Source: Actinomycetota bacterium
Lineage (GTDB): Bacteria; Actinomycetota; Actinomycetes; Nanopelagicales; Nanopelagicaceae
DNA length: 47,233 bases
Assembly: GCA_015660815.1 (NCBI GenBank)
Contig: JACSDF010000014.1
Location: 1-47,233, forward strand
Direction of reading: 5' to 3'
This document shows, one piece after another, positions 1-47,233 of this stretch (positions within the stretch are counted from its first letter, which is position 1; the number at the start of each line of letters is the position of its first letter). The notes below the pieces were generated by a model that saw nothing but the letters and a program-made list of their open reading frames with translations, made no database searches and was not told where the DNA came from. The translations under genes were made by a program, and so were the position numbers.

Positions 1-215
1 CTTTTATAATTGGTGCATTACTAGCAGTCATAGACGGTGTAACAGGTGTAGTCGTGGATGGTTTAGATTGTGCAGCCATTGCAGTTGCTGCAATCCAAAT
101 GTTAGAAAATCCAATAAAATCTCAAAAAATGGGGCTAGAAGGTCGACGTTGGGTAATCGCGGAATGGCGCTGGCAAATTTGGGCCGACGAATTCGCCAAA
201 CTACTCAGATATTAA
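1..215 (+). CDS. Glycosyltransferase group 1, C-terminal fragment
   Basis: Open at the left edge of the window; reading in the frame that starts at base 3 gives about 70 residues ending at TAA 213-215. The segment reads IDGVTGVVVDG, then a stretch ending in KMGLEGRRWVIAEWRW and WADEFAKLL. This is the usual C-terminal signature of GT4 retaining glycosyltransferases (donor-binding loop, then the GR.WV...WRW helix). Its place beside fadD15 and an SRPBCC gene matches the neighbourhood of mycobacterial PimB (phosphatidylinositol mannoside mannosyltransferase), so a mannosyltransferase of that group is plausible but not provable from this tail. The last 15 bases overlap the convergent response regulator. 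Confidence 0.82.
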   Translation, partial: FIIGALLAVIDGVTGVVVDGLDCAAIAVAAIQMLENPIKSQKMGLEGRRWVIAEWRWQIWADEFAKLLRY

Positions 216-815
216 ATTGTGCTTACGCGCTTTACCGACTGCAGCTGTGCGATTAGTTACCTCTAATTTTCTAAAAATTGATACTAAATGCGTCTTGATG
301 GTGGCCGAACTTAGGAAAAGATCGGCGGCAATCGCTTTAGTTGAAGCTCCACTAGGCAGTAATGCCAATACATCAAATTCTCGCGAGGTCAATCCAAATT
401 TTCGCTCCTTGTTCGCAAGAGCTACTGATAATCCATGTGCGGTAAAACTCTGAGGTGATTTCACAGAGTGATCGATGGCGGCCAGCAATTCCAACAGAGG
501 TGCTGACTTTAGAATGTAAGCACTTGCACCAGCCGACATAGCGGCAATCACATGGGCATCCGTGTCGTTGAGGGTGAGAACAACTATTCCTAAACTCTTT
601 GAGATACCTCGAGCCCAGGTGATTAGATCGAAGCCACTTCCATCTGGAAGATTCAAGTCAACCACAATTACTTCTGGGTTTGAATGAGCTATTTGTGCAC
701 GTGCTTCGGCCAGAGTCGCAGCTTCAGCTACCACCTCGTGATTATGGCTTTCTAAGGCTCGCTTAAGTCCCTCGCGCACAATTGCGTGATCATCGATGAT
801 TGCAACTCGGGTCAT
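201..815 (-). CDS. NarL/FixJ-family response regulator
   Basis: 204 residues, full length for the family. An N-terminal receiver domain shows the acidic pair D8-D9, the phospho-acceptor D53 in VVDLNLPDG, T81 and K103. A C-terminal LuxR-type helix-turn-helix covers about residues 140-200 (TSREFDVLALL...TKAIAADLFLSSATIKTHL). It is the output protein of a two-component system with the upstream kinase gene, whose stop codon it overlaps by four bases (ATGA), so the two are probably translationally coupled. The target genes and the signal are unknown. Its 3' end overlaps the convergent glycosyltransferase gene by 15 bases. Confidence 0.93.
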   Translation of the reverse strand: MTRVAIIDDHAIVREGLKRALESHNHEVVAEAATLAEARAQIAHSNPEVIVVDLNLPDGSGFDLITWARGISKSLGIVVLTLNDTDAHVIAAMSAGASAYILKSAPLLELLAAIDHSVKSPQSFTAHGLSVALANKERKFGLTSREFDVLALLPSGASTKAIAADLFLSSATIKTHLVSIFRKLEVTNRTAAVGKARKHNLISE

Positions 816-1300
816 AGTTGCGCCAATGGAACAGTCACTACAACCTTAGTTCCCTCACTATTTGATTCCATTGCGAACACCCCATTGAGATTTTGAATTC
901 GTTCGCGCACACCAGTTAATCCGTGGTGACCGAGTTTTTCTAGGGCGCCGCCGATGCCATTGTCTTGGACTGTAATCAGCAGTTCCGTGGCTTTGGAATG
1001 AGTTTCTACATTTCTTAAAAGCTCTGAAAAGATCTTTTCCAACTCATACCCTAAAGCGCTCTCAAAGGCAGTGCGAGAATTTAAGTTCGCCGAATTAGTT
1101 CGAAGTTCAAAGATCTCACCACGCACTTTTTCAACTAAATCGCTCATGGCAAAGCGAAGAGTTCGAAGTTCTGCTCGAATATCATTGGGCGTTCCTATCG
1201 CAGCAATTAGAGCGTCGATGCGATAACCCAAGCCCACTAAGTCCTGCGCAATTCCATCATGTAAATCTTGCGCGAGTCTGACTCGCTCATTTGGATTCAC
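812..1300 (-). CDS. Compact HisKA_3-type sensor histidine kinase
   Basis: A short kinase of about 162 residues from GTG at 1300; a TTG start at 1351 would give 179 and overlap fadD15 by 47 bases. Neither start has a good ribosome site, so the N-terminus is uncertain. The dimerisation/phosphorylation motif RLAQDLHDGIAQDL carries the phospho-acceptor His (residue 14 of the short form). The ATPase part follows: N-box-like ELLRNVETHSKA, then DNGIGG, GLTGVRERIQNLNG and EGTKVVVTVP. The gap between N-box and DNG is about 11 residues shorter than usual for this family, as if one beta-strand/loop were deleted. There is no transmembrane or sensor domain, so it is cytoplasmic. It pairs with the downstream regulator. 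Confidence 0.8.
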   Translation of the reverse strand: MNPNERVRLAQDLHDGIAQDLVGLGYRIDALIAAIGTPNDIRAELRTLRFAMSDLVEKVRGEIFELRTNSANLNSRTAFESALGYELEKIFSELLRNVETHSKATELLITVQDNGIGGALEKLGHHGLTGVRERIQNLNGVFAMESNSEGTKVVVTVPLAQL

Positions 1301-1304
1301 ATTT

Positions 1305-3095
1305 TTACTTAGTGAAGAGTTCCTCAATCTCCTTTGCGAACTCTTTAGCAACTACATGTCGCTTGAGTGAAAGTTTAGGAGTCAAGTGACCACCGGCAAT
1401 CGTAAAGTCGGTAGGTAAGATTGTAAACTTGCGGATTGATTCGGCCTTGCTGACCGCTTTGTTCGCCTCATCGACCGCAGTTTGTATTACGGAAATAAGA
1501 TCGGGGTCATGGGCAAGATCTGCCATTGATGCACCCTCTTTTTTATTATTACTAACCCACGATTTAAGCGCGTCTTGATCGATTGTTATGAGGGCTGCAA
1601 TAAATGGTTGGTTATCTCCCACGACCATGCACTGACTCACAAGGGGGTGTGCTCGTAAACGATCCTCTAGAACGGCAGGGGCTACGTTTTTACCTCCAGC
1701 TGTAACAATGAGCTCTTTCTTTCGACCGACGATGTATAGGAAGCCTTCTTCATCTAACCTTCCTAAATCTCCAGATTTAAACCAACGATCCTCAGTAAAG
1801 ACTTCATCATTTGCCCCATCATTTTGCCAATACCCGCGCATAACAATCGCTCCACGAATGAGAACCTCGCCATCTTCTGCGATTTTTATTGAAGTTCCAG
1901 GGACAGGTCGGCCAACTGCACCAACACGATGGGCGTTAGTCAGACTTAATGTTGCACCAGCGGTCGTTTCAGTCAATCCATAGCCTTCAAGAACTGTGAT
2001 GCCAGCACCACGGTAGAAGTGACCTAAGCGCACTCCAAGTGGAGCACCTCCTGAAATCGCTGCTTCAACTTTCCCACCCATTCCAGCTCGAATCTTAGAG
2101 TAGACAAGTTTGTCGAAGAGTTTATGTTTGATAGAAAGAAGCGGTGAAACAGATTTCTTATCAAGGCTCTCAGAGTATGCAATGGCGACGTCGGCGGCTT
2201 TTCTAAAGATTTTGCCCTTACCTGCAGCCTCTGCTCGCGCCTCTGCACCGTTGTAAATCTTTTCAAAGATTCGAGGAACTGCCAAAACAAATGTTGGTTT
2301 AAATGATGCAAGGTCCATTGGCAAGCGCCCAACTGGATCACTGCAGTGCGCTAAGTGAAGGCCGGCCGAGATGGCGCCAATTTCAACCATGCGCCCAAAA
2401 ACATGTGCGACCGGTAAAAATAGAAGAGTTGATCCACCTGGTTTTAAAAATAAGTCAGCTGCACCCTGCACAACATTTCCACACTCTGCCATGAAATTTC
2501 CATGAGTTAGTGCAACGCCTTTTGGTTTACCTGTAGTCCCTGAAGTATAAATAAGTGTTGCAAGAGTGTCGGGTACAAGTGAATTTCGGCGACGGTCGAT
2601 CTCCTCATCTCCAATATGTGCACCTGCATCCTTAAGAACACTCAAAACATCATCGGTCATCGTCCATACATGTTGAGTATGTGATGGAAGAACAGTCTGT
2701 ACTAAATCACGAAGCGCTGGTGTTTCGACTATTATTGCAACGGTAGATGAGTCATTGAGAATCCAGTCAATCTGTTCTGCAGATGAAGTGTCATAGACCG
2801 GAACTACTACTCCTCCAGCAAACCAAATTGCAAAGTCCAATATCGTCCACTCGTAACGAGTGCGCGACATAATTGCAACTCGATCTCCGATCTGCACGCC
2901 AGCGGCGATTAGACCTTTTGCAGTTTCGCGAATCTGCGCTTCTGCTTCTTTGGCAGTAACGCTTTGCCAAGCGTCACCGAGTGGCCGCGACATAATGATT
3001 CGCTCTGGCTCAAACCATGCTCGCTCGGCAATCAAATTTGTTAGATTTCCGGCAGTAGGGGCGGGGACAAGGGCTGGATTAGTGATCTCATTCAT
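1305..3095 (-). CDS. fadD15: Long-chain fatty-acid--CoA ligase (FadD15-like)
   Basis: 596 residues from ATG 3095. The reading frame continues upstream to 3248, but that would run over the divergent SRPBCC gene, and MNEITNPAL matches the usual start. It activates long-chain fatty acids with ATP and CoA through an acyl-adenylate. Visible motifs are the P-loop LIYTSGTTGKPKG (181-193), GYGLTETTAG (371-380), SGDLG (441-445) and the GRKKELIVTAGGKN linker (457-470). Length and the glycosyltransferase/SRPBCC/acyltransferase setting match the mycobacterial fadD15 locus. A TAGCGT box 7 bases before the ATG suggests a leaderless start. It probably heads an operon with the kinase and regulator. Confidence 0.93.
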   Translation of the reverse strand: MNEITNPALVPAPTAGNLTNLIAERAWFEPERIIMSRPLGDAWQSVTAKEAEAQIRETAKGLIAAGVQIGDRVAIMSRTRYEWTILDFAIWFAGGVVVPVYDTSSAEQIDWILNDSSTVAIIVETPALRDLVQTVLPSHTQHVWTMTDDVLSVLKDAGAHIGDEEIDRRRNSLVPDTLATLIYTSGTTGKPKGVALTHGNFMAECGNVVQGAADLFLKPGGSTLLFLPVAHVFGRMVEIGAISAGLHLAHCSDPVGRLPMDLASFKPTFVLAVPRIFEKIYNGAEARAEAAGKGKIFRKAADVAIAYSESLDKKSVSPLLSIKHKLFDKLVYSKIRAGMGGKVEAAISGGAPLGVRLGHFYRGAGITVLEGYGLTETTAGATLSLTNAHRVGAVGRPVPGTSIKIAEDGEVLIRGAIVMRGYWQNDGANDEVFTEDRWFKSGDLGRLDEEGFLYIVGRKKELIVTAGGKNVAPAVLEDRLRAHPLVSQCMVVGDNQPFIAALITIDQDALKSWVSNNKKEGASMADLAHDPDLISVIQTAVDEANKAVSKAESIRKFTILPTDFTIAGGHLTPKLSLKRHVVAKEFAKEIEELFTK

Positions 3096-3102
3096 GGCGC
3101 TA

Positions 3103-3108
3103 ACGCTA
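3103..3108 (-). promoter_or_regulatory. Candidate -10 box, fadD15 (leaderless)
   Basis: TAGCGT on the minus strand ends 7 bases before the ATG at 3095. There is no purine-rich ribosome site between them. It fits the TAnnnT plus 6-7 base pattern seen across this window. Confidence 0.5.
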
Positions 3109-3138
3109 GTGCCTGAAATATTATTTAGGGAAGGGGGG

Positions 3139-3144
3139 TAATCT
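3139..3144 (+). promoter_or_regulatory. Candidate -10 box, SRPBCC gene (leaderless)
   Basis: TAATCT followed by exactly 6 bases (acttcc) and the ATG at 3151. Transcription would begin at the start codon. Confidence 0.6.
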
Positions 3145-3150
3145 ACTTCC

Positions 3151-3588
3151 ATGAGCGATTCCAGCAGTTCGACAATCACGATAGACGCCCCACTAGATGC
3201 AGTAACCCACGCACTTTTTGACCTTGAAAAGTACCCCGAGTGGTCCACTTCAATTAAGTCAGTTGAAGCGATTGCCCGCGATGATCAGGGACGCATCATC
3301 AAGGTGAAGATGGTCATCGACGCAGGCATGATGAAGGATCGAGTAATTTTAGATTATGACTGGTCTGGAGCACCTGGAAAGTTGAGTTTTACTCTCGATG
3401 ATGCCGATTTATTAACCGGTATGGATGGTGCCTACACAATCAAATCTCTGGATGAGGATTCAACTTCGATTACGTACGAGTTAACGGTCTCGCTCTCAAT
3501 GCCAATTCCGGCAATGATGCGTCAGAAAGCTGAAAAGTCAACCATCGACCATGCCTTGGCTCAACTTAAAGCATCACTTGAAGCGTAA
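3151..3588 (+). CDS. SRPBCC (polyketide cyclase/dehydrase-like) protein
   Basis: 145 residues, cytoplasmic, no signal peptide. The start (TITIDAPLDAVTHALFDLEKYPEWSTSIKSVE) and the end (AEKSTIDHALAQLKASLEA) are typical of the START-like SRPBCC fold, a hydrophobic-cavity ligand-binding fold. It is the counterpart of the small SRPBCC protein found beside fadD15 in mycobacteria, whose ligand is unknown; a lipid-related role is only inferred from the neighbours. It is divergent from fadD15, with 55 bases between the starts, and is followed after 9 bases by the ROK kinase gene, so the two likely share a transcript. Confidence 0.88.
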   Translation: MSDSSSSTITIDAPLDAVTHALFDLEKYPEWSTSIKSVEAIARDDQGRIIKVKMVIDAGMMKDRVILDYDWSGAPGKLSFTLDDADLLTGMDGAYTIKSLDEDSTSITYELTVSLSMPIPAMMRQKAEKSTIDHALAQLKASLEA

Positions 3589-3597
3589 GTAGTTTTT

Positions 3598-4542
3598 ATG
3601 GGCCTCACAATTGGTATCGATGTCGGCGGGACCAAAATTCTCGGTGGGGTTGTTGACGAGTCTGGCGAAGTATTGGCAACAGCTAGAACCGATACACCCC
3701 GACAAGGTGGGACGGTACTCACACAAGCTATTGCAGATATCGCCAAAGAGTTATTAGGCAAACATGAGGCCGATTCCATCGGTGTTTCTGCCGCCGGATT
3801 TGTCTCCTCCGATCGAAAGACAATGCTTGCAACACCAAATATCGCCGACTGGAATGGCGTCAATTTAGATTACGAGCTAACAACTTTAATTGGTCTTCCC
3901 GTCATCATTGAAAACGATGCAAATGCAGCGGCTTGGGGAGAGGCAAAGTTTGGCGCTGGGCGAAATCAAGCTCACATGATGATGTTGACCGTTGGAACAG
4001 GAATCGGTGGCGGAATAGTCGTAAATGGAGCTTTGTATCGCGGGGCTTTTGGAATTGCAGCCGAGTTTGGACATATCCGAGTCGTACCGGATGGTCATCT
4101 CTGTGGATGTGGAGCACGTGGTTGTTTCGAGCAATATGCATCCGGTAACGCGCTCTTACGTCATGCGCGCGAAGCAATCAGCGCAAGCCCTGAAATAGCG
4201 CGGAATTTATTATCGCGCGGAGATGGGACTGTTGCAGGTTTAACCGGCTCTGCAATTACTGATGCCGCCCGTGATGGTGACCCGGTCGCTCTGGCTGCGT
4301 TTACTACAACTGGCCATTGGCTGGGCGCTGGAATCGCGTCGTTGTCTGTGATTTTAGATCCCGCCTGCGTTGTTATTGGTGGGGGAGTTATTGATGCGGG
4401 TGAGATTTTATTGAAGCCAACTCGTGAAGCCCTTGAACGAACAATGCCATTTGCGGGAAAGCATCCATATCCCCAGATTATTGCCGCGCAGTTGGGTAAT
4501 AAGGCTGGTCTTGTCGGCGTTGCCGATTTAGCGCGGCTTTAA
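3598..4542 (+). CDS. ROK-family glucokinase
   Basis: 314 residues, usual length for ROK sugar kinases. It has the phosphate-binding GIDVGGTKI at residues 5-13, the sugar-binding/catalytic segment ENDANAAAWGEAKFG, MLTVGTGIGGGIVV, and the zinc-binding signature GH...CGCGARGCFE typical of ROK glucokinases. The predicted reaction is ATP + glucose to glucose-6-phosphate in the cytoplasm. It sits directly downstream of the SRPBCC gene. Its stop codon shares a TTAA tetranucleotide with the stop of the convergent oxidoreductase. Glucose specificity is inferred from the family and from its conserved place near fadD15 in actinobacteria. Confidence 0.9.
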   Translation: MGLTIGIDVGGTKILGGVVDESGEVLATARTDTPRQGGTVLTQAIADIAKELLGKHEADSIGVSAAGFVSSDRKTMLATPNIADWNGVNLDYELTTLIGLPVIIENDANAAAWGEAKFGAGRNQAHMMMLTVGTGIGGGIVVNGALYRGAFGIAAEFGHIRVVPDGHLCGCGARGCFEQYASGNALLRHAREAISASPEIARNLLSRGDGTVAGLTGSAITDAARDGDPVALAAFTTTGHWLGAGIASLSVILDPACVVIGGGVIDAGEILLKPTREALERTMPFAGKHPYPQIIAAQLGNKAGLVGVADLARL

Positions 4543-5522
4543 TTTTCAAAAGGGTAAGTAAGTTTGATCTGCCTTCTTATCTCATCCATAGAGTTCATTA
4601 CTGAAATAGTTTCTTGATGTGGCAATAAAGGTGATTCAAGAAGGCCGGCACGAACTACGCGGGCCATTTCAATTGCTTGTTCACGAAGTCCATGTCCGCT
4701 ATAGGAATTGGGATATTCAGTAGTTGTGCCATCGGATAGTACTACCTGCATACTTGCAGGATTGTAAAATGTGCGATCAATTTCAAGTCGTCCTAACAAT
4801 CCACTTACAACGGCGCGGCATGGAGTTTGCGCGATCATAGTTGTATTAATAATGGCTTGCGCGCCATTGTTGTAATCAAATATTGCACTTGTTTGTGCAT
4901 CTACGCCGCGATCAGTCATTACTGCACGCGCCGTGATGTGCGCGGGGCTTCCTAAAACTAAATGAGCAAATGAGATTGGATAAATTCCAAGATCTAAAAG
5001 CGCTCCTCCTCCTAAATTCGGATCGACTAACCGATCAACTCCTCGATCGGCCAATCGTTGGCCATGATCGGCTTCTACCGTTTGTATCTGCCCGAGAATG
5101 TTACTGCTCAGAATCTCGCGCACTATTGCGATGTGAGGTAAATATCTCGTCCACATTGCTTCAAGGAGTGCAACACCATTAGTGCGAGAAGCATCGATCA
5201 TTGATTGTGCTTGTTTGGCCGACATAGCAAAAGGTTTTTCACATAAAACAGGTTTTCCTGCATTCATTGCCAGCAGTGAATGTTCTTCGTGCATGGGGTG
5301 TGGAGTTGCAACATAAATTGCATCGACATTCTTATCAGCAACTAACTCGTCGTAAGATCCATAAGCTATTGCGTCGGTGATTGTGCTCGCAAATTTCTGC
5401 GCCTTATCTATTGACCGCGAACCAACGGCTACAACTTTATGTCCTTCTGCCTTTGATAGATCATCAACAAATGCTTGTGCAATTCCACCCGTACTTAAGA
5501 TTCCCCAATTAAAACTTCTCAT
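4539..5522 (-). CDS. Gfo/Idh/MocA-family oxidoreductase
   Basis: 327 residues. An N-terminal Rossmann fold for NAD(P) starts at WGILSTGGIAQAF. VLCEKPFAM carries the family EKP motif, and GGGALLDLGIYPISFAHLVLG lies in the C-terminal alpha/beta sheet domain. The overall pattern resembles the dihydrodiol dehydrogenase/glucose-fructose oxidoreductase branch, so it likely oxidises or reduces a sugar-like or diol substrate; which one cannot be told. It follows the 90-residue gene with a 4-base ATGA overlap, so the two form a unit. It is convergent with the ROK kinase, sharing TTAA at the stop. Confidence 0.87.
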   Translation of the reverse strand: MRSFNWGILSTGGIAQAFVDDLSKAEGHKVVAVGSRSIDKAQKFASTITDAIAYGSYDELVADKNVDAIYVATPHPMHEEHSLLAMNAGKPVLCEKPFAMSAKQAQSMIDASRTNGVALLEAMWTRYLPHIAIVREILSSNILGQIQTVEADHGQRLADRGVDRLVDPNLGGGALLDLGIYPISFAHLVLGSPAHITARAVMTDRGVDAQTSAIFDYNNGAQAIINTTMIAQTPCRAVVSGLLGRLEIDRTFYNPASMQVVLSDGTTTEYPNSYSGHGLREQAIEMARVVRAGLLESPLLPHQETISVMNSMDEIRRQIKLTYPFEN

Positions 5523-5791
5523 AGCGCTACTCCATCATCTTCGTGATAACCACGTTTAAACCAACGTTCGATTGCCCGCTTTGCTGAAATAAAGAAAGTG
5601 CGTGGTGATTGTGGTGGGGGGTTTGGTGCCACGAATCTATCACTGTGATCTATTTGATCTAATTCATCTAGATATGTAGAAGCGCTGGATTCATCGAGGG
5701 AGAGACCAGAAACTATCGATTCGAACTCGCTTCGAATGAGCTCTTCTTCATCGAAACCATCGTCTTTGGGGTCCATGGGTAGATTGCTCAC
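5519..5791 (-). CDS. Small acidic conserved protein, function unknown
   Basis: 90 residues from GTG 5791; an in-frame ATG at 5776 is an alternative start. The first half is very acidic (DPKDDGFDEEELIRSEFESIV). Next comes DRFVAPNPPPQSP, resembling the FVPPxPPP motif of a small actinobacterial hypothetical family, and a basic amphipathic end (FFISAKRAIERWFKRG). It is not recognised functionally. No transmembrane helix is evident. It overlaps the downstream oxidoreductase start by 4 bases, so the two are co-translated. The position between glucokinase/oxidoreductase and the acyltransferase is similar to that of small hypothetical genes at the equivalent actinobacterial locus. Confidence 0.7.
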   Translation of the reverse strand: MSNLPMDPKDDGFDEEELIRSEFESIVSGLSLDESSASTYLDELDQIDHSDRFVAPNPPPQSPRTFFISAKRAIERWFKRGYHEDDGVAL

Positions 5792-5823
5792 CCTCAGATA
5801 GTGTCATACGGCGCAATAGCGGC

Positions 5824-5829
5824 TAAATT
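5824..5829 (+). promoter_or_regulatory. Candidate -10 box, PlsC-like gene (leaderless)
   Basis: TAAATT followed by 6 bases (aggcgg) and the GTG start at 5836. It supports the GTG start. Confidence 0.55.
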
Positions 5830-5835
5830 AGGCGG

Positions 5836-6537
5836 GTGCTCAACAACCTCCCATACGGCGTTTTGCGTGCCTTCCTCACGCCATTTTTGATGAGCGCCTT
5901 TCGTCCAAAGGTTAAAGGCCTGCGAAATGTTCCAGCTAAAGGCCCGGTTATCATCGCCTCAAATCACCTCTCATTTAGTGATTCGATCTTTATGCCGCTC
6001 GTGGTTCCACGCAAAGTGACTTTTTTAGCAAAGAGTGAGTACTTCACATCTCCTGGTCCAAAGGGCTTAATGAAGAAGTTAACTTTCATAGCACTTGGCC
6101 AAGTACCAGTGGATAGATCAGGTGGTCGTCGAAGTGAGGCCGCACTTATTACTGGCTTGAAGGTTTTGGCCCAAGGTGACTGTTTAGGAATCTACCCGGA
6201 GGGAACTAGATCTCCAGATGGCCGGCTCTATAAAGGCCGCACTGGCATCGCCCGCCTTGCAATTGAATCTGGAGCACCGGTAATTCCCGTTGCAATGTCT
6301 AATACGGACAAGATTCAGCCAACCGGAAAAGTAATACCAAATTTACATCGAGTAGGAATGGTATTTGGCGAGCCAATGTATTTCGATGGAGATTCAACTG
6401 ATTTGCAGTACCTGCGCGTTGTGACCGATCAGATTATGAATAAAATTCAAGAGATGTCGGGTCAAGAGTACATAGATATTTATGCTCCGAAAAAGAGCAA
6501 TCCCGATGAAATAAACGTTGCAGGCGAAGAGGATTAA
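5836..6537 (+). CDS. 1-acyl-sn-glycerol-3-phosphate acyltransferase (PlsC family)
   Basis: 233 residues from GTG. The acyltransferase H-x4-D motif is NHLSFSD (H44, D49) and the glycerol-phosphate-binding motif is PEGTRSPDG at about 121-129. FLAKSEYF follows the first motif as in actinobacterial members. It transfers an acyl chain from acyl-CoA or acyl-ACP to lysophosphatidate during phospholipid synthesis at the inner membrane face. It corresponds in position to the acyltransferase near mycobacterial fadD15/pimB, so a substrate of the phosphatidylinositol-mannoside type is also possible. Its stop overlaps the convergent nuclease stop in a TTAA. Confidence 0.9.
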   Translation: MLNNLPYGVLRAFLTPFLMSAFRPKVKGLRNVPAKGPVIIASNHLSFSDSIFMPLVVPRKVTFLAKSEYFTSPGPKGLMKKLTFIALGQVPVDRSGGRRSEAALITGLKVLAQGDCLGIYPEGTRSPDGRLYKGRTGIARLAIESGAPVIPVAMSNTDKIQPTGKVIPNLHRVGMVFGEPMYFDGDSTDLQYLRVVTDQIMNKIQEMSGQEYIDIYAPKKSNPDEINVAGEED

Positions 6538-7217
6538 AGATTATCTAAGGCGTTACGAGCCCCTAAATAAATACAAGTTGTGCACTCAGAACCTGGATCT
6601 GGAAGCTCAGCCTCTAATACATTAATAAAATCCTCGATAACGTTTAAGAAACGCGCGCCATCACGTTCGACTGCAACGTACTTTTGATCTACACCAAAAC
6701 CATATGAGCTACGGTCTTCACCAACTGCATCCACCGGCTTCCAAATTAATAGACCCTGTGATGCAACAATCTGTCCTTTTCCAGCAGCTGGATTTTCTAA
6801 AGCAAAAGAATATGCCTCTAATTGTGGTGAGTAAAAAGCCCCGCTGTCTCTCTGGCTATCAGATACTTTGCAATCTATAAGGCCAATAGTGCCATCAGTA
6901 TTTGTTGATACTAAATCGTACTTGCCCAGGATGCGCCAGCGAGTTTCACTCTCATTAATGCGCAAGGGCTTACTTTTAACGAACTCTCCCCATTTAGTAA
7001 CGGTTCCTGGGCGCAGAGTTGGATCAATTGTTGGCATGTCGGCATTATGAAACTTCTCCTCTTGCAGCGCCGAGAGCGTACCGACCAGGGGCATCTGGAG
7101 AGGTGCACTTAATTTGTACCAGTATTTAATCCACAGACAGCGCTTGCAGGTTGAAAGTCCAAAAGTTAAATCGGAAGGGGATATAAATTCACGCGCTGGT
7201 TTAACCGGTTTTTTCAT
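6534..7217 (-). CDS. RecB-like PD-(D/E)XK nuclease with four cysteines
   Basis: 227 residues, single domain. The nuclease core is visible in order: GKYDLV (D101), IGLIDCKVSD (D115, K117) and the RecB-family motif QLEAYSFAL (Q132, Y136). Two CxxC pairs, C24/C27 (STCKRCLWIKYWYKL) at the N-terminus and C212/C215 (SECTTCIYL) at the C-terminus, flank the core, as expected for an iron-sulfur or zinc clamp of the Cas4/AddB type. No helicase or cas gene is nearby, so a stand-alone DNA-repair or DNA-end-processing nuclease is the inference. The C-terminal stop shares TTAA with the convergent PlsC gene. Confidence 0.82.
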   Translation of the reverse strand: MKKPVKPAREFISPSDLTFGLSTCKRCLWIKYWYKLSAPLQMPLVGTLSALQEEKFHNADMPTIDPTLRPGTVTKWGEFVKSKPLRINESETRWRILGKYDLVSTNTDGTIGLIDCKVSDSQRDSGAFYSPQLEAYSFALENPAAGKGQIVASQGLLIWKPVDAVGEDRSSYGFGVDQKYVAVERDGARFLNVIEDFINVLEAELPDPGSECTTCIYLGARNALDNL

Positions 7218-7232
7218 ACTCGTATTCTCTAT

Positions 7233-7877
7233 CTAAGGACCGACAACTGCTGAGATTAGAACGGCAACACCTAACATAATCATGATTGAGCCACCGCCTG
7301 CGCGGAGCTTCTCTAAGCGATTTGCATCTGTTGCCAGCCATTGACGCGCAGTACCAGCGAGCAATCCCCATGTACCATCAGAAATAAAGGCCAAAATTGA
7401 GAAGATTGCGCCTAGCAAAATAAGTTGAGCAGTAACGCTGCCACGCTCCCTATCGATGAACTGAGGAAGCACGGCTGCATAAAAAACCATCGCTTTGGGA
7501 TTGAGAGAGCCGACCCAAAAACCATCTTTAATAGAGCGAGCAACGGTAGGAGCACTATCTCCCTGATTTCTCATATCGGCGGCGTGTACAGCGCGATGTC
7601 TAATGGCATCTACACCCAGATACATCAAATACAGACCTCCAGCCCACTGGATCCCGGTATACGCGAGTTCAGAGCGCTGCAAGAGCGGTCCAAGACCAAT
7701 GGCAACAAAAACTGAGAGCACAAAGGAGCCAGTGACATTTCCTGCCACGGTAAATATCGCTACTTTGCGCCCCCAGGAAATTGCACGCGCAATGACAAAT
7801 AAGACGCTTGGACCTGGAGCGAGAATGATTACCATCGCGGCCACGATGTATTCAGTTAGCCGCGATGGAATCACCAT
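7233..7877 (-). CDS. LysE/RhtB-family amino-acid exporter
   Basis: 214 residues with about six hydrophobic segments. It begins YIVAAMVIILAPGPSVLFVIARAISWGRK, the conserved PGP loop of the LysE/RhtB family, and later has GSLNPKAMVFYAAVLPQFI, also typical. It probably exports an amino acid or similar metabolite from the cytoplasm; the substrate is not determinable. The start ATG is preceded at 6 bases by TAAACT, so it is probably leaderless and transcribed on its own, despite lying 26 bases downstream of the uracil permease stop. The nuclease gene follows in the same direction. Confidence 0.9.
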   Translation of the reverse strand: MVIPSRLTEYIVAAMVIILAPGPSVLFVIARAISWGRKVAIFTVAGNVTGSFVLSVFVAIGLGPLLQRSELAYTGIQWAGGLYLMYLGVDAIRHRAVHAADMRNQGDSAPTVARSIKDGFWVGSLNPKAMVFYAAVLPQFIDRERGSVTAQLILLGAIFSILAFISDGTWGLLAGTARQWLATDANRLEKLRAGGGSIMIMLGVAVLISAVVGP

Positions 7878-7883
7878 AAAACT

Positions 7884-7889
7884 AGTTTA
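7884..7889 (-). promoter_or_regulatory. Candidate -10 box, LysE-family gene (leaderless)
   Basis: TAAACT on the minus strand, then 6 bases (agtttt), then the ATG at 7877. Confidence 0.55.
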
Positions 7890-7903
7890 ACTGGAGAAGC
7901 TGG

Positions 7904-9163
7904 TTAGTTCGTACCTCGTGACGATGAAATTGAGTGCAGTACTCGATAGCCAATAATGGCGACCAAAGTAGCATTGATGATTCCGTTAAAGGTGTAATCT
8001 CCGCGCGTCCATGACATATCTGAGATACCTATGATGAGTGCAGATGCGGCGATTATCAGATTAGTTGAGTTGGCGAAATCGACCTTACCCTCAATCCAAA
8101 TTCGTGCACCGAGCACGCCGATCATTCCAAATAGAGCAACTCCTACGCCGCCAAGTGCGCCAACGGGAGTAGCGCTTAACACTGCACCAAACTTAGGTGA
8201 GAGTGAAAGTCCGATAGCACCAACACCTGCAATCCAATATGCCGCCGTTGAATAAACTCGAGTAGCGGCCATGACTCCAATATTTTCGGCATATGTTGTA
8301 GTACCTGATCCACCACCGACGCCAGCAAGCGTTGTTGCAATTCCATCGGCCATCAATGCTGTTCCCATTTGATCATCTAAATTCTTGCCCGTCATGGCTG
8401 AGACTGCTTTAACGTGACCGACATTTTCGGCGATCAATACAAGAACAACAGGTAAGAATAAAATAATCGCCTTACCGTCAAATGTAGGTGAAGTAAATGT
8501 TGGAAGTGCAAACCATTTCGCTGCAGAAATACCATCGGTATTAACATCTCCCATTGCATAGGCATAGCCGTATCCAATGACGAGACCTGCAAAAATACTG
8601 ATGCGACTTAAGAAACCACGAGAGCCCGCAGCAATCAGTGCAATCGATGCAAGAGTAATAATGCCAACGGTTGGACCAGCAGCAAAATTATTTTTTGCTG
8701 CCCCTGCAAGATTTAGTCCAATAACCATTACGATTGTTCCGGTAACGATTGGTGGCAACATCCAGTTAATCCAACCGATTCCAGCTTGGCGGACTATGAG
8801 CCCAACAGCTGCCAAAATAAGACCTGTTACGACAACGCCACCAAGGGCTGCAGACATTCCACCACCGGATTTTGCCGCGGCGATAGGTGCAAGAAATGCA
8901 AAGGACGATCCCAAGTAACTTGGCACTTTATTCTTGGTGAGTGCTAAGAAAATAAGCGTTCCTACACCCGAGAAAAAGAGCGTGGTCGTTGGAGGAAAGC
9001 CAGTAATGATAGGAACGAGGAAAGTGGCACCGAACATCGCAGCGATGTGTTGAAGTCCAACGCCAATAGTGCGGGGCCAGGTAAGGCGTTCATCGGTTGA
9101 GACGACCTCGCCCGATGAAATTGATTTACCATCCCCATGAAGTTTCCATGTAAATAGAGACAT
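7904..9163 (-). CDS. NCS2-family uracil/xanthine permease
   Basis: 419 residues, strongly hydrophobic with 12 or more membrane segments. It starts with a cytosolic arm followed by GLQHIAAMFGATFLVPIITGFPP, the signature of the UraA/PbuX group. Further on it has ENVGHVKAVSAMTGKNL and GIATTLAGVGGGSGTTTYAENIG, which line the nucleobase site in UraA. It is a proton-coupled nucleobase importer; the sequence leans to uracil (AENVGHV, TTYAENIG) but xanthine cannot be excluded. A good ribosome site (GGAGG) lies before the ATG, and a structured leader of about 100 bases precedes it, suggesting regulation after transcription start. Confidence 0.9.
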   Translation of the reverse strand: MSLFTWKLHGDGKSISSGEVVSTDERLTWPRTIGVGLQHIAAMFGATFLVPIITGFPPTTTLFFSGVGTLIFLALTKNKVPSYLGSSFAFLAPIAAAKSGGGMSAALGGVVVTGLILAAVGLIVRQAGIGWINWMLPPIVTGTIVMVIGLNLAGAAKNNFAAGPTVGIITLASIALIAAGSRGFLSRISIFAGLVIGYGYAYAMGDVNTDGISAAKWFALPTFTSPTFDGKAIILFLPVVLVLIAENVGHVKAVSAMTGKNLDDQMGTALMADGIATTLAGVGGGSGTTTYAENIGVMAATRVYSTAAYWIAGVGAIGLSLSPKFGAVLSATPVGALGGVGVALFGMIGVLGARIWIEGKVDFANSTNLIIAASALIIGISDMSWTRGDYTFNGIINATLVAIIGYRVLHSISSSRGTN

Positions 9164-9184
9164 ATTTCCTCCAGTTTCAAAGGT

Positions 9185-9248
9185 CCCTTCGACGTTGAAG
9201 GGCGCTAAAACTCAGGGTACGGCGGCTCAGAGGGCTACTGAGGCGTAC
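9185..9248 (-). promoter_or_regulatory. Hairpin-rich leader of the nucleobase permease
   Basis: Read on the minus strand, two inverted repeats lie between the PadR-type operator and the permease start. The first runs 9248-9217, with outer GTAC/GTAC (9245-9248, 9217-9220) and inner CTCAG/CTGAG (9238-9242, 9226-9230). The second has perfect 6-base arms CCCTTC/GAAGGG around a 6-base loop at 9202-9185, just before the GGAGG site. Another CTGAG at 9211-9215 could compete with the first stem. No known riboswitch family was recognised; a protein-binding or attenuator leader is only a possibility. Confidence 0.4.
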
Positions 9249-9332
9249 GCAACACCCTCAAGGATGGGAATTCGAAGAGCCACGCTCATCAGGAGTTGCA
9301 GCGGCTGGAGTATCGCAATATATTACCTCTAG

Positions 9333-9351
9333 ATATATCGATTCGATATAT
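9333..9351. promoter_or_regulatory. Candidate PadR operator upstream of padR-ino1
   Basis: A perfect 9-base inverted repeat, ATATATCGA and TCGATATAT, around a single central T (9342), 31 bases before the padR-like start. Size and symmetry suit a dimeric winged-helix regulator, and the site sits where a promoter of padR-ino1 would be, so autoregulation is the simplest reading. Confidence 0.6.
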
Positions 9352-9382
9352 AAAGCGACAGTAAATCTGAGGGGTTGAAGCA

Positions 9383-9913
9383 ATGCGATCACGCAGTGAC
9401 TCCCTTGAGTTCGCGCTTTTAGGTCTTCTCTCGCAGAGCCCTCTTCATGGGTACGAGCTGCGAAAGCGTATGGGGACGATATTTGGCCCCTTTCGAGCGC
9501 TCTCATTCTCAGTTCTATACCCACAGCTGCGCAGGATGATGGAGGCTGGAGTAATCGCTGAAAGCCATGTTGAAACAACGTCGAGGCGCTCGCGAATTGT
9601 CTATGCCATTACAGATAAAGGGGCTACGAGATTTTCCGATTTAACTGAGACCGTGAGCCCAGATACATGGGAGGACGAGGGCTTTGAAATCCGCTTTGCT
9701 TTTTTCTCCCCAACATCGTCAAAGAACAGAGTAAGAATTCTTGAGGGGCGCCATCGTCGCCTTAAGGAAAAAGCAGAAATTCTGCGCGGTGAACTCGAGA
9801 AGTCACCGATCGGAATCGATAAATATCTAGAGGAGTGGCGACGTCACTCTCTGGAGTCAGCTGATCGAGAGATTGCTTGGCTGGAAGACATGATCAAAAC
9901 CGAGAGGAAATAA
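9383..9913 (+). CDS. PadR-family transcriptional regulator
   Basis: 176 residues. The N-terminal winged helix ([52 protein letters not shown]) is diagnostic of PadR. The C-terminal part (residues 100-176) is the helical dimerisation domain ending in [22 protein letters not shown] ribosome site precedes the ATG. It is one base from the ino1 start and so co-transcribed. A PadR gene directly before inositol-phosphate synthase is a conserved actinobacterial pairing, which suggests it controls inositol synthesis and itself, probably through the inverted repeat at 9333-9351. Confidence 0.92.
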
Positions 9914-9914
9914 A

Positions 9915-11012
9915 GTGAATATAACAACGGGTAAAGGCGACATCCGTGTTGCAATAGTTGGCGTGGGTAACTGCGCTAACTCTTTAGTTCAGGGAGTGAC
10001 CTATTACAAGGACGCGGCTATTGATCAAGAGATTCCAGGGTTGATGCACGCAGTTGTTGGGGGATACCACATCTCTAGCATCAAGTTCGTGGCGGCATTC
10101 GATGTTGATGCTAAGAAGGTCGGTCTTGATTTGGCCGATGCTATTTGGGCTAGCGAAAATAACACCATTAAATTTAGTGACGTCGCACAAACTGGTGTTC
10201 CAGTTATGCGAGGAGTAACCCTTGACGGTCTCGGAAAATACTACAAAGAGACAATCACTGAATCCGATGCACCAGCGGTCGATATGGTTCAGGTGCTAAA
10301 GAATGAAGCGGTAGATGTCTTAATCTGTTATTTACCAGTCGGTTCAGAGCTTGCTGCAAAGTATTATGCGCAATGCGCAATTGATGCCGGATGCGCATTT
10401 GTAAATGCACTACCAGTTTTCATCGCCTCAGATCCTGAATGGGAAAAGAAATTTGCTGATGCAGGTCTACCGATCGTTGGCGACGATATTAAGAGCCAGG
10501 TTGGTGCAACTATTACTCACCGAATAATGGCTAAGTTATTTCAAGATCGAGGAGTTCACTTAGACCGCACGTATCAATTAAACGTTGGTGGAAACATGGA
10601 TTTCAAGAACATGCTCGAGCGTGATCGACTTGAATCTAAGAAGATTTCAAAGACTAACTCGGTTACATCTCAACTTGATCATGACATGGGAGATAAGAAT
10701 GTTCACATTGGACCTTCTGATTACATCCCATGGTTAGACGATCGCAAATGGGCCTACGTTCGCCTCGAAGGCCGCGCATTTGGCGATGTTCCGCTAAACC
10801 TTGAATATAAGTTAGAGGTTTGGGATTCACCTAACTCGGCTGGAGTAATTATCGATGCACTTCGCTGTGCCAAGATTGGTTTAGATCGCAAAATCGGTGG
10901 AGCGTTGCTTTCGCCATCTAGCTACTTTATGAAGACTCCGCCCGAGCAATACACCGATGAGGCTGCTCATAACAAGGTAGAGGAATTCATCGCGGGTTCG
11001 TTAGAGCGATAG
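9915..11012 (+). CDS. ino1: Inositol-3-phosphate synthase
   Basis: 365 residues from GTG. It converts glucose-6-phosphate to myo-inositol-3-phosphate with NAD+, the first step to inositol for phosphatidylinositol and mycothiol in actinobacteria. The NAD-binding segment [17 protein letters not shown] (13-28) starts the Rossmann fold. [16 protein letters not shown] and [12 protein letters not shown] are conserved active-site stretches of the short prokaryotic form. GAGGAAA just before the start overlaps the end of padR and serves as ribosome site. A strong terminator follows at 11032. The ROK glucokinase elsewhere in the window makes its substrate. Confidence 0.95.
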
Positions 11013-11031
11013 AAATAGTAATTGGGAACGA

Positions 11032-11064
11032 AAAGACCCCTTGGCATATAGCCAAGGGGTCTTT
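11032..11064 (+). terminator. Intrinsic terminator after ino1
   Basis: A 14-base perfect stem (AAAGACCCCTTGGC, 11032-11045, with its complement at 11051-11064) around a 5-base loop, 20 bases after the ino1 stop. A-rich on one side and T-rich on the other, it may work in both directions. Confidence 0.9.
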
Positions 11065-11066
11065 CC

Positions 11067-11092
11067 TAACCCCTCACGGAGAGTTGAGGGTT
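11067..11092 (-). terminator. Second hairpin at the convergent ino1 / 11091 junction
   Basis: TAACCC(C)TCA near 11067-11075 pairs with TTGAGGGTTA at 11084-11093 with a bulge; the right arm includes the stop codon of the minus-strand gene. It could help end that gene's transcript. It is weaker than the 11032 stem. Confidence 0.45.
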
Positions 11093-11672
11093 AAATCGTC
11101 GCATCCGAAGGAGTGCGACGAATGTGACGTATCCCTAAGATTACAAAGACGAACATGAGTATCGCTCCGCCGAAAGTAACCTTCGCAGCGATTGCTGCGA
11201 TGTCTCCAAGAGTTCCAAATGCATAGGCATTTAAGAGCATTCCACGAAGTGTCTCACCCTTAAATACAGTTTCTACAGTTGAGCTTGCCTTTGCCGCTGC
11301 AGCTTGTAATTCAAGATTTGTTGGATCTGCTGCCAACGCTCCAGCTGCTGCGCGAGATGCACCTGATGCAGCTGCATAAGGTGGCATACCTGACATGTGG
11401 AATGCAATGTAGTAATCGGCATACATTTGGGCTTGTTTGCCGGTACTCATAATTAGATCTGCATTCTCCGCAAAGAATGCAACCGTTGCTTCATCAGCAT
11501 TAGGATCGCCATTTTCGGCAGGCATAGTAATTTGTTGTGCTTCAAGCTGTGATGCCACGGTGTCAGTTGCAAAAGTAGCGCCCCAGTTAAGTAGTCCTGC
11601 AGCGACTAACAGAAATACTGCTAATCCGAATCCCACAAAAGTTACCATCTTGTCAAAAGTAATTCGTTTCAT
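11091..11672 (-). CDS. Two-transmembrane membrane protein, function unknown
   Basis: 193 residues. One hydrophobic helix near the N-terminus (about 10-30, VTFVGFGLAVFLLVAAGLLNWG) and one near the C-terminus (about 160-182, VTFGGAILMFVFVILGIRHIRR) enclose some 125 residues that would lie outside. This loop is rich in Ala (GASRAAAGALAA, LQAAAAKASS) with two Met/Tyr-rich stretches (MYADYYIAFHMSGMPPYAAASG). The fold is not recognised; it resembles unannotated actinobacterial membrane proteins. A GGGAGAGAAAG ribosome site precedes the ATG. It stands alone, convergent with ino1. Confidence 0.8.
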   Translation of the reverse strand: MKRITFDKMVTFVGFGLAVFLLVAAGLLNWGATFATDTVASQLEAQQITMPAENGDPNADEATVAFFAENADLIMSTGKQAQMYADYYIAFHMSGMPPYAAASGASRAAAGALAADPTNLELQAAAAKASSTVETVFKGETLRGMLLNAYAFGTLGDIAAIAAKVTFGGAILMFVFVILGIRHIRRTPSDATI

Positions 11673-11842
11673 TTTTTTTCTTTCTCTCCCTTTTAAACAT
11701 CTCTCGTAGATGCACTGCTAATTTAGCCCTACTGAGAGTGATTGAATAGAAGAAAGTACGAGAGCCAGCCCTCGCGGAAAATCTGTTTACAGTTTCAGAG
11801 TGGTAGCCTTCAACACAATGTGATGTAAGCGACTATAAGGAA

Positions 11843-12163
11843 TCAATCCAAATGACGATCGCACATCGACTTTCCATCGGGACCGACGACCATATGTGAA
11901 CATGGAACATTGAGTTGATCAAATGCTTTATCGCCGTAATGTGTTCGAAATGCTAACGCTAATAGAACTCGCAAATTTGTATCGCCATCTGATTTAATTC
12001 CAAAAACTTGTGCACTACGGCTAACGGTATTTTCAATTACTTTTTCACTATGCGATGTCTGTGTTGCAATTGCAGAGTTAGATTTTCCTTCGCAGACTAA
12101 TTGCAGGACTAGCTGCTCAAATGGCGAAAGCTCTCGTGTGGTAATCGTTATATCTCTAGCCAT
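11843..12163 (-). CDS. Stand-alone LuxR-type HTH protein with Cys/His tail
   Basis: 106 residues. Residues about 10-70 form a LuxR/GerE helix-turn-helix (LSPFEQLVLQLVCEGKSNSAIATQTSHSEKVIENTVSRSAQVFGI). There is no receiver or ligand domain. The tail VPCSHMVVGPDGKSMCDRHLD holds C-x-H and C-x2-H, a pattern able to bind one zinc ion or a redox cofactor. It therefore looks like a small transcription factor with its own sensor tail; the signal and targets are unknown. GGAGAGG lies about 9 bases before the ATG. About 170 bases with no recognised gene separate it from the membrane protein downstream. Confidence 0.82.
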   Translation of the reverse strand: MARDITITTRELSPFEQLVLQLVCEGKSNSAIATQTSHSEKVIENTVSRSAQVFGIKSDGDTNLRVLLALAFRTHYGDKAFDQLNVPCSHMVVGPDGKSMCDRHLD

Positions 12164-12223
12164 GAATTCGCACCTCTCCGTGGTGGTTTAATCTTGCCAC
12201 ATGACTAAACAGGAGTGCACCTC

Positions 12224-12229
12224 TAGGAT
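12224..12229 (+). promoter_or_regulatory. Candidate -10 box, enoyl-CoA hydratase operon (leaderless)
   Basis: TAGGAT, then 6 bases (gctcta), then the ATG at 12236. Confidence 0.6.
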
Positions 12230-12235
12230 GCTCTA

Positions 12236-12982
12236 ATGAGTGAAATCTTGGACACACGATCGGGGGCGGTGCGCTACCTATCCTTTAACCGCCCAAAAAA
12301 AATGAACGCCCTAACGCGGGGGATGTATGCCGATCTTGCTATGGCGCTCAATGATTCTGCGGGCGATTTCAGTGTCCGCGCCGTGATTATCACCAGTGAG
12401 GGCGATCACTTCACGGCAGGAAATGACATCGTAGATTTTATGGACAACCCGCCGACCGCCGATTCAAGTGAAGTTGCAACCTTTTTGGCAGCACTTCTTA
12501 ATTTTCCAAAGCCGTTAATCGCCGCCGTTAAGGGAAATGCCGTAGGAGTTGGCACCACAATGTTGCTTCACTGCGATGTCGTCGTAGCAACACCGACGGC
12601 AAATTTTTCGATGCCGTTCGTCTCCCTAGGCTTAGTCCCTGAAGCGGGATCGACTTTCCTCTTTCCATCTCTCGTCGGCTACCAAAGAGCTGCAAAGATT
12701 TTTCTAACTGGTGAAACCTTTGGATCAATGCAAGCGATGGAAATGGGTCTGATTGCAGAGATTGCCGATGATGCCCTTGTTGCGGCAACAAGGATTGCAC
12801 AGCAGATTGCCGAACAACCACCGCAGGCAGTTATCAATACAAAAGCGCTATTGAAAGCACGCAACCATGATTCAGTTGCCGCAGTGATGCGCGCTGAGTT
12901 TGAAATTTTTGCTCTCGCACTGCAATCTGATGAGGCCATGGAGGCCTTCATGAAGTTTATGGTTAAGAAAGGTTCATCATGA
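12236..12982 (+). CDS. Enoyl-CoA hydratase/isomerase family protein
   Basis: 248 residues, crotonase fold. HFTAGNDIVDF (about 58-68) and AVKGNAVGVGTTMLLHCDVVVAT (97-119) provide the oxyanion hole. SMPFVSLGLVPEAGST contains E136 at the usual second catalytic glutamate position. The protein hydrates or isomerises an enoyl-CoA in fatty-acid or branched-chain breakdown; the exact substrate is open. Its 3' end overlaps the following SDR gene by ATGA, so they are one operon headed by a leaderless-type promoter. Confidence 0.9.
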   Translation: MSEILDTRSGAVRYLSFNRPKKMNALTRGMYADLAMALNDSAGDFSVRAVIITSEGDHFTAGNDIVDFMDNPPTADSSEVATFLAALLNFPKPLIAAVKGNAVGVGTTMLLHCDVVVATPTANFSMPFVSLGLVPEAGSTFLFPSLVGYQRAAKIFLTGETFGSMQAMEMGLIAEIADDALVAATRIAQQIAEQPPQAVINTKALLKARNHDSVAAVMRAEFEIFALALQSDEAMEAFMKFMVKKGSS

Positions 12983-13809
12983 CACTAGCGGGTAAGAAAA
13001 TTTTTATTACTGGTGGTTCTCGCGGTATCGGGTTAGCAATAGCTCTTCGCGCCGCGGCCGATGGTGCATCGATAGCAATCGCCGCAAAGACAACCGAGGT
13101 TAATCCAAAACTTCCCGGAACAATTTTTTCTGCCGCGGCCGAAATCGAAGCAGCTGGCGGCACGGCGCTTCCAATTCAATGCGATCTGCGTGATGAGACC
13201 CAGATTGAAGCATCGGTAAAAATAGCTGCCGAAACTTTTGGTGGGATAGATATTTTGATAAACAATGCAAGTGCAATTAATTTAACAAAGACCGAGGTGA
13301 CGCCAGCTAAGCGCTTTGACTTAATGTTTGATGTAAATGTCCGAGGAACCTTTCTGACTTCCCAAGCAGCGATTCCCTATTTAAGGCAATCTGCCCTTGA
13401 GGGCCGCAATCCACACATACTTAACCTATCTCCGCCACTTTCTATGAAGCCAATATGGTTTAAAAACCATGTCGCTTACACAATGGCAAAGTATGGAATG
13501 AGTATGTGTGTTCTAGGAATGGCCGCAGAGTTCAAACGCGATGGCATCGCAGTTAACGCCCTATGGCCTCGAACGGTTATCGATACCGCCGCTCTACAGA
13601 TGATTCCAGGTATTGATGCAAGCGCTGGGCGGATCCCAGCAATCTTGGCCGATGCTGCGTACATTATTTTTAATCGTCCATCGACAGAATGCACCGGCAA
13701 CTTTTTCGTAGATGATGAAATATTGGCATCAGAAGGAATCACCGATTTAGAGAAATACTCGGTAACACCAGGAACAAAGGATTTTCTTCTAGATTTCTTT
13801 CTCGATTAA
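12979..13809 (+). CDS. HSDL2-like short-chain dehydrogenase
   Basis: 276 residues. The cofactor motif is TGGSRGIG (11-18), then NNASA (95-99) and the catalytic S151, Y167 and K171 (HVAYTMAKYGMSM). The stretch IAIAAKTTEVNPKLPGTIFSAAAEIEAAGG is characteristic of the HSDL2 (hydroxysteroid dehydrogenase-like 2) group, which in eukaryotes is linked to peroxisomal/mitochondrial lipid metabolism. A role in oxidising a hydroxyacyl or related lipid intermediate next to the crotonase is inferred, not shown. Start overlap with the upstream gene is 4 bases; the NCS1 permease follows after 14 bases. Confidence 0.88.
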   Translation: MTLAGKKIFITGGSRGIGLAIALRAAADGASIAIAAKTTEVNPKLPGTIFSAAAEIEAAGGTALPIQCDLRDETQIEASVKIAAETFGGIDILINNASAINLTKTEVTPAKRFDLMFDVNVRGTFLTSQAAIPYLRQSALEGRNPHILNLSPPLSMKPIWFKNHVAYTMAKYGMSMCVLGMAAEFKRDGIAVNALWPRTVIDTAALQMIPGIDASAGRIPAILADAAYIIFNRPSTECTGNFFVDDEILASEGITDLEKYSVTPGTKDFLLDFFLD

Positions 13810-13823
13810 AAGGAGTATTTTCT

Positions 13824-15251
13824 GTGCGAAATTTCGAATTAGAACTCAATGGTCCAAATGTCATTGCTGAGTCCGAGCGATCTGGCAAAGCTAGAAGCCT
13901 TTTTTGGCCTTGGGCAGGCGCCAATGTCTCACTCTTAGCCCTTTCATATGGTTCATTCTTTTTGGGTTTTGGCATTTCATTTAGGCAGGCAACATGTGCG
14001 GCAATAATCGGCACAGTGCTCTCATTTTTAGTTGTTGGTATCAGCTCATTAGCAGGTAAGCGTTCGAATGCTCCGACCATGATTTTGTCGCGAGCAGCCT
14101 TTGGCGTAAAAGGAAATATCGTTCCAGGAGCGTTGTCATATTTAATTTTTGTTGGTTGGGAAACTGTTTTAGTCTCCCTCGCAACTTTAGCTACCGGAAC
14201 CGTCTTTATGCGCGTTGGAAATATTGATTACAATCTCGCGTTAATCATTGGTTTTGTCGTTGCCGTTTCGCTCACAGTTTTTGGGGGAGTACTTGGTTTT
14301 TCTACAATCATGCGCCTACAGAAGTGGCTGACGCTCATCACCATTTTCATGACGATTATTTACATTGCGCTTACTGTGGATACCGTAAATTGGTCAGCGG
14401 TCACAGCAATAGAAGATGGCAGTACTCAAGCCTTTATCGGCGCATTAATATTTGGAATCACTGGTATCGGATTAGGGTGGGTTAACGCCGCAGCCGATTA
14501 TTCACGTTATTTGCCACGTTCGGTATCAAGCAGAGCGGTCGTTGGTTGGACCGTATTAGGTGCATCAATCGTGCCAATAATCCTTGTAATTTATGGTTCA
14601 GCATTAGCTGGCAGTAGCAAAGAATTAAGTGATGCCATTGCAATGGACCCAATCGGTGCACTTACGACTTTGTTACCAACGTGGTTCTTAATTCCCTTTG
14701 CCCTAGTTGCGATTCTTGGCCTAGTGGGAGGTGCAATTCTGGATCTTTACTCCTCAGGTCTGACTCTTGTTTCAATTGGCCTACCTGTTAAGCGTCATGT
14801 TGCCGCCTCTATTGATGCAGTAATTATGTTGGCCGGCACTATTTATATTGTTTGGTTTGCCGAAAATTTCTTCTTCCCCTTCCAAGGTTTCCTAATAACT
14901 CTCGGAGTACCAGTAGCAGTTTGGTCGGCAATCTTTGTTGCCGATGTTCTTTTGCGTAAAAATTCTTACTCTGAAGTTGATCTCTTTAATGAACGAGGTC
15001 TTTATGGGGCGTGGAATAGACAATCCTTATCCTTGATGGTGGTTGGTTCAATCGTGGGTTGGGGCTTCGTGACCAATTCATTTGCCTCATGGCTAGACTG
15101 GCAAGGTTATTTTCTAGGCGCGATAGGGGGGAAAGATGGTCCATGGGCATATGCAAATGTGGGTGTCATCTTCGCTCTTGTTTTTGGCTTTGTGGGACAT
15201 ATTCTTCTATCACGTCGAAAAATTAGAGCACAGGAGAATGCTCTCAGTTAA
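13824..15251 (+). CDS. NCS1-family purine/cytosine permease-like transporter
   Basis: 475 residues from GTG, preceded by AAGGAG. About 12 membrane helices. SLLALSYGSFFLGFGISFRQATCAAIIGTVLSF, SRAAFGVKGNIVPGALSYLIFVGWETV and GIGLGWVNAAADYSRYLPRS match the NCS1 fold; the last corresponds to a cation/substrate segment (ADYSRY). It imports a nucleobase or related compound with H+ or Na+. The operon position behind the crotonase and SDR is unusual for cytosine uptake, so a different small carbon substrate is possible. The stop codon overlaps a possible -10 box for nhaA. Confidence 0.88.
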   Translation: MRNFELELNGPNVIAESERSGKARSLFWPWAGANVSLLALSYGSFFLGFGISFRQATCAAIIGTVLSFLVVGISSLAGKRSNAPTMILSRAAFGVKGNIVPGALSYLIFVGWETVLVSLATLATGTVFMRVGNIDYNLALIIGFVVAVSLTVFGGVLGFSTIMRLQKWLTLITIFMTIIYIALTVDTVNWSAVTAIEDGSTQAFIGALIFGITGIGLGWVNAAADYSRYLPRSVSSRAVVGWTVLGASIVPIILVIYGSALAGSSKELSDAIAMDPIGALTTLLPTWFLIPFALVAILGLVGGAILDLYSSGLTLVSIGLPVKRHVAASIDAVIMLAGTIYIVWFAENFFFPFQGFLITLGVPVAVWSAIFVADVLLRKNSYSEVDLFNERGLYGAWNRQSLSLMVVGSIVGWGFVTNSFASWLDWQGYFLGAIGGKDGPWAYANVGVIFALVFGFVGHILLSRRKIRAQENALS

Positions 15252-15260
15252 AGTGAAGCC

Positions 15261-16372
15261 ATGAATCCTCGCATTTCGCCTCTTCGAGATTTCCTGGGAC
15301 GCGAATCCACAAGCGGACTTCTTGTACTTGTAGCCGCAGCGCTGGGTTTAATTACAGCTAACTCGCCTTTGTCTGACAAGTATTTTTCGGTTTTGGATTT
15401 CCACATTGAAGTTGGATCTGGGTGGTTTCTGATCGATCTTTCAATTCTGAAAGTGATTAATTACCTGCTTATGAGTGTGTTCTTTTTTGTTGTTGGATTA
15501 GAAATCAAGCGTGAGATCACATCGGGACACCTGGCGTCACTGAAAAAAGCAATGCTGCCATTTGTTGCAGCAATTGGAGGAATGGCTTTCCCTGCGCTTA
15601 TCTACTTAGCAATCGCTGGAGGAGTAGCTCCAGCCGGTTGGGGTGTACCCGTTGCAACTGATATCGCATTGGCAGTTGGATTATTAACGATGCTCGGCAC
15701 AAGTGTTGCAGCATCACTTCGCTCATTCTTACTAGCCCTTGCCGTGATAGATGACATAGGGGCAATTTTGGTCATCGCATTTGTGTACTCGACAGGAATC
15801 AATTTTTCTTGGCTAGTCGCGGCATTGTTGAGCATTCTCTTTATTGCACTCTTAAAAAAGACAGGAATCTCATCAACCATTCTGTACTCACTTTTTGCAT
15901 TCACTTTGTGGTTCTCGCTATACAAGTCCGGAGTTCATCCAACGTTGGCGGGTGTAATTCTCGGACTGATGACTCCAAATATTCCTCACAAGCGTACGAA
16001 TCTTGAAGATACTGGTGACGGTTCTGTTTCAATCATTGAATGGCTAGAACATAAATTCCACCCAATCAGCACTTTTATTGTTGTGCCAGTCTTTGCATTC
16101 GCAAATACTGGAGTTGTCATAACTTCCGAATCGATTAGAGACGCATCCCAGTCTCTAATTGCGTGGGGAATTTTCTTCGGGCTAGGAATAAATCGTCATT
16201 ACTGGCAACCGGAAGTGCGGCGGGAATCGGTTTTACAGTGGCGATTTTCATTGCAAATTTAGCCTTCAAAGATATGCAAACACAGGACATCGCTGTCCTT
16301 GCGGTAATCGTTGCATCGATCGTTAGTGCTTTTCTTTCGATAGCCTTTTTTAAAGCGTTCGCAAAAAAGTAA
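15261..16372 (+). pseudogene. nhaA: Na+/H+ antiporter NhaA, internal deletion with frameshift
   Basis: The first frame (15261-16262, 333 residues) is a good NhaA as far as WGIFFGLGI near 16188. It has the ion-binding T133-D134 and D164-D165 in LAVIDDIGAI, equivalent to E. coli D133, D163 and D164. After that the frame reads nonsense (NRHYWQPEV...). The true C-terminus continues in another frame up to the stop at 16370-16372: KSSLLATGSAAGIGFTVAIFIANLAF and a last helix ending FFKAFAKK. Compared with E. coli NhaA about 27 residues are missing at the junction, including the GKPLG segment with the essential lysine (K300) of helix X. Read as disrupted; an assembly error is the alternative. Confidence 0.82.
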
Positions 16373-16467
16373 TAGACTGCAGCCAATGAAGTTTTCGTTG
16401 ACACCACTAAAGATTCTGGTTAGCCTCTGTTAAAACTCATTTGTCTAGCAAAAGGTTGGGATTTGTC

Positions 16468-16842
16468 ATGAAAGGATTCAAGGATTTCATTTTGCGGGGT
16501 AATCTCGTCGAACTTGCCGTTGCATTCATCGTTGGGGTCGCATTCGCAACTGTCGTCAGCACCTTCACCGAAGTGGTGCTCTCTCTTGTCGGCAAAGTAG
16601 GCGGAAACCCGGACTTCAACAACTTTATGCCCGGCGGCGTTCCCGTAGGTGCATTCCTGAGCGCTGCCGTAGCGTTCCTCATCGTCGCCTCCGTCCTCTT
16701 TTTATTTGTGGTCAAACCATACGAGGCAGCTAAGGCGCGCTTTATTAAGACTCCAACCGAAGCAGCCGCATCAGCAGCCCCGGACATAATTCTGTTAACC
16801 GAGATTCGCGATCTGCTAGCGGCTGACGCGGCCCGAAAATGA
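16468..16842 (+). CDS. mscL: Large-conductance mechanosensitive channel
   Basis: 124 residues from ATG 16468 (MKGFKDFILRGNLVELAVAFIVGVAFATVV), the classic MscL start with the pore-lining TM1. An upstream TTG at 16441 is less likely. TM2 is AFLSAAVAFLIVASVLFLFVVKPYEAAK, and the C-terminal helix LLTEIRDLLAADAARK forms the cytoplasmic bundle. It is a pentameric inner-membrane valve that opens under hypo-osmotic stress. It follows the broken nhaA and shares a strong terminator with the convergent glnA. Confidence 0.93.
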   Translation: MKGFKDFILRGNLVELAVAFIVGVAFATVVSTFTEVVLSLVGKVGGNPDFNNFMPGGVPVGAFLSAAVAFLIVASVLFLFVVKPYEAAKARFIKTPTEAAASAAPDIILLTEIRDLLAADAARK

Positions 16843-16870
16843 ATTGAACTTTTAATTTCTCGGAAGATGT

Positions 16871-16917
16871 AAAATACAAAAGCCCCGACCAACTTCTGGC
16901 CGGGGCTTTTGTATTTT
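16871..16917. terminator. Bidirectional intrinsic terminator between mscL and glnA
   Basis: A perfect 17-base inverted repeat (16871-16887 and 16901-16917) with a GC-rich core CCCCG/CGGGG, A-rich outer left arm and T-rich outer right arm, around a 13-base loop. The symmetry gives a U-tract on either strand, fitting the convergent genes on both sides. Confidence 0.95.
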
Positions 16918-16922
16918 TACGA

Positions 16923-18353
16923 TTAGATATCGAAGTACAGCTCAAACTCAGCTGGATGTGGACGTAGGCGAACATAATCAACCTCTTGCTTACGCTTGAA
17001 ATCAATCCACGTTTCGATGAGATCCTTAGTAAAGACGCCACCTTTGAGCAAAAACTCGTGGTCGCGCTCTAAGTTATTGAGCACTTCATCGAGTGAACCT
17101 GGAACCTGAGGAATTGCAGCGGCCTCTTCACCAGTTAACTCATATAGATCTTTATCTACTGGGGCAGGTGGTTCGATCTTATTAATGATTCCATCAAGAC
17201 CGGCCATTAACATCGCAGCAAATGCTAGATATGGATTTGATGATGGATCTGGGCAACGGAATTCGATGCGCTTTGCTTTCGGATTAGATCCAGTAATTGG
17301 GATACGGATACAAGCCGAGCGGTTACGCGCTGAGTAAACAAGATTTACTGGAGCTTCATAACCTGGGACTAAGCGGCGATACGAGTTAACTGTTGGGTTA
17401 GTGAAAGCAAGAAGCGATGGTGCATGCTTGAGCAGACCACCGATGTAGTGACGGGCCATCTCGGACAGGTCTCCGTAACCATCTCCGAAGAATAACGGGA
17501 CGCCATCTTTCCAGAGTGATTGGTGAACGTGCATTCCAGAACCATTATCTCCGAAGAGTGGCTTAGGCATAAACGTTGCAGTCTTTCCGCCCTGCCATGC
17601 AGTATTGCGAACGACATACTTAAACTTCATGATGTCATCGCCTGCATGCAAAATATCGGTGAAGCGATAGTTAATCTCCATCTGTCCAGCCGTTCCAACT
17701 TCGTGGTGTGAGCGTTCAACAAGTAAGCCAACCTTGCCTAGCTGCATAACCATCTCATCGCGGAGATCTGCGAATTGATCCGTTGGCGAAACCGGGAAAT
17801 ATCCTCCCTTGACGCGTGTGCGATATCCGCGGTTAGGAGTTCCATCGGCATCTTCTTTAATTCCGGTATTCCACGCACCTTCATATGAATCAATCTCATG
17901 GTAGGCAGTGTTTATATCGGTCTTAAAACGAACGCGATCAAATACGTAGAACTCAGCCTCTGGTGCAAAGAACGCAGTATCTGCAATACCTTGTGCGCGC
18001 ATGAAGTCAACGGCTTTTGCAACAACACCGCGAGGATCACGACTATAAAGCGAGTTATCACTTGGATTATGAACAGAAAAGAGAATGATTAATGTTTTCT
18101 CTTTACGATATGGATCAAGGTATGCCGATTCCGGAACGGGCAAAAGCTTCATATCTGATTCGTGGATTGACTGAAAACCGCGGATCGATGAACCATCAAA
18201 CATCAAGCCATCCGTGAAGACGGCTTGATCAAATGATTCAACTGGAACATTAAAGTGATGTTGGATTCCAGGAAGATCGGTAAAGCGAACATCTACTAAC
18301 TTAATATCTTCCTTTTTAATATATGCAAAAATCTCTTCTGAATTCTTAAACAT
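16923..18353 (-). CDS. glnA: Glutamine synthetase type I
   Basis: 476 residues, full length for dodecameric GSI. It makes glutamine from glutamate, ammonia and ATP. Visible are [22 protein letters not shown] (metal-binding glutamates), [33 protein letters not shown] (ATP/glutamate site) and the substrate arginine region [18 protein letters not shown]404 in [10 protein letters not shown] is at the adenylylation position of GSI-beta, so control by GlnE-type adenylylation is likely. A 160-base region shared with the divergent RDD gene holds a palindrome/hairpin near the start and a candidate GlnR-like site. The order glnA-RDD-DUF4191-lipA-lipB equals the mycobacterial glnA1 locus. Confidence 0.97.
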
Positions 18354-18365
18354 GCTTCTCCCAAT

Positions 18366-18394
18366 TCACATGTGATACGAAAATCGACGTATCA
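18366..18394 (-). promoter_or_regulatory. Palindrome and hairpin in the glnA leader
   Basis: A perfect 10-base palindrome TCACATGTGA (18366-18375) overlaps an inverted repeat TGATACG / CGTATCA (18373-18379 and 18388-18394, 8-base loop). Both lie 13-41 bases upstream of the glnA ATG, in the likely 5' UTR. It could be a protein-binding site or an mRNA hairpin near the ribosome site (GGGAGA). Confidence 0.45.
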
Positions 18395-18451
18395 GTTGCA
18401 GATCTCTCGGCATTGAGCACCTCTGCGCTGGGGCAAGAATAAGTCTTTTGC

Positions 18452-18489
18452 GTCAAAAGGGCATAACCACCCTGTTACAGCCATGTTAC
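18452..18489 (-). promoter_or_regulatory. Candidate GlnR-like binding region upstream of glnA
   Basis: Read toward glnA, four 5-mers follow each other at a constant 6-base spacing: GTAAC (18489-18485), GTAAC (18478-18474), GTTAT (18467-18463) and TTGAC (18456-18452). The actinobacterial GlnR consensus is gTnAC-n6-GaAAC repeated in 11-base steps, so spacing fits and sequence fits moderately. The site is about 100-135 bases from the glnA start and also covers the RDD gene promoter. Confidence 0.45.
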
Positions 18490-18501
18490 GAAATTGACCT
18501 C

Positions 18502-18507
18502 TAGGCT
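18502..18507 (+). promoter_or_regulatory. Candidate -10 box, RDD gene (leaderless)
   Basis: TAGGCT, then 6 bases (aggggc), then the ATG at 18514. Confidence 0.6.
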
Positions 18508-18513
18508 AGGGGC

Positions 18514-18888
18514 ATGGATTCAAGAGCTAGAGATGTGAGCCTTGGGCGACGCCTCGCCGCGATAACCCTGGATTGGCTGGCCTGTTATGCGATTATCGCT
18601 GCCCTCTCGGGTGGAATCGGCCAAATGACGCCAGATCGATCACCAATTATCTTGGCGCTTTTCTTCGGCGAGGTAGCAATTCTGACGGCGCTGACTGGTG
18701 CATCCCTAGGCCAGAAGATCTTTGGTCTGCGCGTCGTTCGCTTTAGTGATGGAGGAGCAATTACTCCTTTGCAGGCTTTGATCCGCACATTTTTCTTGGT
18801 TCTTGTCGTAACTGCCGTGACCTATGACGAGAATGGCCGCGGGATCCATGAACGTATTAGTAAAACAGTTTTGACTAGAAATTCTTAG
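18514..18888 (+). CDS. RDD-family membrane protein
   Basis: 124 residues. The start GRRLAAITLDWLACYAIIAAL is the RDD domain signature (conserved R and D in the first helix). Further helices follow (about 45-65) with SLGQKIFGLRVVRFSDGG, the typical GqklfglrVv segment, and a last helix near 90-105. The biochemical function of most RDD proteins is unknown; some affect ion transport. The position divergent from glnA and near DUF4191/lipA is the same as in mycobacteria. Confidence 0.9.
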   Translation: MDSRARDVSLGRRLAAITLDWLACYAIIAALSGGIGQMTPDRSPIILALFFGEVAILTALTGASLGQKIFGLRVVRFSDGGAITPLQALIRTFFLVLVVTAVTYDENGRGIHERISKTVLTRNS

Positions 18889-18929
18889 CAGTCAATTTAT
18901 TTCAAAAAGAAATATTTGCCCTAGAAGGC

Positions 18930-18935
18930 TAGATT
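18930..18935 (+). promoter_or_regulatory. Candidate -10 box, 56-residue gene (leaderless)
   Basis: TAGATT, then 6 bases (tctacc), then the ATG at 18942. It supports that the small reading frame is a gene. Confidence 0.5.
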
Positions 18936-18941
18936 TCTACC

Positions 18942-19112
18942 ATGCTCGGTGGAATCGATAATGGACTTTTTTTGCAGGCGATAAGTGGCTTTTTAGTCCT
19001 GCCTATTTTTATCCTGATTCTAAAATGGGCATTTCCAACTAAAAAAGATCCAACAGAGCAAAAAAGACACAGGGAGTTCAAAGCTTCGCTGCGACATTTG
19101 CCGCGCAAGTAG
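18942..19112 (+). CDS. Small single-pass membrane protein, 56 residues
   Basis: ATG 18942 to TAG 19110-19112. A short N-terminus (MLGGIDNGLFLQ), one hydrophobic helix at about 13-31 (AISGFLVLPIFILILKWAF), then a basic cytoplasmic tail (KKDPTEQKRHREFKASLRHLPRK). It fits the gap between the RDD and SDR genes exactly and has a TAGATT box 6 bases before its start. The N-out, basic-tail layout is that of many actinobacterial small membrane proteins. No function is recognised. Confidence 0.65.
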   Translation: MLGGIDNGLFLQAISGFLVLPIFILILKWAFPTKKDPTEQKRHREFKASLRHLPRK

Positions 19113-19125
19113 GCAGAATTAACTC

Positions 19126-19842
19126 ATGGTTCTTGCAATCGTTACCGGTGGCTCTCGCGGACTTGGTTTTGAAACGGCGAAGGCTCTTCGGGCATTGGGG
19201 CATCACGTTGTATTAGTGGCACGAGATGTCGATCGGTTGGCACAAGCTGCAGCGGAATTGCAATGCGATTATCGAGCAGTTGATTTAGCCGATATCAATG
19301 CCTCCAAAAAGAGCTTTGAAGAAATTCTCGATACCTTTGGCGTTCCGCAGATTTTGGTTTTGGCTCATGGAGTCATGAGTGCCAAGATGTCGAAGACGTT
19401 AAAGACGGATAACGAAGAGTGGCGCCGAGTAATGGCGATTAATTTGGATTCAGTATTTTGTGCAGTAAATACTCTGGCAGCCCCGATGGCCGAAGCACGC
19501 AATGGCCGAACCATTATCTTTTCCGCCTGTTTAGGTCGCATGTCTGGACCCGGAAATACTGGGGGATTAGCGCCATATCGAATTAGTAAGGCTGGCGTGA
19601 ATGCATTAGTAAGAAACTTGGCACACGAAACCGGCTTAGGGAGTCGAGGATTTTTAGTCGATGCGATCTGCCCTAATCATTCGCGCACAGATATGGGGGG
19701 CCCTGGGGCACCTCTATCTGCAGAGCAAGGTGCACAGACGGCAATCTGGCTGGCAACTCGTAATTTTGATATCAATGGTGCACGTGATCAGGAAAAATTA
19801 ACAGGAGTCCTCTGGGAAGAAAAGCAGGTTGTTGACTGGTAA
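19126..19842 (+). CDS. Short-chain dehydrogenase/reductase
   Basis: 238 residues. The Rossmann motif is TGGSRGLG (7-14), then VLAHGVMS at the NNAG position (82-85 region changed to AHGV), and the active-site Y151 and K155 in APYRISKAGVNAL with S133. RFLVDAICPNHSRTDMGGPGA resembles the plant/animal carbonyl-reductase-like SDR branch (PGWVRTDMGG motif). It is an NADP-dependent reductase of an unknown carbonyl substrate. It lies 13 bases after the small membrane protein gene and converges on DUF4191 with only 24 bases between. It is an addition to the otherwise conserved glnA-lipA block. Confidence 0.88.
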   Translation: MVLAIVTGGSRGLGFETAKALRALGHHVVLVARDVDRLAQAAAELQCDYRAVDLADINASKKSFEEILDTFGVPQILVLAHGVMSAKMSKTLKTDNEEWRRVMAINLDSVFCAVNTLAAPMAEARNGRTIIFSACLGRMSGPGNTGGLAPYRISKAGVNALVRNLAHETGLGSRGFLVDAICPNHSRTDMGGPGAPLSAEQGAQTAIWLATRNFDINGARDQEKLTGVLWEEKQVVDW

Positions 19843-19866
19843 ATAAGGTCGATTTCTTGGTTGGGT

Positions 19867-20541
19867 TTAACGCATCTTTGGTACACGAGTTGGCATTGGA
19901 CCCTTTGGAATTGGCATAGATAAACCACCGACGGCCTTTAAGCGCGCACGTACTTCGCGCATCTGATGGGCAGTTAATTTCTTCGGCATTTTTTGTAGCT
20001 TCTTTTGCAGTTTGCGAAGTGGAACTTGTCCTTGCTCATCGCCAATGACAACGAGTGCGATTGGAACACCTGGTGCGAATCGCTCAGTCTTTTTTCGCTC
20101 ATCGGTGAGCATTTGATTAACCCCTTGCGAGCCTTCTCCAGTTAATACGATCCCTGCACGGCCAACACTTCGGTGAACCATATCTTGATTACGCGCAACG
20201 GCAACTGCAGGGGTAGTGGTCCATCCTTTGCGGATCGCCATTAACACACTGGCTCCTGCACCCACCTGGCCTTCAATTGATGAGTAAGCGGCGGTGCCCG
20301 CTTGACGAGTAAAGAACAGGAGGGCCATAAGAAAAGCTAGCGGCAAGAAAATAAATCCAAAGTAAATTGGATGTCCAAGAGCAAATCCGATTCCAATTCC
20401 GATAGACCATGTGACGAGAAAAATTGCAATGAGAGCATATGGAATCCATGGTTTTACAACTTTCGTGACGCTATACGCATCGCGGAAAGTTTGGAAACGT
20501 GGCTTCTTAATCTTCTTTTCTTTTGCTTTTCTCTTAAACAT
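19867..20541 (-). CDS. DUF4191 membrane protein
   Basis: 224 residues. A very basic N-terminus (MFKRKAKEKKIKKPRFQTFRDAYSVTK) is followed by two adjacent helices (about 33-55 and 58-78). A soluble domain with QVGAGASVLMAIRKGWTTTPAVAVARNQDMVHRSVGRAGIVLTGEG comes next, then a basic Lys-rich end. This is the actinobacterial DUF4191 family, always next to lipA; function unknown. The start lies 7 bases after a TAAACT box inside the end of the upstream acyltransferase gene, so it may have its own leaderless transcript. Confidence 0.92.
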   Translation of the reverse strand: MFKRKAKEKKIKKPRFQTFRDAYSVTKVVKPWIPYALIAIFLVTWSIGIGIGFALGHPIYFGFIFLPLAFLMALLFFTRQAGTAAYSSIEGQVGAGASVLMAIRKGWTTTPAVAVARNQDMVHRSVGRAGIVLTGEGSQGVNQMLTDERKKTERFAPGVPIALVVIGDEQGQVPLRKLQKKLQKMPKKLTAHQMREVRARLKAVGGLSMPIPKGPMPTRVPKMR

Positions 20542-20546
20542 GTCGC

Positions 20547-21245
20547 CTAGTTTAGTGGGGCAGGGGCCGTTCCACCAAGGCGGGTAGGTGCCCAGCGCTG
20601 GCCCACATGGCTATCAGGGTAATTCTCTTGAACTTGGTGAAGCATTCCAAGAAGTGTTTGGCGCAGATGTGCTTCAGCAACTTCGAGGTCATCACCTTTT
20701 TTATAGGTAATCGGCTCTCCAAAGATTACGGAGACTGGAATATGTTTGCGACGTAGATTTCGCTTTACACCCTTAGTCCAAACTCTCTGGCTTCCCCAAA
20801 TAATTGTTGGAATAACTGGAACTCCAGCACCCATCGCAAGACGAACTGCGCCAGATTTTAGACCTTTAATCTCAAAACTCGTGGATACTGTTCCCTCAGG
20901 AAAAATTCCAATTATCTCGCCTGCCTTTAGAGCACGCAGAGCAGCAACAAAAGATGCCGCACCATTTTGACGATCTACATTTATATGGTGCATTCCGCGC
21001 ATCAAAGGTCCAGCGAGCTTGTTGTTGAAAACTTCTTTTTTAGCCATGAAGCGCACATATCGACCCGCAGGCAATGCCGCCGTACCAGTAATTGCGAAAT
21101 CTAAATAACTGACATGATTGATGGCTAAAATTGCGCCATCTTTTTGCGGGATATTTTCAACACCTTGAAAATCAAATTTTAGATCTAAATATTTCCAGAG
21201 TGATTTGATTACAAAGATTACTGGGGGATATACGAAATCAGCCAT
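20547..21245 (-). CDS. Lysophospholipid acyltransferase (PlsC family)
   Basis: 232 residues from ATG 21245, whose first bases ATGGCTGA overlap the lipA stop by 8. A longer frame to 21308 lies inside lipA and is unlikely. Motifs: H-x4-D in NHVSYLD (H44, D49), FPEGTVS (115-121) and [10 protein letters not shown]. It acylates a lysophospholipid or glycerol-phosphate backbone at the membrane. It is the second PlsC-type enzyme in this window, differing from the one at 5836 mainly outside the motifs. It shares its operon with lipB-lipA, perhaps only by position. Confidence 0.9.
20549..20554 (-). promoter_or_regulatory. Candidate -10 box, DUF4191 gene (leaderless)
   Basis: TAAACT on the minus strand, then 7 bases (aggcgac), then the ATG at 20541. 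It lies within the last codons of the upstream acyltransferase gene. Confidence 0.45.
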
Positions 21246-22170
21246 GAGTTGCTTTAGCCGCCATTGCCTGTCGATATAAACGTCCAGCACGATAACTTGA
21301 GCGTACAAGTGGTCCGCTCATTACGCCGAGGAAACCTGCCTCAGTTGCCTCGCTTGATAGCTCAACGAACTCTTCGGGCTTGACCCACCGTACAACTGGA
21401 TGATGACGATTGGTAGGACGTAAATATTGGGTAATCGTGATTAAATCACAGCCAGCGCTTCGTAGATCAATGAGGGCCTGTGAAACCTCTGCGCGCGTTT
21501 CACCTAATCCGAGAATCAAATTCGATTTGGTAATCAGACCAAATTCGCGGGCCATTGTTATTACACGTAAAGATTTTTCGTAAGTAAATGCTGGACGAAT
21601 TTCCTTAAAGATTCTCGGTACAGTTTCTAGATTGTGGGCGAAGACTTCTGGAAGCGTTTCAAAAATTTCGTTAAGTAGCTCGCTTTTTGCATGAAAATCC
21701 GGAGCTAACATTTCTACTCCGCAGCCGGGATTTAACGCATGCACCTGTCTAATAGTTTCAGCATATAACCATGCGCCTTCATCGGGCAGATCATCTCTAG
21801 TAACGCCGGTGATAGTTGCATAGGCAAGCCCCATCGCTTTCACAGATTCGGCGACTTTTCGTGGCTCTTCTCGATCTAGTGGATCGGGTTTACCTGTATC
21901 TATATTGCAAAAATCGCAGCGACGAGTGCACTTATCTCCACCGATTAAAAATGTTGCCTCTTTATCTTCCCAACACTCGAAGATGTTTGGACACGCGGCT
22001 TCTTGGCAGACTGTATGTAAACCCTCACTTTTTACTAATGATCGAAGCCTGGTGTACTCAGGACCCATGTTTGCCCGAGTCTTTATCCATTCGGGTTTGC
22101 GTTCGATTGGGGTTTGCGCGTTGCGGGCCTCAATGCGAATCATCTTGCGACCTTCAGGGGCGATGCTCAT
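21238..22170 (-). CDS. lipA: Lipoyl synthase
   Basis: 310 residues. This radical-SAM enzyme inserts two sulfurs into octanoyl-lysine of E2 and H proteins. Both Fe-S clusters are visible: C55, C60, C66 ([12 protein letters not shown]) for the auxiliary cluster and C81, C85, C88 (CTRRCDFC) for the SAM cluster. The serine ligand for the auxiliary cluster is in VRSSYRAG near the C-terminus. It overlaps lipB by 4 bases (ATGA). The substrates are encoded nearby: the two lipoyl domains of SucB at 28088-29788. Confidence 0.97.
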
Positions 22171-22823
22171 ACAGTCACTCGTTTCAGAGATTCAAAGATG
22201 TAGCGCTCAACAACTGGTTCAACTTCTTCAATCGTAATTGCGCGACCTAACTCTTTTTCCATAGAAGTCACCTCTGCATCGGCAATGCCACAGGGAACAA
22301 TCCGATCAAATGCAGTTAAATCAGGGCAGACATTTAAAGCAAATCCATGCATAGTTACGGCTTTGGCTACTCGAATTCCAATAGCGGCGATTTTACGATC
22401 ACCCTTTTCATCGCGAATCCAGACGCCTGAGCGTCCAGCAAAACATTGCGCTTTTATTCCAAACTCTGCACAGACTTGGATGAGACCGGCCTCGATTTCG
22501 CGAACAAAGCCAACGACTTCGGTTGGTTTAGCTAATCGGACAATTGGATAGCCCACTAATTGGCCGGGTCCGTGCCATGTAATTCTTCCGCCCCTATCGA
22601 CATCGATGACAGGGGTACCGTCATGTGGTCGCTCTGAGGGATCGCTTCGGCGACCTGCGGTGTACACCGAGGGGTGTTGCAAAAGTAAAAGCGTATTAGG
22701 TCGTTTTTTTTCAACGACTTCGCCATGAATTGTTCGCTGAACATCCCAAGCCTTTTCGTAATCGATGAGGCCATGGCGGGCCAAGGCAATTACAGAATCG
22801 TGGGGGCTAGTAACTACAGTCAC
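22167..22823 (-). CDS. lipB: Lipoyl(octanoyl) transferase
   Basis: 218 residues from GTG. It moves octanoate from acyl carrier protein to the lipoyl-domain lysine. The active-site pair K144 ([11 protein letters not shown]) and C178 (IVPCGI) is present, with [18 protein letters not shown] (78-94) and [15 protein letters not shown] lies 6 bases before the GTG, pointing to a leaderless transcript for lipB-lipA-acyltransferase. It is divergent from the MMPL transporter gene, with 54 bases between the starts. Confidence 0.96.
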
Positions 22824-22829
22824 ATCCCT

Positions 22830-22835
22830 AGCCTA
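22830..22835 (-). promoter_or_regulatory. Candidate -10 box, lipB-lipA operon (leaderless)
   Basis: TAGGCT on the minus strand, then 6 bases (agggat), then the GTG at 22823. The same hexamer and spacing are found before the RDD gene. Confidence 0.6.
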
Positions 22836-22877
22836 AAGGTAGGATTGCATCCTTACCAATCCGAAAGGGAATAATCC

Positions 22878-25031
22878 GTGGAAACAGTTGCGAAAAAAAG
22901 AAGCCGACGCCCATTTATAACCGCGCTTATCGTGATTTTCCTCTGGTTCGGAGCTAGTGGAGTTTTTGGCCCACTTTTTGGCTCTTTATCGACGGTTCAA
23001 GAAAATGATAACTCAGCCTTTTTACCTCAAAGCGCTGAATCAACACAGGCATCAAAGATAATTGCCCAATTTTCTGCCGATCAGTCACAGACTATACCAA
23101 CGCTCATTCTCTATCTAGGTGAAATTGACGAGTCCAAAGTTGCAGCGCTTAACGAGCACTTAGCAAAACTTAGTTCAAAACCAATTCTTGGTTCAGATAT
23201 CGCCATTTCTAAGTATTTGATTCCCGGTCAACCAATCTTTGCCTTTGCTTCGCAGGACAAGAAAGCGATTCTTGTAAATCTGCCACTTACCCTTGCTTCG
23301 ACTGAAGATTTATTGCCAAATGATAAACCAGTCCTGCCTGAAATTATAAAAACTCTTCGAGAAGATTCGGCGGCTTACGCTAAAGCCAATGGTTTGACTT
23401 CAAATGTAACTGGCATAGGTGCGATACTGGGCGATCTCTTTGGAGCCTTTAGCGGTATCGACTCTTCACTTTTATTTACGACACTCATAGTTGTTGCACT
23501 GATATTAATAGTTGTTTATCGATCCCCCGTTCTGTGGATTTTGCCCCTTTTCTCATCGGTTATTGCCTTATCTACCGCTGGCGGGATCGTCTATTTGTTG
23601 GCCAAAAACAATGCAATTGATTTAAGTGGTCAATCCCAGGGAATTCTTTCGGTTTTAGTTCTAGGAGCGGCGACGGATTATGCACTTCTTTTAATATCGC
23701 GCTATCGCGAAGAGTTACATCACTATGCCTCACGATTTGATGCGATGAAGGCCGCTTACAAGGGCGTCTTTGAACCAATTCTCGCCTCGGGCATGACCGT
23801 CATCGTTAGTTTATTAGTTTTACTTCTTAGCGATCTCTCCAGCAATCGCGGACTCGGTCCAGTGGGAGCGATAGGTATCGCCGCTTCAATGATTACGATT
23901 TTAACTTTACTGCCCGCACTTTTAGTTGCATTTGGCCGGTGGATTTTCTGGCCACGAATTCCGCGTTTTGATGATGTGAACTCTCAACTTGAAGGAACCT
24001 GGGCAAAGATCGGCGCGGGCGTCCAAAAACGCCCTCGCAAGTTGTGGATCATTACATCGGTAGTTCTCGTAATTCTCGCCGGTTTTTCAACAACACTGAA
24101 CGCTAAGGGTCTATCCACGGCCGACTCTTTCACTAAAAAACAGGATTCGGTCATTGGTTTAGAGCTTTTAGGTCAACATTTTCCTGGGGGAGCAGGGCAG
24201 CCAACAGAGATTATTGTCAATGAAGCTTTAGTCGCATCTGTCAGCGCAGCGCTCATGAGAGTCGAAGGTGTCGCATCAGTTGATCCTCTGCGCGTGACTC
24301 CAGTTATTCCTGGACAACCACTCCCAGAAATAAAGATACTCAATGGTCAAGTAGTTTTAAATGCCACTTTGTCGCTTAACCCTGATTCTATTGAGGCACG
24401 GGATGTCATACCGGTAATCAGAGAAACCGTGCACGCCATTGATCCAGATATTTTGGTCGGCGGCTCAACTGCCGTTGCCTTTGATACCGATGTCGCAGCC
24501 GATCACGACAATAAAACGATAATTCCAATCGTTTTATTATTGATCACACTTATACTTGGTCTACTGCTTCGAAGTATCATTTCAGCAGTTCTATTACTGT
24601 CAACGGTGGTGCTCTCGTACTTTGCAACTCTGGGTGCATGCCAATTAGTCTTTGAACATATATTCAATTTCAAGGGCGCAGATACATCTTTCCCGCTCTT
24701 CGCATTTATTTTCCTTGTTGCTCTTGGAATTGACTACAACATTTTCCTTATGACGAGAGTGCGAGAAGAGAGTGCAAAAATCGGTACTCGAGCCGGCGTT
24801 ATAAAGGGGTTGACGGTCACAGGTGGCGTTATTACATCTGCTGGAATTGTTTTAGCAGCCACATTTGGTGTTCTTGGTGTCTTACCTTTGGTCTTCCTAG
24901 CAGAGTTGGGCTTTGCAGTAGCTTTCGGTGTTTTGCTCGATACTCTGATAGTTCGTACGATTTTGGTACCGGCACTGGCTTATGACATCGGTGGGAAAAT
25001 CTGGTGGCCATCTAAGTTGCAGTACAAATAA
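22878..25031 (+). CDS. MMPL/RND-family transporter
   Basis: 717 residues from GTG, preceded by GAAAGGGA. The layout is the usual duplicated RND pattern: one helix near 13-32, an extracytoplasmic domain, five helices around 190-365 (including GAATDYALLLISRYREEL), a helix near 390, a second outside domain and five more helices at about 545-710 (with ALGIDYNIFLMTRVREES). The GxxxDY motifs carry the proton-relay aspartates. It exports a lipid or other hydrophobic compound by proton-motive force; the substrate is unknown. It is shorter than mycobacterial MmpL3. It is first of a three-gene run (next start 1 base after its stop). Confidence 0.92.
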   Translation: METVAKKRSRRPFITALIVIFLWFGASGVFGPLFGSLSTVQENDNSAFLPQSAESTQASKIIAQFSADQSQTIPTLILYLGEIDESKVAALNEHLAKLSSKPILGSDIAISKYLIPGQPIFAFASQDKKAILVNLPLTLASTEDLLPNDKPVLPEIIKTLREDSAAYAKANGLTSNVTGIGAILGDLFGAFSGIDSSLLFTTLIVVALILIVVYRSPVLWILPLFSSVIALSTAGGIVYLLAKNNAIDLSGQSQGILSVLVLGAATDYALLLISRYREELHHYASRFDAMKAAYKGVFEPILASGMTVIVSLLVLLLSDLSSNRGLGPVGAIGIAASMITILTLLPALLVAFGRWIFWPRIPRFDDVNSQLEGTWAKIGAGVQKRPRKLWIITSVVLVILAGFSTTLNAKGLSTADSFTKKQDSVIGLELLGQHFPGGAGQPTEIIVNEALVASVSAALMRVEGVASVDPLRVTPVIPGQPLPEIKILNGQVVLNATLSLNPDSIEARDVIPVIRETVHAIDPDILVGGSTAVAFDTDVAADHDNKTIIPIVLLLITLILGLLLRSIISAVLLLSTVVLSYFATLGACQLVFEHIFNFKGADTSFPLFAFIFLVALGIDYNIFLMTRVREESAKIGTRAGVIKGLTVTGGVITSAGIVLAATFGVLGVLPLVFLAELGFAVAFGVLLDTLIVRTILVPALAYDIGGKIWWPSKLQYK

Positions 25032-26048
25032 ATGAGTTTGCGTGTAGGAATTGTCGGCTATGGCTTAGCCGGGCGGTACTTTCACGCCCCGTTACTTAAA
25101 GGGTGTGGTTTCCAAGTAGTCGCGATTGCGACCACGAATGAAATTCGCCATGCCCAAGCGCAAGAAGATTTTCCAGGTGTGAATGTAGTCGCCACAAGTG
25201 AAGAGCTCGTTAAGGAGCGTTTAGATCTCGTGGTAGTTGCATCAGCCAACATCGCTCACGCACGTGATGCCTTGTCTGCAATTAATGCAGGCATCCCGGT
25301 CGTTATTGATAAGCCTATGGGCCGAACTTATGCCGAAACTAAAACAATAATCGATGCAGGTTTAAAGGCCGGAACACCGGTTTCTGCTTTTTTTAATCGC
25401 AGGTGGGATAGCAACGCATTAACTATTAAACGTGTCCTGGCAAGCGGGGTTTTGGGTCAGATCCACAGAATGGAGTCACGTTTTGAGCGTTTTCGACCAG
25501 ATTTAAATGCGCAGTCATGGCGTGAAAACATGAGCGCTGCCGACGGCGGAGGTCAGTTATTGGATTTACAGTCCCATTTAATTTCAACGGCAATCGATTG
25601 GTTTGGTTCTGCAGAACTTGTTATGTCATCGGTTAGATCTTTGCGAGGAGGAGCCGATGATGACTCTGTTTTAGTTTTGCGCCACATTGGCGGTTTGATG
25701 TCGTATTTATCGGCAAGCGCCGTCGTTGGTGCACCTGGTCCCTGCGTTCGAATTCTTGGTGCTCAAGGTGCACTATTAATACATGATTTAGATCCACAAG
25801 AGGATTTACTGAGAAGTGGAAAGTATCCGATGGGCGGTACATGGGCGGTTCCAACTTCATCAAAGGCTTTCATTCACCGCGGCAATGAGATAGAAGAAAT
25901 TACCGGTGAAAATGGAAACTACGCATTATTCTACAGCGCCGTTGCCGATGCACTTGAAGGTCAATCTCCTTGGCCGATTGATAATAAAGATGTCTTATTA
26001 GTGGCGCAGTTAATTGATCAAGCACGGGAGAAATCTACGAATGCCTAA
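25032..26048 (+). CDS. Gfo/Idh/MocA-family oxidoreductase
   Basis: 338 residues. The NAD(P) fold starts RVGIVGYGLAGRYFHAPLL, VVIDKPMGRTYAET has the family [E/D]KP motif, and GGGQLLDLQSHLISTAIDWFG is the conserved segment carrying the active-site His in this family. It is a dehydrogenase for a sugar-like substrate of unknown identity. It starts directly after the MMPL stop codon and overlaps the next gene by 8 bases, so the three genes are one operon. It is only distantly like the other Gfo/Idh protein at 4539. Confidence 0.88.
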   Translation: MSLRVGIVGYGLAGRYFHAPLLKGCGFQVVAIATTNEIRHAQAQEDFPGVNVVATSEELVKERLDLVVVASANIAHARDALSAINAGIPVVIDKPMGRTYAETKTIIDAGLKAGTPVSAFFNRRWDSNALTIKRVLASGVLGQIHRMESRFERFRPDLNAQSWRENMSAADGGGQLLDLQSHLISTAIDWFGSAELVMSSVRSLRGGADDDSVLVLRHIGGLMSYLSASAVVGAPGPCVRILGAQGALLIHDLDPQEDLLRSGKYPMGGTWAVPTSSKAFIHRGNEIEEITGENGNYALFYSAVADALEGQSPWPIDNKDVLLVAQLIDQAREKSTNA

Positions 26049-27204
26049 AAACTTCGACTATGTCGTAGTGGGTGGGGGTTTAGCCGGAATGAGTGCGGCG
26101 CTTCACTTGCAAGACTTAGGAGCTGAAGTTGTACTTCTTGAGGCAAGTGACCGTCTGGGTGGCCGGATTGCTACAGATAGCATCGATGGATTTCTCTGCG
26201 ATCGTGGCTTCCAGTTAATAAATTCAAAGTATCCCTCGCTCGTAGAACTTGATGTGATTGATGAGATTGATTTTCTTCCAGCTCCCCGTGCTATAGAAGT
26301 TGTGGTTGGGGACAAAAGACATGCCATTGGCGATCCGCGATCCATGCCATTTTCAGTTCTACATAGAGCTACCGGGACTCTTCCTGAAAAACTGGCGTTG
26401 ATTCGCATTATCTTTAGCAAGCCCAAAGATAATGTATCCATTGGAGAAGTACTTTCAGTTTTAGGCAGTACATATGAACGAACTTTGCGCCCATTTTTAC
26501 AGGGAGTTTTTTTAGCAGATCCTTACTCAATCAATGCGCAATATGGAATCTCAATACTTAGGTCATTTGTCAGTGGCTCACCAGGGCTTCCGCGAAGAGG
26601 CGTAGGTGAATTGCCCTTGGCATTAGGAAAGCGCCTCAATAATGTTGAGTTACATACTCGAGTTGAACGGATTAATGGTCATGAATTATTCACATCAAGG
26701 GGAACATTTACCGCCAAAAAGATTATCGTTGCAACCGATGCAATGACAGCAACGCAGTTATTGAATTATGATTTAGATACACAGATGGCGGGATGCATAA
26801 CCTGGTATCACGTTTGTGATTCCAATCCTTCAGGAACAGGTCGCCTACTTGTAGATAGCCAGCGACGTGGCCCTGTAATTAATAGTGTTGTAATTTCAGA
26901 TATTTCACCTGCGTATGCACCAAGTGGGCAATATTTATTATCAACAACATCGGCTTTAGGCACAAGTGAATCCGATGTTAAACGGCATTTAACGCTGATG
27001 TGGGGAGTAGATACTCGAAGCTGGCAGTTACTTGCTAAGTATGAAATACCGTTAGCGTTACCGTTGCAAACAATAGGAAAACCACTTTCACGGAATATAA
27101 AGTTAAGTGATTTTCTCTTTCTCACTGGCGACCATAGAAGTGTTCCATCTCAGCAAGGTGCATTATTTTCTGGCAAATTAGCGGGTGAATTAGCTTTCAA
27201 CTAG
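26041..27204 (+). CDS. FAD-dependent oxidoreductase, phytoene-desaturase/protoporphyrinogen-oxidase-like
   Basis: 387 residues from ATG 26041. A longer frame from 26014 would lie inside the upstream gene. The FAD motif is VVVGGGLAGMSAALHLQDLGAEVVLLEASDRLGGR (about 7-41). The C-terminal FLTGDHRSVPSQQGALFSGKLAGELA is the second FAD-binding part of the amine-oxidase/desaturase superfamily. RPFLQGVFLADPYSINAQYG and SGSPGLPRRGVGELPLAL are typical of an unstudied NAD(P)/FAD-dependent group. It may oxidise or desaturate a lipid or isoprenoid. It is convergent with the epimerase gene (15-base overlap). Confidence 0.87.
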   Translation: MPKNFDYVVVGGGLAGMSAALHLQDLGAEVVLLEASDRLGGRIATDSIDGFLCDRGFQLINSKYPSLVELDVIDEIDFLPAPRAIEVVVGDKRHAIGDPRSMPFSVLHRATGTLPEKLALIRIIFSKPKDNVSIGEVLSVLGSTYERTLRPFLQGVFLADPYSINAQYGISILRSFVSGSPGLPRRGVGELPLALGKRLNNVELHTRVERINGHELFTSRGTFTAKKIIVATDAMTATQLLNYDLDTQMAGCITWYHVCDSNPSGTGRLLVDSQRRGPVINSVVISDISPAYAPSGQYLLSTTSALGTSESDVKRHLTLMWGVDTRSWQLLAKYEIPLALPLQTIGKPLSRNIKLSDFLFLTGDHRSVPSQQGALFSGKLAGELAFN

Positions 27205-28080
27205 CGCATTTAACGCTTCGGTAATGTGGGGATAATCCCAGGTAAAGCCAGCCTCCTGTAAAATCTGCGGTATCACGCGCTTTGAACCTAATACTTCAGA
27301 AGAGAAGCCACCGAGAACTGCTTTGAGTGCAAAAGCTGGAGCTGGAAATAATGCAGGTCGGTGCAGGGCGCGAGCTAGCGCTGACGTGAATTCAAGGTTC
27401 GTTACAGGATTGGGAGAAGTTAAATTAACTGGACCGGAAATATCTTCAACAAGTGCGAAATCAATGGCCCGAACAAGATCGTGAAGAGTAATCCATGACC
27501 ACCACTGTTTTCCGCTGCCAAGTCTTCCGCCAAAACCTAAACGAAAAAGTGGAAGCATCTTTCCAAGTGCGCCACCAGTTGGATCTAAAACTAAACCGGT
27601 ACGTATTTTTACAGTTCGGACTCCAGTAGCTAAATCTGCCGCGGCCTCCCATTCGTGGCATGTGGCGGCAAGGAAATCATCACCAACTCGATCAGATTCA
27701 ACCACTGCTCGATTGCCGCTCTCGCCATACCAACCGATAGCACTGGCAGATATAAATACATCCGGCTTAACTTCGGCCGCCGCTTTTGCAATGGTAGTCG
27801 TACCCATTAATCGAGAGTTAAGAATTTCCGCTTTGTATTTTTTGGTCCAACGTTGATCAGCAACAGGCGCACCGGCTAAGTGAATAATTGCATCGACGCC
27901 TTCGAGTGCTCTCAAATCTACATATCCAGTATTTGGATCCCATGTCACTTCATCCACCGCGACCGGTGCTCGACGCACGAGCCGTTGGACAGTGTGGCCC
28001 TCGGACTTTAGGTGGCCAACAAGCGCAGTCCCGATGAGCCCAGATGAGCCAGTAATTGCAATACGTTCAGGAACTCTCAT
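27190..28080 (-). CDS. TIGR01777-type NAD-dependent epimerase/dehydratase
   Basis: 296 residues. The N-terminal ITGSSGLIGTALVGHL binds NAD(P). IHLAGAPVADQRWTKKYKAEILNSRLMGTTTIAKA and FISASAIGWYGESGNRAV are diagnostic of the TIGR01777/DUF1731 family of extended SDR proteins, and the C-terminal EVLGSKRVIPQILQEAGFTWDYP is the DUF1731 end. Function is unproven; it is conserved beside lipB and the E2 gene in actinobacteria, as here. It follows sucB by 7 bases on the same strand, so likely operonic. Confidence 0.92.
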   Translation of the reverse strand: MRVPERIAITGSSGLIGTALVGHLKSEGHTVQRLVRRAPVAVDEVTWDPNTGYVDLRALEGVDAIIHLAGAPVADQRWTKKYKAEILNSRLMGTTTIAKAAAEVKPDVFISASAIGWYGESGNRAVVESDRVGDDFLAATCHEWEAAADLATGVRTVKIRTGLVLDPTGGALGKMLPLFRLGFGGRLGSGKQWWSWITLHDLVRAIDFALVEDISGPVNLTSPNPVTNLEFTSALARALHRPALFPAPAFALKAVLGGFSSEVLGSKRVIPQILQEAGFTWDYPHITEALNALVES

Positions 28081-28087
28081 AACTACT

Positions 28088-29788
28088 TTACAGACCTAGA
28101 TCAGATTCAAAAGCTCCACCTTCAAGTCGCTCTTTGAGAGTGACTAGGAAGCGCGCAGCGTCTGCACCATCAACAACACGGTGATCGTATGAAAGTGCAA
28201 GATAGACCATGGATCGAATTGCGATGGACTCTCCGCCATCTTCACCGCGAACAACCATTGGACGTTTCACAACGGCGCCGAGACCCAAGATTGCAACTTG
28301 TGGTTGATTGATAATCGGAGTGTCGAAAAGTGCGCCGCGACTTCCGGTATTAGTTAGAGTGAAAGTGCCACCACCGAGTTCATCTGGAGTCACTTTACCT
28401 TCGCGCGTACGTGCGGCAAGGTCTGCAATTTTTCGCGCAATGCCACCCATATTCAAATCGCCAGCATTAGCAATTACAGGAACCAGCAAACCTCTTTCAG
28501 TATCTACAGCAACGCCGAGATGCTCCGCGCCATGGTAGGTAATTTGATCACCCTCCACTGATGAGTTCAGTACTGGATGTTGTTTCAATGCTTCGCAGAT
28601 TGCAACTGCAAAGAAAGGAAGGAAGGAGAGTTTGACGCCTTCGCGAACTTCAAAATTTGCCTTAGAGCGATCGCGCAATCGCGCAATTTTAGTTACATCG
28701 ACTTCAACAACGGTTGTGAGCTGTGCGCTGACATGAAGTGATTCAAGCATTCGGGCAGCAATAACTTTGCGCAATCTTGTCATGGTCACAGTAGTTCCAC
28801 GAAGCGGTGAGACCGCGATAGTCGATGGAGTTGAAGATGTAGCGGCAGGTGATGACACCATTTGAGGTGGAACTGCCGGCACTACCGGCTTAGATAGGGA
28901 TTCAATATCTTCGCGGCGAATTCTTCCGCCAACACCTGTTCCCTTCACATTAGCGAGGTTAACTCCTAGATCATTGGCGAGTTTTCGAACGAGCGGTGTT
29001 ACATAGACATCCATTGGTTGGGCTATTGGCGCAGCAACAACTGGCGCAGCAGTCACAACTTGAGCTGGAACCTCGGAGACAGCATCCTTCGTCACAACTT
29101 CGGACACTACTGGCGCAGCAACAACTGGAGCGGACACTATTGGTGCAGTAACGGCTCCAGTTACACCGATGAGTGCTAATCGAGCTCCGACAGCAACAGT
29201 GGTATCGATTGGCACATCTATTGCTAGCAATACTCCAGCGACTGGAGATGGAATCTCTGTATCAACTTTGTCGGTCGAAACTTCTAATAAAGCCTCATCA
29301 ACTGCAACAGTATCTCCAACGTTTTTCAGCCAACGAGTAACTGTTCCTTCACTTACGCTTTCACCAAGGGCTGGCATTGTGATGACCGTGCCTGCTGTTG
29401 GTGTAGTTGGTGCGACGGGAGCAGCAACGACAGGAGTAGGTGTTTCAACCACTTCAACCGATGGCACAACCGGCGTTTCAACCACTTCAACTGTTGGCAC
29501 AACTAGGGCTGGAACCGCGGACAAAGCATCCTTAATCACATCTCCGGACACACCTTCGGAAATTACGGCGAGCTCGGCTCCAACGGCAACGGTCTGATCA
29601 ATCTGAACAACAATCTTGGTAAGAACACCCGCTACAGGTGATGGGATTTCAGTATCTACTTTGTCAGTTGAAACCTCAAGAAGTGGTTCATCCACTTTGA
29701 CATGATCGCCTTCGGCCTTGAGCCAACGAGTGACCGTACCTTCGCTCACGCTCTCGCCGAGCGCTGGCATAGTTACTGAAAATGTCAT
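28088..29788 (-). CDS. sucB: 2-oxo acid dehydrogenase E2 (dihydrolipoamide acyltransferase)
   Basis: 566 residues from ATG 29788, preceded by AAGGAGATGA; the frame upstream to 29881 lies inside lpd. Two nearly identical lipoyl domains (about 1-80 and 132-210) each have [14 protein letters not shown] with the lipoylated K43 and K173. They are joined by Ala/Pro/Val linkers. Then come an E3/E1-binding domain (262-297) and the catalytic domain with YDHRVVDG (H536, D540). It is the core of the 2-oxoglutarate or pyruvate dehydrogenase complex; in actinobacteria one E2 often serves both. lpd is 13 bases upstream, and lipB/lipA, which modify it, are nearby. Confidence 0.95.
29442..29503 (-). repeat. 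33-base in-frame tandem repeat in the sucB linker
   Basis: Two copies with a 33-base period (29442-29470 and 29475-29503, three mismatches) encode the repeated linker peptide [10 protein letters not shown] between the two lipoyl domains. It keeps the frame and is part of the flexible arm, not a mobile or CRISPR repeat. Confidence 0.8.
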
Positions 29789-29801
29789 TTCATCTCCTTG
29801 A

Positions 29802-31169
29802 TTATCCGTGAGCGTGTAGCGGTTTGCCTGCAAGTGCCATGTGAGCTTCGCCCATTGCCTCTGAAAGCGTTGGGTGTGCATGAATTAAAGATGCAACGTC
29901 AACTGCTCGTGCCTCCCAGTTAAAGATTAATTCGGCCTCAGCTAATAGCTCACCAACGCGTGCGCCGACCATATGTACACCGAGAATCGGACCATCTTTT
30001 TCGGCAATTAATTTTATTGAACCGGCGGTATTGAGAATCTGTGCTTTACCATTCCCAGCTAAGTCATAGCTGAGCTCAATAACATCGTGACCGCGCCTCT
30101 TGGCTTCTGCCGTTGTTAATCCAACAGATGCAACTTCAGGATCTGAGTATGTTACGCGTGGAATTCCGTCGTAATTTATTGGACGGGGATTTAGCCCTGC
30201 AATCTCTTCGGCTACAAGCATTCCTTCTGCAAAGCCTACGTGGGCTAACTGCAAGGTTGGAATTAAATCGCCGACGGCCCAAATTCCTGGGACATTAGTG
30301 CGACACTTGTTATCAACTAAAACATATCCACGTTCCATTTCGACACCGGCGGCTTCATAACCGAGATTTGCCGAAACGGGACCACGTCCTACGGAGACCA
30401 TAAGCAGGTCAGCAGAAAATGTCTTGCCATCTTCAAGGGTTACGGTTACGCCTGCGGAACTTTTCTCTACGGATTTGAAAAATACACCGAGTTCAAAATT
30501 GATTCCTCGTTTTCTAAATGCGCGCTCTAACTGCTTGCTCGATGATTCATCTTCGAGTGCAATTAAGTGCGGTAGTCCTTCAATAATTGTTACTTCAGCA
30601 CCAAATGATTTCCACACCGATGCAAACTCACAACCAATGACACCACCACCCAACACGATGACACTCTTTGGGACATAATCTAACTTCGTTCCATGGTCGG
30701 ATGTAATAATCTGGAGACCATCGATTTCAAGACCTGGAAGACTCTTGGCATATGAGCCAGTTGCAAGGACGATATTTTTACCGGTATAAATCTGACCATT
30801 AACTTCAACAGAGTTTTTAGAGACAAGTTTTCCGTGGCCTTCGACATATGTAATTGCGCGAGATTTAATTAATCCTTGCAAGCCTTTGTAAAGACGAGAG
30901 ACGACGCCATCTTTGTAACTGTTAACCCCGGCCATATCGATTCCTTCGAAGGTGGATTTAACTCCGAAGCGAGCGCCCTCACGAGCACCATCGGCAATTT
31001 CACCGGCATGTAATAGCGCTTTCGTAGGAATACAGCCTTTATGCAAACACGTGCCACCAACTTTTTCGGCCTCGATGAGTACAACACTTTTACCTAATTG
31101 AGCACTGCGAAGGGCACAGGCATAGCCGCCGCTTCCGCCGCCGATGATGACTAGATCAATCTCAGACAC
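29802..31169 (-). CDS. lpd: Dihydrolipoyl dehydrogenase (E3)
   Basis: 455 residues from GTG. It reoxidises dihydrolipoamide of E2 using FAD and NAD+. FAD motif [19 protein letters not shown] (8-26); redox-active C41/C46 in [18 protein letters not shown] motif [17 protein letters not shown]; and the C-terminal catalytic dyad H432/E437 in HPTLSE. GAAAGG about 11 bases upstream is the ribosome site. It is directly upstream of sucB (13 bases) and probably transcribed with it. Confidence 0.96.
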
Positions 31170-31250
31170 GTATGTAAAGACCTTTCACTTGGATAAATCT
31201 TCAGGGCTCTATCTTGCCTTACTGAGCGCGAAACTACCCAATGCAGTTTT

Positions 31251-32741
31251 TTAAGCGCCCTCTGCAAGGGTAATCAGGCTGCGAAGTGCGATTCCGGTGC
31301 CACCTACAGGGGTGTAGCCATGCGCCTTTGCTGTATTAAAGGCGGGACCAGCGATATCCAAATGAAGCCATGCTAGATCTGGATTTATAAACTCTTTTAA
31401 GAAGAGTCCCGCTACTAACATGCCGCCGCTTTTATCACCGATGTTTGCCATATCGGCAACTGGTGAATCTAGCGAGGCACGGAGTTCGACGGGAAGTGGC
31501 ATTGGCCAAAAAGCCTCACCGCTTGTAGAACTAGCTTTTAGAAACTGTGCAGAAAACTCATCGTTATTTGTCATAACGGCACTTGTGCGCGTTCCGAGAG
31601 CGACGACTTGAGCTCCAGTCAAAGTTGCTACATCGACAATCCCATCGAGTTTGTTCTTACTCGCCTGCGCCTTTACTAAAGCATCGGCTAAAACTAAACG
31701 GCCCTCTGCATCGGGATTTAAAACCTCAATAGTTTTGCCACCAAAAATTGTAATAATGTCACTAGGTCTTGTCGCCTTGTCACTGACCATATTCTCTGCC
31801 AACGGCGCCCATGTTTCGATCGCTATTGGAAGTTTTAGCGCTGCAATTGCTAGAACTGCTGCACATACTGCGGCCGCGCCACTCATATCTGATTTCATCG
31901 CCTCCATACCGGCCGCGGGCTTTAGGGCTAAACCACCTGTATCGAAAGTAATTCCCTTGCCAACATATGCATACCGCTTTTTCACAGTGCCTTTTGGCGT
32001 GTATGAGATATGAACTAGACGTGGAGGATTAGCCGAGCCTTGACCAACTCCAATAATTCCGCCGAAGCCTTGGCTCTTCAACTCACGCTCATCCAAAATG
32101 GAGATTCGCAATCCAGCTTTTACGCCACCGGCTTTTCTTACTTCGGCCGAAATCTTTTTTGCAAAGCTATCGGGAGTCAGGTGCGATGGGGGAGTATTAA
32201 TTAAATCACGAACTAAGAATGTGTAATCTGCGACAATTTTCGCGCGCTCTAAAATCGATTGTGCATCAGGATCTGCTACTAGTTTGCTATGGATTGTTAT
32301 GGTTTTAAGAGGTGCTTTTTGCTCGGCCTTAGTTGAACCTCGAAATTCGGAAAATACATATGCGCCAAGGGCTGCGCCTTCGGCCACAGCGCTCAAACTT
32401 TCGGGTGTTGACGATGGAAGCGCGAAAGTTGCGCTGGGTGCACCGGCTAATGATCGCGACGCGGCACCGGCTGCTCTACGAAGGGTTTCATGAGAGTAGG
32501 TATTCATTTTCTTACCAAGCCCAGTGAAGACCATCATGCGCACTGTGCCATTAGGAAACTTAATAACCTCATCGGCAGCCCCAGTTGCACCCATTTCGGT
32601 AAGCGAGGCTATTAATGCGCGTGAGTCAACGGCAACTTCGCCAGATTCAATTGCAAGACCGCCAGCAGAATCGCTCATGGCTAAACCCAAAACAAGGACA
32701 CCGTCTTTTAACGGGCCGTCGGTAATTTTTAAAGTACTCAT
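31251..32741 (-). CDS. pepA: Leucyl aminopeptidase (M17)
   Basis: 496 residues. The catalytic C-terminal domain has VGKGITFDTGGLALKPAAGMEAMKSDMSGAAAV (two-zinc site lysine and aspartates) and NPDAEGRLVLADAL, the M17 signature (usually NTDAEGR; Thr is Pro here). The N-terminal macro-like domain is about 1-170. It removes N-terminal residues from peptides in the cytosol as a hexamer. TACGCT lies 7 bases before the ATG, so it may be leaderless. It is divergent from gcvT, with 38 bases between the starts. The same order with lpd/sucB occurs in other actinobacteria. Confidence 0.95.
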   Translation of the reverse strand: MSTLKITDGPLKDGVLVLGLAMSDSAGGLAIESGEVAVDSRALIASLTEMGATGAADEVIKFPNGTVRMMVFTGLGKKMNTYSHETLRRAAGAASRSLAGAPSATFALPSSTPESLSAVAEGAALGAYVFSEFRGSTKAEQKAPLKTITIHSKLVADPDAQSILERAKIVADYTFLVRDLINTPPSHLTPDSFAKKISAEVRKAGGVKAGLRISILDERELKSQGFGGIIGVGQGSANPPRLVHISYTPKGTVKKRYAYVGKGITFDTGGLALKPAAGMEAMKSDMSGAAAVCAAVLAIAALKLPIAIETWAPLAENMVSDKATRPSDIITIFGGKTIEVLNPDAEGRLVLADALVKAQASKNKLDGIVDVATLTGAQVVALGTRTSAVMTNNDEFSAQFLKASSTSGEAFWPMPLPVELRASLDSPVADMANIGDKSGGMLVAGLFLKEFINPDLAWLHLDIAGPAFNTAKAHGYTPVGGTGIALRSLITLAEGA

Positions 32742-32748
32742 GGGTCTC

Positions 32749-32754
32749 AGCGTA
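32749..32754 (-). promoter_or_regulatory. Candidate -10 box, pepA (leaderless)
   Basis: TACGCT on the minus strand, then 7 bases (gagaccc), then the ATG at 32741. Confidence 0.4.
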
Positions 32755-32767
32755 ATAGATGTATTGG

Positions 32768-32773
32768 TAGGTT
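32768..32773 (+). promoter_or_regulatory. Candidate -10 box, gcvT (leaderless)
   Basis: TAGGTT, then 6 bases (tgcact), then the ATG at 32780. Confidence 0.6.
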
Positions 32774-32779
32774 TGCACT

Positions 32780-33868
32780 ATGAAGAGTTCACCATTAAAT
32801 GACAAACACCTCGCGAGAAATGCCAAAATGGCAGATTTTGGCGGTTGGTCTATGCCCATCGAATATCCGGGTGGGGGTGTTCTTGCCGAGCATGCTGCAG
32901 TCCGTGAACGTGTGGGGCTATTTGATGTTTCGCATTTAGGAAAGGCATCAGTTGTCGGAGTTGGGGCCTTGGAGTTTCTGAACACCGTGTTTACTAATGA
33001 TTTGCATCGAATCGGCGACGGGTCGGCCCAGTACACATTGCTGTGCACTCCAGAGGGTGGCGTCATTGATGATTTAATTGCATATAGAAACTCACCTGAC
33101 GATCTCTTTTTAGTACCGAACGCTTCAAATACCACCGATGTCGTTGCTGTACTTCAATCACTCGCACCCGCTGGGATCACGGTAACAAATCTGCATAATG
33201 ATTATGCGGTCTTGGCGGTTCAAGGTCCACTAGCGGCTCAAGTTTTGCAATCACTTGGGGTCAAGACCGATATCGACTACATGGCTTTTTCTCATGTGCA
33301 GATTGGCGGCGCTAAAGTTATTCTCTGCCGAACTGGGTATACCGGCGAACTTGGCTACGAAATTTTGCCTCAAACCGTTGATGCATCGGCAGTGTGGGAC
33401 GCCTTGGCTAGCGCTATTGAAGCTGTCGGCGGCTTAGTGTGCGGCCTCGGCGCCCGCGACACGTTGCGCACTGAGATGGGCTATCCGCTACATGGGCATG
33501 AATTATCTCTTGAAATTACTCCCGTTCAGGCTAGTGCTTCATGGGCAATTGGTTGGACTAAGTCTGGATTCATTGGCAGTGAGGTATTACGTGCTGAGAA
33601 ACTTAATAAACCTGAGGTACGAAGTGTGGCCCTTAAATCCTTAGATCGCGGAATTCCGCGTGGACATATGCAGGTGAAAACTACCTCGGGGGAAGTTTTA
33701 GGTGAAGTTACTAGCGGCACTTTTTCTCCAACTCTGAAAACTGGAATTGCACTGGCACTTCTTGCATCTTCGGTCAAAGTTGGGGATCAATTAATTATTG
33801 ATGTTCGAGGACGAGAATCACATGTAGAAGTTGTCAAACTTCCCTTTGTACCTTCTCATGTTCGATAA
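32780..33868 (+). CDS. gcvT: Aminomethyltransferase, glycine cleavage T protein
   Basis: 362 residues. It transfers the one-carbon unit from the aminomethyl-lipoyl H protein to tetrahydrofolate, releasing ammonia. MADFGGWSMPIEYPGGGVLAEHAAVRERVGLFDVSHLGK is the usual N-terminal folate domain start, and CRTGYTGELGYEI and GLGARDTLRTEMGYPLHGHEL are further family motifs. The H protein depends on lipoate as well, linking it to lipA/lipB. gcvH and gcvP are not in the window. The last 35 bases overlap the convergent ECF S-component gene. Confidence 0.95.
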   Translation: MKSSPLNDKHLARNAKMADFGGWSMPIEYPGGGVLAEHAAVRERVGLFDVSHLGKASVVGVGALEFLNTVFTNDLHRIGDGSAQYTLLCTPEGGVIDDLIAYRNSPDDLFLVPNASNTTDVVAVLQSLAPAGITVTNLHNDYAVLAVQGPLAAQVLQSLGVKTDIDYMAFSHVQIGGAKVILCRTGYTGELGYEILPQTVDASAVWDALASAIEAVGGLVCGLGARDTLRTEMGYPLHGHELSLEITPVQASASWAIGWTKSGFIGSEVLRAEKLNKPEVRSVALKSLDRGIPRGHMQVKTTSGEVLGEVTSGTFSPTLKTGIALALLASSVKVGDQLIIDVRGRESHVEVVKLPFVPSHVR

Positions 33869-34652
33869 ATTCAATCGGCGTTAAAAAGGCTGCACGTACA
33901 TATGTTCGCCGCAATGCCGTTAATACAGCGTGACCGGCAAAGAGAATTAATCCAGCAGTAAATACTGCTCGGGGAATATCCCAGGCCATTGCAGTGAGAA
34001 AATGAAACGTAAAAAAATTTGAAAGATTCTCTGAAATTGGTGCACCAGCTACGAAAGATAATTGAGTTTGTGAACCAAGCGCCCAAGGCCAGAACTGTAG
34101 ATCCATCAAGATTCCAAACAACTCACTTGCCACAGCGCCAAAGACAATGAGCATTGCAATCTCGCCTTTGCCTCGAAGGCTTTTAGCTCCAGGTAGCAGA
34201 CCTGCGAGCAGACCAATCCAGGCTGCGGCAAACATTTGATAACCCAGCCATGGACCCAAGCCACCCGTTAAAAGGGCAGAGACAAAGACCGAGATCAGCC
34301 CCAGCAAGAAACCAAAGGAGGGACCAAAGACACGTGCGCTCAGGATCAGTAGAAACCACATCGGTTCAATTCCGATAGCGCCTGCACCAAGTGGTCGAAG
34401 TGCGGCGATTAATGCCGAAAGAACACCTAGCAGGGCAATAGATTTTGAATCTAAACCCGAGCCAGATATTTCAATAATTGCCAGAAGCACAGCGATTGAA
34501 ATCGCAACCCAGAAGAAGATTTGAGTTCTTGGAAGGCTCTCACCCGTGTAAAAAAATGGCCAGACAAATCCCGCCGCACTTATTAGTGATGCGATCGTTA
34601 AAACTAACGCATTGCGCCACGAGAATTTAACAATATCGCCAGTTAACATCAT
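33834..34652 (-). CDS. ECF transporter S component, probable cobalamin-type
   Basis: 272 residues with about seven to eight hydrophobic helices. VLSALIAALRPLGAGAIGIEPMWFLLILSARVFGPSFGFLLGLISVFVSALLTGGLGPWLGYQMFAAAW is the membrane-embedded substrate-binding fold of ECF S components. The start overlaps the ATPase stop by 4 bases. It is last in an operon controlled by a cobalamin riboswitch, which makes vitamin B12 or a precursor the likely ligand. It overlaps gcvT by 35 bases at its 3' end. Confidence 0.87.
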   Translation of the reverse strand: MMLTGDIVKFSWRNALVLTIASLISAAGFVWPFFYTGESLPRTQIFFWVAISIAVLLAIIEISGSGLDSKSIALLGVLSALIAALRPLGAGAIGIEPMWFLLILSARVFGPSFGFLLGLISVFVSALLTGGLGPWLGYQMFAAAWIGLLAGLLPGAKSLRGKGEIAMLIVFGAVASELFGILMDLQFWPWALGSQTQLSFVAGAPISENLSNFFTFHFLTAMAWDIPRAVFTAGLILFAGHAVLTALRRTYVRAAFLTPIEFIEHEKVQREV

Positions 34653-36259
34653 GGCGCGTTACTCTCCAAAGCCGCGACGACATCGCGCACAGTCAACCAA
34701 GGTTGCGGAGACATCACCTTTGAAACTTGTGGCGCAAAAGCCGGAGATGAGAGCAAGACTTCAATAGTTGCGCCATCAGCGACGATATCGCCATCTGCGA
34801 TAAAAACTACTCGCGTGGCAAGTTCAGCGACTAACTCTACGTCGTGTGTGGCAAGAACGACCGTGCGATTAAAAACCGTTGCGAACTCTAAAAGAATACG
34901 AGTAAGAGATTTCTTTGCCTCGTAATCTAAACCACGGGTTGGTTCATCGAGAATAAGAATCTTTGGATTTGCTGAGAGAACAATACTAAGGGCCAAACCC
35001 AGACGTTGTCCTTCAGATAAATCACGCGGGTGTGCATCTAAAGCGATGCCTGGTACAAGTTGTGCCAATAAGGAATACGTTGCACCCGGTGCAACTTCAT
35101 TATCTCTATCGGCCTGTGCGCATTCTTGTGCCACGCTTTGGGCATACAAAAGATCACTTGGCTCTTGAGGAATGTATCCAATCGTCTCTCTTCTAACTTT
35201 GCTGTGTAGGTCTTTAGAATTTATTGAGTGAACATTCACAACTCCAGTTGCTCCATCACTTACTCCTGCAATTGATCGCAGAAGCGAACTCTTACCCGCA
35301 CCATTGCGCCCCATTACTGCAACGATTTCATTGTCGAAAATGGTTGCACTTACTTCATTAAGTGCAATTGTTGTTCCGTGAACAATGCTTAGCTTCTTAA
35401 TTTCAATGACGGGATTCACACTTACAGGATCATTGAGCGGTGAACTAAGTGGTGTGTTTGCACGCATACTTTCCGTCATTCGCCGCATATCTCTGACTGA
35501 CAACCCAACTTCTTCAAGGCCAAGGGCTCTGGCCAAGTGCACAATTGGTGGCGCGATGGAGGAGATTTTCATAATCTCTTCTGGTGTCCCGATAATCGAA
35601 TTACCGTCTCCATTAATATGAAGAATTCGATCGGCAAAACCAATAACGCGCTCTAACTTATGTTCTGCGATTATGACGGTAAGGCTCAAATCATGTACTA
35701 AGCGATGAAGAATCGAGAGAACCTCTTCGGCGGCAATAGGATCAAGTGCACTCGTTGGCTCATCCAACACCAAGACTTTAGGATGCAATACAAGGGCGCT
35801 AGCAATTGCTACACGTTGTTGTTCGCCACCACTCAAAGTTGCAATTGTCCGAGCACGGAGTGGAGCTAACGAGAGTAGATCCAAAACCTCTTCAACACGT
35901 TTGCGCATCGTCTCAGGCGCAAGGTTGAGCGCCTCCATTGAAAATGCCAACTCTTCTTCCACTGTGTCGGCCACGAAACCGTTGATTGGGTTTTGTCCGA
36001 CAATTCCGATGAGATGTGCCAAACCGCCTGGTTTTACTTCGCGCGTCGATAAACCATTGACACTGATGTCACCGGCAAGAATTCCTCCAGTGTGGTGGGG
36101 AACTAAACCATTTATCAATCGAAGCAATGATGATTTACCCGATCCAGTAGCTCCGATTACTAAAACTAACTCTCCTTCGGAGATTTCCAACGTCAGATTT
36201 TCAATCACTGTTTTAGTTGAGTTTGGATAAATGAGTGAGACATTAGAAAACGTAATCAC
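34649..36259 (-). CDS. ECF transporter ATPase, two fused ABC domains
   Basis: 536 residues holding two complete ABC modules, EcfA and EcfA' in one chain. Module 1: Walker A GATGSGKSS (36-44), signature LSGGEQQRVAIASAL, Walker B VLVLDEPTSALDP. Module 2: Walker A GRNGAGKSS, signature LSEGQRLGLALSIVL, Walker B ILILDEPTRGLD. It powers vitamin uptake together with the T and S proteins encoded on either side; both junctions are 4-base overlaps. The second signature (LSEGQ) deviates a little from LSGGQ. Confidence 0.94.
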   Translation of the reverse strand: MITFSNVSLIYPNSTKTVIENLTLEISEGELVLVIGATGSGKSSLLRLINGLVPHHTGGILAGDISVNGLSTREVKPGGLAHLIGIVGQNPINGFVADTVEEELAFSMEALNLAPETMRKRVEEVLDLLSLAPLRARTIATLSGGEQQRVAIASALVLHPKVLVLDEPTSALDPIAAEEVLSILHRLVHDLSLTVIIAEHKLERVIGFADRILHINGDGNSIIGTPEEIMKISSIAPPIVHLARALGLEEVGLSVRDMRRMTESMRANTPLSSPLNDPVSVNPVIEIKKLSIVHGTTIALNEVSATIFDNEIVAVMGRNGAGKSSLLRSIAGVSDGATGVVNVHSINSKDLHSKVRRETIGYIPQEPSDLLYAQSVAQECAQADRDNEVAPGATYSLLAQLVPGIALDAHPRDLSEGQRLGLALSIVLSANPKILILDEPTRGLDYEAKKSLTRILLEFATVFNRTVVLATHDVELVAELATRVVFIADGDIVADGATIEVLLSSPAFAPQVSKVMSPQPWLTVRDVVAALESNAP

Positions 36260-37002
36260 GATAACCCCATAACGATTAGGCCAGTTGCAACAATGGCCGT
36301 GTCAACAGATTTCCACGTAATAGGCCGGTACCTGCTGCGCTTACGACTGATTCCATATCCGCGAGAATCCATAGCGGCTGCTAAATCCAACGAGCGGGCA
36401 AGGGATTCTTCTAAAAGAGGAATCGCTACTCGACGATACGAGGCAAATCCCTTTGTACTCTGCCCGCGCAAGCGTTGCGCCATTCTTATTCTAGAAAAGC
36501 TGGTTACTAACTGAGGCAAGATTGTGGTCGAAATGACAACTGAGACCCCAAACTCATACATATAGACCGGAAGTACACGTAGTAGCCGATGAGGACTCGT
36601 CAGTGAGGCCGCGGCGCCAAAAATAACGATAATTGCGCAGATGATCAGACCCTCTGAAATCACTGATGAGAGCCTTTCTAGCGTCACAGCTCCACCGATT
36701 CGAACTCCCGGCATCCATGAGGGGAGTGGAATTCGAGGAAGTGTGAAAATCGTAGTTCCCGGTATTGGTATACCAATTGTTATCGCGATAAATGTTCGGA
36801 TCAATAAAATCCATGCAGCTAATTTCAAAGTCCAGGTAAAACTTTTACCCCATGGTGCATCTTCGCGAAAAACATAAACAATTACTCCGACAACACCCAC
36901 TGAAGCGATGGCAAAAATTGGCGCATTAATACGTGCAACGCTGATTGCAACGGCGAATGACCAAATCCACCACGTCAGTGGGTGAAGCGGGGCTTTTCTC
37001 AA
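36256..37002 (-). CDS. ECF transporter T component (EcfT/CbiQ family)
   Basis: 248 residues with about five membrane helices. RMAQRLRGQSTKGFASYRRVAIPLLEESLARSLDLAAAMDSRGYG includes the two coupling-helix motifs of EcfT proteins (A-x-R-x-R-G-like ARS...AMDSRGY) that contact the ATPase grooves. It is 9 bases downstream of the secreted-protein gene and overlaps the ATPase gene by 4 bases. The scaffold subunit of the vitamin transporter in the cytoplasmic membrane. Confidence 0.92.
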   Translation of the reverse strand: MRKAPLHPLTWWIWSFAVAISVARINAPIFAIASVGVVGVIVYVFREDAPWGKSFTWTLKLAAWILLIRTFIAITIGIPIPGTTIFTLPRIPLPSWMPGVRIGGAVTLERLSSVISEGLIICAIIVIFGAAASLTSPHRLLRVLPVYMYEFGVSVVISTTILPQLVTSFSRIRMAQRLRGQSTKGFASYRRVAIPLLEESLARSLDLAAAMDSRGYGISRKRSRYRPITWKSVDTAIVATGLIVMGLS

Positions 37003-37011
37003 TTGAGGTTT

Positions 37012-37545
37012 TTACTTCTTTACAGTTAAAGCTGCTGGCGTTGATATTTCAACACCACACTCTTTAGCTGGAAAGCCATTGAGCCCACAAATGAGACCTG
37101 AACTTGCAGCACGAATCTTTACCACTTGACCCAAAACGTCGATCCCTTGTGAATCTAGAGCGGTGCGTACACACCGTGTAATTGTCTTTGCAGGTTTTTC
37201 ACCTTTGGGTGCCCATGCTTTAGAACCGAACTCAATGACTAAAGCCACTCTCTTAGTATCTGGGTCGGCCATAGTTTTGCCACAGATCGCCTTGAAGTTA
37301 GGTTTAATTTTTGGTGGAACTGATGGAACATCATCGCTGCTAAAAACAAAGGACCACCCTTCGACAGCGCCATCGGCGACATCGACAGTTGGTCCAGTCA
37401 TTGCAGTGGTCCACATAGTTGCACCTGGGGCGGCTTGAAAATAGCCCCAGTAGCGCCAACCCTTAGTCGCACTGTGGGATGAGGGAGTTATAAAAACCGA
37501 TGTAGCCAGAATGAGTAGCGTGATAAGTAAAGCTTTGATTTTCAT
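37012..37545 (-). CDS. Secreted SCO2322-like protein of the ECF operon
   Basis: 177 residues. A signal peptide (MKIKALLITLLILATSVFITPSSHSA, cleavage near residue 26) leads to a mature domain starting KGWRYWGYFQAAPGATMWT. It has EGWSFVFSSDD, FKAICG, KRVALVIEFG, TRCVRTALD and SGLICGLNGFPAKECGVEIS. This order matches the actinobacterial SCO2322 family found with ECF operons. Four cysteines could form two disulfides outside the cell. It is the first gene after the riboswitch, with GAGAGG 10 bases before the ATG. A role as extracellular binding or processing partner for cobalamin uptake is inferred only from position. Confidence 0.82.
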   Translation of the reverse strand: MKIKALLITLLILATSVFITPSSHSATKGWRYWGYFQAAPGATMWTTAMTGPTVDVADGAVEGWSFVFSSDDVPSVPPKIKPNFKAICGKTMADPDTKRVALVIEFGSKAWAPKGEKPAKTITRCVRTALDSQGIDVLGQVVKIRAASSGLICGLNGFPAKECGVEISTPAALTVKK

Positions 37546-37628
37546 TGATGTGAAGCCTCTCGAATATGAAGAGTCTCACAGGGGTAGCACCGCATAAGAG
37601 TGCAGAAATCGCACCCAAAATAAGGACC

Positions 37629-37758
37629 ACACCCCGCAAACCTCGGCGGGTGTTTGTCTCGTACGTCTTTTCATTAGGTAATCCGACTTCGCGCTTGATG
37701 CATGCGCTTTACGGTTGCGGGTCAGCGTCGGAGTTTCACCGAACTTCCCCTAATGAGA
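37629..37758 (-). promoter_or_regulatory. Cobalamin riboswitch
   Basis: On the minus strand the conserved core appears in order: GGGGAAG, GGTGAAACTCC (37740-37730), GCTGACCCGCAACCGTAA (about 37727-37710) and AGTCGGATTACCT, matching the cobalamin aptamer consensus. The closing stem P1 pairs TCATTAGG with CCTAATGA (37756-37749 and 37678-37671, 8 perfect pairs). A hairpin follows (ACACCCGC with GCGGGGTGT, 37653-37629). Its loop contains GGTTT, complementary to AAACT of the aptamer loop L5, so it is the likely P13 kissing hairpin. The regulated genes are the secreted protein and ECF T-A-S operon. No clear U-tract follows, so translational control is more likely than termination. Confidence 0.93.
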
Positions 37759-37824
37759 AAACTATTAAGTTGTGGGTGAACCAAACCACATCGCCCTGGA
37801 GTTGGCAACTGGCCGCGCAGGACT

Positions 37825-37830
37825 TAAGGT
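37825..37830 (+). promoter_or_regulatory. Candidate -10 box, aldo/keto reductase gene (leaderless)
   Basis: TAAGGT, then 6 bases (cgcagt), then the ATG at 37837. Confidence 0.55.
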
Positions 37831-37836
37831 CGCAGT

Positions 37837-38838
37837 ATGGAATATCGTCGCCTTGGCAGTACCGGAATGTATGTCTCTGAAATCTCCTATGGAAACTGGA
37901 TAACTCACGGATCACAGGTTGAGGCAGAGGCGGCAATCAAATGCGTCAAAGCCGCACTCAATGAGGGGATCACAACATTTGATACCGCCGACGTGTATGC
38001 GGGCACTCGGGCCGAAGTAGTTTTAGGTAAGGCGTTAAAAGGCGTTCGCCGTGAATCCTATGAACTTTTCACAAAGGTATATTGGCCAACGGGTCCAGGC
38101 AAAAATGATCGCGGCTTATCGCGTAAACACATTATTGAATCATGTAACGCATCGCTGAAACGTTTACAGACCGACCACATCGATTTATACCAAATGCATC
38201 GTTTTGATTTTGAAACCCCACTTGAAGAATCGTTGAGCGCATTCGATGATTTAATCCGCGCGGGAAAAGTTCATTACATCGGTTTCTCTGAATGGACCGC
38301 CCCTCAGATTTCAGCGGCGCTCGAAATTCAAGATGCACTTGGCTATAACCGTTTTGTTTCTAGCCAACCTCAATACTCTGCGCTGTGGCGCGTTATTGAG
38401 GCCGAAGTTGTTCCACTCTCAATAAAAGAGGGGATAGGCCAGATTGTTTGGTCACCGATGGCTCAAGGCGTTCTCTCCGGAAAGTATGCAGCAGGCAAGA
38501 AAGCGCCAGCGGGTTCTCGCGCAACGGATAAAAAGAGTGGCGCTGGAATGATTTCGCGTTGGATGCGAGATGAAGTGCTAACCGCCGTTGCCAAGCTCGC
38601 ACCAGTTGCTAAAGAGGCTGGGATAACAATGTCTCAAATGGCTATCGCGTGGGTACTGCAAAATCCAAATGTTTCTTCAGCGATTATGGGCGCCACAAAA
38701 CCATCTCAGGTTAAGGAAAACGTTAAAGCATCTGGAGTGAAGTTAGATGCATCGACAATGAAAGCGATCGACAAAGCACTTGGCAAACTACCCGAGATGG
38801 ATCCGGCTCAGAATATAAGTCCAAATCCGCGCGCTTAG
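37837..38838 (+). CDS. Aldo/keto reductase (K+ channel beta-subunit-like)
   Basis: 333 residues, TIM-barrel AKR. The catalytic tetrad is visible: D49, Y54 (TFDTADVYAG), K80 (LFTKVYWPTG) and H121 (QMHRFD). WSPMAQGVLSGKYAAGKKAPAGSRA and SSAIMGATKPSQVKENVKASG bind NADPH. It resembles the AKR6/AKR14 branch (Kv-beta and YghZ-like proteins), which reduces small aldehydes. It is divergent from the B12 riboswitch operon and ends in a TTAG shared with the convergent DUF3043 gene. Confidence 0.93.
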   Translation: MEYRRLGSTGMYVSEISYGNWITHGSQVEAEAAIKCVKAALNEGITTFDTADVYAGTRAEVVLGKALKGVRRESYELFTKVYWPTGPGKNDRGLSRKHIIESCNASLKRLQTDHIDLYQMHRFDFETPLEESLSAFDDLIRAGKVHYIGFSEWTAPQISAALEIQDALGYNRFVSSQPQYSALWRVIEAEVVPLSIKEGIGQIVWSPMAQGVLSGKYAAGKKAPAGSRATDKKSGAGMISRWMRDEVLTAVAKLAPVAKEAGITMSQMAIAWVLQNPNVSSAIMGATKPSQVKENVKASGVKLDASTMKAIDKALGKLPEMDPAQNISPNPRA

Positions 38839-39365
38839 TTGAACTTATCTCCAACTTTGATTTGAGGGTGCGGCGCACGCAATCGTCGCATCTGTGTAGA
38901 TCGCAGCCAGGCATACATTCCGAGACCCTTAGTTGGGGAGTTCGGAAATTTCTCACCAATTATTCTTCGAATTCTTCGGCTGAGAAAAATGCCGTCGACA
39001 ACTGCAACCATCAGCACGCTATACATAATCGCAATTGCGCCAAATTGAACCGCCGGCTCAGGAATCAAGGTCAAAATCAGAACGATAAAAATAATGGGTA
39101 AAAAGTATTCCCCAATTGATCGACGGGCATCGACATAGTTTCGGACAAAGCGTCTTTCTGGACCCCGGTCGCGAGCTGGCATCGCATTTTCTTCTCCGCG
39201 CAGATATGCCGCACGCGATGTCATGCGGTCTTGGCGGCTCAGTAATTTGGCGGCACGTTTTTGATCTTTTGTTACGACTGGGGCCAGCGATGATGTGATG
39301 CGCTTCGCCTCTGAAACTTTACGTTTTGGCGTCGGACGGCCTTTGCCTGTGGGTTCTGTACTCAT
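38835..39365 (-). CDS. DUF3043 membrane protein
   Basis: 176 residues from ATG 39365 (MSTEPTGKGRPTPKRKVSEAKR); the frame upstream to 39437 is less likely. A long basic cytosolic region with RAAYLRGEENAMPARDRGPERRFVRNYVDARRSIGEYFLP precedes two hydrophobic helices (about 93-112 and 115-136), then FLSRRIRRIIGEKFPN and a basic end. This is the actinobacterial DUF3043 family near the cytochrome oxidase genes; function unknown. A TATAGT box lies 7 bases before the start. Confidence 0.9.
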   Translation of the reverse strand: MSTEPTGKGRPTPKRKVSEAKRITSSLAPVVTKDQKRAAKLLSRQDRMTSRAAYLRGEENAMPARDRGPERRFVRNYVDARRSIGEYFLPIIFIVLILTLIPEPAVQFGAIAIMYSVLMVAVVDGIFLSRRIRRIIGEKFPNSPTKGLGMYAWLRSTQMRRLRAPHPQIKVGDKFN

Positions 39366-39372
39366 AGCGCTA

Positions 39373-39378
39373 ACTATA
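39373..39378 (-). promoter_or_regulatory. Candidate -10 box, DUF3043 gene (leaderless)
   Basis: TATAGT on the minus strand, then 7 bases (tagcgct), then the ATG at 39365, supporting that internal start. Confidence 0.5.
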
Positions 39379-39457
39379 TTGGCTTTTTTAGCCGTTGCGT
39401 TCGCGGCGACAAGGGGGAGAAGGTAGGCTTGTCCCATCTAGTCCAAGGAGAGAATGA

Positions 39458-39814
39458 ATGAGCACTGAGACCCAAGCAGATTCCTTAACAACTGCAATTA
39501 GATTGACCGATGTCGCAGCCGTAAAAGTCGCTGCGCTATTGGCTCAAGAGGGCCGCGATGATTTGATGCTTCGCGTAGCCGTTCAACCTGGTGGCTGTTC
39601 TGGACTTCGCTATCAACTCTATTTTGATGATCGTAATCAAGATGGAGATGTCATCCATGAGTTCGGTGGAGTCAAAGTCATTATTGACAAGATGAGTGAT
39701 CCATATTTAATGGGTGCATCGATTGATTTTGTCGACACAATTGAAAAGCAGGGATTTACTATCGATAATCCCAATGCAGGTGGCTCATGCGCCTGCGGCG
39801 ATTCATTTAACTAA
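39458..39814 (+). CDS. A-type iron-sulfur carrier (HesB/IscA/ErpA family)
   Basis: 118 residues. The three conserved cysteines are C47 (PGGCSGLRY), C111 and C113 (GGSCACGDSF), which bind an Fe-S cluster for delivery to apoproteins. The product may serve the Rieske protein or LipA encoded in this window, which is an inference. Unlike many neighbours it has a clear ribosome site (AAGGAG, 7 bases before ATG) with a TAGGCT box further upstream (39424-39429). It corresponds to the HesB gene near the oxidase genes in mycobacteria. Confidence 0.94.
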   Translation: MSTETQADSLTTAIRLTDVAAVKVAALLAQEGRDDLMLRVAVQPGGCSGLRYQLYFDDRNQDGDVIHEFGGVKVIIDKMSDPYLMGASIDFVDTIEKQGFTIDNPNAGGSCACGDSFN

Positions 39815-39831
39815 TCTTTCCTAAAACGCTC

Positions 39832-39837
39832 TAGTAT
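39832..39837 (+). promoter_or_regulatory. Candidate -10 box, PfkB kinase gene (leaderless)
   Basis: TAGTAT, then 6 bases (cgcgac), then the ATG at 39844. Confidence 0.6.
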
Positions 39838-39843
39838 CGCGAC

Positions 39844-40818
39844 ATGAAAATTGGTGTAGCGGGCTCGGTGGGTCTTGATCATTTAATGAATTTTTCCGGA
39901 AAATTCACGGACTCATTTGTCGCTGGTTCGCTGGAGAAAATCTCACTATCTTTTTTAGTCGATAGTCTGGATGTTCGACGTGGCGGTTGCGCAGCCAACA
40001 TTGCATTTGGCATGGGAGTTCTTGGTCTTAATCCAGTTCTGATTGCCGCAGTCGGCAAAGATTGGCCAGATTATGAAGCCTGGCTATCGCGCCACGGAGT
40101 CGACACATCGCACGCCTTAGTATCTCAAACTCTTTTTACCGCCCACTTTATGGTGACGACCGATGACGACCTCAATCAAATCGCATCATTTTTTCCGGGC
40201 GCGATGAGTGAGGCGAGAAATATTGAGCTGGGTCCAATTATGGAAAAAGCCGGTCGCTTTGACATGCTTGTCATCTCACCCGATGATCCTGAGGCGATGT
40301 TGCGCCACTCAGAAACATGTCGCGAACTAGGTATTGCATTTGCCGCCGACCCATCACAGCAAATGGCGCGGATGAGTGGAGAGGATATAAAACTTCTCAT
40401 CGAAGGCGCTTCCTACCTTTTTATGAATGAGTATGAACTCGCCCTTGCCATGCAAAAGACGGGCTGGAGCGATGCCGAGATTTTGGAGCGCGTGAAGGTG
40501 CGGGTGATAACTCTTGGATCAAAGGGCGCAAAGGTTGAAACGGCCAATGGGGAATTTGTTCAGATCCATTGCCCCAAAGAAAACTCTAAGACCGATCCCA
40601 CCGGCGTCGGCGACTCCTTTAGATCAGGCTTTATAGCCGGGCTGGCTTGGGGTTTGAGCCACGAGCGATGTGCCCAACTCGGAGCCCTTATCGCTACATA
40701 TGTAATTGAAACAATGGGAACGCAGGAGTATCGATTTACAAGCGAAGAGTTTGTCGCCCGATTTGAAGAGGCCTATGGCCAAGCCGCGGCCGCCGAGATT
40801 TCTGCCCACATCAGATAA
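39844..40818 (+). CDS. PfkB-family carbohydrate/adenosine kinase
   Basis: 324 residues, ribokinase fold. VRRGGCAANIAFGMGVLGLNPVLIAAVGKDW is the N-terminal substrate-binding part. VITLGSKGAKVE, then DPTGVGDSFRSGFIAGLAWGL contains the anion hole and the catalytic aspartate (GVGDS). Position between HesB and ctaC corresponds to mycobacterial adenosine kinase AdoK (formerly cbhK), so adenosine is a good candidate substrate, though not decidable from motifs alone. Confidence 0.9.
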   Translation: MKIGVAGSVGLDHLMNFSGKFTDSFVAGSLEKISLSFLVDSLDVRRGGCAANIAFGMGVLGLNPVLIAAVGKDWPDYEAWLSRHGVDTSHALVSQTLFTAHFMVTTDDDLNQIASFFPGAMSEARNIELGPIMEKAGRFDMLVISPDDPEAMLRHSETCRELGIAFAADPSQQMARMSGEDIKLLIEGASYLFMNEYELALAMQKTGWSDAEILERVKVRVITLGSKGAKVETANGEFVQIHCPKENSKTDPTGVGDSFRSGFIAGLAWGLSHERCAQLGALIATYVIETMGTQEYRFTSEEFVARFEEAYGQAAAAEISAHIR

Positions 40819-40900
40819 GTAGCCTGTGCTCTTAGCCACAGTGCTCATAACCACATCGCCAAGATGGCTTTTGGGTACTTGGATATTGGCGCACGGCCTA

Positions 40901-40906
40901 TATCCT
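40901..40906 (+). promoter_or_regulatory. Candidate -10 box, ctaC operon (leaderless)
   Basis: TATCCT, then 7 bases (tgaccac), then the ATG at 40914. Confidence 0.45.
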
Positions 40907-40913
40907 TGACCAC

Positions 40914-41663
40914 ATGTCGCCACAGAAAATTAAGGCTCTGCGAACCTTTGCATTATTAATTCCAGCCCTATTTTTAACCGGTTGTTCCAAAGTTTCAGAG
41001 CTTGGTTTTCCAGAGGGTGTCACAAGTGTCAACGATGAGTCACTTTCGCTCTGGCAAGGTGCATGGATTGCCGCAGGTGTCGTTGGAATTATCACTCTCA
41101 TTTTGATTGTGTGGCCAGCGATTTTCCATCGGCCAAAAAAAGATAGCCCAGAGTTTCCAAAGCAGACCCAGTATCACATTCCTATCGAAATCCTTTATAC
41201 GATTATTCCTTTCATCATTGTTGCAGTGATGTTTTATTACACTGCAAAGAAGGAAACCGTCATTATGGCGAAAAGTGATTCCGTGATGCACCAAATCTCA
41301 GTGACCGGAGTGCAATGGGCATGGCAGTTTGCATATACCGACGCTGGGCCTTCGGCCGTTGTTACTGGAACTCCTGCTCAAAAATCAACGTTAGTAGTTC
41401 CATTGGGAGAACGTGTTAGATACACAATAATTTCAAATGATGTTGTTCATGGATTTTGGATACCAGCCTTCATGATTCAAATGCAAAATATTCCAGGAGT
41501 GACAAATCACTTGGAGTTCACGGCGAATAAATTAGGTGAGTATCCAGGGCGTTGCAATATTTTATGCGGACGCGCGCACTCTCAAATGCTATTTACAGTA
41601 AAAGTTGTTACACCTGCCGATTATCAGGCTTATCTTGAGACGTTAAAGGGGAGCCAAGCATGA
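40914..41663 (+). CDS. ctaC: Cytochrome c oxidase subunit II
   Basis: 249 residues. A lipoprotein-type signal ends LFLTGC (C24), then two helices (about 45-65 and 94-112). The periplasmic-side CuA domain has [10 protein letters not shown] (His ligand) and [14 protein letters not shown], providing the two Cys, His and Met of the binuclear copper centre. It receives electrons from the cytochrome bcc complex, since actinobacteria lack soluble cytochrome c. It overlaps ctaD by ATGA. Confidence 0.96.
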
Positions 41664-43315
41664 CCACATATGCACCAAACCCACCTGCTTTAGATGATGT
41701 AGTGGCACCACCCTCACCTAAAGGTAAGAACTTTGTTAAGTGGATAACCTCAACTGATCACAAAACAATCGGCTATCTATATTTGATGACATCTTTTGCA
41801 TGGTTCTTAATCGGTGGGGTTTTGGCCCTAGCACTTCGAAGCGAATTAGCTCGCCCAGGTATGCAGTTCTTGAGTTATGAGCAGTACAACCAAATCTTTA
41901 CTATGCACGGAACAATTATGCTTTTGATGTTCGCAACTCCACTCTTTGTGGGCTTTGCCAATGTGATTATGCCGCTGCAAATTGGAGCGGCCGACGTGGC
42001 TTTTCCGCGGTTAAATATGCTCTCTTACTGGCTCTACTTGTTCGGTGGCTTGATGGCCTTTGCAGGTTTCTTATCACCTGGAGGCGCGGCATCATTTGGT
42101 TGGACAGTCTATGTTCCACTCTCAAATGCAACGTATTCACCAGGTATTGGTGCAGATTTATGGCTCGTTGGTTTAGCTATCAGTGGCGTTGGAACAATTC
42201 TTGGTGGAGTTAACTTCATAACAACGATACTTACAATGCGCGCACCTGGCATGACGATGTTTCGTATGTCCATTTTTTCATGGAACGTGTTACTTACCTC
42301 AATTTTAGTTTTGCTCGCATTTCCACCTCTTGCTGCAGCGCTATTAGGGCTTGAATCCGATCGTTTATATGGAACACATCTCTTCGACCCCGCAAATGGC
42401 GGAGCTATGTTGTTCCAACACTTGTTCTGGTTCTTCGGCCATCCCGAGGTTTATATTTTGGCTCTGCCTTTCTTTGGTATTGCAACTGAGATTTTGCCGG
42501 TATTTAGCCGCAAACCGATCTTTGGTTACAAGGGTTTGATCGCAGCGACGATTGCGATCTCGGCGCTCTCAGTTTCAGTCTGGGCTCACCATATGTTTGC
42601 AACCGGTCAGGTTCTTCTTCCCTTCTTCTCCTTCATGACGTTCTTGATCGGCGTGCCGACTGGAGTTAAGTTCTTCAACTGGATCGGCACAATGTGGCGC
42701 GGCCACGTAACTTTTGAAACTCCGATGTTGTGGGTAATGGGCTTTCTCGTAACATTCCTATTTGGTGGGTTAACTGGAATTATCTTGGCTTCACCACCAC
42801 TAGATTTTGCCGTATCGGCTAGCTACTTCGTTGTTGCGCACTTCCATTACGTTCTCTTTGGCACAGTGGTCTTTGCGATGTTTGCAGGCTTCTATTTCTG
42901 GTGGCCAAAGATGACTGGCAAGATGCTCAATGAGAGACTCGGCAAAATCCACTTCTGGACGACTTTCGTGGGCTTCCACTTAACTTTCTTAATTCAACAC
43001 TGGCTAGGTATAAAGGGCTTCCCGCGACGTTATGCCGACTACCTTGCAACCGATGGCTTCACATTTATGAATACGGTTTCAACCGTCGGTTCATTCCTTC
43101 TCGCCTTTTCCATGATTCCATTTATGATCAATATTTGGATTACACGTAAATCACCAATGGTCGGTGTCGATGATCCTTGGGGTTATGGGGCCTCCCTAGA
43201 GTGGGCAACTTCTTGCCCACCTCCACGCCATAACTTTTTAACGATGCCACGTATATCTAGTGAGCGACCTGCATTTGATCTCCATTATCCGCACATTAAG
43301 ACAGAGGGGCACTAA
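41660..43315 (+). CDS. ctaD: Cytochrome c oxidase subunit I
   Basis: 551 residues with 12 membrane helices. Haem and copper ligands are visible: [12 protein letters not shown] (low-spin haem a), [14 protein letters not shown] (CuB His and the cross-linked Tyr), WAHHMFATG (CuB His pair) and [15 protein letters not shown] (haem a3/a His). It is the catalytic subunit of the aa3-type oxidase reducing O2 to water while pumping protons. The HPEVY sequence with the K-channel region indicates an A-type proton-pumping enzyme. Confidence 0.98.
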
Positions 43316-43320
43316 CTTTC

Positions 43321-43725
43321 ATGAAGGTTAATTGGCAGTTATTTACCGGATTAGCGGTCTTCTATGTGATCATGACCGTTATTTATTGGTACGTCGGTGG
43401 CGAACCCGTTGGAATCGGTGGGATGCTCTTGGCGGCCGGACTTGCAGGCATGGTGGGTTTCTATGTGTGGTTTACGCAAAAACGAATCGGTGTAACTCTT
43501 CCTGAGGATAATTTAACGGCCGAAATCGCTGATGGCGCGGGCGAGCTCGGCTTCTACAGCCCGCACTCTTGGTGGCCATTACCTGTTGCTTTAAGTTCAT
43601 GCACTATGGGTCTCGGACTGATCATTGGTTGGTGGCTCACGCTCATCGGTATCGGAGCACTAATTATTTCGGTAATTGGAATGGTGACTGAATACGAAAA
43701 ACCAATTCAAAGCGCTTCTCACTAA
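43321..43725 (+). CDS. ctaF: Cytochrome c oxidase subunit IV (actinobacterial CtaF)
   Basis: 134 residues with four hydrophobic helices (about 6-24, 32-50, 80-93, 97-118). The segment GAGELGFYSPHSWWPLPVALS is typical of the actinobacterial CtaF subunit, which stabilises the bcc-aa3 supercomplex. It starts 5 bases after ctaD. The stop codon overlaps the -10-like TAACCT before the DMT transporter gene. ctaE (subunit III) is not in the window; in relatives it lies upstream of qcrC, which would be just beyond the right edge. Confidence 0.92.
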   Translation: MKVNWQLFTGLAVFYVIMTVIYWYVGGEPVGIGGMLLAAGLAGMVGFYVWFTQKRIGVTLPEDNLTAEIADGAGELGFYSPHSWWPLPVALSSCTMGLGLIIGWWLTLIGIGALIISVIGMVTEYEKPIQSASH

Positions 43726-43728
43726 CCT
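43723..43728 (+). promoter_or_regulatory. Candidate -10 box, DMT transporter gene (leaderless)
   Basis: TAACCT (its TAA is the ctaF stop codon), then 6 bases (agcttg), then TTG at 43735. It argues for the second of two adjacent TTG codons as start. Confidence 0.4.
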
Positions 43729-43734
43729 AGCTTG

Positions 43735-44595
43735 TTGAAAGTTTCACGTTTAGCGCCGTACATCTTTGTTCTTTTATGGAGCACAGGCTTTGTAGGTGCT
43801 AAATATGGTTTGCCCTTTGCCGACCCGTTCATTTTTTTAGCGCTGCGATTATTTATCGCCGCAATAATTCTCTTTGGAATCGCGTTACTCCTGAAATCGC
43901 CAATTAAACTCACACAAATTCAGATCAGAAGGTCGGCCCTCATTGGAATCTTTTTACACGCGGCATATTTAGGCGGCGTCTTCTTTGCAATATCGCGGGG
44001 AGTATCTGCCGGAACCGCCGCGGTAATCACGAGCCTACAACCAGTACTTGTTTCTGTTTTGGCAATAAAAATATTGAATGAGAAATTGCGTGGCACTCAG
44101 ATTCTTGGATTAACTTTTGGGCTGTGCGGGGTTGTCTTAGTTCTTGGGCCAAGTTTTGAACGATCAGTTTCAGGGTTGGGAATTATTGCAGTCTTTATCG
44201 CGCTCATTGGTAGCACTACGGCTACTTTGCTTCAAAAGAAAATTGGTTCAGGTATTCCATTATTAGCCGGAACGGCATACCAATATTGTGCAAGTGGATT
44301 TATCTTATTTATAGCAGCCGTTGCTACTGGTGGTACTGATATTCAATGGAGTATCAAATTTGCCGGAGCCATGGTGTGGCTGATTTTCGTTCTCTCGGTA
44401 GGCGCTATTTTGTTATTGCTCTGGCTTCTTAATACGGCAAGTGCAGCTTCAGTTTCATCGCTGTTCTATTTAGTTCCTCCAGCAACTGCCGTTGAGGCAT
44501 ATTTTCTATTTGGGGAAAAACTAAACACCCAGAGTCTGCTTGGAATAGCAATAACGGCCCTAGGTGTTTGGCTTGTTCTACGCTCTGCTAACTAG
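43735..44595 (+). CDS. EamA/DMT-family transporter
   Basis: About 286 residues from TTG 43735; the preceding TTG at 43732 is an equal alternative. Ten hydrophobic helices form two EamA repeats. LLWSTGFVGAKYGLPFADPFIFLALRLFIAAIILF begins the first, and VITSLQPVLVSVLAIKILNEKLRGTQILGLTFGLCGVVLVLGP and SSLFYLVPPATAVEAYFLFGEKLNTQSLLGIAITALGVWLVL end each. It exports or imports a small metabolite, unknown. It sits between the convergent ctaCDF and qcrCAB units and shares its stop tetranucleotide CTAG with qcrB. Confidence 0.9.
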   Translation: MKVSRLAPYIFVLLWSTGFVGAKYGLPFADPFIFLALRLFIAAIILFGIALLLKSPIKLTQIQIRRSALIGIFLHAAYLGGVFFAISRGVSAGTAAVITSLQPVLVSVLAIKILNEKLRGTQILGLTFGLCGVVLVLGPSFERSVSGLGIIAVFIALIGSTTATLLQKKIGSGIPLLAGTAYQYCASGFILFIAAVATGGTDIQWSIKFAGAMVWLIFVLSVGAILLLLWLLNTASAASVSSLFYLVPPATAVEAYFLFGEKLNTQSLLGIAITALGVWLVLRSAN

Positions 44596-46178
44596 TGGTT
44601 TTCGATCTCTTTCAACTCTTGCGCAGTAACTTTAGGAATTGCTACGGCGTGAGCTTTGCTTAAACGCACGCGTAGTTTGTTCTTAAGTTGTCCAGCGCGT
44701 TTAACTCCACGGGAGTCAATATCTTCGAGCACTAGCGGCGCGACCTGCTCATGGGAAGTGAGGATAAAGCGCTTTTGCTCAGAGATTGGCTCGTGCACTT
44801 CGACGAATTCTCCGCTCGGCATACGAACTAGTCGGCCCGTCTCTTTTCCATGAAGCACTAACTCGCGATCTGCGCGCTGCAAGGATAGGCAAAGCCGTTT
44901 AGTAATTATGAATGCAATAGGTGGAAGGACAAAGACTGAAATTCGAGAGAACCACATAATCTGGTTGATAGAAAGATCAAAGGCCACTGCCAAAATATCG
45001 TTTCCACCGTTTATGAGTGTAATTAGGACGAAAGTAATTGACATAACTCCGAGTGCGGTTCGGTTAGGAACGTTGCGTGGACGATCAAGGAGATGATGTT
45101 CGCGCTTATCACCGGTAATCCAACTTTCAATAAATGGATAGAGCGCCATTCCAGTAAATAAAATTCCAGGGACTATTAACGCCGGAATCAATATGTTCCA
45201 AGAAATTGTGTGGCCGAATGCATGTGTTTCCCAAGGGGGAGCCATGCGAACTAAGCCATCTAACCAACCCATGTACCAATCCGGCTGCGAACCGGCAGAG
45301 ATCTGCCCCGGCGTATAGGGCCCAAAGAGCCAGACGGGGTTAATCGAAGCAACTGCCCCAAGGAATGCCGTTACTCCGAAAACGATAAAGAAGAAACCGC
45401 CAGCTTTAGCCATATACACCGGCAAAATTGGATGTCCGACTACATTTTTTTCGGTTTTGCCTGGGCCAGCAAACTGAGTGTGCTTCTGGTACCAAACAAG
45501 CATCACGTGAATGGTGATGACCGCCAAGAAAATTCCTGGAATCAATAAGACGTGAAGAGTAAATATTCGTGGAATGAAACCAACACCGGGAAACTCCCCA
45601 CCAAATAGGAAGAGAGATATATACGTGCCTACGAGTGGAATCGCTTGGATGATTGCCGAAGTAATTCGCATTCCTGTTCCTGAAAGTAGGTCATCAGGAA
45701 GTGAGTATCCAAAGAGACCTTCAACAAGACCAAGAGTCACAAGAATGATTCCGAGAATCCAGTTAAATTCGCGTGGTTTTCTAAATGCACCAGTGAAAAA
45801 GACTCGGAGCAAGTGGGCCACAATCGCAGCCATGAAGATAAGTGCTGACCAGTGGTGAATCTGGCGCATCAATAATCCACCACGGATTTCGAAGGAGATA
45901 TCTAAAGTGGAGGCATATGCAGCCGACATTTTCAAACCTTGGAGAGGTTCGTATACACCGTTGTAAATGACTTCACGTTGAGATGGATCAAACCAGAGAG
46001 TTAAAAAGGTTCCAGAAATTAGCAAGATAACAAATGAGTACATGCAAACTTCACCGAGCATGAAGGACCAGTGATCTGGAAAGACCTTATTGAGGGATTT
46101 CTTGACCCAACCGGCGGCACCGGTTCGCTCATCAACGTAGTTAGCTACTGCACCGACTCTTTTTTCAGCAGTTGTCAT
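44592..46178 (-). CDS. qcrB: Cytochrome bc1 (bcc) complex cytochrome b subunit
   Basis: 528 residues. The N-terminal eight-helix core binds two b haems with the His pairs in MRQIHHWSALIFMAAIVAHLLRVFF and in FTLHVLLIPGIFLAVITIHVMLVWY. AGSQPDWYMGWLDGLVRMAPPWE is the quinol-site (PDWY) segment of actinobacterial QcrB. A long basic C-terminal extension (about 420-528) is typical for the group. It oxidises menaquinol and passes electrons to QcrA and QcrC. It overlaps qcrA by 4 bases. Confidence 0.97.
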   Translation of the reverse strand: MTTAEKRVGAVANYVDERTGAAGWVKKSLNKVFPDHWSFMLGEVCMYSFVILLISGTFLTLWFDPSQREVIYNGVYEPLQGLKMSAAYASTLDISFEIRGGLLMRQIHHWSALIFMAAIVAHLLRVFFTGAFRKPREFNWILGIILVTLGLVEGLFGYSLPDDLLSGTGMRITSAIIQAIPLVGTYISLFLFGGEFPGVGFIPRIFTLHVLLIPGIFLAVITIHVMLVWYQKHTQFAGPGKTEKNVVGHPILPVYMAKAGGFFFIVFGVTAFLGAVASINPVWLFGPYTPGQISAGSQPDWYMGWLDGLVRMAPPWETHAFGHTISWNILIPALIVPGILFTGMALYPFIESWITGDKREHHLLDRPRNVPNRTALGVMSITFVLITLINGGNDILAVAFDLSINQIMWFSRISVFVLPPIAFIITKRLCLSLQRADRELVLHGKETGRLVRMPSGEFVEVHEPISEQKRFILTSHEQVAPLVLEDIDSRGVKRAGQLKNKLRVRLSKAHAVAIPKVTAQELKEIENH

Positions 46179-47197
46179 TGTGAGTTACGCTCCCAGTAAC
46201 TAGGTCCAACGGATTCACTAAATGGTGCACGGGCAATTAAATATCCTTCTGCGTCAACGGTTATATCCAACTGCGGTAATGGACGTGCAGCTGGTCCGAA
46301 GATAACTTTTGCGCCACGGGTAACATCAAAAGTCGATTGATGGCACGGACATAACAAGTGCTTTGTTGTCTGCTCATAGAGAGCGACTGCGCAGCCCATG
46401 TGCGAACAGATCTTTGAAAAGGCGATGATTCCCTCATGCGTCATGGCAAGTTTTTCTGGAGTGAGATTGAAATCTTCAGGACGTAGACGGATAAGTAGAA
46501 CTGGATCCTTAGCGATATCTTTCAGTGGTCGCTCAATGTGTTCTGAATCTTCTGAGTGTCCTGCAATTGCCGGCAAAACTTGAACAACTGATCCGACCTC
46601 AAGATCAGAGGCTAAAATTGGACGATCGCCTGGGTCAGTAACAAGGCGCGTTCCACTCTTCCAGTTAGTTGTCTCTAGTAGCTTCTTAGGCAGTGGACCT
46701 AAATCACGAAGAAGTAAGACTGGTGGAAGTGCGAACAGCCCAATAGAGGCGAACATCGAACGCTTAATAAGTTTGCGTCGTCCAAGTTGTACTCCGGCAA
46801 CACCCTCTTTAACGGTCTTAACGAAATCTTCACGGTCCTCATCTGATGAGCGAAATTCATGGCGATGATTAACAACTTCAGTCTCTGGCATCAAAGTTTT
46901 AGCCCAATGAATTGCCGCCATGCCAAGAAAGAAGAGCGACATGGCCATTCCAATACCAAGCCCGAGTTGCTGTGCGTTTTGATTTCCCATAACAGGAATG
47001 AAAATAAATACATCCTTTGCAACAAATACATATGAGTAAATCAATAAAAGCGAACCCACACCAGAGAGAGCAAAGAGAATCGCTACCTGTTGTTCGGCAC
47101 GTTTTTCAGCGCGTGGGTTAACGTCGGCAGCGCGAAGTACATGTGGGGCAGTACCGGGATCTTGTATTGATTCGATTTCGTTAGACACCGTTCTCAT
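46175..47197 (-). CDS. qcrA: Rieske iron-sulfur subunit of the bcc complex
   Basis: 340 residues. An actinobacterial N-terminal extension with two or three helices (about 36-58, 75-95, 150-165) precedes the Rieske domain. Its cluster ligands are CSHMGC (Cys, His) and CPCHQSTFDV (Cys, Cys, His). QVAILFALSGVGSLLLIYSYVF is the first helix. It transfers electrons from menaquinol to cytochrome cc. The start ATG overlaps the qcrC stop (ATGA) and its own stop overlaps qcrB, so qcrC-qcrA-qcrB is a tight operon. Confidence 0.97.
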   Translation of the reverse strand: MRTVSNEIESIQDPGTAPHVLRAADVNPRAEKRAEQQVAILFALSGVGSLLLIYSYVFVAKDVFIFIPVMGNQNAQQLGLGIGMAMSLFFLGMAAIHWAKTLMPETEVVNHRHEFRSSDEDREDFVKTVKEGVAGVQLGRRKLIKRSMFASIGLFALPPVLLLRDLGPLPKKLLETTNWKSGTRLVTDPGDRPILASDLEVGSVVQVLPAIAGHSEDSEHIERPLKDIAKDPVLLIRLRPEDFNLTPEKLAMTHEGIIAFSKICSHMGCAVALYEQTTKHLLCPCHQSTFDVTRGAKVIFGPAARPLPQLDITVDAEGYLIARAPFSESVGPSYWERNSQ

Positions 47198-47233
47198 CTC
47201 GCTTTCATCGTTAGCCAGACTGCAACAGCTATC
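47194..47233 (-). CDS. qcrC: Cytochrome cc subunit QcrC, C-terminal fragment
   Basis: Only the last 12 codons are inside the window. Read on the minus strand from 47232 they give IAVAVWLTMKAR and a TGA that overlaps the qcrA ATG. A hydrophobic helix ending in a few basic residues is what QcrC ends with, and qcrC precedes qcrA in all known actinobacteria. The di-haem part lies outside. Confidence 0.75.
   Translation of the reverse strand, partial: IAVAVWLTMKAR

Follow-up and report, generated by a model that had tools for sequence, protein, structure and literature searches.

Proteins of the SCO2322 family as putative circularly permuted transcobalamin-type beta domains in B12-regulated ECF operons of actinobacteria

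Introduction

Why would an ECF importer that owns a membrane binding subunit need a catcher outside the cell? The question arises from the window, a 47,233-nucleotide stretch of DNA from an Actinomycetota bacterium (contig JACSDF010000014.1), in which a small, predicted secreted protein of the SCO2322 family is encoded first behind a cobalamin riboswitch. The initial annotation of this DNA called such a partner odd for an ECF system. This holds in so far as ECF-CbrT of L. delbrueckii, which uses a shared, group II ECF module, transports B12 without a secreted partner, according to the available part of that study (PMC5997447). It holds less well in view of Burroughs et al. 2007, where, in the portion available, secreted transcobalamin-like SLBB proteins encoded beside CbiO/CbiQ genes are predicted to scavenge B12 (PMC1796856). 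In that portion the clade is placed in low-GC Gram-positives, planctomycetes and euryarchaea and does not include the SCO2322 family; the word stem "permut" is absent from PMC1796856.

The association of such importers with riboswitches is itself established. An analysis of four complete acI genomes, in the part accessible to us, reports no B12 synthesis and, in each genome, an ECF module behind cobalamin riboswitches (PMC5301498), so that the riboswitch-ECF link was already known; the same part does not mention the first gene of the operon. No publication naming SCO2322 was found in the open-licence literature, and none on the SCO2322 family in actinobacteria among records that consisted mostly of titles and abstract beginnings.

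Results

A riboswitch-controlled operon for predicted corrinoid import

The operon lies on the minus strand, which the initial annotation had not given, and begins with an AdoCbl-type cobalamin riboswitch (37622..37775; RF01482, 66.7 bits, E 3.3e-10), followed by SCO2322, T, A and S in that order, all on the same strand. The riboswitch ends 76 nt before the ATG of the SCO2322 gene (37012..37545, 177 aa). The downstream genes encode the CbiQ-type transmembrane component EcfT (36256..37002; PF02361, 36.6 bits, cut-off 25), a double ECF-type ATPase A with two ABC stretches in one chain (34649..36259; ABC_tran; 303.7 bits against TIGR04520, slightly below the cut-off of 315), and an S component predicted to be corrinoid-specific, which co-occurs with SCO2322 (33834..34652; PF12822, 34.9 bits, cut-off 30.7). 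The slot that holds this B12 cassette is bordered by two plus-strand genes, gcvT (32780..33868; TIGR00528, 322 bits, cut-off 235.85) and an aldo/keto reductase gene (37837..38838; PF00248, 242 bits, cut-off 24). An operon that supplies its own T, A, A' and S subunits is the mark of a group I ECF system, and the one in the window is predicted to encode an importer of this group for corrinoids. Comparison of the S-component profile (A3) with PDB sequences returned one designed protein at E 0.3 and no real match.

The window genome (1.59 Mb in 64 contigs, 98% complete) contains a single RF01482 match, the riboswitch of this operon. It encodes a class II ribonucleotide reductase and a PduO-type adenosyltransferase, and therefore uses B12. 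Cobalamin scarcity opens an operon controlled by a riboswitch of the AdoCbl class; a search for an expression platform near the riboswitch gave a fold z of -1.37 and simple patterns at about the level of shuffles. A second importer, of the iron/haem/B12 kind, is encoded at G000:C14:12560-14975 (= L222 3561-5976) in the order binding protein-permease-ATPase, where a FecCD permease gene and a short gene for the ATPase accompany the sole PF01497 protein of the genome. In sequence, this binding protein is similar to haem IsdE and to a PGF_1 type; BtuC gives the permease its best score, yet one below the cut-off; and no riboswitch match was found at this importer, which, judging from its sequences, may be an alternative B12 route.

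Sequence features of the SCO2322 protein

The first gene product belongs to NCBIfam NF040672 ("SCO2322 family protein"), matching over residues 26-167 at 155.6 bits (E 1e-45) against a cut-off of 85. A hydrophobic leader, recognised by eye and with an approximate boundary, spans residues 1-26 (37468..37545, minus strand), where AF2 models a helix at residues 2-18. The chain contains exactly four cysteines, at positions 88, 125, 153 and 163, all of which are conserved without exception among 53 aligned Nanopelagicales proteins and across a wider set of 12. The description first given of the locus, a SCO2322-like protein with a leader and four cysteines that stands first behind the riboswitch and before the transporter subunits, is confirmed. 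Sequence reading places a C-terminal membrane anchor in the SCO2322 proteins of several toroid-bearing relatives; it is absent in the window protein, which binding to S may keep close to the membrane.

A Pfam search of the protein gave no match up to E 0.1. In particular, Peripla_BP_2 (PF01497) was not found in it, and DUF4430 (PF14478) was found neither in it nor in the whole window genome. Two of the roles first suggested, the stripping of carrier proteins of their corrinoid and the processing of the lower ligand, gained nothing from these searches, as no enzyme family was matched in NCBIfam or Pfam.

Evidence for a circular permutation

Some distant relatives in the phylum match the SCO2322 family profile with its halves reversed. 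The family profile was split in two, and ORFs in which both halves score were counted: the N-C order occurs in 55 ORFs (SCO2322 proteins, duplicate loci included) and the C-N order in 8 ORFs from 4 genomes (L073-L076 and their copies). A profile grown solely from reversed-order loci, hereafter canonical, none of them SCO2322, matched 42 of 42 SCO2322 loci in two swapped pieces, mostly with canonical positions ~74-129 ahead of ~4-75.

In the window protein, the first half (residues 27-83; 37297..37467, minus strand) corresponds to the C-terminal part of the canonical beta domain, covering profile positions 75-129, and carries the motif YW...W...DG.VEGW.F. The second half (residues 84-170; 37036..37296, minus strand) corresponds to the N-terminal part, positions 5-75, with the motif C..KR.ALVI.FG...C...L..GLICGLNG.P...CG. 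The native protein scores 32.2 bits for the first piece and 23.3 bits for the second. Rotation, with the mature chain opened between residues 83 and 84 and its former ends linked, gave a single 55.1-bit match spanning positions 5-129 of 131, while the best of 500 shuffles reached 7.8 bits. The SCO2322 family profile behaved likewise against 17 canonical proteins, scoring 86.0 (65 columns) in native and 160.4 (118 columns) in rotated form, and 0 of 120 shuffles scored above 21.3. Against the profile of the phage relatives described below, rotation lengthened the match from 36 to 102 columns with a score of 23.1 both ways, and shuffles reached 20.4 at most.

Because the swapped two-piece matches fuse into one match on rotation, SCO2322 is read as a circularly permuted beta domain of the transcobalamin/intrinsic-factor type. 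The two-piece and rotated matches give it the homology that defines the transcobalamin-like SLBB clade, with which it also shares a genomic setting tied to B12 and to genes of the CbiO/CbiQ type. The strand order of that clade is S1-S2-helix-hairpin-S3-S4-S5, while SCO2322 has S3..S5 and then S1-S2-helix-hairpin; the sequences therefore point to a permuted derivative and not to a plain member. Homology and permutation are both found by computation. Mapped on the S-component tree, the permutation needs three label changes with weak support, which is still compatible with a single origin.

The best of five AF2 models of the window protein has a pLDDT of 82.4, and the other four range from 77.6 to 54.2. 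The model contains strands at residues 28-38, 61-69, 97-105 and 122-129, a helix at 134-139, and a short pair at 144-146/152-155. After rotation the order becomes strand-strand-helix-hairpin-strand-strand, as expected for a rotated beta domain and in agreement with the order stated for the transcobalamin type in the part of PMC1949818 that was available. Foldseek found no structural match for the model (best E 0.86) and VIA-align returned one row, 9k3e, at Z 2.7; both are sequential aligners, which handle permutations poorly, and the absence of a match in itself excludes nothing. For the permuted form, the evidence on fold is indirect and comes from sequence and from the unpermuted relative.

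An unpermuted relative is modelled with a transcobalamin-like fold

A freshwater phage relative (profile A9) matches the 17 canonical proteins (A1) at E 6.4e-14. Its predicted model is middling (pLDDT 62.3, pTM 0.58). The top 15 VIA-align rows comprise 3u7z (DUF4430), transcobalamins, intrinsic factor and haptocorrin, at Z 7.4-8.0 and rmsd 3.1-5.9 over 85-96 residues; a Z below 8 may reflect a common arrangement, and the whole top of the ranking is one family. The SLBB proteins WzaB (6.9) and Rnf (6.6) come next, followed at Z 6.3 and below by toxin-translocation and ubiquitin-like domains. In the Foldseek ranking, the human transcobalamin beta domain 5no0 came third (E 0.18), behind two staphylococcal enterotoxins, all of its matches being non-significant (E 0.14 and worse). 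As far as a middling model can indicate, the unpermuted relative folds like the transcobalamin beta domain. In animal transcobalamin-type proteins, B12 is gripped by both halves. A beta domain alone can hold B12, since the title of PDB entry 5np4 describes the beta domain of human transcobalamin, on its own, with cyanocobalamin.

The sequence link of the canonical relatives to DUF4430 appears weak. Pfam detected DUF4430 in 1 of 31 canonical relatives, at E 0.017 and beside chance families, and gave no match to it in the A7 consensus, in nine single canonical relatives or in five actinobacterial genomes with these operons or proteins. With hhalign, canonical profiles aligned to DUF4430 proteins from plasmids at probabilities of 0.4-23%; the alignment is collinear, with a score of 22.3 that 0 of 300 shuffles reach (mean 9.0, sd 2.1, maximum 16.7), and the score of rotated SCO2322 against DUF4430 was reached by 0 of 120 shuffles. 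The canonical profile A1 had no match among PDB sequences, and that of A7 was one antibody, set aside as chance.

SCO2322 travels with the S component and the riboswitch

One genome scan yielded 541 stretches encoding SCO2322 relatives, and the best 80 of the 541 named SCO2322 loci (58-93% identity) were compared. The closest listed relative is a Candidatus Planktophila MAG at 93% identity, in a collection that may omit records very near the window. The order SCO-T-A-S is seen in 66 of the 80 loci, i.e. in every locus where all four genes were found; the remaining 14 are truncated at contig ends, and the genes they retain follow that order. A covariance model places a riboswitch on the same strand and just upstream of SCO2322 in 76 of 80, and in the other four (L097, L128, L152, L160) the SCO2322 match begins less than 100 nt from a contig end. 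By this computation the B12-regulated operon is conserved.

Across 296 genomes of the order, NF040672 was found in 179 and the S component in 178: both in 172, SCO2322 alone in 7, S alone in 6 and neither in 111 (Fisher p 2.5e-64, with genomes treated as independent of kinship and many of them incomplete). SCO2322 therefore tracks S (172 genomes of 296 with both) as well as the riboswitch (76/80), which is the co-occurrence check proposed at the outset, and its homologues do not lie mostly away from B12 loci. Together with the apparent beta-domain ancestry, these counts favour the B12 link and the option of corrinoid capture that had been suggested. They also bear on the idea that SCO2322 is an unrelated small secreted protein that happens to move with the operon. 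A window model free of Pfam and structural matches would suit such a passenger, yet the permutation signal, the SCO-T-A-S order in 66/66 four-gene loci and the joint presence and absence with S contradict it strongly, and we regard it as highly improbable.

In a phylum scan, 54 of 396 genomes had an NF040672 match at E 1e-3 or better, 13 of them above the cut-off, the window genome included. The beta protein stands before T in 20/20 phylum loci, which were chosen by their NF040672 match. A riboswitch at gathering score accompanies 7 of these first 20 loci, so B12 regulation is not general in the data for distant relatives. The S component was found in 138 of the 396 genomes, and 26 loci were picked by it; 11 of these end too soon and 15 are testable. 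A canonical beta protein lies beside the operon in 13 of the 15, divergently oriented in L176 and L189. At L188 (toroid only) and L190 (no toroid), S is present and a beta protein was not detected.

The alpha-toroid partner is present in relatives

Canonical beta proteins are often encoded beside, or fused to, an alpha/alpha toroid, and many bacterial canonical relatives thus have the toroid + beta architecture of transcobalamin and intrinsic factor. The toroid is directly upstream in 11/11 loci of a large-genome family (f3) and was not detected at the canonical loci L074, L076, L078, L171-L173, L175 and L192. SQHop_cyclase_C scores above its cut-off in L067 and L075 and below it in others. 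PDB matches to the toroid profile were squalene-hopene cyclases and toroids akin to them, with no transcobalamin among the matches listed. Two consecutive toroid + beta pairs precede T-A-S at L195 (4182-8453, minus strand), with three cobalamin riboswitch matches in 10 kb. Within the order, 4 of 296 genomes encode the toroid; these 4 all belong to genus g241, and in each the toroid gene adjoins SCO2322. A profile search did not find a toroid in the 98% complete window genome. Since g241 genomes carry the toroid next to SCO2322, the window lineage has probably lost this half.

One chromosomal slot holds several B12 cassettes

The slot between gcvT and the aldo/keto reductase gene carries different cassettes in related genomes. 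The window and L168 contain SCO-T-A-S, L161 (genus g241) toroid-SCO-T-A-S, L166 a BtuFCD-type set (PF01497, PF01032, ABC) and L164 a lone canonical beta protein (9162-9686, minus strand), and at L162 the aldo/keto reductase gene is accompanied by a BtuF-type binding protein running up to the contig end. Each of these six cassettes stands behind a cobalamin riboswitch, and our computation shows that in related genera a BtuFCD-type importer replaces the ECF cassette in the same slot. Among six riboswitch loci examined outside SCO2322 operons (L162-L167), the first gene is of BtuF type in four (L162, L163, L165, L166; NCBIfam BtuF matches below cut-off in the last three), the lone beta gene in L164 and metE in L167. 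L165, from the window's own genus, is without the flanking genes of the slot in the available stretch, and L163 has a partial flank. In L072, from family f5 of the same class, the reductase gene lies beside SCO-T-A-S with a partial gcvT match beyond. At L167 (6147-8563, plus strand), a second cobalamin riboswitch of genome G666 precedes B12-independent metE (TIGR01371, above cut-off).

The lone beta protein of L164 recurs in its genus, g245. It is present in 13/13 genomes tested (L164 and 12 more), which were sampled for a riboswitch match and no SCO2322, and the riboswitch lies ~100 nt upstream in 12/12 with a listed riboswitch position. An S component of the SCO2322-operon kind was found in 0 of the 13. 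These genomes weigh on another explanation, in which SCO2322 acts outside the cell as a lid or assembly partner that stabilises or gates S and does not itself bind free corrinoid. SCO2322 overlaps or nearly abuts T, with a gap of -45 to 26 nt in 79/80 loci with both genes in the stretch, as would fit a stoichiometric partner; the search of the window genome gave no alpha half, and the accessible part of PMC5997447 has B12 bound by the S component alone in ECF-CbrT. We nevertheless consider a lid unlikely, as the g245 protein occurs in every tested genome, linked to a riboswitch in 12, with no S component of this kind found in any of them, and a BtuF-type binding protein fills the same slot elsewhere.

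Relatives on phage contigs and plasmids

Ten IMG/VR loci (L209, L210, L211-L218), several of them mutual copies, are freshwater phage contigs with lone beta genes whose products are relatives of the g245 protein. By eye, six of the ten (L213-L218) look like lipoproteins and the other four have a membrane-type leader. L215 has a terminase match (PHROGs), and its beta protein had no match at E 0.01 among 50,697 deposited phage records. In L209/L210 (L209 2394-5477) the beta gene is directly behind genes for a B12-dependent ribonucleotide reductase and a PduO adenosyltransferase. The reductase is of the adenosylcobalamin-dependent kind (TIGR02505, 336 bits, slightly below the cut-off of 340), and the adenosyltransferase scores 182.5 bits with TIGR00636 (cut-off 108). 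In L211 a reductase gene is 4.5 kb from the beta gene, and none was seen in the available stretches of the other phage loci. On Lactobacillales plasmids, a DUF4430 protein is encoded directly before an ECF S component (L201, L204), and plasmid stretches L202, L204 and L205 carry genes for a B12-dependent or related reductase together with pduO.

Discussion

These observations suggest that SCO2322 is probably a secreted permuted beta domain that captures corrinoid for the ECF importer. When cobalamin is scarce, the riboswitch would open the operon; SCO2322 would be exported and bind cobalamin or cobinamide on the external side of the membrane, and would either raise the local corrinoid concentration or pass the corrinoid to the S component, after which the T and A subunits would drive import. 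In many relatives a toroid protein may complete a two-part clamp like that of intrinsic factor, a half that the window lineage would have shed. We infer both the binding of corrinoid by SCO2322 and its hand-over to the S component. Several findings count against capture: no toroid was found in the window genome, and the animal proteins use both halves; ECF-CbrT needs no soluble partner, in the available text of PMC5997447; SCO2322 occurs without S in 7 genomes and S without SCO2322 in 6; and 2 of the 15 testable S-picked loci (L188, L190) are without a beta protein.

The captured molecule might instead be another corrinoid-related ligand, such as cobinamide, a lower-ligand base, cobalt or haem, and not complete cobalamin. 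SLBB domains bind varied ligands, according to the part of PMC1796856 at hand, and the DUF4430 structure 3u7z is titled a putative metal-binding protein. The riboswitch, the exchange with BtuFCD-type importers and the nrdJ and pduO genes that neighbour related proteins on plasmids and one phage contig speak for cobalamin, and we give this alternative little credence, somewhat less than the lid.

Capture of corrinoid by SCO2322 would have parallels in several known systems. Like the transcobalamin-like SLBB clade, often found with an alpha/alpha toroid, SCO2322 is a predicted secreted beta-grasp protein of CbiO/CbiQ operons, but it appears permuted, has its toroid on a separate gene or none that was found, and escapes Pfam DUF4430. 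The B12-scavenging secreted SLBB kind was already known, in the available portion of PMC1796856; the permuted actinobacterial form would be new, and open-licence publications on circular permutation and transcobalamin, as far as their accessible text goes, concern other proteins. Human transcobalamin, intrinsic factor and haptocorrin (5no0, 5np4, 2bb5, 2pmv, 4kki) resemble the modelled fold of the unpermuted relative, and their partner toroid recurs in many bacterial relatives; SCO2322 differs from them in strand order, in its four conserved cysteines and in that no toroid was found in the window genome. The Lactobacillales nrdJ-pduO-DUF4430-ECF S cassette of plasmid L204 likewise has a small secreted beta-type protein before S in a B12 setting, but lacks dedicated T and A genes beside it, has the canonical strand order and is detected by Pfam DUF4430. 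BtuF of BtuCDF has a counterpart in the BtuF-type protein that occupies the same riboswitch-controlled slot in related genera; it has the Peripla_BP_2 fold, which was not matched in SCO2322, and serves another importer type.

A broader reading, which we hold tentatively and at somewhat less than even chances, is that the beta domain alone is a portable B12-scavenging module, permuted in one actinobacterial lineage and lone in a related genus, whose phage copies raise B12 for DNA synthesis during infection. In the accessible part of PMC10547690, marine viruses with B12-dependent reductases are suggested to regulate or enhance B12 uptake or production; among the open-licence literature, as far as its text was available, no publication on such a phage beta protein was found. 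The phage copies are thus a concrete candidate for the viral enhancement of B12 uptake suggested there. Within one chromosomal slot, the alpha + beta, beta with ECF, lone beta and BtuFCD-type cassettes amount to natural experiments. For the curated SCO2322 family, so far without a function and represented here by 541 relative-encoding stretches, the capture of corrinoid outside the cell would be a testable one.
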